Of a DNA stretch of 64,000 bases, positions 1 through 64,000 are shown piece after piece. The DNA comes from Sulfodiicoccus acidiphilus. GTDB lineage: Archaea > Thermoproteota > Thermoprotei_A > Sulfolobales > Sulfolobaceae. The position numbers and the translations under genes are program-made. The stretch spans positions 1,116,001-1,180,000 of the forward strand of contig NZ_AP018553.1 in assembly GCF_003967175.1 (NCBI RefSeq), written 5' to 3'. How positions within the stretch are numbered: position 1 is the stretch's first letter; the number at the start of each line of letters is the position of its first letter. The notes under the pieces were generated by a model. That model made no database searches. It was not told the DNA's origin and was given only the letters and a program-made list of their open reading frames with translations.

Positions 1-1
1 T

Positions 2-226
2 AGTCTCAGCGATTACGGTTTGCCGAAGTCAAACGTTACGCCTAGAATAGAGTGGGTAAGCCTTGACTTAGCTAAGTCGGCTGCGCTCACTGGAAGTAAG
101 GGGATTGGGGAGGCTGGGGCCATAGCGGGAACGCCGACTATTATGAATGGAATCGAGGTTTGTATAGGAAGGAAGTTGATCAGGATGCCAGTAACTGGAG
201 GGAAAATCCTAGGGGATCTAAAGTGA
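2..226 (+). CDS. molybdenum hydroxylase (xanthine dehydrogenase family) large subunit, C-terminal end only
   Basis: Only the last ~74 codons lie in the window; the frame is open from the first base. A KGIGEAG motif near residue 33 of the visible part matches the C-terminal signature of the family, whose glutamate is the catalytic base beside the molybdenum. The family oxidises aldehydes or purines with a molybdopterin cofactor. In Sulfolobales such large subunits serve as the alpha subunit of glyceraldehyde or aldehyde dehydrogenase. The stop overlaps the start of the next gene by 4 bp (GTGA). The matching medium and small subunits of a similar enzyme lie about 58 kb away at 58706-60033; whether they pair with this subunit is unknown. 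Confidence 0.75.
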   Translation, partial: SLSDYGLPKSNVTPRIEWVSLDLAKSAALTGSKGIGEAGAIAGTPTIMNGIEVCIGRKLIRMPVTGGKILGDLK

Positions 227-696
227 GGAGATATGTGTTGTCTGAGAAGGAACGAGAGGAGCTTGAATCGAGGCTTTTCGAGAAGTACGGCTTTCAAGGT
301 GTGATTAAGGCGGAGATTGTTAAGGGAAAGAGAACCACTTTTTATATAGTTAATGAGATTCTGGCCTTCGTCGGAGAGGAGCTGGTTCCAACAATATGTG
401 CGGTGAACAAGTTAGGTGTAAGGCTACCGAAAGTCTTAGTAGATGATGGTGCTGTGATGGCCTTAAGCAAGGGGGCAGATCTCTTCGTTCCAGGGATAAG
501 GGGTACGGAAGGAGAGTTGAGAGTGGGAGGACTGGTGGTGGCTACTACTTTGAAGGGCATCCCCGTCGCCATACTCAAGGTGAAAACTATCCTTGGTCAG
601 GAGGTCACAAAAGGAAAGTTCGGGGAAAACATTCACCATGTAGGAGACGAACTCTGGGAAGCCTGCAGCAAGAGTAAGTTACCTAAGGAAAAGTAA
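223..696 (+). CDS. PUA-domain RNA-binding protein, MCT-1-like
   Basis: A predicted 157-residue protein. The C-terminal half (about residues 75-135) carries a PUA domain with the pattern KVLVDDGAV, then VPGIRG and a hydrophobic strand ending in AILKVKT. The N-terminal part resembles the archaeal MCT-1/Tma20-like pre-PUA module. PUA proteins bind structured RNA; the archaeal single-PUA family is thought to act in ribosome or translation functions, though the exact role is not settled. I chose the GTG at 223 because it overlaps the preceding stop by 4 bp and the conserved N-terminus (RRYVLSEKE) starts there. A longer frame from 160 would overlap the upstream gene. Confidence 0.75.
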   Translation: MRRYVLSEKEREELESRLFEKYGFQGVIKAEIVKGKRTTFYIVNEILAFVGEELVPTICAVNKLGVRLPKVLVDDGAVMALSKGADLFVPGIRGTEGELRVGGLVVATTLKGIPVAILKVKTILGQEVTKGKFGENIHHVGDELWEACSKSKLPKEK

Positions 697-883
697 TCGT
701 TCACTATTCTCCTTATTTGCAACCTCTTCCGGTTAACTCCTTGAGGAGCCAACCTCTCCACCGACGCTGGAGGAAGTCAAGTATGTTAGCCATGTCATTA
801 AGTACGGCAAGTCCAAATACCTAGCATTTCACGATGTTGAGGTTGGAAGGTATCCTAGAGGTATCGTTAGCAGTCACAAAGAA

Positions 884-1140
884 CACGAACTACCCCGTCC
901 CGACCAGACTTCCCGCTTTGCCACCATTTGCCCGAAGGTGGCGCAGCTCCACAGGAGGACCATTTCGGCTCTACGTTGAACCGATCTTCACCCGCGAGGT
1001 GTCAGACGAGGGGTCCACCACGATAGGCCCAAACTTAGGCTTCTCGGTGGAGTTCACCATGCGGGCCACCATCGTTAAAGGTATTTCGCGAATTCGTGTA
1101 AACTCGAGGGGGCCTCACGGGAGTGTCCCACTGACCTCAT
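884..1140 (-). repeat. degenerate family B IS200/IS605-type non-autonomous element
   Basis: Read on the minus strand, this stretch follows the family B elements found at 20565, 32054, 37555 and 54428. It has a left-end-like CTCCCGTGAGG segment near 1120, a middle segment ending in TGTGGAGCT near 950, and a right end with a GGGCAAA segment, a GACGGGG stem and TAGTTCGTG near 884. It is more diverged than the other copies. Apparent reading frames here are artefacts of this non-coding repeat. The rest of the 697-1389 gap shows no convincing gene. Confidence 0.5.
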
Positions 1141-1347
1141 TAGGATAAAATCCATTGGAACCCTGAACTTTATGTTAAACATTATGAAGAAAGCGGTCGC
1201 AGCCTAGTCTCAGCCATCGAGAAACTGCTTTCTTTCATTGTAGGCTACAACCTAGTAGCATCAGTAAAGGAGTGTAATCTTCTGAGACTTCACGAACCTT
1301 CGTCTGTAAGGGGGAGGGGGAGAGACAGAATTATATTCCAAGCAACC

Positions 1348-1358
1348 GTATTTAAAAA
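1348..1358 (+). promoter_or_regulatory. TATA box of pcm
   Basis: GTATTTAAAAA lies about 32-42 bp before the GTG at 1390, at the usual archaeal TATA spacing for a short-leader or near-leaderless transcript. Confidence 0.5.
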
Positions 1359-1389
1359 GTAGGTTGGGAGATCTCGTTCAGCCGGGGTC

Positions 1390-2001
1390 GTGTCGGTGAG
1401 CATAGGAAGTTTGCCTATCAGAAGTAAGGAACTTCAAGCCGCTCTCAAAAAGGTCGATCGAAGTATGTTCCTTCCTCCTAACGTGAGACACTTGGCTTAC
1501 GATCCGAACTATATCGATTCGCCAATTCAGGTCAGTCAGAAACACTCCACGACCGCACTCTCTCTTGGTCTCTTCATGCTAGACCAACTCGAATTGGAGA
1601 GTGGACATAAAGTGTTGGAGGTGGGAACAGGTACGGGATACTACACCGCCCTTATGATACAAATGGGGTGCGACGTGGTCACACTAGAGATGGATGATGA
1701 GATGTATCAACTTGCTTCGAAGGCCCTAGCTGGAATGAGAGTAAAACTGATTAAAGCCGATGGAAGTTTAGGCTTCCTTCCTGAGGCCCCTTACGATAGG
1801 GCTATAATTTGGTCTGCCTCTCCTTTTCTTCCTTGTGGTCCCTTGTCTCAGTTAAGGGAAGGAGGAGTAATGATAGTCCCACTACAGGTGGGAGAGCGTC
1901 AGTACCTCTACAAAGTGATAAGAACAGAACCTCCAACTATGTTAAGATTGATAGAGGTGCTCTTTGGTAAGATGGATGGAATATGTGGATTTGGAAGGTG
2001 A
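1390..2001 (+). CDS. pcm: protein-L-isoaspartate O-methyltransferase
   Basis: A 203-residue class I SAM-dependent methyltransferase that repairs isoaspartyl residues in aged proteins. The SAM-binding motif I (VLEVGTGTGYYTAL) is near residues 75-88, an acidic strand-2 residue follows in VVTLEMDD, and a D-G-S segment follows in IKADGSLGF. The N-terminal segment with SPIQVSQKHSTT is the typical substrate-side motif of Pcm, in which I/V-S-x-P-x-[MI]-x-A is replaced by a Sulfolobales-like variant. Length fits the archaeal family (about 200-230). The start is GTG at 1390; a second GTG at 1396 is possible. A TATA box precedes it. Confidence 0.85.
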   Translation: MSVSIGSLPIRSKELQAALKKVDRSMFLPPNVRHLAYDPNYIDSPIQVSQKHSTTALSLGLFMLDQLELESGHKVLEVGTGTGYYTALMIQMGCDVVTLEMDDEMYQLASKALAGMRVKLIKADGSLGFLPEAPYDRAIIWSASPFLPCGPLSQLREGGVMIVPLQVGERQYLYKVIRTEPPTMLRLIEVLFGKMDGICGFGR

Positions 2002-2892
2002 ACTACCCCACCATCATGGACGACGTCCTCGCCGTGAGTCCCGTAGCGACACCCTTTCGTAGAGGAGTTTCAATGCAAGTGTAACTACTCCGTGGTGTCC
2101 CGTGCGGAATGGAGATTTCAGGACTCAAGACCCTCCTCACCAACTCAGAGGCCCACACTCATCATCTTCTTTCCATTTTATCTACATTTTGGTTAGCCCT
2201 TTGATCCTTATTTCCTGCAGACAGCCTTACCCAATTAAGGACCTCAAGAGAGAATTAAAGCTTCCTCAGCGAGATAAATGGTTCCATGTAAGCTCGAACT
2301 TTTCGCCAGATATATTCTCAATAGTTAGGTAAAGATAACGCGATCGGTGGAGTAGAAATGGCAACAAAACGGGTTTTATCGGCAATTCCCCTCTTCAACC
2401 CCTTTGATAGTGACGCAGTGGATTCGCTATGGACTTGTTGCTTGAACAGTTGTCATAAGGAAAGGCTAACCTGATGAACCCATGGGATTAGAAGGAGGAC
2501 GTCAATTCCTACCTCGAGTCTTGAGGCAGGAATCGTATAACGCGTAGCTTAGTTTCTACACGCCGGATCCATTTATGGTCTGGCTAGTGTGGTAGTCGTT
2601 ATATTTGAGTCTATGTAGAGAGCTTTCATGGTGTGATGGTAGTAAGTAAGAAAATTCACCTTCTTCTACTTTGACATCCTCTTCGTTGGAGGATAACTAA
2701 GACGGCGTTGTAGCTATGACACCAAAAGGGAGCCTCAGACCTCGACTACTTTCCACATATAGGGATTTAAACATAGGCATGGACGGAAACTGCATGAGGT
2801 AATCCCTTACAAAAAGGACCGCTACGTTATCGCAACTTATGGACTTAAATAGGAAGGGTTTTCTGACACTCCAAATTGCCCCCAAATGAGAG
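2002..2892. other. gene-free stretch
   Basis: I see no recognisable protein here. Short open frames at 2102-2332 and 2697-2909 have no family features. A palindromic CCTACCTCGAGTCTTGAGGCAGG lies near 2512. Much of the stretch looks like decayed intergenic or mobile-element sequence. Confidence 0.3.
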
Positions 2893-2952
2893 GTGTAAAC
2901 CCGAATCATTGAAAGGGATCCTCGTCCTGAAGAACGAGGAGTAGCTCAATTT
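2893..2952 (+). repeat. degenerate family A right end
   Basis: The order GTGTAAACCCGAATC, then GGGATCCTCGTCC, then a CGAGGAG stem mirrors the right end of the family A elements at 5460-5540 and 36290-36367 and of the TnpB element at 28100-28161. The final AGTCAG is lost. It is a fossil end without a recognisable partner end. Confidence 0.45.
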
Positions 2953-3085
2953 AAGGGATCAGAAACATAAAATGATTAAGCGATAATCGCGACTTACCTC
3001 AAACTGTAGACGACAGGGGAGTCATGAAGTAAAAAGCCTTCTCCTTAGGAGAGATGGAGTCCACTTCCAACTAGTTATTAGGCAT

Positions 3086-4687
3086 TCATATTAATTTTCT
3101 AAGTTCCTTCTTGTCCACCTTGTTGGTGGAGGTCTTAGGGAGAGCTTCTACAAACAGGAATTTGTCTGGTATCCACCATCTCTGTATCTTGCCTTGTTTC
3201 ACGGCATCCTCCAAACAGGAGCCAATGTCTCCCTCCTCGAGGGTTCCAGCCTTAACTATGAATGCCACTGGTCTCTGTCCCCACTTCTCATCCTTGACAC
3301 CCACCACGGCGACCTCGCCCACTTTATGGCACTCACTAATTACGCTCTCAAGGATGAGAGTGGATATGAACTCCCCGCCGCTCTTTATAGCGTCACCCTC
3401 TCTGTCCATAAAGGTAACGTAACCAAACTCGTCAATCACGCCTAGGTCTCCCGTGTGTAGCCACCCGTTCCTCCACAGTTTAGAAGTTCGTTCTGGATCC
3501 TTGAGGTAACCTTCAGTAAGCCACGGGGCCCTAACTACTATCTCTCCTACACTTCTACCGTCGTGAGGTAGTTCCCTTCCTTCTGTATCCACTACTTTTA
3601 TCCTCACCATAGGAAGGGGCCTTCCTCCCGTCAAGGCATAGTTAAGCCTGGCGTTCTCATTCATCTGAGATACCCTATCGCTAAAGAAGGCCACCGTCAC
3701 AGGGCCGTGGGTTTCGGACATACCGTAGCCACTAGCTACCGTTATTCCAAACTCTTTCGCCTTTAAGGCGAGGCCGCGGGGAATGGCAGCCCCTCCCATA
3801 ACCACTCTCCAGCCTCTCAAATATTCAGCGTACTCCCTTATCCTAGGATGATTTAAGATCATGTAGAGTACAGTCGGTACGGTTGCTGTGTAAGTTACTT
3901 TCTCCTTTCTTATAAGCTCAAGTATGTTTTCAACGTCGTATTTTCCAGAGAGAACGTACTTATTTCCACTCAACATGACGGTCTGTGGATAATCCCAGGA
4001 GTGAATGTGAAATAGAGGAACAAGAATCATGAAAACGTCATCAGGATTCACATTGAGAGGAGGTAGTCTCCCCACGGCCGTCAGCACCATGGTATGTAGC
4101 GCGATTTGTTTATGGGTGAACCAGACTCCCTTAGGCATACCTGTCGTCCCAGAGGTGTAAAAGACCATTGCTACTGACTCCTCGCCGAGTTCAGGGAAGT
4201 CGAAGTGGGTTTTAATCAGGAGGTCATCGTAATACCTAACGTTGGGCAGAGCCGAGTTTGGCCTATTTCCACTTTCACTGTACACTATCCACCCCTTCAC
4301 GAAGGAGAAGGCGTCCTTGAACTTCTCTATCAAAGGTAGGAACTCGTCCCTCACTATTACGTAGCTGTCGTCGGCGTGTTTCATGGTGTAGAGCACCACC
4401 TCCGGCGGGTACCTCACGTTCACCGTGTGGAGGGTGGCCCCCATCATGGGTACGGCGAACATGGCCTCCATGTACCTCATTGTGTCCCAGTCTATCACAG
4501 CCACCACGTCACCTTGTCTCACTCCTAATTCCGTGAGACCCATGGCAAGCCAGCTCACTCTTTCCTTGAATTGGCTGAAGGTAACTCTCTCGTTCTTGTA
4601 GACGATCTCAGTTTCGGACCACGCTGTGGCTCCGAACTCTAAGATGTCCTTAATAGTCAAGTCTTGAGTCGATACGGGATTGGACAC
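3086..4687 (-). CDS. acyl-CoA synthetase (AMP-forming, FadD-like)
   Basis: A 533-residue member of the adenylate-forming (ANL) superfamily that activates a carboxylic acid to acyl-AMP and then acyl-CoA. Visible signatures are the P-loop-like motif FYTSGTTGMPKG (about residue 180), the adenine-binding GYGMSET near residue 320, the WLHTGDLG aspartate near 410, the hinge DREGDAIKSGGEF, and the C-terminal KTSTNKVDKKEL with the catalytic lysine. Length is normal for the medium/long-chain family. The substrate cannot be read from sequence: it could be a fatty acid or a short acid such as a hydroxyacid used by Sulfolobales carbon fixation. The gene stands alone on the minus strand. Confidence 0.85.
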   Translation of the reverse strand: MSNPVSTQDLTIKDILEFGATAWSETEIVYKNERVTFSQFKERVSWLAMGLTELGVRQGDVVAVIDWDTMRYMEAMFAVPMMGATLHTVNVRYPPEVVLYTMKHADDSYVIVRDEFLPLIEKFKDAFSFVKGWIVYSESGNRPNSALPNVRYYDDLLIKTHFDFPELGEESVAMVFYTSGTTGMPKGVWFTHKQIALHTMVLTAVGRLPPLNVNPDDVFMILVPLFHIHSWDYPQTVMLSGNKYVLSGKYDVENILELIRKEKVTYTATVPTVLYMILNHPRIREYAEYLRGWRVVMGGAAIPRGLALKAKEFGITVASGYGMSETHGPVTVAFFSDRVSQMNENARLNYALTGGRPLPMVRIKVVDTEGRELPHDGRSVGEIVVRAPWLTEGYLKDPERTSKLWRNGWLHTGDLGVIDEFGYVTFMDREGDAIKSGGEFISTLILESVISECHKVGEVAVVGVKDEKWGQRPVAFIVKAGTLEEGDIGSCLEDAVKQGKIQRWWIPDKFLFVEALPKTSTNKVDKKELRKLI

Positions 4688-5040
4688 AGAGTAGTGTAAC
4701 GATAGCTAGTTAATTAAAGTAACAGGTGTAATAACGCACTTGTTCGTGGATTCGACAAAATGAAAGACAAGCCTCGTTCATTCCATGAGTGGGTAAAGTC
4801 TTTAAATTGTGAATAGTAAGAGTATTATTGAATTACTAAAGCCATAAAGTGGTACATTAGTGAAATGCGTCCAATACACATTTCCAAGTATCTGGGAGCT
4901 GCTGGGAGTCCTTACCTGTGGTGAGGGGTAACGGACTGAAGACCTGGCTCACGGTCTACCGTCAGATGAATGGAGGGTGGTCTAAAGCCATCGGCTATCA
5001 AGCGATGAAGGTGGAGGCAGCGAACCACAAACCTGTTATC

Positions 5041-5086
5041 TGCCCTGAGGGAACCATCGCCCCTCAGGGGGTGGTGAAGAGATCAG
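5041..5086 (+). repeat. degenerate family A right end next to an intact copy
   Basis: GAGGGAACCATCGCCCCTCAGGG followed by GATCAG copies the terminal hairpin of family A, which in the copy at 36024 reads GGGAACCATCGCCCTTCCAG. It lies about 110 bp before the intact copy starting at 5196. The gap 4688-5195 otherwise holds no gene that I can support. Confidence 0.4.
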
Positions 5087-5195
5087 TTCCACATTAAACA
5101 AAATGTGCCGACTTTATAGCTCTAAAGAACTGGGCCCTCTGGCCCTTAACTTCGAGGGCAAGCTGCTGTGTTCATAACGCTGACAACTGATTTAC

Positions 5196-5540
5196 AAAAA
5201 TTGGGGTTAAGGGGGCGGAAAGCCTCGCCCTTCACGGCGGGGACGGATAGCCCCCTTGTATTTATACTTCTTTGTTAAAATTTCTCTTAGTGGTACTAAC
5301 GACGCTCCTCCCCAGCTCGAAAGAGGGCTTAATGGGACTGTGGGAGGAGCAACCATCGTCTCTCTTCTCCCTTAAGGGACTAGAGCTTTGCGATGAAAGT
5401 CCCCTCCTCTTCAAATGGGAGTGGATCTCTGATCCACTCGACTGCCCACCAAACGAGACATGTAAACCCGAACCGATGGCGGGAACGACGATCCCTCTGG
5501 GAGGGAACCCTCGTCCCTTCCAGGGCGGGGAGGAAGTCAG
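5196..5540 (+). mobile_element. non-autonomous IS200/IS605-type element, family A copy 1
   Basis: About 345 bp preceded by TTTAC (5191-5195). The left end carries GGGGTTAAGGGGGCGGAAAG and a hairpin. The interior folds into strong hairpins: GCTCCTCCC at 5304 with GGGAGGAGC at 5342, and GTGGATC at 5421 with GATCCAC at 5431. The last ~120 bp match the 3' end of the TnpB element at 27044-28161, finishing in GGCGGGGAGGAAGTCAG. No protein is encoded; frames of 120-136 codons across it are artefacts. It resembles a MITE keeping both transposase recognition ends and the omega-RNA scaffold of its parent. A near-identical copy lies at 36024-36367. Confidence 0.8.
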
Positions 5541-5678
5541 AGATAGTGTATCTGCTGAGTCTGAGTTCAACGCATGGATTCTCGATTTTACAAGGAGATG
5601 TCGAGTTGAACTCAGTCCTCTGTCTGTAGGCATACATCAAGGCCTGGTAGGGGTTCTACTAACCCCTGAACAGCCAGC

Positions 5679-6323
5679 TTAACGAAGTAGTAGGGACAAG
5701 TAGAGCACCGCGAAGGAGGAAAAGGGAACGGTGAAGTTATCGTCTAACCCAGGAATAGCCTCCACCGCTGTTGCTACCACTGCAGCTAGAACACCGAAAT
5801 AGGAAAAAAGGAAATAACCCATCGGGACTGAGACCGCCAGCATTGCTATAGAACCCCAAAGACCTTTTTTCCTCTCTCCATAAACATAATTTCTTACTAT
5901 TCCAGTCACACCGTCCCCGAAACTCATAAACAAAATTGGTAACAAACCAATTGAAAACGTGTTACCAGGATCGTTCCATAGATTCAGAAGATAAAGGAGC
6001 AGCATTAAGGTGCCGAAAGAGAAAGTGAAGGTTATTTCGCCGAAATCTCCAGATTCCTGAAACCACCCCATTAACCTACCTCTGATCCTCCTGATAACTA
6101 GATAAACCATCATTCCGTAGGACAGAAAAGCTGGGAACAACGGCGAGCTGAAAACTAAGGGGGATGCAGCAGCGACCACTCCTCCCCCCATTATGTGAAT
6201 GAACTTCCTGCTTACATACTGGTTTGACTTCGTCTCTACTTTGCGAGACAAGTAAATTACGACGAACCCAACCCATATCGTGAAGACTACGCTCCAGACT
6301 ATGTCGTTCAATGTTATTATCAT
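5679..6323 (-). CDS. polyprenol/dolichol kinase-like membrane protein (SEC59/CTP-dependent lipid kinase family)
   Basis: About 214 residues with some six predicted membrane segments. An RKFIHIMGGG motif near residue 40 and the cytoplasmic-loop pattern FGDGVTGIVRN followed by KGLWGS are the hallmarks of the CTP-dependent lipid kinases (dolichol kinase, phytol kinase, yeast Dgk1). In archaea a member could phosphorylate a polyprenol or geranylgeraniol for glycosylation or lipid recycling. Substrate assignment is inference. I placed the start at the ATG at 6323; a longer frame to 6341 would run into the divergent neighbour. The phosphatidate cytidylyltransferase superfamily is the main alternative. 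Confidence 0.65.
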   Translation of the reverse strand: MIITLNDIVWSVVFTIWVGFVVIYLSRKVETKSNQYVSRKFIHIMGGGVVAAASPLVFSSPLFPAFLSYGMMVYLVIRRIRGRLMGWFQESGDFGEITFTFSFGTLMLLLYLLNLWNDPGNTFSIGLLPILFMSFGDGVTGIVRNYVYGERKKGLWGSIAMLAVSVPMGYFLFSYFGVLAAVVATAVEAIPGLDDNFTVPFSSFAVLYLSLLLR

Positions 6324-6340
6324 TGGGCTGCAGGATAGCA

Positions 6341-6994
6341 ATGGGGGTAAATATGGATGTCTTTAGATATGCCGAGAGGGAAGGCCTCCTCTTCCCCGAT
6401 CCCCAAGGAAGTTACATAGTCGCAGTAGATGGAGACATATGTCTGGTGGATGGACCTAAACGAGAGGTGCAGTTCGCCGTCTTGGGAACGGAGGAACCTT
6501 ACCTTAAGAAACTCACTGCGTTCAGCTCCCTCTCAGGTATGTTAGTAGATGTTACGTGCGCCATGGCCGTCCCAGACTCCAAGGCTAGAACGAGAAGGCT
6601 GGCTAGGCTATTTGGACAGACCTTCGAAGATTACGTCTTTAACATTCTCTCGGCGAATTTCATAGTTGAAAAGGGGAGGGAAATCAGACCAAGCCTTGCC
6701 AAGTTTACTGGAGAGCGTGACTTCGTCAGGCCGGACTTCGTGATAGAGGGGATAGCGGTAGAAGCTAAAGTAGGATCCTACGAAAGGGCCCAGCTTGACG
6801 CTTATGCCTCTTCTTTTAGAGCAGGAGTGCTAACTACCCCATTTTCCTCCCGGTGCGACGTGCCACGCGGATGGGTGTGCGTGTGTAACTTAGTTTACAA
6901 TCCTCCCAAACTGGTTGAGTCAATAAGGTTATTAAAGGAGAGGACCAGGGGGGACCGTGGAGATAGGTACACCTCTCTTAGAGGGATCCCGTAA
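6341..6994 (+). CDS. putative PD-(D/E)XK nuclease-like protein
   Basis: About 217 residues, not assigned to a named family. The second half has [16 protein letters not shown] followed by AQLDAYA, which fits the PD-x(n)-ExK-x(n)-QxxxY pattern of RecB/Cas4-like PD-(D/E)XK nucleases; here the ExK is E-A-K. The first half looks like an unrelated alpha/beta region. The candidate function is a metal-dependent DNA nuclease in repair or defence, which is inference from motif spacing alone. The start may be 6341 or 6353. It overlaps purT by 38 bp and is divergent from the lipid kinase gene. Confidence 0.5.
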
Positions 6995-8147
6995 AATTTT
7001 GATTTTGGGTAGCGGAGAGTTAGGGAAGGAAATGGCCCTAGAGGCCCACAGGATGGGCCTCGAAATCGCAGTAGTGGATCGTTACGACATGGCTCCAGCT
7101 ATGCACGTCGCTCACAGAAAGTACGTGGTGGATATGACCAACCAGAGGGCCCTTCTTTCCATAATCAGGAGGGAGTGGCCCGACGCAGTTATCGCCGAGG
7201 TCGAGGCCATAAACACTGAGGCCCTTCAAGAAGTCGAGTCCGATGGAATCAGAGTAGTCCCTAATGCCGACGCAGTCAGGGTGTGCATGAATAGGCTGGA
7301 GCTCAGGAAACTCGCTGCTGAGGAGCTGGGGTTGCCGACTACTAACTTCGGATTCGCCGAGTCTCCCGAGGAGGTGAAAAGCATTTGTGTAGATGTGGGT
7401 TACCCATGCATAATAAAGCCCGAAATGAGTAGTAGTGGGCACGGTCATGTGTTGATACGGAGTCCGGCCGAAGTCGAGAAAGGTTTCAAGGATTCCATAG
7501 CCGAGGCTAGAGGTAAGAGTAAGAGAGTTGTTGTGGAGGAGTTCCTGAAGCTAGATACCGAACTGACTATACTAACCTACAGGTACTCAAGTGGAGCTAC
7601 GGTGGAGACCAAGACATTGGAACCTATTGAACATAAGAGACCAGGATACTATTACGTTGAATCTTGGCACCCCTCCACAGTTGGCGATGAGGTGAAGGAG
7701 AAAGCCAAGGAGATGGCCAAGAGGTTCGTGGAGAGGATGGGAGGCCTCGGGATATATGGAGTGGAGATAATGGTCAGTGGAGACAGGGTACTCTTTAATG
7801 AAGCGGCTCCGAGGCCTCACGATACCGGGATGGTAACAATGGTTAGCCAAGATGTGAGCGAGTTTCAGATACACGTGAGATGTGCTTTGGGCCTTCCAGT
7901 ACCTGAGCCGAAGTTGGTTAGCCCGGCCGCATCTCACGTGATCCTAGCTGAGAGCGAAGGGTGGGCACCTAAATATGTTAATGTGGAGAAGGCTCTCTCT
8001 ATACCAGGAGTGCAGGTCAGGCTCTTTGGAAAACCGTTTATGTACGAACACAGGAGAATGGGAGTGATCCTGGCCACCGGAATCTCGGTCGAAGAAGCTA
8101 GAAGGAAGGCCAGAGAAGCTAGTGCGATTATCCAAGTGGTTCATTAA
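6957..8147 (+). CDS. purT: formate-dependent phosphoribosylglycinamide formyltransferase
   Basis: A 396-residue ATP-grasp enzyme that makes formyl-GAR from GAR, formate and ATP, the folate-independent route of purine synthesis step 3. It aligns throughout with bacterial PurT: the GSGELGKE motif near residue 18, [14 protein letters not shown], the ATP-grasp lid SSSGHGH, the metal/ATP residues in [16 protein letters not shown], and GPAAS replaced by SPAASHVIL. The GTG at 6957 gives the conserved N-terminus ([18 protein letters not shown]) and overlaps the upstream gene by 38 bp, suggesting translational coupling. Length is normal. Confidence 0.92.
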
Positions 8148-8162
8148 AAAAGAGTCGGTAGA

Positions 8163-9560
8163 TTTAGGTGGTAGTTGGTTTCTCCTTAGTAATCTTCTCA
8201 GGTTCTTCTGCCAGTTTTGTCCCCAAGGTCTCAGGACTTATAAACATCCCTATTCCCACTATTACGGCACCCAAGAGGAGGACTGCCGTGGAGAACCAGA
8301 CGTTGTTGGGGGTATCCAGAGAGTAGAAAAGGTAGTTGTGCATGAAATAGACGGAAAAGCTGAACCAACCACCTAAGAATATCCCTGAGGAATAGCCGAA
8401 GCCTCCCCGAAGCCCTCATGGGTGCCCTGAATCTCTCTGAAAGATAGATAGGAATTATCCCCCACGGGGCCTGTGTGATCACGCCTATTGTGAGAGACGA
8501 TGCAAGAGCGAGAGGGAAGTTACCTGTCCTCGCCCCTAGGAATAACCCATAGTATAGGGGAAACGTGAGTATTGGTGTCAACAGCGCCCATATGAGTGTC
8601 ATTCTCCTTCTCCCCACTATCTGTGGGACAGTCCCGAAAACCAGAGCCCCCAAAGAAGGCTGCTACTGTTCCGGGAGTGTAGATGAAGTTGGCAGTTCCT
8701 ATCGAAAATACTGATGGAGAGTGTTCTAAGATCTCTGTAACGAATGCGAATAGCGAGTAGGCATAGAAGAACATGCCAGTCATCCAGAGCATCACCTGGA
8801 GGAAGTCCCTTCTGTAAGGTCTCTTGAACAGGTCGAGAAGTGAAGTCTTTCTTATCGATTTCCTAGGACTTCAGGTCCTGAAAAACCGGCGTATCATCAA
8901 TGGATAAACGCGCAGCAAGCGCGATCACGGCTGGAACTATGGATGTGAGGAAGATATATCGCCAAGCGAAGCTCTCTACCCCACTAACTCCATAAATTGA
9001 TAAAAAGACACCCTCTACAGCGGCGGCCGCTGCTGCCCCAAAGGAGAAGACTCCCTGTACTAACCCGCTCACCAGACCTCTCCACTTGAAGGGAGTCCAC
9101 TCCATCGCAAATGGATGTCCGGCGGAATACTCTCCGCCTGCAAATATTCCAACATCAACTCTAATAAATAAGGAAGAGTATGAAAGATAGAATGCCTACT
9201 TTGGCATATGTGGGGAGAGTAGAAGTCAACGCGCTTACGATTCCGAGTCCGGCCACTGCAATTATGAGGTCGTTTCACCTCCCTATCTTATCTCTTAGGT
9301 TGCCGAATATGGCAGAACCGAGGGGACGAAAGAGAATGATTAGTGTGTAGGAGAAAATTATGGTGAAGGCGGCAAAAATGGGTTAGAAGGGGGAAACAGC
9401 ACCTTTGCTATCGCCGGTGCTATAGTTAGAATCGTGGTTAAGTCATACGAGTCCAAAAGAAATCCTGTAAACTGAGAGACGATCGCCTTCACGCTATTGG
9501 AGCTGAAGGCTCCATGCCTCGGATGATCGAGTGTGAGGCAAAAATATACCTGCAATTATA
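8163..9560 (-). pseudogene. MFS transporter (sugar/metabolite:H+ symporter-like), multiply frameshifted
   Basis: Pieces of one major facilitator run through all three minus-strand frames. The N-terminal part near 9500 has [13 protein letters not shown]. The middle (8863-9105) has [15 protein letters not shown] followed by a transmembrane segment and the loop DDTPVF. Next come [15 protein letters not shown] (near 8780), then [10 protein letters not shown], and a C-terminus ending in [18 protein letters not shown] with a stop at 8163. At least four frame breaks separate them. Two breaks fall on G runs (CCCCC near 8650 and CCCC near 8407 on the plus strand); others, near 8870 and 9165, do not, so real decay is likely. 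It sits directly downstream of sdhC. Confidence 0.8.
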
Positions 9561-9661
9561 CTTATGACTAATATAAACTTTTCAAAATATCGCTCTGGTA
9601 TAAGTATAATATATAGAAGGCTCCACATACTAGAAGTTCAAGAAAAATTATAAAAATGGAC

Positions 9662-10534
9662 TTAAATAAGTCCTTTCTGACGAAGAACTTCTGCTGCGTT
9701 CCTCCCCAACTGAACCTCCTCTGGGGAGAAGCCGAAGGCCAGTGCAAGGAGTTGAGTAGCGTATATCGCCGGCATAGTCCAATCTAAACTGAACATGTCT
9801 CTCACCTTCACTTGAGTGACGTCCAACTGGAGGTGGCATAGTGAGCAAGGATGTATTAATAGGTCCGCTCCAGCGTCCCTAGCCCCCTTCATTATATTGT
9901 AAGCCAGTCTCAATCCTCCCTTCTCGTTGCTTCCCATCAATGGAAACCCACAGCAGTAAGTCATAGCTGGGAAAGTTACCGGTGTCGCCCCGACTGCGGC
10001 GACCAAGTCCGCTAGACTGTGGGGGCTGTGGGGATCCTCGAAGCCCATAACCTCCCCTGGTCTAAGCATCTGGCAGCCGTAGTAAGTGGCTACCTTAAGT
10101 CCAACCAAAGGCTTCTTAACTGCGGCCTTGATTTTCTCTAATCCTACGTCTCTCAGGAGGACCCACACTATGTGCTCTGCGTTAGCCTTCCCCGAGTACT
10201 GGACCGTGGTACCTTGAGTTCTCTTGTCCACCTCCTCCTTCAAGACCGGGTCCTCCTCGTACTTGTGAACTGCCAGCCTGTGGCTGTGCAGGCAGACACT
10301 GCAGGGCGTCACCATCTTCTCGAGTCCCATCTTCTCAACCTTAGATAGGTTCCTCAGGTTTATTGCCGCATGTCCAACTGGGTCGCGTTCGTCTAGGAAT
10401 CCCCCACCACAACAGTTCCAGTCTTCCACTTCCTTTAGCTCGACCCCCAATGTTTGGGCCACCTTCCTTGTGGCTACGTCTATCTCCACGGCGGAACCGT
10501 GGGCTGTACAGCCAGGGTAGTAGGCCAGCTTCAC
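9662..10534 (-). CDS. sdhC: succinate dehydrogenase subunit C, CCG-domain (HdrB-like) type
   Basis: A 290-residue protein with two CCG domains. The first runs from CCGGGFLDE (about residue 41) to PCSVCLHSH (about 77); the second from CCGFPLMG (about 193) to PCSLCHL (about 231). In Sulfolobales this subunit replaces the classical haem-bearing membrane anchor and is thought to bind iron-sulfur and help pass electrons to quinone. It overlaps sdhB by 4 bp (ATGA) and is the last intact gene of the operon. The small SdhD subunit described for Sulfolobus acidocaldarius is not found after it; a degraded transporter follows instead. Confidence 0.88.
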
Positions 10535-11487
10535 TGCTTCTCACCTAGGAGCTTCCTCAACTCGTCTATCCCCCTGACCTTCTTCTGCCTCTCCATAATT
10601 AGTTTTGTCGCCTTTCCATCCTTCATAAGCTCTATCATGGAGATTAGGGAATTCACTAGCCCGTAAGTTTTAACGTAGACCTTTCCTCCCTGGAGCATTC
10701 CGGTCTCTGCGATAGACTCCTCCACCGCCTTAGAGTGCCTTTCTCCGAATGACGACGCGTCGCCAGTGGGCCCGAACTTAGTGGTGTAAGTTCTAGTTAG
10801 CTTTATGGCCTCTACGGGTTCGATGTCGCGCGGGCAGACCTCGTAGCACATGTAGCAGTAAGTGCACCTCCATGCACTATCTATTAGGACCTTAGCTCTT
10901 TCCTCGAAAGAGGTGTCTCTGGGATCTGAAAGGAACCTATAACCTTTAGCGTGTGCAGCGGGACCCAAGAACTCTACGTCTATCCTCACAGCGGGGCAAG
11001 AAGAAACGCAGAGTCCACACCATATGCACTGAGCGAACTTCCAGAGCCTAGACTGATCCTCCGGTTTCAGTCTATGTTCACTCTTCCCCTTAAGCACGTC
11101 CTCTGAAGGATGAAGTCTCGGCTTCACCTTGTACATCCTGTTGTAGAAGTCGGTGAGGTCTACCACTAAGTCCTTCAACACAGGGTAGCCATCCATAGGC
11201 TCCACAACTATAGTGTCAGAACCAGTTCTATCGACTTCTTCCAGAGCGATCGTTCTACACGCAAGTCTGGGTGCCCCGTTAATCCTCATCCCGCAACTTC
11301 CACACACCGCCATGTGACACGATGCCCTATAAGATAAAGTAGGGTCCTGTTCCTCCTTTATTCTCTTCAGGACCTCAGTCATTTGAGTGTACTTATCTAC
11401 CTTTACTGTGTATTCCTGCCACCACGTTCCCTTCTCTTCAGAGAATCTCTTGACTTTTACCTTCACTTCCTTATCGAGTTCCTTCAT
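10531..11487 (-). CDS. sdhB: succinate dehydrogenase iron-sulfur subunit
   Basis: A 318-residue electron-transfer subunit. The N-terminal ferredoxin domain carries CHMAVCGSC and a distal C (2Fe-2S, about residues 57-78). The C-terminal domain has [12 protein letters not shown] (about 154) and [12 protein letters not shown] (about 213) for two further clusters. The extra cysteine in the third site, compared with the bacterial 3Fe-4S site, matches type E Sulfolobales SdhB, which carries a second 4Fe-4S cluster. It starts immediately after the sdhA stop and overlaps sdhC, so it belongs to the sdhABC operon. Confidence 0.92.
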
Positions 11488-13179
11488 TTAGTACACCCTC
11501 TCCTCAGGCATCCACTTAGTGATCTTAACGGGTTTATACGTGATTTCCACTGTGTTTCCTCTCAGGTAGGCCAATGTGTGTTTAAGCCATTGTTTGTCAT
11601 CCCTCTTTGGAAAGTCGAGTCTGTAGTGGGCGCCGCGGGACTCTGTTCTATTCAGAGCAGTGGTAGCTATTACGACCGCTTGGTCTAACATGTTCCGGAG
11701 TTCCAATGCATTGAAAAACTCTGTATTGTAGGTCTTGCTCCTGTCGGTAACGTACATGTTGACAGCAGTCTTCCTGAGCTCAGTGACCTTTGAAACCGCC
11801 CTCTTTAGACGTTCTTCGTCCCTGAAAACGCCTACGTCTTCCCACATCGTTTTTCTTAACTCCTTCATGACTTCTCCGAAGTGCACTCCACTCTCCCTCT
11901 TTACGAAGGAATAGGCATCATCGACCACCTTCTCAGGGTTAGGAGCATCTCGAACTTCCTTACTATTCTCGAGGAACTTGACTACTGCCTGACCCGTCTC
12001 CCTCCCGAACACTAAAGTCTCCAATAGGGAGTTAGAGCCCAGTCTGTTGGCTCCGTGCACTGATACACACGCAGCCTCCCCGGCGGCAAAGAGCCCAGGA
12101 AGGTCTGGATTGGCCCCAGACACGTCTACGTCCACTCCCCCCATGTAGTAGTGCTGCGCAGGCCTCACCGGTAGCGGTTCCTTGACTGGATCGACTCCAG
12201 CGAAGTTCCTTCCCGCTTCAACAGCGAGGGCGAGCCTCTCCTTTATGTACTTCTCGCCTAAGTGGGTGAGGTCCAACTGAACGTAGCCTCCTGGAAACCC
12301 TCTACCTTCCGCGACCTCTGTAAGTATGGCCCTAGAGACGACGTCCCGCGGTGCTAGGTCTAACTTCATTGGAGCGTACTTAGTCATGAATCTCTCACCT
12401 TTGTTGTTCTTCAGTATACCTCCTTCTCCCCTAGCTGCCTCGCTGATTAGAATATCCGATGGATATAGGGCTGTAGGGTGGAACTGAACAAACTCTGGGT
12501 CCTTAAGGGCCGCTCCAGCCCTCAGGGCCATAGCATACCCATCTCCGGTGTTGATGTAGCTGTTAGTGGTGTGTTGGTACAGCATCCCGTTACCACCTGT
12601 AGCTAGGACCACTGCCTTTGCCCCGAAAGTCGCTGGTGACATACTCTTCATCTCCATGGCAACTACTCCCGTAACTCTCCTGTCTGTGACTAGGAGATCG
12701 AGCGTGAACCACTCCGAAAAGAAATCGACGTTAAGACCGGATACTCTTTCGTAGATCGTGTGAAGTAGCGCCATTCCAGTCTTATCACCCACGAAACGGG
12801 TCCTCGGGTAAGTCTGCCCACCGAAGTATCTCAGAGCCACTCTCCCATCCGGCTGCCTATTGAAGAGAGCCCCCCAACTCTCCAGTAGCCTCACTATCTC
12901 TCCCGATTTGTAGGAGAGTATCTCAGCAGCGTCTTGGTCCACTAGGTAGTCCCCTCCCTTCACCGTGTCATATACCATGAACTCAGGGCTATCGCTTGGA
13001 TCCGAGTTTCCATCCATGTATGCTGCTATTCCCCCTTCCGCACAGGCTGAGTGGGACCTCGTCGGGAACACCTTAGATAGAACTGCCACCCGAAAGCCAG
13101 CACTAGCCACCTCATGTGCAGTCATCAGTCCAGCGAGTCCTCCTCCTACAACCACAACGTCGTAATTGAGCTTCTCCAT
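11488..13179 (-). CDS. sdhA: succinate dehydrogenase flavoprotein subunit
   Basis: A 563-residue catalytic subunit oxidising succinate to fumarate. Seen are the Rossmann GGGLAG motif at residue 12, the FAD-linking histidine in [11 protein letters not shown] near residue 43, the active-site stretch [10 protein letters not shown] with GEGGIL, the HYYMGGV motif, and the adenine-side [12 protein letters not shown]. Length is normal. It is the first gene of an sdhABC operon read from a TATA-like sequence just upstream. Confidence 0.95.
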
Positions 13180-13200
13180 AGTGTGGAGGTGGACGAATTG

Positions 13201-13210
13201 GTATTAAGTC
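13201..13210 (-). promoter_or_regulatory. TATA-like element of the sdh operon
   Basis: On the minus strand GACTTAATAC lies about 22-31 bp before the sdhA ATG, consistent with a nearly leaderless transcript. The 13211-13598 interval between the divergent sdhA and CPA2 genes contains no supported gene. Confidence 0.45.
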
Positions 13211-13598
13211 TTAGCTAAAGGATCAATTGAAGAACGATTGCAGAGATAAACGAAAGGTTCTACAGACACCTATCCACGTTCAGAGCTCCTAGATTCTTGA
13301 GTCTGGACATCCCTACCCTTTCAGCTCTAAAGGGAAAAGTTCTTAATTTGACCACCCTTAGTTAGGGAGAGCAGCACTTTACCTAAGTCCAACCGTTTCC
13401 TTGTCTTATTCAGATCGAAGTTTCGTGTATGTTTTAAGGGAAATGAGAGGGGTACTTAATGGAGTCTCAATTCGCGTCTCAATATCCTTAAGACTACAAA
13501 TGAACAATTGAAGTTCTGGCTTTCTCTTAGGGAAATCCCCGATCTAAATTTGGATACTTCATATAGCTAGGACACCTCCCACTTCTTCGGCCCACAAT

Positions 13599-13618
13599 CT
13601 ATAAACCGGATTTTAAGG
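13599..13618 (+). promoter_or_regulatory. TATA region of the CPA2 exchanger gene
   Basis: TCTATAAACC and GATTTTAAGG occur in tandem about 28-47 bp before the ATG at 13646. The second is best placed for a near-leaderless start. Confidence 0.4.
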
Positions 13619-13645
13619 ACAAAAGTGCAGATACAGGCTCGATAG

Positions 13646-15319
13646 ATGACAGCGACAGTTGACCTGATCACGTTGAGTGCGCTCTTCACATTAGGAGGGC
13701 TACTAGGCTACTCCATGAGACTCAGAGGTTTTTCGGCCGTCTTAGGATATATAGTAGCAGGAATTCTGTTAGGTCCTATACTTCACCTCGTGAATCCCTC
13801 CTCCTCTCTCTTGCAGTTAATGAGCGACCTCGCGGTCACGGTGATAGCCTTCGAAATAGGAATAAGACTGAACCTGGAGTACGTTAAGGCTGAGCTACCG
13901 AGATTAATTCCGATAATAATATTTGAGATAATAATAGTCCTTGCTATATCCTTTGGATTAGGAGCCCTCCTAAAGCTCACTTACGGAGACGTTCTGACCC
14001 TAGCTTTCACTACTGTGAATACCAGTACTGCGATCGCGTTCAAGCTCCTTGAAGAGAAGGGAATGCTTGAGCTCTCAGAGGCTCGAAACGTAATTCTAGG
14101 GATGGCTTCGATGGAGGACATAGTCTCCTTAGTGTTTCTGGCGATCTTTCCCATTGTGAGCGAAGGAGGCCAGCCCCTCAAGGTAGTTGAACAGGCTAAT
14201 TACGTGGCCCTCGGCCTGATCTTCGCAATCGCCTTCGGTTTCGCCTTTGCTAGGAGGATAATGAATAGAGCCATGAAGAGTGGAGATGACATGATAGTTA
14301 TTGCCTTTCTGTCCTTAGTGACGGTGTTAACTGCAGTATCACCTGTCCTGAAAGTGTCCCCCGCACTGCTGGCACTCATGATCGGTTATGCAATTTCTAC
14401 ACTTAGGGGAAATGATAAAATATTGGCTGCCATAAAGCCAATCAGGGAGTTCTTCGTTGTCATATTTTTTGTGGCCGCGGGGGCTGCTGTTCCAGCTTTA
14501 GCACCCAATGTCACTTTGGTACTGGTAGCTGTCCTAGCGACCTTGATGGTATTCGTCAAGGTTGTGGCCTTCATGACTAGTGCCTGGCTAACTGGAGTAA
14601 GACCCATCACATCAGTGAAGCTCGGCCTCTACATGGCTCCCATAAGCGAGTTTGGTATAATAATTGCGTCCATCGGTCTAGCTGACGGTGTGACCACCTA
14701 CCCAGTTTACATAGCCGTTACCTTGGTTGTTGGGGTATCCTCTCTGATAGCCTCTGTGATCACTAAGTACGATAATCGGATCGCAGAAGGAGTGGCACCA
14801 TTACTTCCTCAACTACACCTCTTCAGACCTCCGAAGGGGAACGGCGACGGAAGAGTAGTCACTTTAGCGGTGTTGAGGAGGTTTGTTGGACTGTTCTCAG
14901 TCCTGATATTGACCCTGTACTTAAGTCTTGTAGTCTTGTACCTTCTCTTCATTTATAGGTTCGCTTACTTGGGGCTAGTGGCTGAGTTCGCTTACTTATT
15001 TGATTTAGTCATCCCAATATACTTCATAATATATGCTCCAAGGTATATCAGGGAACTTTACGATCAGCTACACGTGAAGCTAAGTAAGTATAGCAGTGCC
15101 TACCTTGCTATATTCTTGTATCTAGCTTTCATAGCACTAGGAAGTCAGCTCAGTGGGGCTGTGGCCAATACGGCGGTGGGAATAGGCGGCGTAAAGCCGG
15201 CGCTTGGCAGTCTGACCTATCTCATTTCCCTAGCTCTTTCTGTGACTGTTGTATTCTTGGGTGTCAGGAGGCTCGAAATGGTGTTGAGAGAGGGGGAAGC
15301 CTCTTCATCTTCTCAATAA
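13646..15319 (+). CDS. CPA2-family cation:proton antiporter with a C-terminal extra membrane domain
   Basis: A 557-residue membrane protein. The first ~385 residues form a KefB/CPA2-type exchanger with around 12 membrane segments, GYIVAGILLGP near residue 35 and the acidic ion-site region MASMEDIVS near 155. The usual cytosolic TrkA-N/RCK domain is missing. After a short basic linker the remaining ~150 residues form about four more hydrophobic segments (VLILTLYLSLVVLYLL, IPIYFIIYAP, and others). Predicted role is Na+ or K+/H+ exchange for pH homeostasis in acid. Its 3' end overlaps the convergent neighbour by 56 bp. Confidence 0.8.
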   Translation: MTATVDLITLSALFTLGGLLGYSMRLRGFSAVLGYIVAGILLGPILHLVNPSSSLLQLMSDLAVTVIAFEIGIRLNLEYVKAELPRLIPIIIFEIIIVLAISFGLGALLKLTYGDVLTLAFTTVNTSTAIAFKLLEEKGMLELSEARNVILGMASMEDIVSLVFLAIFPIVSEGGQPLKVVEQANYVALGLIFAIAFGFAFARRIMNRAMKSGDDMIVIAFLSLVTVLTAVSPVLKVSPALLALMIGYAISTLRGNDKILAAIKPIREFFVVIFFVAAGAAVPALAPNVTLVLVAVLATLMVFVKVVAFMTSAWLTGVRPITSVKLGLYMAPISEFGIIIASIGLADGVTTYPVYIAVTLVVGVSSLIASVITKYDNRIAEGVAPLLPQLHLFRPPKGNGDGRVVTLAVLRRFVGLFSVLILTLYLSLVVLYLLFIYRFAYLGLVAEFAYLFDLVIPIYFIIYAPRYIRELYDQLHVKLSKYSSAYLAIFLYLAFIALGSQLSGAVANTAVGIGGVKPALGSLTYLISLALSVTVVFLGVRRLEMVLREGEASSSSQ

Positions 15320-16334
15320 GTTCCATAACCTTGTTGTAGGTGAAGGGGATGGAGCGAGTTGGTTCTGGATCGTGAAGTATGTTTACCTGAGGAGACAAAC
15401 CTAGGACTTCGGCTAGTCCCAGTATCCATATCCTGGCCGTAGCCTCATAGTTGTATCCCCCTCCACCAAGTAGAATGAGTCGTCCGTCTGCAAAGGTGTG
15501 TGCTAGCTCGTGAATCATCTTGACAACCTCCAAGTAACCGAAGGTGCTCAACTTAAGCTCCACCAACGGATCGGAGTAGTGAGAGTCTCCTCCTATAACG
15601 ACGAATAATAGCTGAGGAGAAAATGACAGTAGCCTCGGTAACACGACCTCCTTGAAGGCGGCAACGTAGGCGTCGTCTGCCGTACCAGGTGGTAATGGTA
15701 CGTTAAGTACTAGCCCCTCTCCTGGTCCCTCTCCTCTTTCATTTACGTCTCCACTTCCAGGGAAGAAGCCCCTGTGGTACATGTGAAGCGAGACCTTAAA
15801 CGATTTAGGATCGGAGTAAAGGATTTCTTGAGTGCCGTCAGCATGATGGCCGTCCAAGTCAATGACGGCGACCCTGTTGAACCTCTCCTCTGCCCTTTTG
15901 ACGCCTATTGCGACGTCGTTAAACACACAAAAACCAGAGGCAGCTGATGGTTTTGCGTGATGAAGTCCTCCACCTATGTTCATAGCGTGACGAAACCTCC
16001 CCTTCGAAACGAGATCGAGCGCCTTCAGGGTAGCTCCAACTCGCACGAGGGATGCATCGAATATTCCCTTAAAGGCTGGAGTGTCTCCTTGGTCTAGGAA
16101 ACCCTTTCCCTCGTTGCTCACGCTTTCGACGAACTTGACATACTCTTTCTTGTGGACGATGAGAAGATCCTCCTCTCCTGCTGGATCTGGCTCCAATATT
16201 TCAATCTTATCGACGAGTCCCATTGTGAAGAGCAGTTCCCTCGTAATTCGCTCCCTCTCTGCCTTGAACGGGTGATCATCTGGAAAGCTGTACTTGAGAA
16301 AGTCGTCACTCCACAGAAAAGCAGTCTCGTGCAC
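15264..16334 (-). CDS. histone deacetylase-fold protein (AcuC/acetylpolyamine amidohydrolase-like)
   Basis: A 356-residue arginase/deacetylase superfamily protein. The active-site signatures are all present: GGGLHHA (paired histidines, about residue 120), the zinc motif DLDGHHADGTQ (about 158-168), GDSHYSDPL with the second metal aspartate, and the GGGGYN loop near 290. It should remove acetyl groups from a protein lysine, polyamine or small substrate. Archaeal members are often called acetoin utilisation proteins by homology, which does not show substrate. It is convergent with the exchanger gene and divergent from the CBS protein gene. Confidence 0.85.
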   Translation of the reverse strand: MHETAFLWSDDFLKYSFPDDHPFKAERERITRELLFTMGLVDKIEILEPDPAGEEDLLIVHKKEYVKFVESVSNEGKGFLDQGDTPAFKGIFDASLVRVGATLKALDLVSKGRFRHAMNIGGGLHHAKPSAASGFCVFNDVAIGVKRAEERFNRVAVIDLDGHHADGTQEILYSDPKSFKVSLHMYHRGFFPGSGDVNERGEGPGEGLVLNVPLPPGTADDAYVAAFKEVVLPRLLSFSPQLLFVVIGGDSHYSDPLVELKLSTFGYLEVVKMIHELAHTFADGRLILLGGGGYNYEATARIWILGLAEVLGLSPQVNILHDPEPTRSIPFTYNKVMELIEKMKRLPPLSTPFRAS

Positions 16335-16386
16335 GGCTCGTACTAACGTTTTATACTTTTAAATGTTGAAGTGAAGTAGAGAATCG

Positions 16387-17505
16387 ATGGCTGACTTCGT
16401 AGTAGATAGCAAGGTAATTGCCTCGCCTTCAGACACCATAGGTACTCTAGTCGCTAGGATGAGAGAGACTGAGCAGTGGGTCGTTCCCGTGGTTAATCAG
16501 GGAAACCTTCTAGGACAAGTGACCTACAAAGACCTATTGAGAAGAAGGATAAGTCCAGACAGCAAGGTTAACTCTGTCATGACCCCAACTGTCACAATCA
16601 GTGATGCGGAGGATGTACAGAGAGTGGTCGCCAAGTTCTACACCAGTAGGGCTCGTGCAATTCCGGTGGTAACTAAAGAGAGGAAGTTCGTTGGTTTGGT
16701 AACTAGGGAGTCTCTCCTTTCATACCTGATAAGGACTGGCATGATCCCCCAGGAGCGAGTCAGGAAGTACATGGCTTCTCCCGTATTGACGGTAACCATG
16801 TCGGACTCGGTAGCTAGGGCGAGATGGCTAATGGTGAGAGATAACGTTAGCAGACTGCCAGTCATGGAGGGTGAGAAGTTGGCGGGAATAGTGAGTATGA
16901 GGGACATAGTGTCTAGGCTCTACGAGGCTAGTAGCAGGAAAAGAGAGAACATCTTGGTTGAAGAAGAGAGAATTATGGCTATGCCTGTGAAAGAGATCAT
17001 GAACTACCCAGTGATAACCCTTCAAGGATCATCAACCTTAGAGGACGTAGTCAACACCTGTCTCACGAAGAAGGTATCTGGAATTCCAATATTGGAAGGA
17101 GGAAGGCTAGCTGGAATAATTTCCACCATAGATGTGATAGGTGCTGTGGCTGAGAGATTCAAGATAGAGATGCCCATACAGGCCAAGTTGCCTAGGACGA
17201 TGAAGAACTCGGACGAGAAGTCGGTTATAGATGGGATCATTGAAAGGCACCTGAGCAAGGTGGAACGGATCACCGAAGTGGATTCATTTAAGGTCTCCCT
17301 TAAGGAGAGTGTGAGTGGAGAGAATAAGAAGATGTATGAGGCTAACGTTAGGGCCTCCACTAGGTTGGGGAACTTCGTGGCTAGCGACTCGGACTGGGAC
17401 CCCGCTACAGCCCTTCGCAAGGCAGTTGAGAGACTCGAGAAAAGGATAATAGACAGGGTGAAGACCGTACAGAGGAAGAAGAGAGGAGAAAAGGGATCTC
17501 CTTGA
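16387..17505 (+). CDS. four-CBS-domain protein with a RaiA/HPF-like C-terminal domain
   Basis: A 372-residue protein. Four CBS repeats cover about residues 1-270 (for example PVVNQGNLLGQVTYKD, VTKERKFVGLVTRES, EGEKLAGIVSMRD, EGGRLAGIISTID); paired CBS domains usually bind adenine nucleotides. The last ~100 residues start with KVERITEVDSFKVSLKE, then a strand EANVRASTRLGNFVASD, and end in a basic helix ALRKAVERLEKRIIDRVKTV, which resembles the beta-alpha order of RaiA/HPF ribosome hibernation factors. Nucleotide-sensing ribosome silencing is inference. The stop overlaps the nitrilase gene by 4 bp, so the two are probably coupled. Confidence 0.7.
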   Translation: MADFVVDSKVIASPSDTIGTLVARMRETEQWVVPVVNQGNLLGQVTYKDLLRRRISPDSKVNSVMTPTVTISDAEDVQRVVAKFYTSRARAIPVVTKERKFVGLVTRESLLSYLIRTGMIPQERVRKYMASPVLTVTMSDSVARARWLMVRDNVSRLPVMEGEKLAGIVSMRDIVSRLYEASSRKRENILVEEERIMAMPVKEIMNYPVITLQGSSTLEDVVNTCLTKKVSGIPILEGGRLAGIISTIDVIGAVAERFKIEMPIQAKLPRTMKNSDEKSVIDGIIERHLSKVERITEVDSFKVSLKESVSGENKKMYEANVRASTRLGNFVASDSDWDPATALRKAVERLEKRIIDRVKTVQRKKRGEKGSP

Positions 17506-18215
17506 AACTTGCTATAGTGCAACCTAGGGACGTTCAAGGAGCTCTTAAGCTGACTGAGTCTGCTTTGAAGGAGGGGGCGGAGCTAGTTCTTCTGCCTGAG
17601 AAATGGGTTAAGGACATAGAGTTGGCCCCTTTGGATCAACTTCGTCTTCTCGCCAAGAATTTCACGGCCTGGATAATTCCAGGTGCGTTTGAGGACGGCG
17701 TGTCGGTTGTGGCCCCAATATTTGATAGCAACGGAGAGATAAGAGGGGTGGCCAAGAAAGTTCACCTCTTCGGGCAAGAGAAGGAGAGGTTGTACCCCGG
17801 TGACAGAATCCTTTCGTTCTCCTTTAGGGGAGTGAAGTTTGGTCTCTTGGTATGTTACGATGTGGATTTCCCTGAGACTGTGAGGTCTCTCTTCCTCAAG
17901 GGTGTCGAGGTTCTATTGGTCCCCTCTAAAGTGTCTACGGAGGGCATGGGCATATGGAGGGACTACCTCAGGGTTAGAGCAATAGAGAACAGAATCGCTG
18001 TTGTCAACGCCAATGCCCTAGATCCCCCAGAGTTCAGGGGAATGAGCTCAGCCTTCGTCCCAGTGAAGAAAGGGAGGGTGATTGACGTAGAGGTCGCGGC
18101 CTCCTTGGAGGACAGGGAACAGTACTCCACATTCGAGGTCGATCCTTTGAAGTACTTAGGCTTCAGAGCAGAGAGAATGAGGGAATATAGGGAAGTCGAG
18201 GTAGACGAAATCTAA
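17502..18215 (+). CDS. carbon-nitrogen hydrolase (nitrilase superfamily)
   Basis: A 237-residue amidase-fold enzyme. The catalytic triad is visible as Glu33 (LLPEKW), Lys86 (KVHLF) and Cys118 (LLVCYDVDFPE). Members hydrolyse amides or nitriles such as omega-amides or deaminated glutathione. The substrate cannot be read here. The protein is slightly shorter than the usual ~260-280 residues. It overlaps the CBS protein gene by 4 bp and ends 2 bp from the convergent GGCT gene. Confidence 0.85.
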   Translation: MKLAIVQPRDVQGALKLTESALKEGAELVLLPEKWVKDIELAPLDQLRLLAKNFTAWIIPGAFEDGVSVVAPIFDSNGEIRGVAKKVHLFGQEKERLYPGDRILSFSFRGVKFGLLVCYDVDFPETVRSLFLKGVEVLLVPSKVSTEGMGIWRDYLRVRAIENRIAVVNANALDPPEFRGMSSAFVPVKKGRVIDVEVAASLEDREQYSTFEVDPLKYLGFRAERMREYREVEVDEI

Positions 18216-18217
18216 GC

Positions 18218-19018
18218 TCAGAGGCCGCTCGTTTTGCACTGTTCCCCCCACTTCCTCCTGAGTCCGTCTAAGATCAATTTTAGGTACTCTGAAGAGGGCG
18301 TACCCTCTTGCCCACCCTCGGAGAAGTAGGCAGTAGCGAAGTACCTTCGGCCCTCCTCATCCAAGACAGGTATAGAGTCCCTGAGGTACCTACTCATGTA
18401 ATGCTCGGCTCTGTCTAGCACAGCCAACTGATCTGTAGTAGTAAGGTAGATGTAACCACAGACCTGCCCTTCTCCCTCCCTCAGACTGGCACAGAGACCC
18501 CATTTACATGGGACGGAGAATACTATCCTGAAATTGGGAGCAAAGACTCTGAGCTCCTTCATTATAACCGTAAGTCCTCTCTGTTTCATGACCTCTGGAT
18601 TTGTGTTCTCCGCGTAGGCGAAGTAGTTGATGATTCTAGGCATCCCAACATAGGAAGAGAAGTCCCCATCTCTTACAACGTACTTGTCTTCAACAGATCG
18701 GCGGTATACATACATCTGTACGTTACTCAGTCTATATCGTCTCTTCTGATCGAAGTTAACCGTCACTGAAGCCCTCTCGTAAAGATCTTCTGGAGTTCCG
18801 GAATAACCCTCTATTTCGTCAAGCTTTCTCAACAGTAACTCGTTCACTTCGTAAACTTCCCCCCATACAGTTCCTTCTCCTCTGATACAACCTGGATATC
18901 CTCCCAAGTCATACATCCTGAAGCCGTCCACGTACCCTAGTCCAACGAACCTAGAGTCTTTTAACAGGTGATTGAGTTCAAATCCGTATCGGAGGGTCCC
19001 ATAAACGAATAGTAGCAC
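18218..19018 (-). CDS. tandem gamma-glutamylcyclotransferase-fold (GGCT/AIG2-like) protein
   Basis: A 266-residue protein with two GGCT-like halves. The first begins FVYGTLRYGFELNHLL (residue 4) and continues through GYPGCIRG and VWGEVYEV to a KLDEIEGY motif. The second begins YFAYAENTNPEVMKQRG (about 131) and continues through VFSVPCKWGLCASL and VCGYIYL to LDRAEHY. The first matches BtrG/AIG2-type domains, the second mammalian-GGCT-like domains. The family cyclises or releases gamma-glutamyl amines. The covalent pairing of two distinct types is unusual. The catalytic role is inference. Confidence 0.7.
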   Translation of the reverse strand: MLLFVYGTLRYGFELNHLLKDSRFVGLGYVDGFRMYDLGGYPGCIRGEGTVWGEVYEVNELLLRKLDEIEGYSGTPEDLYERASVTVNFDQKRRYRLSNVQMYVYRRSVEDKYVVRDGDFSSYVGMPRIINYFAYAENTNPEVMKQRGLTVIMKELRVFAPNFRIVFSVPCKWGLCASLREGEGQVCGYIYLTTTDQLAVLDRAEHYMSRYLRDSIPVLDEEGRRYFATAYFSEGGQEGTPSSEYLKLILDGLRRKWGEQCKTSGL

Positions 19019-19082
19019 AAGACTATGTATCTCCAGACTAGTAAAACTTTGAGGGCGTTGGGTCTAAATGAAGTTTACGAGA

Positions 19083-19092
19083 GTTTTTATAC
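19083..19092 (+). promoter_or_regulatory. TATA box of the band-7 protein gene
   Basis: GTTTTTATAC ends 21 bp before the ATG at 19113, at the spacing for a leaderless mRNA. This decides the start in favour of 19113 over the upstream in-frame ATG at 19068. Confidence 0.55.
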
Positions 19093-19112
19093 GCAGAAAC
19101 GTAATACTACAT

Positions 19113-19901
19113 ATGGCCTTAATCGCTGACGTAGTTGGAGTAGTCTTCGCACTAATTATAGTGATAATCTTCCTCTCTCTCGCCTTCAAGGTGGTGAAAC
19201 AATGGGAGAAGGCGGTGGTGTTGAGGTTAGGAAGAGTATTAGGGGCTAAGGGACCAGGTATAATATTTCTGATTCCCTTCGTAGATAGGCCATTGAAGGT
19301 GGACATGAGAATAGTTACAGTCGATGTGCCAGCTCAAACCATAGTCACTAGGGACAACGTTACTGTCACCATAGATGCAGTAGTGTACTACAAGGTTGTC
19401 GATCCAGTGAGAGCAGTGTCGGCAGTATATAACTATAATGTGGCAGTACTCAACATAGCCCAAACTTCGTTGAGGGACATAGTGGGAATGATGGAGCTAG
19501 ACGAGGTATTGAGCAAGAGGGAGGAAATCAATAGAAGACTTCAGGAGATCTTAGACAGTGTCACTGAGCCCTGGGGAATCAAAGTGACTGCGGTAACTGT
19601 GAGGGACGTAAAGCTAAGTCCAGAGCTCCTCACCGCTATGGCGAAGCAGGCAGAGGCCGAGAGGTTGAGGAGATCGAAAATAATTTTAGCAGAAGGGGAA
19701 AGACAGTCTTCGACGATCCTTGCTGAGGCTTCGAAGTCTTACTCGTCAAATCCTATTGCCCTTCAACTTAGATTCATAGAGGTGCTCTCTGACATATCAC
19801 AGAAGGGGAATCTGATAATGGTCGTACCTGCAGGAAACGAACTATATCCGACTGTGAGCACCGCCCTCTCTACCTACGTGAGAACCAAGGAAGCCAAGTG
19901 A
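19113..19901 (+). CDS. SPFH/band-7 (stomatin-like) membrane protein
   Basis: About 262 residues. It has an N-terminal membrane helix (VFALIIVIIFLSLAF), then a band-7 domain with KAVVLRLGRV, GPGIIFLIPFVD, and TRDNVTVTIDAVVYYKV. A helical segment MAKQAEAERLRRSKIILAEGE is typical of stomatin/prohibitin homologues. These proteins form oligomers on membranes and organise microdomains or chaperone membrane proteases. The NfeD partner often found beside archaeal stomatins is not adjacent. The start is set by the TATA box 20-30 bp upstream. Confidence 0.85.
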   Translation: MALIADVVGVVFALIIVIIFLSLAFKVVKQWEKAVVLRLGRVLGAKGPGIIFLIPFVDRPLKVDMRIVTVDVPAQTIVTRDNVTVTIDAVVYYKVVDPVRAVSAVYNYNVAVLNIAQTSLRDIVGMMELDEVLSKREEINRRLQEILDSVTEPWGIKVTAVTVRDVKLSPELLTAMAKQAEAERLRRSKIILAEGERQSSTILAEASKSYSSNPIALQLRFIEVLSDISQKGNLIMVVPAGNELYPTVSTALSTYVRTKEAK

Positions 19902-19924
19902 GAGTTTGGACACTCTCTTCAAGC

Positions 19925-20266
19925 TCAACTCTGGCTGATGTAATCTAACCAAGGTTCTAACTGACGAGGATCCATAGGCCTTCTATCCCCGCCTACCTCT
20001 ATCCATGCCTGTTCCACTAACAACTCTTGTCCAACTTTCGCAAAGACAACCCTAACTACAGCGTTCTCACCCTCTACATCCTCTTCAGCTGCCTCGGAGA
20101 TTGGTGGAGCTGTGAAAGTGAGTTCGACCTTATTGTTAAATTCGTTTAGAGAATAATTTGGATTTCCCTCAACGAAACTCATAAGTTTATCTAGGGATAC
20201 CATACCGATATGTTGGTATGCTCCATAATGAAGCTTAGTAGTGAAGAGGTGCATTTCTTCATGCAC
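19925..20266 (-). CDS. hypothetical protein
   Basis: I do not recognise this 113-residue soluble, acidic protein. A shorter product from the internal methionine at 20203 (MVSLDKLMSF, about 92 residues) is also plausible. It has an alternating strand region (VELTFTAPP, AVVRVVFAKVG, ELLVEQAWIEVGG) and ends in PWLDYISQ. It converges with the band-7 gene, 23 bp away. It is probably a Sulfolobales-restricted protein. Confidence 0.45.
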   Translation of the reverse strand: MHEEMHLFTTKLHYGAYQHIGMVSLDKLMSFVEGNPNYSLNEFNNKVELTFTAPPISEAAEEDVEGENAVVRVVFAKVGQELLVEQAWIEVGGDRRPMDPRQLEPWLDYISQS

Positions 20267-20564
20267 TTCAGAGTTATGTATGGGGATAAGGTAGCAGTCG
20301 TTTAAACATTGTTAAGAGAACTAGCAAGTCCCTAGCTCTAGGTTGATCAACCGTTAAACCGTGTTAGTTAATGACGACACGTCCCCTGAATCTCTAACCT
20401 AATTCTGTAGTTTATAATCTTAATTATAAGGAAAACTATTGCAAGGAGCATAGCTCCTGCTTGAGGGACGGTTTTCGTCAACGGTTAGAAAGCTCCTCCT
20501 GAACTCGATTGGTGATTTGATGTGAGTGTGAGAAGGTGTGAATCAGAAAAGGGTATTCGAAGGC

Positions 20565-20871
20565 GTGAACTACCCTGCCCTAACGGACGGGGCTTCCTGC
20601 TTCCTAGCCCCACCTTGCCAACGGTGGAGGGCTCCACGGGCACTGAGGGTCGTTCCAACCCCGATCTCAGTCCTCGGTGTCCCAAATGGGACTAACGATT
20701 GGAGCAGAGGCCGTACCACATAGACCCTCGCTTTAACCGAGGCGTCTCAGTGACGCTTACTCCGTTAGTAACTGTCATTAATATTGTAATCTGCAAACTC
20801 ACACTTAACTGTTTCTATGAGGGGGCCCATCTCCACCCTCACGGGAGGGGTCTTCCGCCCCCTCAACCCCC
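20565..20871 (-). mobile_element. non-autonomous IS200/IS605-type element, family B copy
   Basis: Oriented on the minus strand. The left end at 20871 reads GGGGGTTGAGGGGGCGGAAG with TTAAC just outside. The right end has a GGCAAGGTGGGG segment, then GAAGCAGGAAGCCCCGTCC and TAGTTCAC at 20565. The core stretch GTCACTGAGACGCCTCGG (near 20740) is nearly identical to the copy at 54428, differing at two of 18 positions. No protein is encoded. Confidence 0.75.
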
Positions 20872-21302
20872 GTTAAGACAAAACTTCTTCAGGACGCACC
20901 CACACTTTTTACGAGCCTAAATCTAGCTCAGTCAGCGTGCCTCGACGCTCGCTAGGAAGTATGGTATATGAGTCACGTCTCCTTTCCAAACGAAGACGAT
21001 CGAGTCCACAGAACTAATGCAGAGTGGGAGCGAGCTTCTTAATCATGGATCTTCACCCTCAATCATTAAGAGTAACGTGTGCCTAGAAAGTGGAAGCTCT
21101 TTCCTTGAGGACAGGATGATTAACTTATCGTTAGGGCTTTGAGGATCTAAAACGAGCTATTCCCACTTATGAAGATTATAGCACTCTCAATCCTGCCAAC
21201 TAAGTTGCAGTCCTGAACTCTTAGTGGGAATTGACGGAAGGCTCTGAAAGCAAAGTCTCATCCGAGGAGATAAGTTTGTTTTGAGTCGGAAAAGAGGAGG
21301 AC

Positions 21303-21333
21303 GAAGCTCGTCTTTCAGGACAGGGAGGAAATC
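21303..21333 (+). repeat. degenerate family A right end
   Basis: GAAGCTCGTCTTTCAGGACAG then GGAGGAAATC parallels the family A terminus GAACCCTCGTCC...GGGGAGGAAGTCAG. No left end is recognisable. The remaining part of the 20872-21380 interval shows no gene I can support. Confidence 0.35.
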
Positions 21334-21380
21334 GATGGCTCAAGCTAGAATCAGACAACTCCTACATCATTAGTATAACA

Positions 21381-21410
21381 AGTTTTTAAAGAGCGATAGT
21401 AAGTGAGGAG
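21381..21410 (+). promoter_or_regulatory. TATA box and ribosome binding site of the S53 protease gene
   Basis: AGTTTTTAAA (21381-21390) is a good archaeal TATA box, and GTGAGGAG (21403-21410) is a strong purine-rich ribosome binding site 5 nt before the ATG at 21416. The leader would be very short, so only one of the two may be used for the main transcript. Confidence 0.5.
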
Positions 21411-21415
21411 AAATA

Positions 21416-24400
21416 ATGAAACCAGTAAAGGGTGAGAGAATACTCATCCCTACTTTTTTCCTCACCGTCTTGCTTATGTCGATCTTGGCGGGACTTGTGG
21501 CGATTCCTTCACAAGCTTACACTTCACAAACCGCCCAGGAGATCCCTATACCTATTTCGGGATATCACTACGCGGGTACGTTGTCTGCGACTACGCCTGT
21601 TGTGATCTCGGTGGACGTTCCTCTGCGTAACATCGATCTTCTCTATAGCTACGCTGAGCAAGTTTCCACACCAGGCTCGCCCCTATATCATCGTTTTCTA
21701 ACAGCAAACGAAGTGAAGAAGTTGTTCTATCCGACTTCTCAATTCAATGAAGTCATTAAGTACCTGAGGTCCCACGACTTTAAGGTGTTACTGACTGCGG
21801 CAGACTCTGAAATAGTTGCGACAGGAACAGCAGTACAGGCAGAGAAGTACCTAGGTGTCCACTACGATCTGTACACCAACGGGACGTATACCTACTATTA
21901 CGGGCAGGGAAGCATAATGGATTCCACAGTGTTCTCGAGCAATGTGAGCGACATAATTTTCTCACACCCATCGACCTTGATCTTACTAAAGAATCGAATT
22001 TCCCCCTTAGAGAGTACCCTCAGCTCTCAGCCAGTGAACCTCACTTTCCCACTTGATGGGTACTCTCTGAAGGTTTTGGAACAAGCATATAACGCCTCCT
22101 ACTTTTACGATCACGGGATAGATGGAAGTGGGTACAATATAGGTATACTCGACTTCTTCGGGGATCCGACAATATACCAACAATTAATTTACTTCGATCA
22201 ACACTTCGGAATTCCAAATCCCCCGTCCTTCCAGGTCGTCCCAATAGGTCCTTACAATCCACAATTGGGAATAACTCAAGGATGGGCAGGAGAGATCAGT
22301 CTGGACGTTGAAGCTTCACACGCGATGGCTCCAGGCGCTAACATAACGCTCTATGTAGCGAGTGACTCTTTACCTCTTCCCGCTATAATTGCGTACATAG
22401 TTTCCCAGGACACGGTAGACGTCCTATCTCAGAGTTTCAGCATTCCCGAAACACTTTATTCTCAGTTGAGCGGAGGTCTATTCTATCAATGCGTTGTATT
22501 GACCGACCAATACTACGCCATGGGGACAGCTGAAGGAATAACGTTTACGGCCTCTTCAGGAGACGCTGGTGGGAGTGGATATAGCGCTGGGCCCTTAGGG
22601 ACTGTAGGATACCCCTCTTCTTCTCCCTTCGTACTTTCGGTCGGAGGTACCACAGTGTACCCAGAGTTTGGACCCGATGGCATGAGCTTTAACACTACTG
22701 CGTGGTCCAACTACGGTTTCATTCCTGACGACGTGAATTATGGAGGTAGCACTGGAGGAGTGAGCGAAATAGAACCGGAGCCTTGGTATCAGTGGTCTCT
22801 AGGAACACATGAGAGCTTCCCGGCAGGAAGGCAGGTACCAGACCTTTCGGCCAACGCTAACGTTTACCCAGGAGTGTATATAGTATTGCCAGGAAACGTC
22901 TCGGCCATAGGCGGGGGAACAAGCGAGGCTTCCCCACTCACTGCGGGGCTCCTTGTATTGACTATGCAGTACTCTCACAGTAGGATAGGCTTACTTAATC
23001 CGGCCCTTTACACAATAGCTCAGAACTCCTCTGAGACGAACGCATTCGTTAGGCCCACCTTCGGTTACAACATACCTTGGACGGTTAGTCAAGGCTATAA
23101 CTTGGTGACTGGCTGGGGATCTCTAAACATACCTATCTTTGCTAAATACTTTGCAGAGTTGGAGACCGCTCCGTCGCTCCTCATTAACGAGACCATACTT
23201 TTCAATGGAACCGAAGTTCAGCAAGTCTACCCTGGAGAGACGATTAACGTTGAGGTCTCGATAGCTAGGCAAGGCGTATCGGTGTCGTCCGGTGACTTCC
23301 AGGCATTGTTGGAGTCAACGCAGGGAAACCTTACCTCGGTTCCATTGACGTTCAATCCATTAAGTGGAAGGTGGAGCGCTAAGTTGACTGTTCCCGTCAA
23401 TGCTTCAGGAATAGTTAACGTGGTGGTGTATGGGGAGTCGGATGGAGTTAAGGGGAGTTCCTTCGTGGAACTATTCTCGGGTTACTATGGACAGTTTCTG
23501 AGCCCCGCGCCTATGACGCCTTACATGCTGTCATTGGGTGTACCCATTGTTATTAACATCACTTCACCTAGTGGAACGCAGGCTCCTCCCTTGAACTTCA
23601 CAGTTTTAGTTTACTCCTACAACCTAACCAACAATCAATACGTCCTCGTTGGAAAGGTGAAAGTAGTTCCTGTACCTGCTTTACTACTTGTGCCATTTGC
23701 TCCACCTAACACTTTGCTATGGGTAGGAGTCCTTTCAGGAAACTACAGCGTTGGCGTGATTAGGCTAGTCCTTCAAGGAGCTTTCGGGTACATCTCCTTC
23801 TACAACGGGATCGACCTTCAAACACTCTTCATTTTACCCCCGGTCGTCGCGGAGCCTGGTTCCGTACCTGCGGGAAGCTACATATACATCTTTGGCTCAC
23901 CTGAACCGCCAGTAGAGACTGAAGGCGTGACTTCATTGGTGGACGGGCAACTACTATCTCAAAACATAATCGTCGGATCTAACATAACCGCTGAACTGTA
24001 TGGTGTTAACGGTACTGTGAGCGAGACACAATTGGTTTTCAATAACACAAGCTTCCAAGGTTACCTACACGTTCCCAGTAAATTAAAGCCTGGTCTCTAC
24101 GACGTCCTTCTCTTCGCCAACTACAATTCTACAACCTTATCCCAGTCAATTTCAGGCTACTTCTACGGACAAATATACGTGAGTGCGGCATCCATCCAAC
24201 CTGAACTTGAGGTCTCGAGTTACTACGCTTTCCAAGGGCAGACTATCTACGTCTACGCCAATTTAACAAACCCTGAGACGGGGACTGAGGTGACAAGTGG
24301 GATGTTCACTGCAACATTGTATCCTAGGGTGCTTTCTTATGAGTACAGCACATTAACTGGGGTAATGGAGGTACCTCTGTGGTACAACGAGCCGATCCAC

Positions 24401-25423
24401 ATGTGGGTAGGTAACGTCACTCTCCCTTCAACCTTTAATCTGAACAACTTCACTTACTTGGGTAACCCAGACTACTTCGCCACTCCCTTTGAGATCTACG
24501 TTTCAGGCCTAACTCCCAACGGTATTCCAACCACCACTTTACCCTCCGCGCAGTTCACGTTCTTCGTCACACCATACACCGAGGTTCAGGGAACCTTGAT
24601 CACTGATCCAGTCCAGCCATACTACACGGCGTTCTCAAATGATACAATAATATATAACGGTACTCTAACTAACGACCTCTTCACTGGCCACGACTACCTT
24701 TTGAACAGTGTCTCTACTATTACTTCATCTAACGTCAGTGGTGAGCTGATCATTGCGAACAGCTCGGTCACTTTGGTTGACGTGGTAGGTAACTCGGTGA
24801 CAGCGGTTAACTCCCACATAGTTCTAATAGGGACCACATTGATGCATCTTGATTTAGAGAATTCCACGGTATCTATACAGCAGTCACACGTGGAGAGTCT
24901 GGAACCCTCTCTTCCTAAGCTAACGTTCATTTCACCATTACCAGGACAGGCGGTGAATGGAACCATTCCAGTGAAAGTAAACGTTGAAGGTGAGGGGATA
25001 TCTAACGTATCCCTCTACCTGAATGGGCTCTACGTGGGCTCCGCAAACAATAACGGAACCCTGACATTCGTCCTCAATACAACGGCTTTCCCAGATGGAA
25101 GTTACACGTTGACTGCGGTCGTTCGACAGACAGATGGACTTGATAACAGTTCATCCGAGGTGGTAGAGTTCAATAATCAAATAGTACAATTCGATAAGCA
25201 ACTCAGTGGTCAGATCTCCAAGGTTAACGAACAATTGGCCAACACTACCTCGAGCCTAAGTTCTCAACTTAAGAACGCTACCTCCTCTCTTAGTGGGCAA
25301 ATAGATCGTATAGACCTCCAACTGACGTCACTTGCTACTACAGCACAGGAAGTCGCATACGTAGGTGTGGCTCTAGCGATCGTAGCTATAATCACTGCCA
25401 TAGTAGTAGTGAGGAGAAAGTGA
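21416..25423 (+). CDS. secreted, membrane-anchored S53 (sedolisin/kumamolisin-like) protease
   Basis: 1335 residues. There is a signal peptide (about 10-33), a pro-kumamolisin activation domain (about 40-200, with the PGSPLYHRFLT motif), and an S53 catalytic domain (about 215-580). The sedolisin triad is visible as Glu293 and Asp297 in GEISLDVEASHAMAPG and Ser503 in GGGTSEASP, with the oxyanion Asp383 in SSGDAGG. Then come ~700 residues of strand-rich, Asn-X-Ser/Thr-rich repeats, a short coiled-coil (about 1260-1305), a C-terminal membrane helix (VGVALAIVAIITAIVVV) and RRK. It should digest proteins outside the cell at low pH. The usual calcium-site aspartates in the GYxxVTGWG region look replaced by asparagine. 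Confidence 0.88.
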   Translation: MKPVKGERILIPTFFLTVLLMSILAGLVAIPSQAYTSQTAQEIPIPISGYHYAGTLSATTPVVISVDVPLRNIDLLYSYAEQVSTPGSPLYHRFLTANEVKKLFYPTSQFNEVIKYLRSHDFKVLLTAADSEIVATGTAVQAEKYLGVHYDLYTNGTYTYYYGQGSIMDSTVFSSNVSDIIFSHPSTLILLKNRISPLESTLSSQPVNLTFPLDGYSLKVLEQAYNASYFYDHGIDGSGYNIGILDFFGDPTIYQQLIYFDQHFGIPNPPSFQVVPIGPYNPQLGITQGWAGEISLDVEASHAMAPGANITLYVASDSLPLPAIIAYIVSQDTVDVLSQSFSIPETLYSQLSGGLFYQCVVLTDQYYAMGTAEGITFTASSGDAGGSGYSAGPLGTVGYPSSSPFVLSVGGTTVYPEFGPDGMSFNTTAWSNYGFIPDDVNYGGSTGGVSEIEPEPWYQWSLGTHESFPAGRQVPDLSANANVYPGVYIVLPGNVSAIGGGTSEASPLTAGLLVLTMQYSHSRIGLLNPALYTIAQNSSETNAFVRPTFGYNIPWTVSQGYNLVTGWGSLNIPIFAKYFAELETAPSLLINETILFNGTEVQQVYPGETINVEVSIARQGVSVSSGDFQALLESTQGNLTSVPLTFNPLSGRWSAKLTVPVNASGIVNVVVYGESDGVKGSSFVELFSGYYGQFLSPAPMTPYMLSLGVPIVINITSPSGTQAPPLNFTVLVYSYNLTNNQYVLVGKVKVVPVPALLLVPFAPPNTLLWVGVLSGNYSVGVIRLVLQGAFGYISFYNGIDLQTLFILPPVVAEPGSVPAGSYIYIFGSPEPPVETEGVTSLVDGQLLSQNIIVGSNITAELYGVNGTVSETQLVFNNTSFQGYLHVPSKLKPGLYDVLLFANYNSTTLSQSISGYFYGQIYVSAASIQPELEVSSYYAFQGQTIYVYANLTNPETGTEVTSGMFTATLYPRVLSYEYSTLTGVMEVPLWYNEPIHMWVGNVTLPSTFNLNNFTYLGNPDYFATPFEIYVSGLTPNGIPTTTLPSAQFTFFVTPYTEVQGTLITDPVQPYYTAFSNDTIIYNGTLTNDLFTGHDYLLNSVSTITSSNVSGELIIANSSVTLVDVVGNSVTAVNSHIVLIGTTLMHLDLENSTVSIQQSHVESLEPSLPKLTFISPLPGQAVNGTIPVKVNVEGEGISNVSLYLNGLYVGSANNNGTLTFVLNTTAFPDGSYTLTAVVRQTDGLDNSSSEVVEFNNQIVQFDKQLSGQISKVNEQLANTTSSLSSQLKNATSSLSGQIDRIDLQLTSLATTAQEVAYVGVALAIVAIITAIVVVRRK

Positions 25424-25426
25424 ACG

Positions 25427-26467
25427 CTAAGCATTGATTACTTGTTTTATTTTTTTCACGGCCTCCTCGTCTTCTCCTGTGTAGTAAGTTATCGCCTCTC
25501 CGCTGTTGTTTAGCCTACCGGTTCTTCCTATTCTGTGGATGTAAAGTAACGGATCTCTAGGCACATCGAAGTTGATCACTTTACGTAAGGACATCACGTT
25601 TATCCCTCTAGCGCCTAGGTCAGTAGCCACTAGAACGTCGTATCTGCCTGACCGGAAAAGGTCCATGTTCCTGTTCCTTACCGTCTGTGGGAGGTCTCCA
25701 TGCAACTTAGTTACTGATAGTCCTCGACGCCTAAGTTCGTAGAAGAGTTCCTCCGCCCTAGCTTTGGTATTAACAAATACTACGGTGTTAGGTTCAACAT
25801 CGCTGACCAGAGCAGTAACCTTGCTTGTCCATCTATCCCTCACCCGCACGAATCTTTGACCTACGTCGGCTACCTCGTAGTCTGTTCCTGCAGTAAGCCT
25901 CACCACCTTGGCCTCGGCGTACTTCCTAGCTACGCTCTCCACTGGTCTAGGAATAGTGGCTGAGAAGAAACCCACAACGTCCCTAGCGGTGTTCACGAGA
26001 ATCTCCTCAACGTCCTCTATGAAACCCATATCGAGCATGGTGTCCGCTTCATCGATTACTACAAAAGAGAACCTCTGAAGGTCCAACCACCCTTTACCCC
26101 AAAGGTCTAGAAGTCTACCTGGAGTGCCCACTACTACTTCAGCTTCACATTCCTCAGCCTGTCCTCCGTAGCCGACCCCTCCGAATACTGTTCCTACCTT
26201 AGTTCTCGCATATTTTCCTATCCTTTTTATCTCAAAGGAAGTTTGTCTCGCCAGTTCGCGGGTGGGAACTACCACTAGCCCAGGCCTACCAAGTTCGACT
26301 AACGGAACTCCATAAGCTGCGGTCTTACCGCTACCAGTTCGCGCTTGAACTAGAACGCTTTCGCCCTGCAGAAGCATGGGAATCACGACCGACTGTACCG
26401 CAGTTGGCTCTTTGAAGCCCATGTCCCTAAGAGCTCTCTTTACATTCTCTGAGAGGTTTTCTATCAT
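25427..26467 (-). CDS. DEAD-box RNA helicase
   Basis: A 346-residue minimal DEAD-box helicase with no extensions. Motifs seen are the Q motif (GFKEPTAVQ), ATP-binding ARTGSGKT, PTREL, VIDEADTML, FSAT, VATDLGARGIN and HRIGRTGR. It unwinds or remodels RNA, probably in ribosome assembly or RNA turnover. It converges with the S53 protease gene only 3 bp after its stop. Confidence 0.92.
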   Translation of the reverse strand: MIENLSENVKRALRDMGFKEPTAVQSVVIPMLLQGESVLVQARTGSGKTAAYGVPLVELGRPGLVVVPTRELARQTSFEIKRIGKYARTKVGTVFGGVGYGGQAEECEAEVVVGTPGRLLDLWGKGWLDLQRFSFVVIDEADTMLDMGFIEDVEEILVNTARDVVGFFSATIPRPVESVARKYAEAKVVRLTAGTDYEVADVGQRFVRVRDRWTSKVTALVSDVEPNTVVFVNTKARAEELFYELRRRGLSVTKLHGDLPQTVRNRNMDLFRSGRYDVLVATDLGARGINVMSLRKVINFDVPRDPLLYIHRIGRTGRLNNSGEAITYYTGEDEEAVKKIKQVINA

Positions 26468-26545
26468 AGCGATTCCTAGATCTCGAGGATTTTAAGCCTG
26501 CCTAGGTCGTGATTCCGTATCTTAATATTAGGTTCAAAGAGATGG

Positions 26546-26767
26546 GTGACTCCACTATTCACAATTGAAAACCCATTTACAGAAAAATATGAATTATGGA
26601 TTAGTCCAATATCTTCCAGTGCCTCCTTAGGATGTGCTCCAGAACATATATTGACCAGAACATATATTGATGTGAGGAACGTTAAGGACGCTGAAGCGAT
26701 TGAGAAGTTGGCGTCTCTCCACTTAGCCTTCCCCAGGTATTACGAGACTTCCTCCAGTACGTCCTAG
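26546..26767 (+). CDS. small unidentified ORF, possibly a damaged gene fragment
   Basis: A 73-codon frame I do not recognise. The second half (YIDVRNVKDAEAIEKLASLHLAFP) looks protein-like. It contains an exact tandem 16-bp duplication (CCAGAACATATATTGA at 26639-26654 and again at 26655-26670), which would have shifted the frame. It may be the remnant of an older gene rather than a functional one. Confidence 0.2.
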   Translation: MTPLFTIENPFTEKYELWISPISSSASLGCAPEHILTRTYIDVRNVKDAEAIEKLASLHLAFPRYYETSSSTS

Positions 26768-26784
26768 CGTCTTGCTAGAGATTA

Positions 26785-26864
26785 CTCCTTCCAGCAAGCA
26801 CCCCTAAACGGGTCCGGCCTCCAGCTTCAAGCTAGCGAGACCACGAACTGGTTACTGGAAGGGG
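26785..26864 (+). ncRNA. candidate structured RNA (unassigned)
   Basis: An 80-nt segment closes with a 10-bp stem: CTCCTTCCAG (26785-26794) pairs with CTGGAAGGGG (26855-26864), with one G-U pair. Inside are a hairpin ACCC/GGGU (26800-26813, six-base loop) and either AGCT/AGCT around a three-base loop (26823-26833) or CCAG/CTGG (26821-26824 with 26848-26851). It does not fit a tRNA. It could be a small RNA, or part of an old TnpB-type element, since the intact element begins 180 bp downstream. Confidence 0.3.
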
Positions 26865-27043
26865 GCTCCTCTTATACTGAATCTAGTGTAACCTCGTCTC
26901 GCTTAATCGAGAGGGTTTATACTTCAACTCAGTTGGGATCGGACCCCTTCTATTCCGCTGATTAAAGCAGACGTCAGTCTACCTCGGGTATTGTAAATTT
27001 CATACATCGTTGTCAACAGCTTCAGATAAGTCGTGAAGTTTAC

Positions 27044-28161
27044 AAAGGATCGAAAGCCTCGCCCTTCAGGGCGGGAATGTCAATTTAAACATCCTCTTCG
27101 TTCCAAACCCCTCGATGTCTTGGAGGGTCGAAGGATCGGAGCTACCGTTTCCACGAAGGTCACCCTCGGAACCCCTCCTAGCCCCCGTGAACGACTACGT
27201 CGAAGCGATGCGTTCCACCCCGTTCCGGTCGAAGGAGAACGTGGAAAACCCGAATGAGAAGGGAGTGTTAGGAAGAGTCCACGAGGAGTTGTACAAGAGG
27301 TTGAGGGAGGAATTCAACCTACCTTCAGAGGTCGCCGAGGACTGTTATAGGGATGCACTCCGCCCAGAGCTATAACCTAGACCCAGGGACAGTCTAGGGT
27401 GGGAAGAGTCAGCGAGCTTCAAATCTCTGGCCACCCCAGGAACTCGAGCAGCACGTGAGCCGGAAGACGAGGGAAGCCAGAGTCGTAGTCTAGGACAGGA
27501 AGGCCTCCCTCAGGCCTTAGGGAGGGGAAGGTAACCCGAGTCGAGTGTCGCCGTAGACGTAAACATGGCTAAAGTAGCCTGTAAGGACGACGCCCAACAC
27601 ATCTGGATACCCCCGCGCCTCCCCGACGCCCACCGTTTGAAGTAGCTAGCTGAGGGCTTGCGAGGGAAGTACCCCACCAGAACGAAGGGATCCTCAGCGG
27701 GGCTCCTTCCACCTAAAGGCCAAAAGGATCACAGAGATGGCCAACAAAGGGGAAGTGGGTCGTCGAGGAAGCCACAAGGCTCGGGGCAAACGCGACGAAG
27801 TTGGAGAACTTAAGAACTTGATCAGAAACGTTGGTGAACTACCGAGGAGTTTAACGATGGGTTGTGGGTGCAGTATCATCTCTTGCGGTGTTGGATTATG
27901 TGGCAAGCGAAGAAGTGTGGCGTTCTAGTTGAGTTCGTTAACCCTAAATACTCTTCCGTCTCGTGTCCCAAGTGTGGGCAAAGAACGGAAGAAAAGGGGT
28001 ACCTTTGGTTTAAGTGCACTTGTGGTCGCGAGGACGACCGCGATGTCGCAGCGGCGAACCTGAACGGGAGGGGTCCTCCGACCCTCTCGACCGCCCCTCA
28101 GGGATGTAACCCCGAATCGGTGGGGGGGAACCCTCGCCATTCGTGGCGGGGAGGAAGTCAG
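27044..28161 (+). mobile_element. IS200/IS605-type element with decayed tnpB (parent type of family A)
   Basis: TTTAC (27039-27043) precedes a left end with the hairpin GCCTCGCCCTTCAGGGCGGG, like family A. The right end shows TGTAACCCCGAATCGG, then GGGAACCCTCGCC and GGCGGGGAGGAAGTCAG finishing at 28161, the same terminus as family A. In between lies a single tnpB pseudogene; there is no tnpA. The last ~120 bp would form the omega-RNA scaffold in a live TnpB element. Confidence 0.75.
27100..28105 (+). pseudogene. tnpB: TnpB RNA-guided nuclease-like protein, degraded
   Basis: N-terminal TnpB sequence is visible at 27250-27340 ([20 protein letters not shown] then DCYRDALR). The central region is broken by several stops and frameshifts, with a probable first RuvC aspartate stretch near 27560 (VDVNMAKVA). 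The C-terminal zinc ribbon and last RuvC motif read in a third frame near 27925-28075: [16 protein letters not shown], then [18 protein letters not shown]. The four zinc cysteines survive at the C-terminus. The protein cannot be made as it stands. Confidence 0.8.
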
Positions 28162-28626
28162 ATTCTTCGAAGCTAAACATAATACACTTGGTCTAGATAA
28201 GGTGTGACTATCTAGACGAGATGCTGCAGTAAACTAAAGGTGTACGTTCCTCATCCGACAGTAACACTCAGTTAGGTGGGGTCATCCCGCTAATGGGAAG
28301 GAGATGAACGGGTTCCCCCCAAGACTCTGGTGAAGTTCGATTGTAGAGAATTGAATACACATTCGTAAGAATTGAATGAAGTTCAAACCTTCTCCACTGG
28401 CACCTTCACTAGAGGTAGACTGAAGGTGTATGTGCCGAGCGATCCTCCCAATGGCCTAACCCCGACAGAGGTCCCAACTCCTCCTCAACTTACTCGGGAG
28501 GGGAAGTGAGACCCCTGAGCTTCTACCCTTAGGTCAAGTTGAGTCGCGAACCAGGAAGCCCCTCCCGTGAGGGAACGGTAGTTCACAGTGTAGTGGAATA
28601 AGACCCATACCCCACAGGAAGTCAGA
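28162..28626 (+). repeat. intergenic stretch with a solo family B right end (28546-28588)
   Basis: Downstream of the tnpB element the sequence holds no gene. It ends in GAACCAGGAAGCCCCTCCCGTGAGGG and TAGTTCAC at 28581-28588, a family B right end in plus orientation. Its left end is not recognisable. Confidence 0.4.
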
Positions 28627-29766
28627 TTAGTCCTGTGAAAGGACTTCTTTCAATACTCTCACTCCCTTAACAATGTGCTCCTCTTGTGCTACTGCAACAC
28701 TTAGTCTTGCGTAAGTCTCTCCCCCTCTAAGAAAGAACGGCCCAGCTGGAACGAAAAGAAGTCCTTTCGTCAGCGCAGTATGAAAGACACTATCAGCGTC
28801 CTTATGTAGATTTAGGAGCAAAAAGAAACCACAGGACGGAGGATTGAAGTCGTCCAATCTGTTTTCCCTAAGAGATTCTACAAGGATCTTCATCTTCCTT
28901 CCGTAGTGAGAGCTTAGTTGCTCTGTCCTGCCTTGGATCACTCCCCTTTTCAAGAGGTCAGCTACAACGTATTGATTGATGGTGGACGTTGAGAAATCGT
29001 TCTGCTCGAGCAGGGCTAACTTCTCAGCTACTTCCTGATTTGCTAAAATGAAGCCTATCCTCAGCCCTGGCGCGAGAATCTTACTGAAGGTGCTCACGTA
29101 AATCACTCTACCGTTGTTATCGAAGGACTTAACTGGAGGGGGAACCCCAGTGGATATTGGCCTGTAGGGATCGTCTTCAAGTATGTAGAAGTTCCGCTCC
29201 TCTGCCAACTCCGCCAACCTCTTTCTTCTCTCTAAACACGTCGTGACACCTGCTGGATTGTGGCAGTTGGGAATTATGTAAACTATAGAAACTTTCACAG
29301 TCCTAGTTAGAGATTCCAATTCATCTACTGACATTCCCCTTTCATCTAGAGAGACAGGTAGGACTACGGAGCTCCTTAACTTCATGGGAGTGAGGGTCTC
29401 TACGAAGGTTGGATTCTCGGCGACTACTACCTCGTTCTCAAGCAGGTACTTAGCGATCAACTCTATTGCATGTTGCGCACCACTCGTTACGACGAGCCTT
29501 TCTCCCTTTCTTATCGATAGTCCTAAGAAAGGCAGAAAGTTCTCTATTTCCTTTACTAGAGATTCCTGACCTCCGGCTCCTGGATAACCTAGAGCTCGAG
29601 GCCCGAGGTCGCTCAGGACCCTGTCGTATGAGTTCATTATTTCTCCCACTGGGATGGTCGAGGGATCGGGCGAGCCTGCAGCCAAGTTGTATAGCGCCCT
29701 AGAGCTATACCTCGACGCCATCTCCACAGGTGATAACTCTATTTCCTTACCGATCCTAGAGACCAT
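28627..29766 (-). CDS. PLP-dependent class I aminotransferase
   Basis: A 379-residue fold-type I aminotransferase of the MocR/LysN-like subgroup. The N-terminal part has YNLAAGSPDPSTIP. The PLP-binding region has TSGAQHAIEL near residue 94, IIPNCHNPAG near 165, EDDPYR near 198, and STFSKILAPGLRIGF near 229 with the Schiff-base lysine. Such enzymes act on 2-aminoadipate, aromatic or branched amino acids. The exact substrate is not determined. It overlaps the preceding ornithine cyclodeaminase homologue by 28 bp, forming an operon. Confidence 0.85.
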   Translation of the reverse strand: MVSRIGKEIELSPVEMASRYSSRALYNLAAGSPDPSTIPVGEIMNSYDRVLSDLGPRALGYPGAGGQESLVKEIENFLPFLGLSIRKGERLVVTSGAQHAIELIAKYLLENEVVVAENPTFVETLTPMKLRSSVVLPVSLDERGMSVDELESLTRTVKVSIVYIIPNCHNPAGVTTCLERRKRLAELAEERNFYILEDDPYRPISTGVPPPVKSFDNNGRVIYVSTFSKILAPGLRIGFILANQEVAEKLALLEQNDFSTSTINQYVVADLLKRGVIQGRTEQLSSHYGRKMKILVESLRENRLDDFNPPSCGFFLLLNLHKDADSVFHTALTKGLLFVPAGPFFLRGGETYARLSVAVAQEEHIVKGVRVLKEVLSQD

Positions 29767-30716
29767 GTCCCCCTCACCTTTACCTCCTCTCGACCCCCAC
29801 TTTTCACCGCCTTCTCAAGCAAAACCTTCATGACACTTACGTCCTCTAGCCCTATCCCCACCGACTTAAACATGGTCACTTGCTCTTTGGAGCTCCTGCC
29901 TACCTTCCTAGCTACGACAGAAGAGAAAGGAACAACCTTCTCCCACTCCATCATATTCATCTTTTCGGCAAGTACGAAGTCTCCTGACTCTAACCTCACC
30001 TGCTCCAAGTCCTCCACTGCTATTACACTTGACGCTTTTATTAAGTCTGGAAAGACCTCAGCCCTAGACGGTACGTTAGACCCGAAGGCGTTGACGTGAA
30101 CTCCTTGAGGTAACATGCTACTTTTCAAGAAAGGTGCTTGGGAGTTCGTTATTGTTACTACTACATCGGCCCCCTCACAGGCATCGGTGTAGCTGGACGC
30201 CACCTTTACTCTTATTCCTTTCTCCTCGAATACCCTCTCGGCCTCGAATATCCTCTCCTTGGTCCTAGAGAAGATCTTTAGACTTGCTCCAGTTAACTCG
30301 TGAAACGCCTCCACCTGGGCCATTCCCTGTCTACCAAGTCCAATTATGGAGACCGAACCGAGGTTATTAGCCATGTACTTAGCTCCCAGCACAGATAGGG
30401 CGGCGGTCCTCATTCTTCCCATTAAATCCGACTCGACCAGGGCTACTAACTCCCCACTAGATGCGTCGAATAGTAACGACACGAAGTTGGGCTGAAACTT
30501 GCCGCTAATGTAGGCCTTGAAGCCCAAGTAATTCCAAATTCCCGCAGCTTGGATACTTAACGTAGCTCCAGCTATGGACGTTCTGGTCCTAGGAGTATTA
30601 ATAGTGGCACCTTCAGCTTGCTCTAAGAACGCCTTCTCGAGCACATCAAAAATCTCCTTATAGGTAAGTAGCTTCTCTACGTCGGTCTCCCTAAGGACTA
30701 TCAAGTTAAACCACAC
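29739..30716 (-). CDS. ornithine cyclodeaminase/mu-crystallin family protein
   Basis: A 325-residue NAD-dependent family. Seen are the Arg-containing GRMRTAALSVLGAKY, the Rossmann motif IIGLGRQGMAQVEA, and VVVTITNSQAPFL followed by VNAFGSNVP. Related archaeal enzymes are ornithine cyclodeaminases, alanine dehydrogenases or ketimine reductases. Its pairing with an aminotransferase suggests amino-acid interconversion. A start at an internal residue (IVLRETDVEKLL) instead of 30716 is possible. Confidence 0.8.
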   Translation of the reverse strand: MWFNLIVLRETDVEKLLTYKEIFDVLEKAFLEQAEGATINTPRTRTSIAGATLSIQAAGIWNYLGFKAYISGKFQPNFVSLLFDASSGELVALVESDLMGRMRTAALSVLGAKYMANNLGSVSIIGLGRQGMAQVEAFHELTGASLKIFSRTKERIFEAERVFEEKGIRVKVASSYTDACEGADVVVTITNSQAPFLKSSMLPQGVHVNAFGSNVPSRAEVFPDLIKASSVIAVEDLEQVRLESGDFVLAEKMNMMEWEKVVPFSSVVARKVGRSSKEQVTMFKSVGIGLEDVSVMKVLLEKAVKSGGREEVKVRGTWSLGSVRK

Positions 30717-30875
30717 CTAATGCACTGGGCCCACAAATAAGCATTGAATGGAGGTCCTCGAGCTCATGACGTCAAGAAAATGTTAAGAAATGAAGAAGAC
30801 AATTGCTCTCACTCGTATCAGTCAACTGTCGAAATCTGTACTAATGATTTAAACTCTCCACTCGAGAGTTGGAGT

Positions 30876-32050
30876 ATGAGGGAGGTGTTTATAGTATCAG
30901 CTGCTCGCACACCTATCGGTAAGTTACTTGGAACTCTGAGCAGGCTTTCCCCCGTGGAGTTGGGGGTCCACGCAGTTAAGGCAGCCCTTTCCAAGGGGTC
31001 AGTTCCCCCTGAAGCGGTAGATATGGTAATTATAGGGAACGTCCTTAGGGCAGGCCACGGACAGGACCTGGCTAGACAAATCTCAATCAGAGCTGGGATA
31101 AGACCTGAAGTGGATGCTTACAGCGTAGATATGGTTTGCTCTTCTGGAATGATGAGCTTCATAAACGGCGTACAGCAGATAAAGAGCGAGGACTCGGAGT
31201 TGGTAGTGGTTGGAGGAACTGAGAGTATGAGCCAGGCTCCCTTCGTCACCGATCCCACTCCAAGACAGGGTGTAAAGTTTTCAAGGACCGGCCTACGTTT
31301 GAGTGACTCTCTACTTGTGGATGGTTTGACGGATCCTTTTAACCAGAAACTCATGGGGAAGAAGCTGATATGGTAGCTAAGAAGAACAACATCTCTAGAA
31401 GGGACCTGGATGAAGTCTCGTTAGAAAGCCATAGGAGGGCCGCTAAGGCAACAGACGAAGGACGGTTCAGGGACGAGATAGAGCCACTTCACCTAGGAGG
31501 AGTTCTCGTGGACAAGGATGAAGGTATTAAGAGGGATACTTCGATGGAGAAACTGTCTAAGTTGCCTCCAGCCTTTGGTTCCGACGGGCTTCACACAGCT
31601 GGCACGTCATCCCAGATGTCGGATGGCGCTGCTGCTGTAGTACTTGCAAGCGACGAAGCTTTGAGGAAGTACAGACTGCAGCCAGTCGCTAGGGTCCTAG
31701 GTTACAGTTGGATAGGAGTGGAGAGCTGGAGATTTACGGAGGCTCCCATAGCGGCGGTTAAGAAGCTGTTGAACAAACTGAACTTGAGCTTGACTCAGTT
31801 TGACTTCTTCGAGAATAACGAGGCATTCGCGGTGAACAGTGTTCTGTTCAATAGGTTTCTTAACGTTTCATATGATGTACTGAACGTCAACGGAGGAGCT
31901 ATAGCATTGGGACATCCGATTGGGGCCAGCGGATCGAGAATAATAGTTACACTCCTTAATGTTCTAAAGCGAAATGGTGGAAGGAAGGGGATAGCTGCTC
32001 TCTGCCATGGTATAGGTGGAGCGACTGCAGTGGCTTTAGAGCTGCTTTGA
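30876..32050 (+). pseudogene. thiolase (acetyl-CoA acetyltransferase) interrupted by one frameshift
   Basis: The two parts (30876-31376 and 31370-32050) are complete halves of one ~390-residue thiolase. The first has VSAARTPIGKLLGTL and the nucleophile DMVCSSGMMS; the second has NNEAFAV, NVNGGAIALGHPIGASG and the C-terminal ALCHGIGGATA cysteine. The frame breaks in ATGGGGAAGAAG at 31353. Restoring one G to the GGGG run gives MGEEADMVAKK, exactly the family sequence. All catalytic residues are intact, so either the consensus lacks a base or the gene was inactivated recently. Start chosen at MREVFIVSA. It would join or split acetoacetyl-CoA type substrates. Confidence 0.85.
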
Positions 32051-32053
32051 GTT

Positions 32054-32321
32054 GTGAACTTACCTTGCTCTCACGGACAGGGCATCGTGCTTCATAACCC
32101 CACCTTGCTTAACGGGTACGGATGGAGCTCCAAGGCTCAGAGGGCCGTTCCGGCCCTGGTCTAGATCTGCCGGTGTCCACACGTCGCCAGATGGGGCAGA
32201 GTGTTACCTCACGGACCCTCGCTCGGAGGCGTCTCGGCGACTCACTCAGACTCAATGACTATAGTCTAGATATTATCGCGAGAACTTACATTTAAACGGG
32301 TCTTCCGCCCCCTTAACCCGC
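32054..32321 (-). mobile_element. non-autonomous IS200/IS605-type element, family B copy
   Basis: Minus orientation. The right end GTTCAC at 32054 is 3 bp after the thiolase stop. It carries GCAAGGTGGGGTTATGAAGCA and a hairpin. The conserved core GTCGCCGAGACGCCTC lies near 32240, and the left end GGGTTAAGGGGGCGGAAG near 32310. It is somewhat shorter (268 bp) and more diverged than the copy at 54428. Confidence 0.65.
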
Positions 32322-32430
32322 TTTAAGATAAAGGATGTGAGTTCCGAGGAGGGAGTCAGATTCCCTGGGCCTGAGTTTCTAAAACCTTAATAGCTCTACT
32401 TCCCACTCCTTCTAAAGGTGAAGGAAAGGG

Positions 32431-32754
32431 TTGCCTAAGAAAACACAAGATAACACTACTCCCCGCGAGATACCAAGACCCGCTGAGGGAGAAGTCATTT
32501 GTGTAGTGAAGAAAACTCTAGGAGGAGATCACCTGTCCGTGAGGTGTTTCGACGGAGTGGAGCGTCTAGCCAGGATACCAGGGAGAATGAAAAAGAAAGT
32601 GTGGATGAGGGAGGGAGATGTCATCTTAGCTGCTCCCTGGGACATCCAAAGCAACAAGTGTGACGTTGTGTACAAGTATGGTAATGATGAAGTAAGGAAG
32701 TTGATAGAGTTCGGGGTAATAGACCCCAATATACTCGATCAACTTAGAGGTTGA
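32431..32754 (+). CDS. eif1A: translation initiation factor aIF-1A
   Basis: A 107-residue OB-fold protein matching archaeal aIF1A from end to end ([58 protein letters not shown]). It binds the small ribosomal subunit A site and promotes initiation. The start is TTG at 32431, preceded by GGAAAGGG as a ribosome binding site. It overlaps the RIO kinase gene by 4 bp, a linkage common in archaea. Confidence 0.93.
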
Positions 32755-33521
32755 ACCCCATAGTAAAGAGGAGCCAAAGAAGGAGGAAGGACGAGGATAA
32801 TGTAAAGGTAGTTGACTCTGCACTCGATAGCAGGACCGCTCAGGCTATCTTGGAGATCATGCGGAAGCTCAGGTTGAGGAGGGTCTTGGGATCAATAGCC
32901 TCTGGTAAAGAGGCGCGAATCTATCCGGCAATAGACGAGGCAGAGAAATACTATGCTCTGAAGGTTTACTACATGGCAACAGCCACGAGTAAGAGAAGCA
33001 CTATCAAGTATATCCAAGGAGATCCGCGATTCGACGGAGTGAGCCTTGGAGATACGAAGGAACTGATATATACGTGGGCCAAGAAGGAGTTCAAGAACCT
33101 CATAAGAATGGCTGGAGCGGGAGTGAGAGTCCCCCAGCCCTTTGTCCTCGTAAGGAATGTCGTAGCCATGGAGTTCCTAGGTGACGGGCCTGCTCGGGCT
33201 CCTCTCCTAAGGGAGCTTGATCCTTCTTTGATAGACGCCGCACTGTATCTGAAACTGATAGAGCAGGTCGAACTCACAGTAACCAAAGCTAGGCTGGTCC
33301 ACGGAGATCTGAGCGAATATAATGTTGTGATTGTCCGGGGAGAGCCTTACCTCATAGACGTTGGTCAAGCTTTGCCAGTAGAACACGATAAGGCAGAGGA
33401 GATGTTGATAAGGGACCTAAGTAACTTAAACAGGTTCTTCGAGAGGCTAGGTATAGAGACCGTTGAAGTCGAGGAGACAGCTAAGGACTTACTGAAAAGG
33501 GCGGGGAGTCTTACCTCTTAA
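32751..33521 (+). CDS. rio1: RIO1-type serine protein kinase
   Basis: A 256-residue atypical kinase with the P-loop segment [13 protein letters not shown], the ATP lysine in YYALKVYY, the catalytic loop HGDLSEYN and the metal-binding IDVGQA (DFG equivalent). RIO1 acts in late maturation of the small ribosomal subunit. It is translated from TTG overlapping the aIF1A stop. Its 3' end overlaps the convergent glycosyltransferase by 11 bp. Confidence 0.93.
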
Positions 33522-34830
33522 CGTATCCAGCCATTGCATCAGAGAAGACCTCCTTTAACCTCTCTAGCGCGGCTTCAACAGAACATTTCCTTACCGTTTC
33601 TTTACCTACCTTTCCCATCCTGTCTGGATCTTTGAAGGCTAGCTCCAATTTACGGGCCAGCTCTTCATGATCACCAGCCCTGAACACGTAACCATTGACT
33701 CCCTCTAAGACTAACTCACTGACTCCGGCCCCAGAACTCACAACAGCAGGTTTCTCGTAGGCCCAGCCCTCACAAGCCACTAGCCCGAAACCCTCTACAT
33801 TAGAGGGGAGGAGAACTACGTCAGCTCTCTGGTATAGGGCGTTGAGTTGATGATCCTCGACGTAGCCTGTGAAGATCACTTTATCCTCAAGTTTAAGTTC
33901 CCTAACTAGCGCCTTTAGCTTAGAAGCCCATGAACTAGCCTTATTGTATCCTAGGGACTTCGACGTGAAACTACCGTTCCCCACCAGCACGAGTTTGCCC
34001 TCCACTTTGTTCATCGCCTTTATCGCGACGTCTTGACTCTTTATTGGATCCATTCTTCCTACCACTACTATTACCTTGTCGTCTGGTTTCAGGTTGAACT
34101 TAGCCGACACCTCATCCACCTCAGCTCTATTAGGAGTGGTCATCTGGTCCACGTCAATAAACGGATACACTTGCCTCGCCTTTACTCTGGCTCCAGCCCT
34201 CACTAGGCTCTCAAGGTCTCTCTTGGTGCTTACTATTACTTCGTCGAAGCCCTCAAAGGACTTGAGCAGGAAATCCCTTATTTTTGGACTTAGTCTCTCT
34301 ACGGCAACAGGTATGTGGTACCATAGGACTGTCGGAGCCGAGGGTCCTATTATCCCCCCTATGAGGAGCTGTTGAAAGTCGTTGATGAAGTATAGGTCTG
34401 TATCATCGTAGAACTCGAGCAGCTTCTGGGACGACATCCAGTTGTAGGTGGCGTACGCTATGTAGTCCTTGGGGCTCATATCGTATCTCCTTACACCGTG
34501 GGCCTCATTGTAAAGGCCCTCTTTGAAATTAGTGTAGTGCCTTAACGTAGAGGGGTCGAGGTCTATGAAGTGCACTTCGACTTCTCCCATCTTAACTGAC
34601 GGAGGGTAGCCTGGTCCTAAGGAAACCCACCTAACTCTAGAGAATCTTCCTTTGGATATCATACCTAACATCATTTTCGCGACCCCCCCAACAGTGAGGG
34701 TGTAGTCAGATGGTTCGAGTTTAGAGACGTCGAGAGGTAGGTCTCTCGCATCGTACCTTTCCAAGATCTCTCTATAGTTTACGTCGAACCTAATTGGAGG
34801 AGTCTGGCTGTTTATTGCAATTGAAGACAT
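33511..34830 (-). CDS. GT4-type glycosyltransferase (trehalose synthase TreT-like)
   Basis: About 439 residues with two Rossmann-like halves. The C-terminal half has [18 protein letters not shown] (about 270), [24 protein letters not shown] and the [16 protein letters not shown] motif typical of GT-B retaining transferases. The overall layout resembles archaeal TreT or sucrose/trehalose synthases, so a role in trehalose or glycoconjugate synthesis is possible. I prefer the ATG at 34830; a TTG at 34869 would overlap PepQ by 11 bp and add residues without homology. Confidence 0.75.
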
Positions 34831-34858
34831 ACTATGAAGTCTCACTCCAAGTAAAAAA

Positions 34859-35917
34859 CTAGAGAACAAGGATTTCTTTAGATAGAGAGTTCATCACTTG
34901 CGCTCTTCCCCTTAGAATAACCATGTCCTCTATTCTAACCCCTAATTTCCCTGGCAAGTAGACTCCCGGTTCTACCGTGAACACGTTGCCGTCTACAAGG
35001 GGTTCCTCGTTATCCTTAGAGATGTAAGGTGGCTCATGCACGTCTATTCCTATCCCGTGCCCTGTTCTATGAATGAAGAACTGTCCGAGGCCAGCTCGAG
35101 AGATCACTGTCCTAGCGAGCGAATCGGCCTCGGCCCCACTCATTCCAGATCTCACTCTTTCCTCAGCTATAGATTGAGCCTCCTTTACTACGTTATAGAT
35201 CCTTTCAACCTCTGCGGACGGCCTAGAGAGAAAAACCGTCCTAGTTGTGTCGGTGTTGTAGCCTTTCCACCTTATCCCGTAATCTAGTACTATGGGATCT
35301 CCATTCTTTAATTTTCTATCAGTTGACCGCATGTGAGGCATTGAGGTGTTTGGCCCTGAAGTCACGATGGGCTCGAACGAGGGGCCTTGACTTCCCAACT
35401 CTCTTGCTTTGTTCTCTATCAACCTTGAGACATGTTTCTCCGACAATCCCTCCTTTATGGTAGGAAGAACCTCCTCCAGAACCTTTTCTGACACCCTCAC
35501 TGCAGTTTCCATTAACGCTATTTCATCTTCGTCCTTAACAGCGCGCATTGGAGAAAGTAACTCAGACGCCCGACCGACCTTGGATGGACCGTAACGCTCT
35601 ACTATTGAAAGTGAAATAAACGTAGGGAGCCAATCGTCCAGGTAGACGCTCCTTCCCCGTTCTAGGGTAAGTTTAGAAAAGGGATCTTCACCATCTCCGT
35701 ATGCCTCGACTCTATAGCCGAGCTGCGTTATCTGCTCGTCGTAGAGTTTAGGAGCCAGAAAGAAGTGGTCATCCAGTGATACCACGAAGAGGAGAGGCCT
35801 CTCCATCTGCTCTTCTCTGAAGGACGTCAAGTAAAAACAGTCGCTATTAGGGCCTAGCAACACATAGTCAATCCCCTTCACCATCATCTTTTCCCTAAGT
35901 CTGGCTATCCTGTCCAC
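34859..35917 (-). CDS. pepQ: Xaa-Pro dipeptidase/aminopeptidase (M24)
   Basis: A 352-residue creatinase-fold metallopeptidase. The metal ligands are visible: the two aspartates in [20 protein letters not shown], the histidine in [15 protein letters not shown], the glutamate in [10 protein letters not shown] and the last one in VRIEDMV. It releases N-terminal residues preceding proline during peptide recycling. The N-terminal domain ([17 protein letters not shown]) fits the prolidase subfamily. Confidence 0.9.
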
Positions 35918-36023
35918 GTAATAATATCTCCTAAGGAGTTAAAATTGAGTTCTGTAATAGGCTTTTTCCGACTAGTGCTCTTAGTTTCGACTTTATGGGG
36001 GACCAAGCCCGAATACTTCTTAC

Positions 36024-36367
36024 AAAGTCGGGGGTTAAGGGGGCGGAAAGTCTCGCCTTTCACGGCGGGGACGGATAGCCCCCTCATATTTATACTTCTT
36101 TGTTAAAATTTCTCTTAGTGGTACTAACGACGCTCCTCCCCAGCTCGATCTAAGGTTTAATGGGACTGTGGGAGGAGCGAGCAGCGGCTTCGATTTCCTT
36201 TAAGGGACTAGACGTAATGGGTGAAAGTCCCCTCCTCTTCAAATGGGAGTAGATCTCTGATCCACTCGACTGCCCACCAAACGAGAGATGTAATCCCGAA
36301 CCGACGGTGGGAACGACGATCCCTCTGGGAGGGAACCATCGCCCTTCCAGGGCGGGGAGGAAGTCAG
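36024..36367 (+). mobile_element. non-autonomous IS200/IS605-type element, family A copy 2
   Basis: It is preceded by TTAC (36020-36023). It is nearly identical to the copy at 5196: left end GGGGTTAAGGGGGCGGAAAG, internal hairpin GCTCCTCCC with GGGAGGAGC, AGATC/GATCCAC hairpin, and right end ending GGCGGGGAGGAAGTCAG. Differences are scattered substitutions, some of them paired or loop changes. The 36368-36707 interval that follows contains an inverted repeat (GGGCTCAGAGAA near 36489 with TTCTCTGATCCCC near 36530) but no gene. Confidence 0.8.
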
Positions 36368-36707
36368 TGAGAAATACATTCCTAACAAACGGACTTAACC
36401 TCCCCCTCAGGAAAGTTCTCCTTCGGAGGGGATTCCTCGTTAACGTAGTCGGTTGGGTTACGTCTCTAGTTTGGTAGATAGTCGATGGGCTCAGAGAACA
36501 TCCCCACCTGATGGTGGAATCGTCGACATTCTCTGATCCCCCTATATTTAGAATAATATGTTGGTTGTTCCTTCCCCAGTAGGCCTAGGGAGGAGAGTCG
36601 TCACTGAGGATGTGCTAGGCAAACTACGTCTAAACTACCTTTGACGCCCTAAGGGATGAGGCTTTGGTTGGTGTGTAAAGAGAGGCACGCTCAATATTCA
36701 AAGCAAC

Positions 36708-37429
36708 TTAGCGTGTTAAAGCCGATCTTAACTTGACTACTTCCCCTACTATAAATATGGCCGGCGCTCTAACTTTGTTCTCCCTTACAACTACGTCTAG
36801 CTTTTCGAGGGTCGAGACGAACACCCTTTGTCCAGGTAAAGTCCCGTTTTCTATTACTGCCACAGGCTCCCCAGCTGGTCGTACCTTCAAGAGTTGCTCT
36901 TTGAGCCTGTCCGCGACGTGAACCCCCATCAATATCACCAGGGTTCCCTTCTTGGGCACGTAGTCTAAATCAATGACTTCCCCTGTCGATCTAACCGCAG
37001 TTAGCACAGTCACGCCAGAACTCATCCACCTACTTGTGACAGGTATACCGGCGTAAGCGGGAACCGCAAACGCGCTGCTCACACCAGGCACGACTTCACA
37101 ACAAATACCCTTCTCAACAAGGTAGGCACACTCTTCTTCTCCTCTTCCGAAGACATAGGGATCTCCTCCCTTAAGCCTGACTACAGTTTTACCTTCAGAA
37201 GCGTACTTGTATAAGAGCTGGTTTATCTCTTCCTGCTTCTTAGATTCCCCCATCCCCTTCCCAGCGAAGATCAGGATGCAGTCCCTCCTAGCCCTAGAGA
37301 GGAGGTCGTGAGAGACAAGCCTATCATAGACAATGACGTCCGCATCCTCGATTAGGCTTATGCCCCTGCATGTAACTAGGCTGGGATCGCCAGGGCCAGC
37401 ACCTACTAAGTAAACCCTCCCCGGTCCAT
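36708..37429 (-). pseudogene. cobA: uroporphyrinogen-III C-methyltransferase (CobA/SirA) with an N-terminal frameshift
   Basis: The body has the SUMT motifs VYLVGAGPGDP, VIVYDRLVS, VVRLKGGDPYVFGRG, VVPGVSSAFAVPAYAGIPVT and ILMG. It would dimethylate uroporphyrinogen III on the way to sirohaem, cobalamin or archaeal haem. The conserved first 60 residues have no start in their own frame. An ATG at 37429 lies one base out of frame. Restoring one G to CCGGGGAGG near 37418 gives MDRGRVYLVGAGPGD, a normal N-terminus. Without repair only an internal start at 37253 remains, which would delete the SAM-binding GAGPGD loop. Confidence 0.82.
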
Positions 37430-37554
37430 CTTAATGGCATGGGCTCTCGAGTTAAAGTATCTAATTGTTGATTGCTACACTCGCTCTCAGAACGATTGTT
37501 GTCCATCTTTAGAGGGTTTTTAAAAGAGGAGAATTCCTTGCGAGGGGTTCCCTT

Positions 37555-37833
37555 GCGAACTCACCCTGCTCTAAGGGGTGTGGCTTCCTGCTTCATGGCC
37601 CCCTTTGCCCACGGGCAAGGGCAGAGCTTCACAGACGCTGAGGACCGTCCCAGCCCTGCACGAGATGAGTGCCCACGGAGAGCCATGGGCCGGGGCGGCG
37701 ACGTGTCTCGCGGACACTTGCTTCGAAGCGTCTCGGGGACTCACACCGTCTATGAGTACCATGGTAAGTTTCTTGAGGTTGAATTCAAAAGAGGGGGGCT
37801 ATCCATCCTTCCGGTAGGGGTCTTCCATCCCCC
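37555..37833 (-). mobile_element. non-autonomous IS200/IS605-type element, family B copy
   Basis: Minus orientation, about 280 bp. The left end is at 37833 (GGGGGATGGAAGACCCC, TTAAC outside). The core has GTCCCCGAGACGCTTCG near 37720, then GGCAAAGGGGG and GAAGCAGGAAGCCAC, ending near 37555. Reading frames across it on both strands are artefacts. Confidence 0.65.
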
Positions 37834-37859
37834 GTTAAGATAAATAAAGCGCACATCAC

Positions 37860-38052
37860 TAAAATCGAGACAGTAGTAGAGCATGTCCGCAGGAGCTGAT
37901 CCCACACTCTCTGAGTTGGAGTTAGTGCCGGTGGAGTGTCAACCGTCAGCGACTTCACTTCGCTGAACGGTTACGTGGAACCCCTCTAGGAGAGGTCCTC
38001 TGCTGGGCAAGAAACCACTATGACGCCACCTCGCGAGGGCGAGGTAGTTCAC
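37860..38052 (+). repeat. degenerate family B right half with two hairpins, abutting copT
   Basis: AACCGTCAGCG (37941-37951) pairs with CGCTGAACGGTT (37961-37972, one bulge), and CCTCT/AGAGG forms a second hairpin at 37983-37995. A right end CACCTCGCGAGGGCGAGG then TAGTTCAC finishes at 38052. The terminal GTTCAC supplies the copT stop codon on the other strand. Confidence 0.45.
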
Positions 38053-38573
38053 TTCGTTTTAATGTTCTTTGACCTATGGGAGTACTTAGACCTTATCTCG
38101 GATAGGCAAGTCCGGCAACATAAGTAAAATACCTTTCTTCCTCTTCTATAAGTCAAGGGGTCACCTCTTATCTTCCCTCCACAGTAGTCGCAACTCAATC
38201 CCGCGAGTGCGAATCCGCTCTCCTGTCTAGCAACTATCACTGCCCTTTTTCCCTTTATTTTGCCAAGCTTTTCAGTAAGTTCTTCTAGCGTCTTGGCTCT
38301 AATCAAGTTGACCACCCTCCCGTCTATGGCTCTGTAGGCCTCGCTAGAGACCTTGCTCTCGATTATCACGAATGCAACAAAGCCTGGCTCTGGAACGTTA
38401 ACCGTAAACTTGATTCCTTTCTTTTTGAGCGCTGAAATCACCCTTGCAGCAGTAGATCTACTCACGTTGAGCTCTTGCGCTAATTTCCTCAAGGGTATCC
38501 TAGAGTCGTTCCTGAGAACCTCGATAGCTCTTTGCTCCAATTCACTCACTTCTACCTCGTCATTATTCCCCAT
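38049..38573 (-). CDS. copT: copper-responsive regulator CopT/CopR (Lrp-type HTH plus TRASH domain)
   Basis: A 174-residue protein. An N-terminal winged helix (LEQRAIEVLRNDSRIPLRKLAQ) resembles Lrp/AsnC, and a C-terminal TRASH metal-binding domain contains CDYCGGKI and CCRTC. In Saccharolobus the homologue binds the divergent copMA promoter and releases it when copper binds. The position here, divergent from copM and copA, is the same. Its TGA stop falls in the end of a mobile-element remnant, so the last few residues may have been replaced. Confidence 0.85.
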   Translation of the reverse strand: MGNNDEVEVSELEQRAIEVLRNDSRIPLRKLAQELNVSRSTAARVISALKKKGIKFTVNVPEPGFVAFVIIESKVSSEAYRAIDGRVVNLIRAKTLEELTEKLGKIKGKRAVIVARQESGFALAGLSCDYCGGKIRGDPLTYRRGRKVFYLCCRTCLSEIRSKYSHRSKNIKTK

Positions 38574-38690
38574 ATGTCATTCTTACCTGCGGTGAATATG
38601 AGTATTTTGTCACTATAAAGCGCATAGAGCAGACATTTTGCTCGTCAAAAACCTGAAATATGTAAGATGGAGTAAGGTACTTAGATTACA

Positions 38691-38858
38691 ATGGCCCAAG
38701 ATCCGGTATGTGGTATGAAAGTAGACGAATCCACTAACCTCAAGACCATGTACAGGGGAAAATTGTACTACTTCTGTTCTCCGGCCTGTAAATCCGCGTT
38801 TCAGAAGGATCCAGAAAGTTACCTGAGAAGTGGACCTAAGGGGATGCCACATGGGTGA
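38691..38858 (+). CDS. copM: small TRASH/YHS-domain copper metallochaperone CopM
   Basis: A 55-residue protein: DPVCGMKV near the start and YYFCSPACKSAF in the middle give the three-cysteine TRASH/YHS pattern. In Sulfolobales CopM sits just before the CopA copper ATPase and is induced by copper. The copA start follows 6 bp after its stop. Confidence 0.88.
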   Translation: MAQDPVCGMKVDESTNLKTMYRGKLYYFCSPACKSAFQKDPESYLRSGPKGMPHG

Positions 38859-38864
38859 ACCGAA

Positions 38865-41105
38865 TTGTCTCTGAGGTTGAAACATCAAGAGCAACTGCAG
38901 ATAGTAGGGATGCATTGTGCCACATGCGCCATTACAGTACGGAAGGCTATAGTTTCGACTCCTGGAGTAGAAGAGGCGGAAGTTAACTTAGCTTCTGGCG
39001 AGGCTAAAGTGATTCTAGCAGGAGGTTCGCTGAAGGACGTTGTAAAGAGCGTAAGAAGGTCTGGTTACGATGTGATACTGGGAACAGCGTCCTTCCTCAT
39101 AGATGTTAGGCCGGAGGAATTCGGTAAGGTGAGACAGCGAATAGAGGAAATGGAAGGAGTGGTATTGGCGACGATCTCAGCAACAGGTGTGGTGAGAGTT
39201 GAATACAACCCCTATTCGACTTCGGCTTCAGAGATAGAGAGAGAGCTAACCAAGATGGGTTTTAAGGTGGAACGGGCAGGACAGTTGAGAGTTGCCAAGG
39301 CTGAGGTAGAGTTTAGATCACTCCTTCAGCGGCTTCTGGTCGCCTCGATCTTCACTGCTTTGGTGTTGGCACTGCGAGGCCTTCCCATCACATCTATATT
39401 GAGCAGCGCGGTAGTAGTATTTTATGCAGGAATCGGGTTTCATAAAGGTGCACTAAGGGCACTAAGGAACAGAAGCGCTAACATGGACACCCTTGTTTCC
39501 TTATCGTCCCTTATTCTTTGGGCCTTCAGTTCAGTCTCACTTCTACTAAATCATTTGCGACCTTCCATATACTACTTCGACGGGGCGGCCATGTTAGTTA
39601 CGTTCATCCTCGTAGGAAGAAGCCTGGAGTCTTATCTTAAGTTCAAATCCTCAGAGGAAGTTCCCTCCATGGTTAGGCTGAAGGCAAGAAAGCTGAACGG
39701 TGAGTTGGAGGAAGAGGTGGACACGACTGAGTTGAACGTTGGAGATTTGGTCGCAGTGAAGTCTGGGGAGAGAGTTCCAGTGGACGGAGTGGTCAACTAT
39801 GGTGAAGGAGAGGTAGAGGAGTCCCTATTGACGGGTGAGTCTAAACCTGTGTTGAAGCGTGTCGGAGACCCGGTCTTAGCTGGAGCTATGCTAGTCAACG
39901 GCTATCTTCAAGTACGTGTTACGCGCAGTCCAGAGCGGGGCTACTTGGCTCAAGTTGTGAGAGCAGTGAGAGAGGCCCAAGCGGCTAGGTTACCAGTACA
40001 AGACTTGGTGGATAAAGTGTCGGCCTACTTCGTTCCATTGGTTATGGCGGCGTCTCTACTAGCCTTCTCTGTTTGGTACTTCCTTCTGGGGACGGGGTTA
40101 GTTCAATCGATCCTGATAGCGGTCTCTGTCCTGGCCGCGGCCTGTCCTTGTGCGCTAGGATTGGCAACCCCTTTGGCGGTTCTAAGCTCGATTAACAGGG
40201 CCACCAGAAAGGGGATTGTTATAAGGAGGGGAGAGGCTCTACAGAGCCTACGTGAAGTAAAGGCGATAGTCTTCGATAAGACGGGAACGCTTACTGAGGG
40301 GAAGCTGAAAGTGATAAAGGTGAACGAGCTCATTCCTGGTTCCGCGGAAATGGCGGCTGCAGCTGAGGAGCGTAGCTCGCATCCAGTAGCAAAGGCTATA
40401 GCATCCCTTCGCAGGACTACCCATGAGGTCACAGACTTCGAAGAGTTCCCAGGCCAGGGAGTTTATGCCAAGGTAGACGGAGTGGACGTGATAGTAGGAA
40501 GAAGGGACTTCATTCAGTCCAACGCAGATGGGGAACCGCTTGAGGATGGAGATGTTTTATACGCCTTAAATGGAAGGATAGCAGGCTCATTTACCGTAAG
40601 GGATTCCCTGAGAGCCGATGCACTAGATACCTTAGGGCGTCTACTATCTCGCGGAATTAGGGTAGTTGTTGCAACAGGGGACAGTAAAGGTGTAGACATA
40701 AACGGCGTCGAAGTCCATACTGGTCTTCTCCCTGAGGAGAAGGTCGAACTGGTGAGGAGGTTGAAGTCGTCGGGCAAGGTGGCCTTCGTGGGCGACGGGA
40801 TTAACGACGCCGCCGCTATGGCGGAGGCCGACGTTGGGATAGCGTTCTCCAGTGGAACCGATCTCGCAAAGAAAGCTGGAGACGTAATTGTTCCTAATCT
40901 TCACTCTGTTCTTGAACTCTTTAGACTTTCCGAGAGGACCTTGAGGAAGGTTAAACAGAACTTAACGTGGGCATTTGGTTACAACGCCCTCCTTCTTCCC
41001 TTAGCAGCTGGGATCCTATACCCCGAGCTGTGGCTTCCTCCACAGTACTCGGCCTTAGCCATGTCTATGAGTAGCGTGATAGTGAGTCTCTGGTCTTTTC
41101 TGTAG
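38865..41105 (+). CDS. copA: copper-exporting P1B-type ATPase
   Basis: About 746 residues. An N-terminal heavy-metal domain has GMHCATC. A second ferredoxin-like domain (about 80-145) lacks the CxxC pair. Then come membrane helices, the phosphatase loop LLTGESKPV, the ion motif CPCALGLATP, the phosphorylation site DKTGTLTEGK, an HP pair in SSHPVAKA, and the hinge VGDGINDAAAMAEADVG. It exports Cu(I) at the expense of ATP. The start is TTG at 38865, coupled to copM. A good match to Sulfolobales CopA. Confidence 0.94.
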   Translation: MSLRLKHQEQLQIVGMHCATCAITVRKAIVSTPGVEEAEVNLASGEAKVILAGGSLKDVVKSVRRSGYDVILGTASFLIDVRPEEFGKVRQRIEEMEGVVLATISATGVVRVEYNPYSTSASEIERELTKMGFKVERAGQLRVAKAEVEFRSLLQRLLVASIFTALVLALRGLPITSILSSAVVVFYAGIGFHKGALRALRNRSANMDTLVSLSSLILWAFSSVSLLLNHLRPSIYYFDGAAMLVTFILVGRSLESYLKFKSSEEVPSMVRLKARKLNGELEEEVDTTELNVGDLVAVKSGERVPVDGVVNYGEGEVEESLLTGESKPVLKRVGDPVLAGAMLVNGYLQVRVTRSPERGYLAQVVRAVREAQAARLPVQDLVDKVSAYFVPLVMAASLLAFSVWYFLLGTGLVQSILIAVSVLAAACPCALGLATPLAVLSSINRATRKGIVIRRGEALQSLREVKAIVFDKTGTLTEGKLKVIKVNELIPGSAEMAAAAEERSSHPVAKAIASLRRTTHEVTDFEEFPGQGVYAKVDGVDVIVGRRDFIQSNADGEPLEDGDVLYALNGRIAGSFTVRDSLRADALDTLGRLLSRGIRVVVATGDSKGVDINGVEVHTGLLPEEKVELVRRLKSSGKVAFVGDGINDAAAMAEADVGIAFSSGTDLAKKAGDVIVPNLHSVLELFRLSERTLRKVKQNLTWAFGYNALLLPLAAGILYPELWLPPQYSALAMSMSSVIVSLWSFL

Positions 41106-41112
41106 ACTAGCC

Positions 41113-41646
41113 TTACGTCTTAAGAAGTCCTAGTAAGTGGCCCACCTCTGGTAGAACCAGCTCTCGCATAGCTAGTTTAACCGCTTGAGGCGACCCCGGG
41201 AGGGCATAGACTATCTTCCCCTCTACAATGCCCGCTGTAGCTCTTGTTAGGTACGCCGCCGCCCTGACGTCAGGGTCGCTGTAACTAACCGACCTGAAGA
41301 CGTCAGAGAAACCTATTATTTCCTTGTCGAAAATCGACCTAACCACCTCGTAAGTGAGATCAGTGGGGCTATAGCCAGTTCCACCTGAGGTAACTACAAC
41401 GTCCACACCCTCACCCTCCAACGCGTCGAGTAGGGCTCTTAATATTTTAACTTTGGAGTCTGGCACTAAGGAATAACCAACCACTTTGTGACCAGATTCT
41501 ATGACTAGTTGTTTTATTAGGTCGCCCGACTCATCCACTATCGGCTCCTTATTCACCATTTTCCTATACCTCGAGCTGCTGATAGTGACGACGTAGAATC
41601 CGATTTCCTTGGGACCTCTCTCCGAATGTTCCTTCCTAGAGGCCAT
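41113..41646 (-). CDS. moaB: molybdenum cofactor biosynthesis protein MoaB/MogA-type
   Basis: A 177-residue MPT-binding protein with VTSGGTGYSPTDLTYE (about 87-102) and the LPGSPQAVKLAM motif near the C-terminus. The family adenylylates molybdopterin before molybdate insertion. It fits with the molybdenum hydroxylase subunits at 58.7-60.0 kb. It is convergent with copA. Confidence 0.9.
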   Translation of the reverse strand: MASRKEHSERGPKEIGFYVVTISSSRYRKMVNKEPIVDESGDLIKQLVIESGHKVVGYSLVPDSKVKILRALLDALEGEGVDVVVTSGGTGYSPTDLTYEVVRSIFDKEIIGFSDVFRSVSYSDPDVRAAAYLTRATAGIVEGKIVYALPGSPQAVKLAMRELVLPEVGHLLGLLKT

Positions 41647-41697
41647 CGCTTAACACGTGTAACAAAGAATAAATAAAATGCCTTCACCTGTGTCCAC

Positions 41698-42336
41698 GTG
41701 AGGAAGTGGTTATCCACCCTGGCCTTCGTTTCACATGGGGCAGTAGGCTACGCTTCAATCATCTTGTTAGCGTTTGGATATCTTACATATGTTGGAGAAC
41801 TTTTCCTATTATACTCCCTCACCTCGATCTTCGTTGCCTACTTCACGTTCGTCACAACTATGGAATCGACTTCAGCTGTGAGAACGCTCGCGGACAAACT
41901 AGAGAAGCTCATCGAGGAGAGAAAGGCACTGGACCCCACCAACTACAACCTATACCTGCTACATTCTGACATTCCCGCTCGCTTGCGTAGGATTTCCTCC
42001 ATAAATAACATGAGGATTCTCATCCTAATACTCGTTTTTGGGGTGATGCTGGAGATTCCTTTTCTTAATCTGCTAATAGTACTGTATTATCTAGCTAGAT
42101 CTTCTAATCTCCTAGCCGAGGCCACCAAGGCTGCTAGGGACTTGGGTCTACTAAGTGTAACTTCTAAGGAGGTGGGTCTACAGCTGGCCTTAGGCTTCAT
42201 TACAATGGGAGCCTCTCTGCCGACTGTAACTCTGTATCTCTCCAACTTGGCCTCCGCGGTAATGTCAGCACCTTTACCTCCGCCGCCAAGTCAAGGTTCA
42301 GATCAAGGAAGTCCCGCTCTAGGAGGAACCCCCTGA
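41698..42336 (+). CDS. hypothetical membrane protein
   Basis: A 212-residue protein with hydrophobic segments at about 10-30, 35-55 and 105-135, a charged region in between (ADKLEKLIEERKAL), another hydrophobic stretch near 165-190, and a proline/glycine-rich tail (APLPPPPSQGSDQG). No family recognised with confidence. The last 137 bp overlap the convergent gene at 42200, so one of the two C-termini may be mis-framed. Confidence 0.55.
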   Translation: MRKWLSTLAFVSHGAVGYASIILLAFGYLTYVGELFLLYSLTSIFVAYFTFVTTMESTSAVRTLADKLEKLIEERKALDPTNYNLYLLHSDIPARLRRISSINNMRILILILVFGVMLEIPFLNLLIVLYYLARSSNLLAEATKAARDLGLLSVTSKEVGLQLALGFITMGASLPTVTLYLSNLASAVMSAPLPPPPSQGSDQGSPALGGTP

Positions 42337-43063
42337 CCACTAGTTTAGTTCCATTAGGAAGCTCCGTAAACCTCGTCCTGAAGCTAGTAACTTCTACTGA
42401 CGTGCCGTCCTCCAAGGTTCCATTATATTTGACGGGAATGGTGAATGTTTTCCCGCCATTCAATTCAACTACTCCTTCGAACTTCCAGGTTCTCCTCACT
42501 TGTTCCCATTTCTCACACTCAACTATTTTGAACGTGTACTGGTGGCCTAAATACGTTCCCTCTAGGGCTCTCAAGGATTTCAGAGAGGCCATATCATCTC
42601 GATTTAACACTTCTATGTCCTCTTCTTTAGTTGTCGAGAGGGGTTGAGTTATACCTCGCTCTCTAAGATCTTTCAAAATGGAATAGTCCTCCGGTCTGAG
42701 GCTAATCAAGTCTATATCGCTTCCACTGCCCTGATAGAGCAAACTTCCCGTAACTCCTGCTTTCGGAAATAATCTCCTCAATTCCTCTGCGATAGACGCT
42801 TCTTTCGATTCGTTTGGGTTCCAGCTGAAAGGATCTAAGATCTTCGCTTCGTCGAGAGGAACAAGTGGAACCTCTCTCCCTATTTCTGGTAAGTACTTGA
42901 GGGGGGCAAGCCTCCTCGCTAGTTGTAGAGAGTCCCGCATGGTCTTGATCTTTCTTCCCATGAAGACTCGAGGTAGGGCCACCACTCTATTTGGGGGATG
43001 ATAACACCCCTTAACTGTCCAAACAGCTCCTTCGAATTCTAGGAAGTAACCTTCAGTTATCAT
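42200..43063 (-). CDS. nucleotidyltransferase-fold protein
   Basis: A 287-residue protein with a polymerase-beta-like signature: GSLLYQGSGSDIDLISL (about residue 110) gives the GS...DxD metal-binding motif. The N- and C-terminal parts are not assigned; a strand-rich C-terminal domain contains VEVTSFRTRFTELPNG. It could act on RNA, nucleotides or small molecules. Its last 45 codons overlap the convergent membrane-protein gene. Confidence 0.6.
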   Translation of the reverse strand: MITEGYFLEFEGAVWTVKGCYHPPNRVVALPRVFMGRKIKTMRDSLQLARRLAPLKYLPEIGREVPLVPLDEAKILDPFSWNPNESKEASIAEELRRLFPKAGVTGSLLYQGSGSDIDLISLRPEDYSILKDLRERGITQPLSTTKEEDIEVLNRDDMASLKSLRALEGTYLGHQYTFKIVECEKWEQVRRTWKFEGVVELNGGKTFTIPVKYNGTLEDGTSVEVTSFRTRFTELPNGTKLVVRGFLLERDFLDLNLDLAAEVKVLTLPRRPSWRDTELQSAERLPL

Positions 43064-43361
43064 CGCGTGTTATACGTTTTCGTACAGTCTAAAAATTAGA
43101 AGCAAATAACCATGTCGTAGGACAATCTCCTACTAGACTCTTAAAAAGATTATAATTGATAAATCAATATAATTTTTAATTTTATGTCTATTACTTCATT
43201 TCGAATTGCACATGAACTAACAACGCTTTTCTCCTTCAGATGATTTCACATATAGATTTCACAGATAGCTGAGAGCCGAAGCTCTTGTTGAGTTCGCTTA
43301 ATAGGGATCGAGTAAACCATAACATGGCACACTTGCGGGCAAACTGCGAGAGTGAAAAACT

Positions 43362-44855
43362 GTGAGTAAAAGAAGTGCAGTCTACATCGGACTGTTCAAC
43401 TTCGGTCTCCGGTTATTAATTGCCCCACTCTCCTTTCTCTTTACGCTACTGGTAGCTCGCTACCTCTCTAGCATGCCTGAGGGGACTCTAGTTTTTGGTT
43501 CTTGGCAATACATATTCGTGTTAGTAACGACTTATTTCACACTCCCTGGTGATATATTGTCCTTCATTACGTCACGTTATGCTGCTGAGGACAGACCTGT
43601 GGGCGGCGTGGTGTTGATGAACGTGGCCTTGGCTGCTATTTCGTCCATTCTCTTCTTTGCGCTGTCCCCTATCTTCGTCGCTCAAACGAAATATGTCCAG
43701 GGGACAATATTCTTTTATATTTCTCCTATTCTAATAATACTTACTTATCTTCTAAAGGTTACCAGTTCAATTGCAATAGGTAAGACCCCAGCCGTATATG
43801 GGGTATCAACCGTATTGTTTCAGGTAGCGCGTCTGGCCTTTGCTGTAGTAGCTATGTATGTACTTAACTTATCTGTAGCAGGAGTAATTCTGGCTTACTC
43901 TGTTGGGTATATAATTCAGACCTTAGTGAACCTAAGGTATGTTAAGGCTAACCTGAAGGTGGACATGAATATCGCGCTGGCCGCGCTGAAGAAATCTTTC
44001 GTGTTCGTGGTAAGCAAGCTACAGGGTCTAGCTGAAGCAACAATAATTATAATTGCAGTAGCCTATACGGGAAGCGCTGTAGTAAACTCGTACTTTGAGT
44101 CAGCCATAATTGTTTCCAACATCGCGAATTGGGCTGCATCCTTACCTAGTGGGGTAATAGCAGAGCTCAAGGACGAACCTAAGGCCTATGTCGTGGAATC
44201 TTCAGCCAAAATATTTGTCGTCTCATCAATGCTGCTTATGGCTCTCATAATCGCCGAAGCCAAACCTCTCCTTCATTTGATTAGACCTGACTACGTTGGC
44301 GCTCTCCTTGCGACTTACGTCATAGCTGCGTCAAACCTGTTAAGGAGCTTCGCCAACCTGTTCTATTACGCAGTAGGAATGAGGGATGAGACGTTAGCAG
44401 TAGAAGGAGGTAACTCGTTTAAGGGTCCAATGGGAACTATGGTTAGGAACAATGTACTTTTCTCAGCTATAGGAGTTGCGGTAAGCGTGACGTTGGGCTA
44501 CTTGTTTAGAACCTCTCCCTATTCGGTGGAAGTGGCTCTACTATCCATAGGCCCTGCGATAAACTCGGTCTACATGATCTACAACAGCGTGTCTAAGTCT
44601 AGACAATTGTACTCATTTCCATTTCCTTGGAGAGAAACGCTGGTCTCTACGGTGGGCGCCATAATCGCGGGAATCCCCTTCACACTGATCCCTATCCTCC
44701 ACATAAGTCAAATGATTGTCACAGGCCTCGGCGTGGTTGGGATTTACGCGATCTTGACTTACCTATTAAGCCCTTACGTCAGGAGGTTAGTATCAAGGGG
44801 ACTAGGCCTGGTGTTTGAGGCAATATCTAGAGCTCGTCCAGAGGATACTCCATGA
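43362..44855 (+). CDS. polysaccharide flippase-like (MOP/Wzx-type) membrane protein
   Basis: A 497-residue protein with about 12-14 membrane segments, an N-terminal FNFGLRLLIAPLSFLFTLLVARYL typical of MOP flippases, and short basic loops. It would move lipid-linked sugars across the membrane for glycoprotein or S-layer glycosylation. Transport specificity is inference. The GTG start at 43362 is preceded by an AT-rich 300-bp stretch (43064-43361) without a gene. Confidence 0.7.
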   Translation: MSKRSAVYIGLFNFGLRLLIAPLSFLFTLLVARYLSSMPEGTLVFGSWQYIFVLVTTYFTLPGDILSFITSRYAAEDRPVGGVVLMNVALAAISSILFFALSPIFVAQTKYVQGTIFFYISPILIILTYLLKVTSSIAIGKTPAVYGVSTVLFQVARLAFAVVAMYVLNLSVAGVILAYSVGYIIQTLVNLRYVKANLKVDMNIALAALKKSFVFVVSKLQGLAEATIIIIAVAYTGSAVVNSYFESAIIVSNIANWAASLPSGVIAELKDEPKAYVVESSAKIFVVSSMLLMALIIAEAKPLLHLIRPDYVGALLATYVIAASNLLRSFANLFYYAVGMRDETLAVEGGNSFKGPMGTMVRNNVLFSAIGVAVSVTLGYLFRTSPYSVEVALLSIGPAINSVYMIYNSVSKSRQLYSFPFPWRETLVSTVGAIIAGIPFTLIPILHISQMIVTGLGVVGIYAILTYLLSPYVRRLVSRGLGLVFEAISRARPEDTP

Positions 44856-45085
44856 GGGAAGGTACGCAATTTCCCTGAGCCCCTCCCGCCCTAAAGGGTG
44901 TTGTTCTTCTTTTTGTCAATAAATTACGCGATTAGCTGTGTCTAGACTCTGCTCACCTGAAAGGGTTTCCAGCAAAACATGCCTTCAATAACGTCAACTG
45001 TTTTGAGCCTTTGCTGGCCATCGCCTCTATCTCAAGTTCGGCCTTTCTTTTGGAGGAAGTTTTCTATCTCGTTCTGCCGGCCAAA

Positions 45086-46168
45086 CTACTCGAGCTCTAT
45101 AGTTGCCGGGGGCTTAGACGTCACGTCGTATAGAACCTCTCCCACTTGAGGTATTGACGCCAAAGCTTCTCCAAGTTCCATGAGACGTTCCTCAGGAATC
45201 TTAGCGAAATCAGCTGTCATGAAGTCGTCAGTAGTAACGGCCCTGATGCCGATCGCGTATTTGCCTTTTCCCTCGGCCACTTTGATCATCACGTGGGTTA
45301 CGTCCCCTGCACTCAGTTTCATTACAAGCTGCCTCACTGACTCCAAGTCCTTGTGATTCCATCCAATTGAGACAATTTTTCCATATACCCTGTTATCTCC
45401 CTTCACACCTGTAGCCCTAACTCTGTAAAACTTTACACCATCTCTCAATTCTCCCTCGGCCTCAAACACTACCGCGAAATACTGCGAGAAGTTTAGGTCA
45501 GCCAAATAGTTCTCAGTGAGATAGTTAGCTTCCCTGCACAGTTCAAGCTTCTCCTCGCTTATAGTACCTAACACTCTTACTAGCAACCCTGGACCAGGGA
45601 AAGGCTGTCTTCTCACTAGTTCCTCAGGCACTCCTAAGTACCTCGCCACAGCTCTAACCTCGTCCTTATACAGTTCTACAAGTGGCTCAACAACACTGAA
45701 TCCGTAGAGTTCCTTGGGATCTAGTCCAAGTTGCAAGAGAACGTTGTGCTGCGTCTTAATTCCTCCGGCAGTTTCGACCCAGTCTGCGGCTATGGTACCC
45801 TGAACTAAATGGGTAGCTCCGACTTCCTTAACAACCTCTCCAAGTTTCCTGTAAAAAAGCTCTCTGAACGTTTTCCTTTTTTCCTCGGCATCGCTTTTTC
45901 CATATAATTGAGATATGAAGTCCTTTCTGGCATCGATCACCCTAATTGGAATCAATGGCCTTAGAGCGGTGCTGACCGAGTTTACCTCTCCTTTCCTCAT
46001 GAATCCCGTATCTATCATGACTGGAGTTAACCTCTCTCTGAGAGCTCTGTAGGCCAAAATTGCGGCAGTGGTACTATCAATACCCCCACTCACCGCGGCC
46101 ACCGCCCTCCCTTCCACGCTTCTGAGCTTCGCTACGGCTTTCTCCACAAATGCTTTCGGCTCGATCAA
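45086..46168 (-). CDS. guaAB: GMP synthase, ATP pyrophosphatase subunit (GuaA subunit B)
   Basis: A 360-residue synthetase subunit that aminates XMP. The PP-loop SGGIDSTTAA (about 27-36), QGTIAADWVET, and the RRQPFPGPGLLVRVLG motif are diagnostic. Archaea encode the glutaminase subunit separately; it is not in this window. The start is TTG at 46168, about 25 bp after a TATA box. The 44856-45085 gap carries only a possible family B end remnant near 44880. Confidence 0.93.
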   Translation of the reverse strand: MIEPKAFVEKAVAKLRSVEGRAVAAVSGGIDSTTAAILAYRALRERLTPVMIDTGFMRKGEVNSVSTALRPLIPIRVIDARKDFISQLYGKSDAEEKRKTFRELFYRKLGEVVKEVGATHLVQGTIAADWVETAGGIKTQHNVLLQLGLDPKELYGFSVVEPLVELYKDEVRAVARYLGVPEELVRRQPFPGPGLLVRVLGTISEEKLELCREANYLTENYLADLNFSQYFAVVFEAEGELRDGVKFYRVRATGVKGDNRVYGKIVSIGWNHKDLESVRQLVMKLSAGDVTHVMIKVAEGKGKYAIGIRAVTTDDFMTADFAKIPEERLMELGEALASIPQVGEVLYDVTSKPPATIELE

Positions 46169-46190
46169 GTTGAGTGTACTATCCTGTACG

Positions 46191-46200
46191 ATATTATAGG
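46191..46200 (-). promoter_or_regulatory. TATA box of GMP synthase subunit B
   Basis: Minus-strand CCTATAATAT lies 23-32 bp before the TTG at 46168, fitting a leaderless transcript. Confidence 0.5.
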
Positions 46201-46556
46201 TTTGGGGGATTCGTTATACGGAGAAGTTCTTCGGAAATACGTGTTGTAGTATAAGTTCTCGTCATAACGCTCTCCGAATGATCAGTGTAAACTCAGAACG
46301 TCAGTTGAAGCCCCGAACGCCATAAAGAAACCCCTTCAGAGTTAGGAGGAAATTAGAACCAGGACTATGACTGATAGAAAGGATTTCCAAACCCCTGACC
46401 CCCTCCTTTTAGAGGGGGTTCCACTGGATCTCGAAGGTTACACCTCTTTACGGACGCTAATTTCGTTGTGGTCTACGACGAAGGACAACCGTTTCTCGAC
46501 CATTGACATCACGCCTCCAGTGGCCTTCCTCAAGATGTTTAGCGTTCTATTCGAGT

Positions 46557-47835
46557 GTAAACTACCCCGTCCTCACGGACGGGGCTTCGGGGTTTCCAGT
46601 ACCCTTCGCGGTGCACCTTCATCTCCCCTTCGGGTTGTTTACCTACCCCCGACCCGTACCTCTCGTTGAGGCACGGGCTACGTTGATCGACGCGTTCAAG
46701 TCGCGGTTACGTACCACACCGCACTTACGTCTGTATTCCCTTCCGTCCGTGCGGGCAACGTGCCCGCATCTGTGACAAGTTCTTGAAGTATTTCTAGGGT
46801 TAATGTATACCACTTTTATACCGTTGATCTTCGCTTTGTACTCTATCATGCTCTGTAGCCTTCTAAACGGCAACGAGTGAAATCTCCTATCGAGTTTCTT
46901 GCTCTCCTTGAATTTCTCCCTAATTCCTGTGAGCTTCTCCACGACTATCACTGGGGAAGGGAACTTTTTAGCGTAATCGACGACCTTCTTGGAGATAACG
47001 TGAAGCTCATGATTTACCATTCTTCTTTCCTTCCCCTTATCTTCACCACGTCGAGCCTCCTCTTTTCCTGGAGCTTCTTCCTTATGTTGAAGTACTCGTG
47101 CCTAATTTCCTTAATCCTTGACCCTTCGAAGAAAGTACCTCTGACGGGTTTTCCGTTAACTAATGCGACCACTGTAGCTAGGTTTCTCTCACCTAGATCG
47201 ATGCCTATAGGAGTTCGTAGTTCGTATTTAACGAACGGTTTCTCGAGGGTGAAATAGGCGTACCATTCTCCATCTCCCTTTACGAGTTCAACTTGTTGTG
47301 TAGACCACTCGCTGTTATCGTTGAGTGCGTCGTTCATTAACTTGCCTTGTCTCTCTCCTAACTGTATTGGGTACCAAACCCCTTCACCGTCCAATTGTAG
47401 GTACAACCAGTAAGGTGTTAATTTAGTGTCCCTCTTCACGAGCTTGAACGCACGGTAGTTCACCCGTATGGATGTACGGTTTATGTGAAACTCTCTTCCC
47501 TCATTTAGTTTCACTAGCTCTACTGCCTTATCTCTCGCTGTTAGTGTAAGTGTGGAAGATAGACCAAACCTCCTTCTAGCCTCTTTGTATGCTTTCTGTT
47601 GAAGGAGTTCCTTATCCCTTATCTTAAAGGAGACGAAGAATTTAACAGCCTTCAAGTATCTCTCTAGGACTACGTTTAGCTTACGCCTCTTCTCTTTATT
47701 AGGATTCAAAATTTTTCCTTTTATAGATATCTTAACTTCGGATTTCAAGGAACATCCCAAATCTTTTTATGTCTGTTTTGGTATTTAATTTATATTTACA
47801 CTCCCCGCCCTTACGGACGGGGTCTCTGGCGAGAA
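46557..47835 (-). mobile_element. IS200/IS605-type element with frameshifted tnpB (parent type of family B)
   Basis: Minus orientation. The left-end hairpin (GACCCCGTCCGTAAGGGCGGGG) is near 47801-47824. One tnpB follows. The right end has the hairpin GAAGCCCCGTCCGTGAGGACGGGG and TAGTTTAC at about 46557. The right end matches that of the family B elements. No tnpA is present. Confidence 0.7.
46643..47760 (-). pseudogene. tnpB: TnpB RNA-guided nuclease, one frameshift
   Basis: About 372 residues in two pieces (47760-47014 and 47020-46643). The RuvC acidic residues are in IGIDLGERNLATVV, VIVVEKLTGIREKF and VRNRDLNASINVA. The zinc ribbon has TCHRCG and a final KCG, but the third cysteine position is occupied by arginine (YRRKCG). 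The break is in ATAAGGGGAAGG near 47030; one added G restores RGKERRMVNHELHVISK. Whether the enzyme is functional after repair is uncertain because of the altered zinc ribbon. Confidence 0.8.
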
Positions 47836-48823
47836 AGATGAACGGAGTTTTGTCATTGATTAAGGATATTTCACTACTCCCCTTGGGTGTCTCCTGACCT
47901 GAAGAGCGTGGCGAGCATGATACCTGGACGTGCTGTTCTGCATCGCCTCCTACACAATGTCATGGAGTCAACGAGGAGACTCCACCGCTACAGGAACTTC
48001 TCCTCCAACCTGCTGAGGACTTCCACGGTCCGAGGCTCTTTGTCATGTACCTGGGCCACCCTCAACATCTCTCAAAATAGAGCAATAAGTTCACTGTGGA
48101 TTTGTGGTCCTATCGAAAGTCGATTCAGTGCCTAGAGTTGAAGACGGTGGAGTATGAACAGTCTCTTCTTCCCGCTTAACTCCTGATGGATGTCAGGCTC
48201 ATCCAAATCCTTGACCCTGTCTCCCTGGGAGCACTTCTGCGATCCTCTCCTGGAAATGGACGTAGGTCTCCTCGATCTTCACTTTCTTGTAGGGCAACAA
48301 GGTGCAGTTGTCCACGCTGGGTTAGGCGTTTATGCCGAGGTTCATGGAGACAGCTCTGTCCCCTCGTGTTGTTTAACCCCCGTTAAGTTAAATTTGGATT
48401 ACTTTTATTTCTCTCTCTGGAAATGCATGTTCTTCTTTCCCGTCTCCCTCCTTAGCCTCCACCAAGAAACCATGGAACAGGAGACGAACCCACGTTTGTC
48501 CTGTTCTCGAATTGTTTGGTGGACGCTTTCCTTCGGTATCGCGGAAGGGATCGGCTGCTCACTCCTTCGTAGTTGACTAGAGGAAGAAGCCTCACGCACC
48601 TGTGCCACCACTATTTAAAAAGAGCATCTATCTTCGCCGGCGAGACCTTCCGCCTCCTCCTACCACGTTAAGGTAAAAACAGGGATATAATGTGACGCGA
48701 GAAGTTGAAGGTATGAAGTTGGCCGAGGAGTTGCGTTAATTACTCAGAGTCTATGACTCTGTTTAGTCCCATGATGTCCAGCGGATCGGCTGAGGTGTGA
48801 TGAAATTGTGAAAAAAGCTGAGG
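47836..48823. other. gene-free stretch with mobile-element debris
   Basis: I see no gene. A left-end-like sequence on the minus strand (TTAACGGGGGTTAAAC, 48371-48386) and a weaker one near 48640-48672 (ACCTTAACGTGGTAGG, then GGCGGAAGG) show that older elements inserted here. Frames of 60-130 codons in this region have no family features. Confidence 0.4.
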
Positions 48824-49063
48824 TCAAGGCAAGTGAACTAAGTATACGACCCTGTCGCCTTGCTCTTGTTTACCTAGTATCTTGACGCCCTTATCCCTCA
48901 TTGCCTGAGCCCACATTTCAACCACGTCCGTCTGTATTCCCTTGAGGGCAACGACCTTGATATCTCCTTCTCCGATTTCTAACCACTTTTTCATCAGTCT
49001 GACTGAAGCGGAATCGGTACTACATTTAGCGTCAGCCTGTGTGAGATCTAGCTCGCTCACCAT
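48824..49063 (-). CDS. TusA/SirA-like small protein lacking the CPxP motif
   Basis: A 79-residue alpha/beta protein with the TusA layout: LDLTQADAKCSTDSASVRLMKKWLEIGEGDIKVVAL, then a helix and VYLVHL. The cysteine of the CPxP sulfur-carrier motif seems kept (KCST) while both prolines are gone. TusA proteins carry persulfide sulfur for tRNA thiolation or sulfur metabolism. Whether this one carries sulfur is open. It overlaps the end of the sugar isomerase gene by 1 bp (TAATG). Confidence 0.5.
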   Translation of the reverse strand: MVSELDLTQADAKCSTDSASVRLMKKWLEIGEGDIKVVALKGIQTDVVEMWAQAMRDKGVKILGKQEQGDRVVYLVHLP

Positions 49064-49875
49064 TATTCACCATATATCATTACGGAACTGGCCTCTAATA
49101 TTTCTTCGTCAGTGAGGAAGTAAGGTTTCTCTCCTGCTAACCTTAGGACCGCTCTTATTACGCTCAATGAGTTACAGAAGGGATCCTCGGAGCCTGTCTC
49201 CAAGATTCTCGCAAACTTCACGTACCTTTTTAGCGCTTCCCTTCTCTCTCCCCGATCTAACAGGACTACATCCCTCCCTCTTGTTGTGAAAATAGGCGCG
49301 TGACAGAATTGCTCGAATCTCTCGTAATTTGTCCATTGTCCAAGGAACTCAGCCCATTTCAAATAGGAGAAGTAAGCTACCCCATAGTTCTCTCCAGAAC
49401 CTACAAAGAACGGATTGAAACCGAGCTCTAAAGGTCTAGTTTCACAGCTCGTGGTAGTGGAGTACCCTCCGATACTGTAGAGTGCACTCAACGTCATCAT
49501 AAAGGACAAAGTTCCAGGCAGTCTATCTCTAGGAGCGTATGGAAGAATTACCAAATCGTCTGCCAGTCGAGCCAACTCGCTGGAAGTGTTTGAAGTCACC
49601 ACCACTACTCTGGCCTTACCTTTAAACTTCCTCGCCACTTCAACATTCAGCTTTGGCCTACCGGACACCGACACTATAACTAACGGCTGCGCTAGATCTA
49701 CTTCCAATAATTCTTCCGGATCCATTGCTCTAAACTTTCCCCTGCTCTTTCCTTCTAAGGATAGGGCAGCGGCGAAAGAGTCACCAGCACCAGTTACTAT
49801 GCCCCCGCTCAACTTGACGTGAGTCTTAACTTCGTAAGGTCTAGAGAGTTCTTCTTCCACGAGTTCTTTGAGCAT
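49063..49875 (-). CDS. SIS-domain phosphosugar isomerase (bifunctional phosphoglucose/phosphomannose isomerase-like)
   Basis: About 270 residues with two SIS halves. Seen are GAGDSFAAAL near the start, the phosphate-site VSVSGRPKLNVEVARKFKGKARVVVVTSN, a proline-start helix GTLSFMMTLSAL, and FCHAPIF in the second half. Archaeal PGI/PMI enzymes of this type interconvert glucose-6-, fructose-6- and mannose-6-phosphate. The ATG at 49875 avoids a 49-bp divergent overlap that the longer frame to 49956 would cause. Confidence 0.7.
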   Translation of the reverse strand: MLKELVEEELSRPYEVKTHVKLSGGIVTGAGDSFAAALSLEGKSRGKFRAMDPEELLEVDLAQPLVIVSVSGRPKLNVEVARKFKGKARVVVVTSNTSSELARLADDLVILPYAPRDRLPGTLSFMMTLSALYSIGGYSTTTSCETRPLELGFNPFFVGSGENYGVAYFSYLKWAEFLGQWTNYERFEQFCHAPIFTTRGRDVVLLDRGERREALKRYVKFARILETGSEDPFCNSLSVIRAVLRLAGEKPYFLTDEEILEASSVMIYGE

Positions 49876-49907
49876 AGGGATATTGCCGAGCACAATTTCA
49901 AAAGTAA

Positions 49908-50375
49908 GTGTATCAATTGGGGAACGTGGAGCTACTGATTGGTTTACACAACACAACTAGCGTTCAGAGACTCGTTGACTTCGCTAAACTAGTGTTCTCT
50001 TCTAGCGTAACTAGATATCTCGTTGTCACCAAGGTAGGTGGAGTAGCGGCTCAGAGCGGAGTTCCAGAGGTCAACAAACTGGCCATAAAGTCCGGAAAGT
50101 CGTTCTCCGTTTTGCCTGACCTTAAGGATGCGATTGAACTATTGAGGCCGTCAGCAGTATACTTAGTTACAGCACAGTCGTCTGAGACCCTAGATCCAGT
50201 GGCGTTGAAGAGGGAAAGATCGTTAGTTGTTTTCAATGGAGTAGACTCCGGTTTTGGGAAAGTGGACTCCTCGCTAGGTAAGCCTGTAAGATTAGAGGGG
50301 CTAGAAGTGGATGTGGGACCTGTGGCGGCTGGAGCTCTGCTTCTTTACTGTAATAAGTGGCTGGTACAGTCCTAG
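49908..50375 (+). CDS. conserved archaeal protein, possible SPOUT/DUF2122-like
   Basis: A 155-residue alpha/beta protein: NVELLIGLHNT, RYLVVTKVGGVAAQSGVPEVNKLAIKSGKSF, AVYLVTAQSSETLD, RSLVVFNGVD. The pattern recalls a small archaeal family annotated variously as RecB-like or SPOUT-like (DUF2122), but I cannot confirm either. It is divergent from the sugar isomerase gene. The gap that follows (50376-50590) shows only a short coding-like remnant. Confidence 0.45.
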   Translation: MYQLGNVELLIGLHNTTSVQRLVDFAKLVFSSSVTRYLVVTKVGGVAAQSGVPEVNKLAIKSGKSFSVLPDLKDAIELLRPSAVYLVTAQSSETLDPVALKRERSLVVFNGVDSGFGKVDSSLGKPVRLEGLEVDVGPVAAGALLLYCNKWLVQS

Positions 50376-50590
50376 TCAGTTCTATTCAACCCCAGGAGCA
50401 AAGCTTCTCAGTTCATGTCTCCTAGCCTTGTAACTCTACTTTCGTTCTCCATATTCAAGAGGATCTAAACATCTTAAGGATAGAGATACACCTTATCAAC
50501 AGAAGCGGAGGTGTAACCACTCTAGCAATCCATGCCTATAAAGCTAGGACAAAGCAGAGAATAGAGTGATCCCAACTGGAGAACGTTAAG

Positions 50591-51655
50591 TTGTCGAGGC
50601 CATCCTATGGTCCTGAGAGTCTGCTTGGCCTTGGTTGCTACCTTTCTCACCTTTTAGAGGTAGAAAGGAAATGTGAACCCATAGACCTTAGGTTCGAGAA
50701 GCTAGGTCTTGTCTTGATTGATGGTTTTTCCTCTTCTTTAGCGGAGCGCATTGGGATAGAAGCTAGACGTATCAGTTCAACATTTCCATCCTCAACAGCC
50801 CCCGCTATAACAACGATCTTCACGGCTCAACCTCCCTGCACTCACCGCGTGGTGGGAGAGAAAGTTTGGTCAAAGGAGCTGGCCGGGCTCATAAACCCTC
50901 TTAGGTACACATACTCAGCCTTGAAGGTCAGTAACGAACTCAGGGACGTGAAGAGGGAGAAAGACCTCTTTCGGCTTAGGACTTTCATAGCCGAGTCCAA
51001 ACACGTAGTTACTGCAGTACTCCCTTGGTGGCTCAGCAGCTCGGAGCTTACTTCGACCTTGTATGGAGGGGCAGAAGTAGTTCCCTGTTATAACGTGTGG
51101 GACTGTCTTCACCTCTTTCAAACCTCGCTCGGGAAAGGAACGCTAACCATCCTCTACTTAAACGATGTAGACGTCCTCTCTCACAAGTACGGACATGGCA
51201 CAAAAGTGGTGACTTCTGCAGCCTTCCAAATAGTTGAACAGTTAAGGAGAATGTCGTCGAAGATCCCTGTGGTCCTAACTTCGGATCATGGATTTGTGGA
51301 TGTAGAGAAGCGAGTCTTCCTAGATCAGGATGCTACGCTGTCTCAGATGTTGGAACTTCCTCCGTTCGGGGAACCTCGGGCCCTTTTCATGAATAGCCGA
51401 TTCGATCTAAAGACCTTCCTTTATAACAGATATCCTAAGTTGGAAGTAATGTCCAGAGAGGAGGTGGAGGCCCATCAGCTAATGGGCCAGTGCACAGATT
51501 ACTCAAGGTTGGACTTCGACTATGTCGCCGTTCCTGTGGACCTGTCCTCGTATAGATATAGGTTAACGGAACAAGACAACATACTTTTTAAGGGAGAGCA
51601 CGGTGGGCTCACGAGCGAGGAGCTGGAAGTACCCTTGGTGACACTAGGTGGATAA
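50591..51655 (+). CDS. alkaline phosphatase-superfamily nucleotide pyrophosphatase/phosphodiesterase-like protein
   Basis: A 354-residue metal-dependent hydrolase. Seen are LVLIDGFSSS (first metal aspartate, about 40), STFPSSTAPAITTIFTAQPPCTH with the Thr/Ser nucleophile region, DVDVLSHKYGHGT (about 195-207), LTSDHGF (about 235-241), and a GEHGG histidine near the end. The archaeal family cleaves phosphodiesters or pyrophosphates of nucleotides or sugar nucleotides. TTG start. Its last 8 bp overlap the phosphoribosyltransferase gene. Confidence 0.75.
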   Translation: MSRPSYGPESLLGLGCYLSHLLEVERKCEPIDLRFEKLGLVLIDGFSSSLAERIGIEARRISSTFPSSTAPAITTIFTAQPPCTHRVVGEKVWSKELAGLINPLRYTYSALKVSNELRDVKREKDLFRLRTFIAESKHVVTAVLPWWLSSSELTSTLYGGAEVVPCYNVWDCLHLFQTSLGKGTLTILYLNDVDVLSHKYGHGTKVVTSAAFQIVEQLRRMSSKIPVVLTSDHGFVDVEKRVFLDQDATLSQMLELPPFGEPRALFMNSRFDLKTFLYNRYPKLEVMSREEVEAHQLMGQCTDYSRLDFDYVAVPVDLSSYRYRLTEQDNILFKGEHGGLTSEELEVPLVTLGG

Positions 51656-52199
51656 GTTCTATGTTCCCTCGTGGGACGACATAGAGAGTGCAGTAATAGA
51701 GGTTGGAAGAACTCTACTCTTAGATGGATTTGTCCCCGACGTATTAGTGGCAATTGCTACAGGAGGACTCATACCAGCTAAGCTTCTCTCTGACCTGCTT
51801 GACGTTAATTCCATAAGGGAAGTAGAGGCTAAGTTCTACAAGTCCGTTGGAGTAACTGGAAGCAAACCTGTCATAAGGTCAGCTCACTTAGATGGTATAG
51901 AAAATAGAAAGGTGTTGGTAGTTGACGACGTCTCGGATAGTGGAGAGACACTTAACGCTGTAGTTAATTTGGTGTCAATGTTTTCTCCTAAGGCTGTGAA
52001 GACAGCTACTCTCTACGTTAAGCCGTGGGCCCGGACAGTTCCAGACTATTATCATAGTAAAATAGATAGATGGATAGTTTTTCCTTGGGACAAGTGGGCA
52101 GTGGTTAGGGAGAATCCATCTGTCGATGTAGCCAACATTGAGAAGTTCAAGCAGATAAACGAATTGCTTCGTTCCTTACACAAGAAAGAGTCCGGTTGA
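51648..52199 (+). CDS. purine phosphoribosyltransferase (Gpt/hypoxanthine-type)
   Basis: A 183-residue type I PRTase with the PRPP-binding signature VLVVDDVSDSGETL (about 88-101), the early loop VAIATGGLIPAK, and the PWDKW motif near the end seen in archaeal purine salvage enzymes. It would convert a free purine base and PRPP to the nucleotide. ATG start overlapping the upstream gene by 8 bp. Confidence 0.85.
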   Translation: MDKFYVPSWDDIESAVIEVGRTLLLDGFVPDVLVAIATGGLIPAKLLSDLLDVNSIREVEAKFYKSVGVTGSKPVIRSAHLDGIENRKVLVVDDVSDSGETLNAVVNLVSMFSPKAVKTATLYVKPWARTVPDYYHSKIDRWIVFPWDKWAVVRENPSVDVANIEKFKQINELLRSLHKKESG

Positions 52200-52205
52200 C
52201 GTTTT

Positions 52206-53876
52206 TCAGAACACGCCCGATTCAACGTATTCTCCCCATACCTCCCTCAAGGTACCGCTGATTTCTCCTACTGTAGTCCCCCTCTGTATAGCGGCCATTA
52301 TATAAGGTACTAGATTAACACCGTCCTTCTCTGCTGCCTTCCTGATCTCGTTAAGGGCGTCTCTCACTTTCATCTCGTTTCTCTCGCTTCTATACTTCCT
52401 TAGGCGATCTAGGACTTTCTCTCTCCCCTCGGGGTCTGGCTTGAATACCTCTATGTCTTCCTGGCCTTCCTCCCTGTAGGCATTCACACCAACAATTACT
52501 AACTCCCCAGCCTCAATTCTCCGTTGGGTTGAGTACGAACTTTCTGCTATTTCTCTTTGTGGGAATCCGAGCTCTATCGCTCTTACCATCCCGCCCAGTT
52601 TCTCTATCTGCTCTATCTTCTTCCATATTCTTTCCTCCAACTCATCGGTCAGCCACTCGACATAATAGGAACCGCCCAGCGGGTCTACGGTGTCAGTTAC
52701 CCCACTTTCATGTGCTATCACCTGCTGCACTCTAACGGCTAGCTTTGCCGCCTTCTCTGTCGGGAGCCCTAGGGCCTCGTCGTAGGCGTTAACGTGGAGA
52801 CTCTGGGTACCTCCTAGAACGGCTGCCAGAGCTTGGATTGTGGTCCGGATCAGGTTGACCTCAGGTTGCTGAGCTGTGAGTTCTGCCCCTCCAGTTTGCG
52901 TATGGAACTTCATGATCATGGATTCTGGCCTCTTGGCGTGGAACCAATCTCTCATGATCTTTGCCCACACCCTCCTTGCGGCCCTGAACTTGGCCACCTC
53001 CTCGAACAGGTTCATGTAAGCGGCGTAGAAAAAGGAAAGAGTGGGGGCAAAGGAGTCTACATCCACTCCCCTTTCCACCGTTCTTCTGACGTACTCGATA
53101 CCATCGGCTATGGTAAAGGCCACCTCTTGAACCGCGTCTCCTCCAGCTTCCCTTATGTGGTAACCGCTTATGCTTATGGGGTGCCACTTTGGAACTTCCC
53201 TGCTCATATACTCTATGAGGTCTACAGAGTACCTCATGGAGGGTTTAGGGGGATAGATGAAGTTCTTCCTAGCGATATACTCCTTTAGTATGTCGTTTTG
53301 CACGGTGCCGTCCAACTTTCTCCTATCAATGCCTCTGGCTTCAGCCGTGGCTACATACATCGACGCCAGTTCAGCTGCAGTAGCGTTTATGGTCATACTA
53401 GTGGTGACCTGATCTAACGGTATGCCTTCCATTACTAGAGACATCTCCCTCCAGTGTGGAATAGAGACACCTACAACTCCCACCTCGCTGTAGGCTAGAG
53501 GGTGATCCGGGTCAAGCCCCAACTGGGTGGGAAGATCGAAAGCGACACTAAGTCCAGTCTGACCAGCCCTAAGCAAGTTCCTGAACCTCTCGTTTGTCTG
53601 TTCTGCTGACCCGAAGCCCGCGTATTGTCTCACAGTCCATAGTCTCCCTCTGTACATAGAGGGATACACTCCCCGTGTGTAGGGATACTCACCTGGGAAT
53701 CCCAGTCTTTCAACATAGTCCCCTCTCCAGTCCAGCGGTGTATAGAGTGCCTTCACCTGGATTCCCGACTTAGTCGAGAAGGTCTGTTTCCTCTCCGTCT
53801 TCTTCGAGGTCCAAGCCTTGACTACTCTCTCGTTCCACTCCTTGAGCTTCTCCTCTACATCCACTAATTTCCCCAC
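52206..53876 (-). CDS. mcmA: methylmalonyl-CoA mutase, large (catalytic) subunit
   Basis: About 556 residues forming the substrate-binding TIM barrel. Seen are YTPLDWRGDYVERLGFPGEYPYTRGVYPSMY, TSMTINATAA, NFIYPPKPSMRYS, and HTQTGGAELTAQQPEVN. The B12-binding small subunit is a separate gene in Sulfolobales and is not in the window. Sulfolobales use it in propionyl-CoA/succinyl-CoA interconversion and the 3-hydroxypropionate/4-hydroxybutyrate cycle. I prefer the GTG at 53876 (VGKLVDVEEKL), because the longer frame to 53966 would cover the start of the divergent epimerase. Confidence 0.9.
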   Translation of the reverse strand: MGKLVDVEEKLKEWNERVVKAWTSKKTERKQTFSTKSGIQVKALYTPLDWRGDYVERLGFPGEYPYTRGVYPSMYRGRLWTVRQYAGFGSAEQTNERFRNLLRAGQTGLSVAFDLPTQLGLDPDHPLAYSEVGVVGVSIPHWREMSLVMEGIPLDQVTTSMTINATAAELASMYVATAEARGIDRRKLDGTVQNDILKEYIARKNFIYPPKPSMRYSVDLIEYMSREVPKWHPISISGYHIREAGGDAVQEVAFTIADGIEYVRRTVERGVDVDSFAPTLSFFYAAYMNLFEEVAKFRAARRVWAKIMRDWFHAKRPESMIMKFHTQTGGAELTAQQPEVNLIRTTIQALAAVLGGTQSLHVNAYDEALGLPTEKAAKLAVRVQQVIAHESGVTDTVDPLGGSYYVEWLTDELEERIWKKIEQIEKLGGMVRAIELGFPQREIAESSYSTQRRIEAGELVIVGVNAYREEGQEDIEVFKPDPEGREKVLDRLRKYRSERNEMKVRDALNEIRKAAEKDGVNLVPYIMAAIQRGTTVGEISGTLREVWGEYVESGVF

Positions 53877-53915
53877 CTCACCACCGTAACGCTGGGGTAA
53901 AAACCTAAGCTTATT

Positions 53916-54347
53916 TTGTCTTCCAATAAGTTCTCGAATGTGTTCTCCTTCCTTGAACTCGACCATGTGGGCGTGGCGGTTTACAACCTCGACGAGGCCC
54001 TCAAGCCCTATCAGGGTGCGGGAATGAGTCTGATTTGGAGAGGAGAGTTAGGCTCTCACGGGATTAAGGTAGTCTTTGTAGGGACGAGTAAGGGAACTAA
54101 GGTAGAACTTCTCGAGCCTACCTCTCCCGACTCTACGGTGGGAAAGTTCCTCGCCAGGAGGGGACCGGGTTTGCATCACATCGCTTTTCTCGTGAAGGAC
54201 GTAGATAGGGCCCTCCAACAAGCGAAGGAAATGGGTTATGAGCTAGTGGATCAGTCCTCACGCCTAGGTGCGATGAACAGAAAAGTAGGATTTATACATC
54301 CTCGCTCCTTCGGTGGAGTGTTAGTAGAGTTGGTTCAATCCACCTAG
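53916..54347 (+). CDS. mce: methylmalonyl-CoA epimerase
   Basis: A 143-residue vicinal-oxygen-chelate protein with LELDHVGVAV (first metal histidine), KVELLEP, GPGLHHIAFLVKDV and the end motif GGVLVELVQ with the metal glutamate. It interconverts the (2S) and (2R) isomers for the mutase. It is transcribed divergently from the mutase with about 40 bp between starts. The TTG at 53916 or a GTG at 53940 may be used. Confidence 0.9.
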   Translation: MSSNKFSNVFSFLELDHVGVAVYNLDEALKPYQGAGMSLIWRGELGSHGIKVVFVGTSKGTKVELLEPTSPDSTVGKFLARRGPGLHHIAFLVKDVDRALQQAKEMGYELVDQSSRLGAMNRKVGFIHPRSFGGVLVELVQST

Positions 54348-54427
54348 CAGTTGAACATGGCTTGAGGAGGGAAGCATTTATTCGCCTTAGTCAATACTTT
54401 CAGTCTGAAAATGAAGTCTATCTTTAC

Positions 54428-54758
54428 GGGGGTTAAGGGGGACGGAAGACTCCATCCGTGAGGGAGGGGATAGATAGCCTTCCCTATATTTGAATTTTTA
54501 AATTAAGATATAAGTTCGCAAGTGATGTATAGATGACAGTCACTGACGGAGTAAGCGTCGCCGAGACGCCTCGGTTAAAGTGAGGGTCTGTGTGGTACGC
54601 TTCTACTTCAATCACCAGTCCCATATGGGATACCTTGAACGTCACGTCTATTGCGGGGTGGGAACCACCCTTAGTGCCTGTGGAGCTCTGCCCCTATCCA
54701 TTGGGCAAGGTGGGGCTATGAAGCAGGAAGCCCCGTCCTAACGGACGAGGTAGTTCAC
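54428..54758 (+). mobile_element. non-autonomous IS200/IS605-type element, family B (best preserved copy)
   Basis: 331 bp, preceded by TTTAC (54423-54427). Left end GGGGGTTAAGGGGGACGGAAG with a hairpin, conserved core GTCGCCGAGACGCCTCGG near 54558, TGTGGAGCTCTGCCC, GGGCAAGGTGGGGCTATGAAG, and the right-end hairpin AGCCCCGTCCTAACGGACGAGG then TAGTTCAC at 54758. The right end matches the tnpB element at 46557-47835. No protein is encoded. Confidence 0.75.
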
Positions 54759-54890
54759 ATTATTTTGAGGATAAGAAAATGTAACTGCACTGGATGGTAG
54801 TCATCGTCCGAAGACGTGTAATGGCGAAGGACGAAAGACGTGTGAGTTTCCCTGTCCGGCTTTAACGCTCCAACAGGAGGATACATCCTG

Positions 54891-55106
54891 CTAGAGGATG
54901 AACGTTTCCCGCGACTCCTGCGAAGTCCAGGGCATCTTGGTGAAGATCGTGTGTCTCTTGATCTTCTCACCTATGAAGTCCCTAGGGTAGAAAAGTCCAG
55001 CGGAATCGATAAGGACACCATTGAGAGTTATGGTAACGGAGTCAGTTCTATGAAGGAGGTCTCTTCTCAGCTCGACAGTTGGAACATTGACTACGTTTCG
55101 ATAACT
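54891..55106 (-). other. open-frame remnant of an unidentified gene
   Basis: 72 codons without a start read as VELRRDLLHRTDSVTITLNG, LIDSAGLFYPRDFIGEKI and KRHTIFTKMPW before a stop. The sequence is protein-like but not recognised, and it is cut off at both ends. The rest of 54759-55150 has no gene. Confidence 0.3.
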
Positions 55107-55196
55107 CTACGCAAGTGTAGCTGCCACTAAGCACGGACTACCCATTGGAGAAAAAGTTTAAACATGACCTCGTAGAGATAGATAGTAGGTGATACC

Positions 55197-55718
55197 TTGT
55201 CTTCTAAGAAGCCTAGGGACATATTCGATTACTTTGACGAGCTCTTTAAGGAAATGGAAGAAGAGATAGCAGAGTTCGAGCGTAGATTCTCTAGATCCCT
55301 GACTAAGGGAGACGTGGATCTGCCTAAAGAAGGTCCCTACTTCTACGGTTTCAGAGTCACAATAGGGCCGGACGGAAAACCTAAGATACAAGAGTTCGGA
55401 AACGTGAAGAAAGCCAAAGGAAGACCCATACTGAGCGAGGATATAGAGCCCGTAGTCGACGTAATAGAGAGGGACGACGAAGTGAGGGTGATAGCTGAGG
55501 TACCAGGCGTAGATAAGGATAAGATAAAGTTGACGGTATCAGGTAGCGAACTGCATCTAGAGGCCAGGGGAGATGAAAGGAACTACAGTACCGACGTGGA
55601 TCTCCCCGCTGAGGTCGACGAGAATTCAGCCAAAGCCTCATACAAGAACGGTGTTCTAGAGGTAGTACTGAAGAAGAAACAAAAGAAACCTACTGGGAAG
55701 GAAATAAAGATAGAGTGA
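55197..55718 (+). CDS. hsp20: Hsp20/alpha-crystallin small heat-shock protein
   Basis: A 173-residue protein. The helical N-terminal part (IFDYFDELFKEMEEEIAEFERRF) precedes an alpha-crystallin domain (about 80-165) with EPVVDVIERDDEVRVIAEVPGVDKDKI and the AxxxNGVLEV-type motif SYKNGVLEVVLKKK, ending in a KEIKIE tail for oligomer contacts. It is an ATP-independent holdase. TTG start preceded by AGGTGAT and, about 40 bp upstream, by an A/T-rich TATA-like AAAAAGTTTAAAC. Confidence 0.9.
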   Translation: MSSKKPRDIFDYFDELFKEMEEEIAEFERRFSRSLTKGDVDLPKEGPYFYGFRVTIGPDGKPKIQEFGNVKKAKGRPILSEDIEPVVDVIERDDEVRVIAEVPGVDKDKIKLTVSGSELHLEARGDERNYSTDVDLPAEVDENSAKASYKNGVLEVVLKKKQKKPTGKEIKIE

Positions 55719-55779
55719 GAGCATTTTTGCTTTATATATTGTCGAAAGGCATCTCCTTCTTTCCGGGGAGAGTTAGTTC

Positions 55780-56062
55780 GTGAACTACCCCGCCCTCGCG
55801 GACGGGGCGTCCTCGCGGTGAGTCCCGCTCCTCGGAGCGATATCGATCTCCTTGCGTAGCGGAGGTTCAGTGGAACCGTCCTGTGAACAGTACGGGAGAG
55901 GATCACGGAGGGTTTCCTATCGACAGGCGCGAGTTCCCCCAGTCCCGAGGGTGCGACCCAGCTCTTTCAGTTAGGGTCTTAAAATTGTTTTTATTATTAT
56001 AAAAACCTTTCTATAAGAGAGGTTGTCCACCCTCACGGAAGGGGACTTTCCCCCTTAACCCC
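55780..56062 (-). mobile_element. non-autonomous IS200/IS605-type element, family B-related
   Basis: Minus orientation. The left end GGGGTTAAGGGGGAAAGTCCCC is at about 56062 with a hairpin CCCCTTCCGTGAGGG, and the right end CGCCCCGTCCGCGAGGGCGGGG then TAGTTCAC is at 55780. The interior differs from the other family B copies. The left end lies 15 bp from the stop of the GTPase gene. Confidence 0.55.
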
Positions 56063-56076
56063 TAAAAGTTAAATCT

Positions 56077-57572
56077 TCAACTTTCAACGACTCCTACTCC
56101 CCTAGTTCTCCCCTCCCTGAAAACGAATACTTGCCCTTTTTCTAAGTATTCAGGCCTGTAAAGAAACTCCAGGGTAACCAAATCCGAGTCCCCAGACCTA
56201 AGAAACTCCTTGCTCATATCCATGAACCTCACTGCCTGTCTTACAGTGTATGCATGTAGTGTAGCTACGTACCCCCTCTTTATGGTGGTGGGATGATGTA
56301 GTATGTAGATCTTGGCCTTAAACCTCCTTTTTCCCACAGGCCGTCCATCCGTTATTACCATCCCCTTCCGTAACTCGTCCCTTCTCACCCCCTGAATGGC
56401 GAAGGTAGCTATTTGACCCGCGTCCACCCTGTCTACGAAGACCCTGTTCACTTGTATGCTCTTGACCTTAACTTCCCTGAACTCTCCCCGATGTTAGGTC
56501 CCAATAGGTAGACGTCGTTTTGCTCTAGGGTACCGCTGACTACAGAGCCCAACACCACGACTCCTGTGCCCTGAACGTTAAAGACGTCATCTATGTAAAC
56601 GAGGGGATGTCCGCTGGGAGTTCTCCCCTTGGGAGGAAGCATGTTAATGAATCTGAGCAAAAGGTCTAGTCCGCTTCCCGTGACATTAGAGACCCTGAAC
56701 ACCGGCACAACCCTGGCAGTCCTTATTGCCATCAAAGCGTTGACCACGTCGTCTTCATCGTCCACCTCTATCGATAGTCTGTTTATTCCTGGTACCTTCA
56801 GAACCGCCTTTATGTCCTTCATGACATGCTCGACTCTCTCCTTTGACATCTTATCTACCTTGGTGATGACGACAAAAATTGGGAGCTTTAGAATGGCAGC
56901 TACGGCTAGGTGCTCCTTTCCCATCGCACTCAGGCCGTCATCTGCTCCCACCACTAGACAAACATAGTTTATCTCGTAGCCCATTAGCCCCTTTAGGGTA
57001 GTCCTTAGATATCGCTCGTGACCTCCGAGATCTATGAGTCTCACTACCTTGGTGCTCTTCATCATGACTTCAGCCTCATCAGTGGGGTCCCTGAGACTCC
57101 AGTTAACTACGCTGTTAGACTCGTCGAAGCCCAGTAGTCTCATGGTGATGGATGAAGTCCTCCCTGTCATTATCTCGTGGAGGTACCTAGAAACAAGACT
57201 CCTGAGCTTACCGTTCCCGTCGTCTAGCTTTCCGTGAACTAAGGCACCAGTGAGCGTACTCTTCCCAGCGTTTACATGTCCCATAACCGCCACGTTCACT
57301 TGAATTGGAAGGGATTCCCTTGAAAGTCTCACCAACACCTCAGCTATTTTCCCTCCCTTTCTTACCTCGGCTACTCTGGTGTAGGCTATCCTAGCCCTGA
57401 CCAGTTCCGCCGCTCTACTTAATACCTCTACAGTGTCTCTTAATTCATCATCACTTATTCCTACCACGTCCCCAGAGTCAGCGACCCCCAGAATGTAAAA
57501 CGCCTCTCCTCCTCCTTCTTCAAGCCTAAATCGCATTTGGGTGGCGAGTTCTTGGAGTCTAGAGTCATCCAC
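56077..57572 (-). pseudogene. GTPBP1-like translational GTPase, one frameshift
   Basis: About 500 residues. The G domain has GHVNAGKST (G1, about 93), LIDLGGHERY (G3) and TKVDKMS (G4), followed by EF-Tu-like beta-barrels. The frame breaks near 56485 in ATCGGGGAGAGTTC. One added G gives NIGGEFREVKVKSI, rejoining the C-terminal barrel that reads on to 56077. The family resembles eukaryotic GTPBP1/2 and Ski7-like factors, probably acting in ribosome rescue or RNA turnover. Homologous sequence (PRENEFGKVEYKLKL) extends ~15 residues upstream of the GTG at 57572 without an ATG, GTG or TTG. Confidence 0.82.
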
Positions 57573-57688
57573 ATATCTCAGCTTTAGCTTGTACTCTACC
57601 TTTCCAAACTCGTTCTCCCGAGGAAAGTCCCGCGAGACCGTGTGCCCCCGTGATAGCTTTTTTAGCGTGGAAATAAGATTTGCGTAGA

Positions 57689-58177
57689 ATGAGCGAGCCG
57701 GAGCTCATCTCTGAGAGTAAGGAGAAGTGCTTCGTTTGCGGTGCAGAGGAAATGGAAGTGAGGAACTACGTCCACGATGCAGGCTTGGCTGGTAAGTTAC
57801 TGATCTCGGTGTGGCAGTGTGGAGGTTGTGGCTATAGGAGCGTAGATGTGAAACCTTGGGAGGGGAAGTTGCCTGTAACCTTGGAGTTCAAAGTGGAGGA
57901 CCCTGATGATCTAAACGTACTTGTTTACAGGTCAGCATTGGGAACTCTCTCAATACCTGAACTGGGCCTAGAAATAACTCCTGGCTCCTCTTCTCACGGT
58001 AACATAACCACCGTGGAGGGAATACTAGAGGAGGTACTAGAGATCTTTCCAGAAGAGCAGGTAGAGGCGATTAGGGAGGCCAAGGAGGGGAAGGTTAAGT
58101 TCACGCTATTAATAAGGGATCCCAGCGGATCGAGTTTCATAAAGAGCGATAGAGTCAAGGCCATATCTCAGGCTTGA
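57689..58177 (+). CDS. ZPR1-type zinc-finger protein
   Basis: A 162-residue archaeal ZPR1 homologue. Seen are a zinc finger CFVCGAEE with CGGCGYRS, then a beta domain containing SALGTLSIPELGLEITPG, then TTVEGILEEV. Eukaryotic ZPR1 is a chaperone for elongation factor 1A; an analogous role is likely but not shown here. The ATG at 57689 is preferred over TTG at 57680. It overlaps the next gene by 4 bp. Confidence 0.8.
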   Translation: MSEPELISESKEKCFVCGAEEMEVRNYVHDAGLAGKLLISVWQCGGCGYRSVDVKPWEGKLPVTLEFKVEDPDDLNVLVYRSALGTLSIPELGLEITPGSSSHGNITTVEGILEEVLEIFPEEQVEAIREAKEGKVKFTLLIRDPSGSSFIKSDRVKAISQA

Positions 58178-58740
58178 ACATGTTGGACGTGGGCGCAGTA
58201 GTGCTAGCTGGAGGAGAGGGAAGGAGGTTTGGTTCTAATAAACTCCTCGTTGATGTTGATGGAAGGCCTCTGTTATGGTGGGTCCTAGAGGCGGTCTCCC
58301 ACTTGGACAGGGTTGTAGTTGTGGGGAAGTACTATAGAGAGATAATAGCAGCATTTCCTTCGGAGGTGGCCATTTACAATCCACGTTACTCCGAGGGGAT
58401 GAGTTCCTCCGTGAAGTTGGGCTTGAACTTCTTTGCTAGGAAAGAGGCGATCCTATTCGTTCCTGGCGACATGCCGTTGCTCAGGAGAGATACAGTAAAT
58501 AGAATTCTCTCCGCTACCTCGCCTGAATGCGATGCTGTGGTTCCAGTGCATGAAGGGACGCGGGGAAACCCAGTTTTAATAATGAAAAGGCTCTTCCCTG
58601 AACTCCTCCTGATTTCTGGAGACGTGGGAGCCAGGAACGTGATAAATAGGCATAAAGCCTGCTATGTGGAGTGTGGAAGAGAAGTTATCATAGATGTTGA
58701 CTATCCTACTGACCTTTCATCCTTTCGGCAGCCAGCTTGA
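58174..58740 (+). CDS. MobA/MocA-like molybdenum cofactor nucleotidyltransferase
   Basis: A 188-residue NTP-transferase with [30 protein letters not shown] and GTRGNPVLI. Family members attach CMP or GMP to molybdopterin. The CMP-type (MocA) would serve the neighbouring xanthine-dehydrogenase-family subunits at 58706-60033, with which it is convergent and overlaps by 35 bp. CTP or GTP preference is not resolved. Confidence 0.75.
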
Positions 58741-59197
58741 TCGCATCAATTATGTTTTGGTACCCAGTGCACCTGCATAGGTTACCAGATATGCCCTCCT
58801 TAATTTCCTCTTCCGTCGGATTCGGATTGTTCTTCAATAACCAATAGCTCTGCATTATCATGCCCGGGGTACAGTAACCACACTGCAGACCGTGTTTCTC
58901 CCAGAACGCCTCTTGTATCGGGTGTAACTTCTCCCCCTCTGCAAGTCCCTCTATGGTAAGTATTTCAGCTCCGTCCGCCTCAACGCCTAACAGCGTACAC
59001 GACTTGACCGATTTCCCATCCATTATTATAGTGCATGCCCCACAGTGGCTAGTGTCACAGCCGACGTGAACTCCCGTGAAGCCAAGCTCTCTAAGTACGT
59101 GCACTAGTAACCTCCGGGGTTCCACTTCCGTTTCATAGTCTTGCCCATTTATCCTCAACTTAATCTTGGCCTTTTGATCCTGCTCTATGACCTTCAT
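58706..59197 (-). CDS. cutC: molybdenum hydroxylase small subunit with two 2Fe-2S clusters
   Basis: A 163-residue protein. The plant-type ferredoxin cysteines are in [13 protein letters not shown] plus a distal SCTLLG; the second cluster motif is CGYCTPGM with CRCTGYQN. It is the gamma subunit of an aldehyde/glyceraldehyde dehydrogenase as in Sulfolobales. It overlaps the medium subunit by 4 bp. Confidence 0.88.
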
Positions 59198-60033
59198 TGT
59201 TTACCACCTAGAGCCTCCATGAGAGCTCTCCTCGTGTAGACCTTTACAAGCTTCTTTTTATATTCGCTTGAAGCTCTGGCTGAAGGTATCGGATTAACTG
59301 AGTCCATAGCCTTCTGAGAGGCCTCTTCTATTAATTTCTCATCTCCCTTCGAATCTTGCAGCACTTTCTCTGCCTCCCTCAGTCTCGATGCTACTGGTCC
59401 TATCAGCGCCGTTGCTATCCTGACGTCCTTAATGACCTCCCCTTCCTTCTTGAGCAAAACCGCCACGGCTGCGATGTCCTCCATCCTCTTGTAGGAGAAT
59501 GTGTAGCCTTTTAATATTGGAACCTGAACTTCGGTTATGAGCTCTCCGGTCTTAAGGTCAGTGGTGTAGATATCCTTCTGGAAACCCTCGAAGGGTACTA
59601 TCCTTTCGTTTCCTTTGCTCTTGACTCTCACCTTGGCCTCTGTCACTAGGAGGCTGGCAGGGTGGTCAGTTACCGGATCCGCCTGCGCTAGCTCCCCTCC
59701 TATTGTGCCCATGTTCCTTATCTGGGGGTCGGCTATCACCGACGCAACCGAGCTAACTACTGGAACGTTCTTTTTCACTATCTGATTCGTGGCTATCTCG
59801 AAGTGTGTGGCCAGCGCCCCAATGTAGACTGTCTTCTCGTCGTTCTTGATATAGTGAAGCTCCTTAAGCCTCCTCAACTCAACCAAGTAGGTAGGTCTGA
59901 GAAGTCTGAGTTTGAGCATGGGAATGAGGCTGAAGCCTCCGGCCAAAGGCCTTGCGTCCTCGTTCTTTTCAAGGAAGTCTAACGCTTCGTCCAAACTGTC
60001 CGGTATCACGTAGCCGAACTTCGGAGGATACAT
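59194..60033 (-). CDS. cutB: molybdenum hydroxylase FAD-binding medium subunit
   Basis: A 279-residue protein of the CoxM/CutB family. The FAD motif [17 protein letters not shown] (about 27-43) and the second [11 protein letters not shown] (about 112) bind the flavin. It should form the beta subunit beside CutC. The large subunit is not in this cluster; a C-terminal fragment of one is at the left edge of the window. Confidence 0.88.
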
Positions 60034-60057
60034 AGTAAAGAGTGAAACACGTCACAG

Positions 60058-60195
60058 TTAAATTTGTTTGTACTTCCATGGGTTCTTCTTGAACTCGGCC
60101 ATGCACATTGGACTGCAAAAGTAGTAGTCCCTTCCGTCTAAGGTTAATTTATACTTAGGGCTCCTTACCTCCTCTCCACACACGGGGTCCTTCAT
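60058..60195 (-). CDS. small YHS-domain protein
   Basis: A 45-residue protein: KDPVCGEEV, then [23 protein letters not shown]. The Cys-x(n)-Cys-x3-Cys pattern is a YHS/TRASH metal-binding motif, as in the CopM-type protein at 38691. It follows the DUF3501 gene on the same strand. The ATG at 60195 is preferred; a GTG at 60207 is in frame. Confidence 0.7.
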
Positions 60196-60297
60196 TAATG
60201 TTATCACGCTAAAACGGAATTAAAACATTTTCAACCTTGGTGATCATGAAAAAAGTTAGAAATAGCTTCCAGAAGCGATGTAGATGGTCGTCCCTCC

Positions 60298-60846
60298 TTA
60301 CAATTTGTACTTCTGGCATGGTTCCTTGGCTTCCTCAACTAACTTCTTAGCTAGGTCTTCAGGCAACTTTACGCTGACCTTGTAGTTTGGGTGGTCGACC
60401 ACTATCTCCATCTCTCCACTGCTCTCTCCAACGTCGAATGTGAGGTACTGAACTGTGCTGAACTCGTCTCCCTGCTCCCTTCCCCCCTCAGGTTCACCGT
60501 GAATCAGTTTCCCACCGATTTTCAGGTAAATCGAGTTGTATATGCCTTTGAGAGTTTTGAACACCTTCCTCAGGTCCTCTTCGTTTTCGGCGTTTATGTA
60601 GAGGGTGGCCTTGACCTTTCCATCGCAAGGAAGAAGGGTGGAGTATATTCTGTAAGTTCTGGCGATTTCTTTCTCATCTTCTAACTTGTCCAAGTAAATC
60701 ATCTCCTGAACCTGTTGAGCCACAGTATCGACGTTCTCGAAAAGCAGGGTGAGTCTATCTCCAAGCTCGAACCTCCTACCCCGCTTTATCTCTATGATGC
60801 GTTTTATACTCTCGCTTCTGACCTTTTCGTAATCCTTCCAAGGAAT
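60298..60846 (-). CDS. DUF3501 family protein, apparent ATT start
   Basis: About 182 residues. Recognised from the family pattern PWKDYEKVR near the N-terminus, RFELGDRLTLLFEN, TVAQQVQEMIYLDKL and VDHPNYK near the end. DUF3501 proteins occur with a rubrerythrin and an HdrD-like iron-sulfur protein, as here, suggesting a peroxide or redox role of unknown chemistry. The conserved frame has no ATG, GTG or TTG before its stop at 60867. ATT at 60846, 4 bp after the upstream stop, is the best candidate. The first standard start (GTG at 60723) would remove about 40 conserved residues. Confidence 0.7.
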   Translation of the reverse strand: MPWKDYEKVRSESIKRIIEIKRGRRFELGDRLTLLFENVDTVAQQVQEMIYLDKLEDEKEIARTYRIYSTLLPCDGKVKATLYINAENEEDLRKVFKTLKGIYNSIYLKIGGKLIHGEPEGGREQGDEFSTVQYLTFDVGESSGEMEIVVDHPNYKVSVKLPEDLAKKLVEEAKEPCQKYKL

Positions 60847-60850
60847 GAAC

Positions 60851-62038
60851 TTATCTAGCGTTCTCTATCGCCTCCTTCAACAATCTCAATGGGTGCTCCG
60901 CTTTGCGCCCTGAAGCCTTCCTTATCTGGAGTCCAGCTAAAGGACACTCGGTTGAGAAGTTCTGAGCGTCGCTCACACTGAAAGCCTCCATCATCTTCGC
61001 CCCCACCACCTTAGCTTTGGAGTAGTTCCTGAGGCCCCATCCCCCGTCTATCCCTGAGCAACCCTTGTCTACCGTTACTACCTTTGCATTAACAGTCCTC
61101 ATGAGTTGCACTCCTGGGAGGCCGACCTTCAGGTGTTTGAGGTGGCAAGGTGTGTGGTAGAGAACCTGCCTCCCCCCTAGGTTCCCCTTTATTTCTACTT
61201 TTCCCTCCTTTTTCAATTTAAGAAGGTACTCCATGGAATCGTAAACCTTTTGGGGTTCCCTATCCAGAACGTACTGGTACTCCCTGGTTAGCATCATAGT
61301 ACAGGTGGGTATCGGTGTCACTATCTCATACCCCTCCCTCTGATACTTCTCGATCATCCTTGAGTTATATTCCGCGTTATCGTGGAGCCTCCTAGCGTCC
61401 CCTGCGTCTAGCATGGGCGCACCACAGCACTTGAACTCTCCTTTACGAACTTCTATACCTAGCCTATTGTAGACTTCAACCAGATCCTCGATCACGTCAG
61501 GGAAGAAATTCCTTCCTAGGCAGGTGGGGAAGAGAACAACCTTGGCCACAGGGTTCTCAACTTTTCCTTCCATCTTTGGTTCCCTCTCGGCCACTTCAGG
61601 CATCGGGGCTCCTTCCTCCACACCTAGGAACTTGCTGCCGGCCTTCAGGAAGCCCTTAGCTAGGGGCCTCACGAGTGGGAGCGCGTCTAACGATTCCCAC
61701 AACAGATCCCTGAGTTTCAGCCCTGACTGTGATTTGTGGTAAAGCCAGGCCCAATCCATTAGGTGTGCGAAGTCCATGGCAAACTCGTGTGGAGGGGTAT
61801 AAGGGCAGTTAACGTAACACATGTTACAATGAAAGCACTCTGAAGCCACCACGTTTAAGTCGTCTATGGTGAGCGCCTTTGGGCCCTTTTGGTCAGTCAA
61901 CCTGAACAGACTTGGGAAGGCTGGGCAATAATTGAAGCAAAGCCTGCACCCGTGACAGATCGAGGCTTGCCTCACAAACTCCGACTTGAGCTTCTCGGAA
62001 TCTAAAAAAGATGGATTACTTGGATTTAGAGTATACAT
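60851..62038 (-). CDS. HdrD/GlpC-like iron-sulfur protein with CCG domains
   Basis: A 395-residue protein. Two ferredoxin motifs, [12 protein letters not shown] (about 29) and [12 protein letters not shown] (about 72), carry 4Fe-4S clusters. The C-terminal half has CCGAPMLD (about 205) and [10 protein letters not shown] (about 330) of the CCG type. It probably passes electrons between a quinone pool or thiols and the rubrerythrin/DUF3501 partners. It is related to the C-terminal subunit of anaerobic glycerol-3-phosphate dehydrogenase but sits in a rubrerythrin cluster. Confidence 0.8.
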
Positions 62039-62058
62039 TGGCTCACCAACAATAGACT

Positions 62059-62487
62059 TTATCCCTTTAGTTTCTTTAACGCGTCTGTGAACTTTTCGGC
62101 GTGGCTCTTCTCAGCTCTCGCTAATGTTTCGAACCACTCCGCCAACTCGCTGAACCCTTCTTCCCTGGCAGTCTTAGCGAATCCTGGGTACATCTGAGTC
62201 CACTCATAGGTTTCTCCTGCCACGGCAGACTCCAGCATTTCCTCTAGCGTTCTGATTGGCTTGTCGGTAGCCGGATCCCCTATGTTGCCTTGTCTCACGA
62301 AGTCCAAGTGACCGAATCCGTGGGCTGTCTCGCCCTCAGCTATACTTCTAAGTAGCGCAGCTATCTCTGGATAGCCCTCCTCGTCGGCCCTCTTAGCGAA
62401 GTACAAGTACCTTCTGTTGGCCATTGCCTCTCCAGCGAAAGCGTGTTTCAGGTTTTGTTCTGTCTTGGTTCCCTTCATCTCCTTCAT
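62059..62487 (-). CDS. rubrerythrin
   Basis: About 142 residues with a ferritin-like four-helix bundle. Di-iron ligands are in [31 protein letters not shown] and [11 protein letters not shown]. No C-terminal rubredoxin domain, so it is the sulerythrin-like form known from Sulfolobus, which reduces peroxide. The ATG at 62487 lies about 30 bp after a TATA box. It heads the operon with the HdrD-like, DUF3501 and YHS genes. Confidence 0.88.
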
Positions 62488-62516
62488 TTTTGGTCGAATA
62501 TGATACCTCACCTAGA

Positions 62517-62527
62517 GTATATAAGGT
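62517..62527 (-). promoter_or_regulatory. TATA box of the rubrerythrin operon
   Basis: Minus-strand ACCTTATATAC lies about 30-40 bp before the rubrerythrin ATG, suitable for the four-gene operon. Confidence 0.5.
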
Positions 62528-62599
62528 TTTACTTCGTAGCAATTCTTACTTTGATGTATTAGCAGCTATCATGTGATACTTCTTCTGTCTAAAGGCATC

Positions 62600-62609
62600 G
62601 TTTTTATTC
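62600..62609 (+). promoter_or_regulatory. TATA box of the PD-(D/E)XK-like gene
   Basis: GTTTTTATTC ends 19 bp before the GTG at 62629, consistent with a leaderless start. Confidence 0.4.
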
Positions 62610-62628
62610 TCTGATTCAAATTCAGTTC

Positions 62629-63210
62629 GTGGACCCCTCAGATGTGCTTTCACCCCTCAGAGAGCTAGGGATGACCGACGAAGAGATCTCCTACGCCCTG
62701 AAGAGGGCTAGGGGAATAATATTTGGATTCGGCATGGAATTCAGGGCCAAGTCTGTACTCGAATCCATGAACTTCGAGGAGGTCAGAGGCGTCGATCTCC
62801 CCACACACGATATAGAGGCGATAAGGGGGGGAGTGAAGTACTTCATAGAGGTAAAAGCCACTCGTAAGTCTCCTACGAAAGGGTACAGCGCTCACAAGAT
62901 AGCCCAACTAGCTTTGTTGGACGGACCTCACATGACTTTGGTGATGTACCCCGAACCGAAACTCTATCTTACGGAGGAGGTTCTGAGCGAGCCTAAGAGG
63001 ATGCTCCTTTTTCTCCTAAAACAAGTCAAAAACGGCAACTTGGAAGCAGTTAAAAAAATAGTAGAGATTGGAGGGGACTTCCTCAGACCCTATGAGGCAG
63101 TAATCATGGACTTCTCTAGGAAGTACTCAGGAGAGGAAACTTCCACTTACCTTACCTACCTCCTTCGCAGCCAACCTCAAAGTGACGGACGGAACTTGGA
63201 GATCCTATAG
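62629..63210 (+). CDS. putative PD-(D/E)XK nuclease-like protein
   Basis: A 193-residue protein. DIEAIRGGVKYFIEVKATRKS (about 65-85) gives a D-x(n)-ExK motif, and KYGxxx-type helices follow (AHKIAQLALL). The N-terminal helices (ELGMTDEEISYALKRARG) are Sulfolobales-like. The candidate activity is nuclease or restriction-endonuclease-like; no partner methylase is present. The 3' end overlaps the convergent KH-protein gene by 34 bp. Confidence 0.5.
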   Translation: MDPSDVLSPLRELGMTDEEISYALKRARGIIFGFGMEFRAKSVLESMNFEEVRGVDLPTHDIEAIRGGVKYFIEVKATRKSPTKGYSAHKIAQLALLDGPHMTLVMYPEPKLYLTEEVLSEPKRMLLFLLKQVKNGNLEAVKKIVEIGGDFLRPYEAVIMDFSRKYSGEETSTYLTYLLRSQPQSDGRNLEIL

Positions 63211-63710
63211 GTCCTCAGCTCCTTCTCTGCCCTCTCTAAGTACTTATAAACAGCACTGTGATCCTTACCTCTTATTAACATCTCTACTGCTTTCCTAGTT
63301 ACCTGAAGTTGATCGTAGAATCCAATTAGCCCAACGTAATGGTCGTACACTGAGACATGTACACCCGTATACTCGAAGATAATCCTCTTAGTCTTACCTT
63401 TTTCACCTATTACTCTTCCCTTTAATCTCCTTAGGTCCTCCGGATCGTGTGTAACCTCCTTTATGTCTATTACATCTAACATGATATCGTCGGAAAGTAG
63501 CTTCATTGCGACTTCAACGTCGAATCCCAGCCCTATGGCGTTGATGATAGACTGCACTTTCAGGGCGCCGTACGAGTTATTTCCCTTTGGGCTAACGTTG
63601 AACATTTTATTCCTTTCATCGAACTTAACCTCGACTTCCTCTTTCTTGGAAAGGGAGGGAAGTACAGACTTCACCAATTCCAACCTCTCGTCTGGGACAG
63701 TGATAAACAT
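63177..63710 (-). CDS. KH-domain pre-rRNA processing protein (Dim2/Pno1-like)
   Basis: A 177-residue protein. Two KH modules; the second has RRLKGRVIGEKGKTKRIIFEYTGVHVSVYDHYVGLIG, the GxxG loop being GEKG. In archaea Dim2 acts with RIO1 and aIF1A in small-subunit maturation; those two genes lie about 30 kb away in this window rather than adjacent. Confidence 0.85.
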   Translation of the reverse strand: MFITVPDERLELVKSVLPSLSKKEEVEVKFDERNKMFNVSPKGNNSYGALKVQSIINAIGLGFDVEVAMKLLSDDIMLDVIDIKEVTHDPEDLRRLKGRVIGEKGKTKRIIFEYTGVHVSVYDHYVGLIGFYDQLQVTRKAVEMLIRGKDHSAVYKYLERAEKELRTYRISKFRPSL

Positions 63711-63831
63711 CGGCCCACTGTGTAGTTAATTGTACTCCAAATTTTAATCTCACCTCTCGAGGAAATAAGGAGGGTCACTGAACTCAATTAACGCTATTTT
63801 TCCTCCTGCGGGACGTCGGGAGGAGATCTGG

Positions 63832-64000
63832 ATGAAGTTCGTCGTCATAGGTGCGGGGGTTATCGGTTCAACACTTCATAGGTTACTGAAGAGGGCTGGG
63901 CACGATGTGATTGTGGTGGAGGCGGGAAAGAGAAAGGTATATCCTACCCTTATTCATTCCCTCCTCTTAAAGGGTGAGGACGTCTGGCTGGCTAGGAGGA
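63832..64000 (+). CDS. FAD-dependent oxidoreductase, N-terminal end only
   Basis: The first 56 codons reach the window edge. KFVVIGAGVIGSTLHRLLKRAG then DVIVVEAG is a Rossmann dinucleotide-binding motif of the DAO/glycine-oxidase or glycerol-3-phosphate dehydrogenase-like superfamily. The specific enzyme cannot be told from this part. Confidence 0.6.
   Translation, partial: MKFVVIGAGVIGSTLHRLLKRAGHDVIVVEAGKRKVYPTLIHSLLLKGEDVWLARR

Follow-up and report, generated by a model that had tools for sequence, protein, structure and literature searches.

The window, a stretch of 64,000 nucleotides from Sulfodiicoccus acidiphilus, contains several copies of a short mobile-element-like sequence, here called family B, whose four clear copies there are 274-337 bp long and carry no transposase (Table 1). 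The copy considered in most detail was placed at 54428 in the sequence-only reading and is called the 54428 copy below, although alignment with the other copies moves its start to 54422. In these alignments, each element is entered from host TTTAT through a left end of the form C-TTAAC-GGGGG..., which contains a subterminal palindrome, followed by a TATA-like box lying at about -30 relative to the core, the core itself (beginning ATGACAGTCACTGACGGAGTAAGCG...), a variable spacer, and a right end that runs TCGGGGTCGG...GTTCAC and passes directly into host DNA. The terminal sequences CTTAAC and GTTCAC are not inverted repeats of each other. Two copies from different genomes, L038 and L046, end at the 3′ side with CCGTTACGGTAGACCC... 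in place of GTTCAC. The mean identity between genomes was 0.66 for the left end, 0.40 for the promoter spacer, 0.82 for the core, 0.33 for the second spacer, and 0.63 for the right end, which makes the core the most constrained module. A TTWAAA-like consensus lies at -30 to -24, with a TATA-like word starting between -38 and -27 in 58 of 77 copies, and elements that carry a solo tnpB gene have a matching left end and promoter spacing, with the ATG about 30 nt past the same box. Folding of the left end as single-stranded DNA gave z = -4.8 for copy L037 and -3.2 for L004, and -0.9 and -1.7 for copies from the window.

Table 1. Family-B features in the 64-kb window
Feature	Position	Strand	Remarks
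Complete family-B element, 337 bp	54422..54758	+	Limits by analogy with L100, proven by an empty site, and from copy alignments
Host TCTAT, target/TAM position (TTTAT in most copies)	54417..54421	+	Directly 5′ of the left end
Left end with subterminal palindrome	54422..54495	+	Single-stranded DNA fold weak in this copy
TATA-like box, 5′ of the core	54495..54507	+	Family-wide, at about -30 relative to the core
Conserved core, likely forming the structured 5′ part of the predicted transcript	54533..54609	+	Stem GGAGUAAGCGU...ACGCUUCUACUUC, inner hairpin
TnpB omega-RNA-like scaffold, three covarying stem-loops, ending TTCAC	54653..54758	+	106 bits, E=3e-21
Predicted guide segment, host flank ATTATTTTGAGGATAAGAAA	54759..54778	+	Predicted from TnpB biology (PMC8612924, PMC10640517)
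Family-B element, 313 bp	20565..20877	-	Core 20701-20778, scaffold 20565-20664
Decayed family-B element, 274 bp	32054..32327	-	Core 32193-32265, scaffold 32054-32159
Decayed family-B element, 285 bp	37555..37839	-	Core 37692-37762, scaffold 37555-37659
Very diverged family-B relic	884..1144	-	Scaffold 885-974, E=0.057; core 1003-1075, 8.5 bits
Omega-RNA-like right-end relic without core	28494..28586	+	E=1.5e-4

Two covariance models were made, R1 for the core, from 25 copies, and R2 for the right end. In the window, R1, which was derived partly from sequences on which it was tested, matched 20698-20778 on the minus strand (99 bits), 54533-54612 on the plus strand (97.5 bits), and 37689-37762 and 32190-32265 on the minus strand (51.4 and 35.6 bits), with E values from 4e-22 to 2e-6. 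These are exactly the four copies that had been described as clear, and R2 also returned all four, ahead of much weaker matches at 46557-46658, 28494-28586, 55780-55834, and, very diverged, 885-974. The four are of unequal quality: the 54428 and 20565 copies are well preserved, the latter having a near-identical twin at C1:597992-598298, while the 32054 and 37555 copies are decayed and fold poorly. An extra weak right-end match (E=8e-4) at 21019-21124 on the plus strand adjoins the 20565 copy. The diverged copy proposed at 884 is present as a very decayed relic, and the solo right end proposed near 28546 corresponds to the coreless relic in Table 1; a further solo right end proposed at 38015 was not significant (E=1.4).

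The mode of insertion was examined by joining the two flanks of copies in genome G131 and searching for the joined sequence within the genus. Copy L100 interrupts a conserved open-reading frame that is uninterrupted in four congeners (G155, G141, G146, and G175), and the empty-site alignment crosses the join TTATTAT|TTGG with zero duplicated bases, so that relatives with an exact empty site, the evidence called for by the earlier reading, were found for this copy and the elements have defined boundaries. The same comparison of flanks with relatives gave no junction-spanning empty site for the source-genome copies because the relatives are too distant. At the left boundary, TTTAT was counted for 48 copies, a number biased by the inclusion of TTTAT in the search pattern; the empty-site result is free of that bias. 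Such insertion, immediately 3′ of TTAT and with no duplication of the target site, is the signature of IS200/IS605 elements. A classical MITE was considered and fails, as there are neither terminal inverted repeats nor a target duplication. By its anatomy, family B is classed as a PATE-like (palindrome-associated, transposase-free) element of the IS200/IS605 type.

In the source genome (2.35 Mb, one contig), the genome search that had been suggested for the 54428 copy gave 30 BLASTN places, the best full-length matches besides itself being 71-74% identical, and the models gave 19 core (R1) and 38 right-end (R2) matches. Across 31 Sulfolobaceae genomes, R1 found about 140 cores in 9 genomes and in 5 of 11 genera, with a maximum of 40 in one genome; Metallosphaera yellowstonensis MK1 is one of the carriers. 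The distribution of the core among these genomes is patchy within genera, and in the genus g7 it is missing from four genomes, three of which also lack the scaffold. In genomes with scaffold matches and no core, the sampled loci were 3′ ends of tnpB genes whose products are 36-81% identical to the source-genome TnpB. Another genome, G125, yielded 28 matches to the scaffold, the majority of them scoring almost equally at the top, and the one locus fetched (L177) contains a complete tnpB with 81% identity to its source-genome counterpart; these matches are probably a recent expansion of an autonomous element. When the whole element was compared with plasmids and phages by BLASTN, only the right end of tnpB genes was matched, in pNOB8, in the Acidianus two-tailed virus and its relatives, and in an S. 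tengchongensis plasmid. No exact match to a 26-base core pattern was returned by IMG/VR, and on that result the idea that the core lies within longer virus-borne elements was rejected. Both pNOB8 (L171) and the Acidianus two-tailed virus (L172) carry a parent-type TnpB with the scaffold, and carriage of such a TnpB by conjugative plasmids or viruses is a possible route between genera.

The right end of family B was identified from its likeness to solo-tnpB elements. Its approximately 105 nt align with the solo-tnpB right ends of the source genome, pNOB8, and the Acidianus two-tailed virus, and the right ends of both kinds of element fold into the same three stem-loops. In 26 right-end sequences, 33 both-side-changed cells were counted against 10.8 expected, and in the 21 rows without tnpB taken alone, 21 against 9.3, values reached by 0 of 500 and 0 of 1000 shuffles, respectively, counts that are not to be read as probabilities because the copies are related. 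The TTTAT at the left end of family B, in the position of a TAM, is the motif of the cognate solo-tnpB group, as found in solo-tnpB elements of S. islandicus, and SisTnpB1 proved to be an RNA-guided nuclease when assayed with a TTTAA motif (PMC10640517). Rfam gave no match to the core at E<=5 and none to the element above the gathering score, and the only sub-threshold matches placed HgcC on the right ends of L006 and L013, with E of about 0.5; a known RNA was thus discarded as an identity for the core. By alignment, shared fold, and covariation, the right ~105 bp are a complete TnpB omega-RNA scaffold, so that what the sequence-only reading had taken for a right-end hairpin is by these criteria part of a whole guide-RNA scaffold, a point it had missed.

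These same data bear on the possibility that the elements are plain internal-deletion derivatives, in which TnpA would need the terminal palindromes only and both core and scaffold would be passengers kept by recent shared ancestry. PATEs that arose by core deletion are already known (PMC3119063), and many family-B copies, two of them in the window, are decayed. The core, however, is conserved above the ends that TnpA requires while the neighbouring spacers are at 33-40%, and the right-end helices that covary include interior ones, two of the stems being placed well inward of the terminal hairpin that TnpA is expected to require. We regard this explanation as quite unlikely.

Two uninterrupted TnpBs, 72% identical to each other and both with PF01385 and PF07282, are encoded in the source genome at C1:1745793-1747019 and C1:1069798-1071030. 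The parents of family B would be solo, TTTAT-type tnpB elements such as these (at C1:1745785 and C1:1069703) and not, as had been proposed, the tnpB element at 46557-47835 of the window, which was rejected as the parent; its gene is split (248 and 125 aa) and its product has ~35% identity to the true parent over ~98 residues. The right-end hairpin that this element has in common with family B is real (~32 bp, 81%), but generic. The right ends of copy L004 and of the C1:1069798-1071030 TnpB element are 95% identical, that of L056 is 94% identical to a tnpB element in its own genome, and that of L037 from M. yellowstonensis is 99% identical to the local tnpB element, with which it has an unusual alternative stem in common; this tnpB partner, L187 (G072), is N-terminally truncated. 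In L002, L062, and L100, the right ends match tnpB elements of other genomes better. Right ends that track the tnpB of their own genome are therefore, as judged by identity, frequent but not universal. Derivation of family B from solo-tnpB elements that use a TTTAT target/TAM is, as a part of the explanation given below, probable. At L136 (G000:C1:428500-434000), the only intact Y1 TnpA of the genome (C1:430993) adjoins a tnpB-like open-reading frame. The ends of this TnpA element differ from those of family B, and it is flanked by left-end relics of the family-B type.

The core had been described as something other than tnpB sequence and as a possible structured RNA. The first point was borne out, as the core is absent from the tnpB elements examined (L006, L007/L011, and L010) and a BLASTN search of the genome with the core did not place it in the parent tnpB, and its origin as a piece of the parent tnpB was rejected. 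As to structure, single copies fold into a stem GGAGUAAGCGU...ACGCCUCUGCUCC around a hairpin, with z of about -1.7 to -2.2 in the two preserved window copies and L037 and no signal in the two decayed window copies. When 76 distinct copies were fitted to the model, 55 both-side-changed cells were found against 26.7 expected (0 of 500 shuffles), with 84% paired against 33-50% in slid controls. A MAFFT alignment that was not fitted to the structure showed modest covariation (14 of 500 and 8 of 500 shuffles), and RNAalifold predicted no consensus structure for an 80-copy set, an outcome that probably reflects dilution of the signal by old, decayed copies. The compensatory changes support the description of the core as a structured RNA, which must be set beside a weak coding-like signal in one frame.

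That signal is the basis for an alternative in which the core is, or was until recently, a short gene of the leaderless kind (MTVTDGVSVTETPWLKRGSMWYASAP...), put in place of the tnpB body and joined to the C-terminal tail of TnpB, with a micro-protein and not an RNA domain as the conserved product. The frame from the first ATG of the core, which lies ~30 nt past the TATA box as in tnpB elements, has a dN/dS-like ratio of 0.56, against 0.96 and 1.05 for the other two forward frames, its third codon positions are the most variable (151 against 102 and 96), and it is open into the old TnpB tail in L004, L040, L053, L041, and L038. Coding sequence, which the sequence-only reading had named as evidence against its interpretation, is in part what this frame resembles. 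However, just 44 of 77 copies are free of stops over 26 codons, leaving 33 with a stop, and the 54428 copy itself has the ATG-started frame broken by TGA where many relatives have it open. A frameshifting 4-nt deletion in the hairpin loop is common to copies in several genera, with the stem kept in several of them, and the covarying pair 18-75 falls at two positions that are synonymous in the possible frame. The peptide had no Pfam or NCBIfam match, by which a known domain was discarded, and no convincing plasmid or phage relative, tblastn matches to halovirus capsids (E=0.7) being due to chance. Given the stops in 33 of 77 copies, the stem-keeping frameshifts, and the lack of a family match for the peptide, RNA is ranked first and an origin as a short open-reading frame second, and both may hold; the short gene as the whole explanation appears unlikely.

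A core-like segment was found in none of the tnpB elements examined, and IS200-type elements are known to have small RNAs by which transposition is regulated. The core could accordingly be thought to act as DNA or as a separate regulatory RNA unrelated to TnpB, for example, in antisense control of a transposase. Against this, core and scaffold stand together behind one promoter-like box in the well-preserved copies, and the idea seems to us very improbable.

Given the scaffold, the core, and their common promoter-like box, we think it probable that family B is mobilised in trans and works as a stand-alone guide-RNA unit relying on a resident TnpB, with transcription and loading into TnpB as predicted steps. 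The evidence for this at the level of sequence is the anatomy, insertion 3′ of TTAT, helices of the RNA type, and intact cognate TnpBs in the same genome. In such a unit, the tnpB body would have been replaced by the ~77-nt core and a variable spacer, with the left palindrome, the promoter, and the whole right end kept. A Y1 TnpA supplied in trans would excise and insert the element, as expected from IS200/IS605 biology (PMC8612924). Transcription from the left-end TATA box, starting at the first base of the core, would yield an RNA of ~225 nt consisting of the core stem and the omega-RNA scaffold, and a guide of 16-20 nt would then be read from the host flank. Once it had taken up this RNA in trans, a resident solo TnpB would cut the donor site after healing (TTTAT plus guide), and repair after the cut would restore the element, so that a copy without a gene would be retained. 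The core would be the 5′ domain of the RNA, serving, for example, stability, processing, or capture of TnpB; this is the least certain of the steps.

Family B resembles several known systems. Like the PATEs of Haloquadratum walsbyi, its members are short and transposase-free, with near-terminal palindromes of the IS605 type and neither inverted terminal repeats nor target duplication (PMC3119063). Unlike them, family B has a complete TnpB scaffold and a core common to five genera; the 2011 account of the H. walsbyi PATEs, which predates guide RNAs, describes no guide-RNA scaffold or cross-genus core (PMC3119063). With the Sulfolobaceae solo-tnpB elements, family B shares the left-end motif, TTTAT, the promoter-to-start spacing, and a right-end scaffold that reaches 95-99% identity with resident copies (PMC10640517), but it has the core and spacer instead of tnpB. 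Judged by its published description, SMN1 of Sulfolobus islandicus, a 320-bp element moved by ISC1733, is similar in size, host family, and non-autonomous IS605-related mobility, and on that description it is the best-known Sulfolobus relative in kind (PMC3718332). The reRNA/omega-RNA of ISDra2 is made from the 3′ end of tnpB and the right end, with the guide from flanking DNA (PMC8612924), and the RNA predicted here has the same scaffold origin and a guide predicted from the flank, whereas the source of the RNA is a tnpB-bearing element in ISDra2 and an element without the gene in family B. A search of open-licence papers returned no account of a core, scaffold, and promoter-like box in combination. 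What appears to be new is the core conserved across genera, the complete scaffold in an element lacking tnpB, and their joint placement behind a promoter-like box.

A second PATE-like family is represented in the window at 55780-56068 on the minus strand, with 42 BLASTN matches in the genome, most of them near-full-length and 72-91% identical. The element at 55780 had been called a relative of family B, and the two do have a similar left-end motif and terminal right hairpin, but it belongs to a separate family of ~40 copies in which the conserved interior is another one (GAGCTGGGTCGCACCCTC...) and the left flank appears to be of the TTTAA type. The TTTAA-type TnpB group may have its counterpart in this second family. 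A nested pair, with a copy of the second family inside a family-B copy, lies at L024 (G000:C1:2205574-2208612).

More tentatively, and at somewhat less than even confidence, we suggest that the core is a functional module not described before, either a structured RNA or a dual-function RNA/micro-ORF, and that it makes a TnpB scaffold into a guide-RNA gene in its own right, driven by a promoter and acting in trans, through which elements without a gene may hijack the nuclease of their autonomous relatives for retention and cross-genus spread. If this is true, TnpB nucleases would serve, beyond their own transposon, a large number of elements that lack genes and provide their own guide RNAs in trans, which would help to explain how such elements reach tens of copies per genome (up to the 40 core matches noted above). 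Family B would then provide thermophile TnpB guide RNAs that are natural, minimal, and transcribed on their own, in which the effect of the core would be directly testable.
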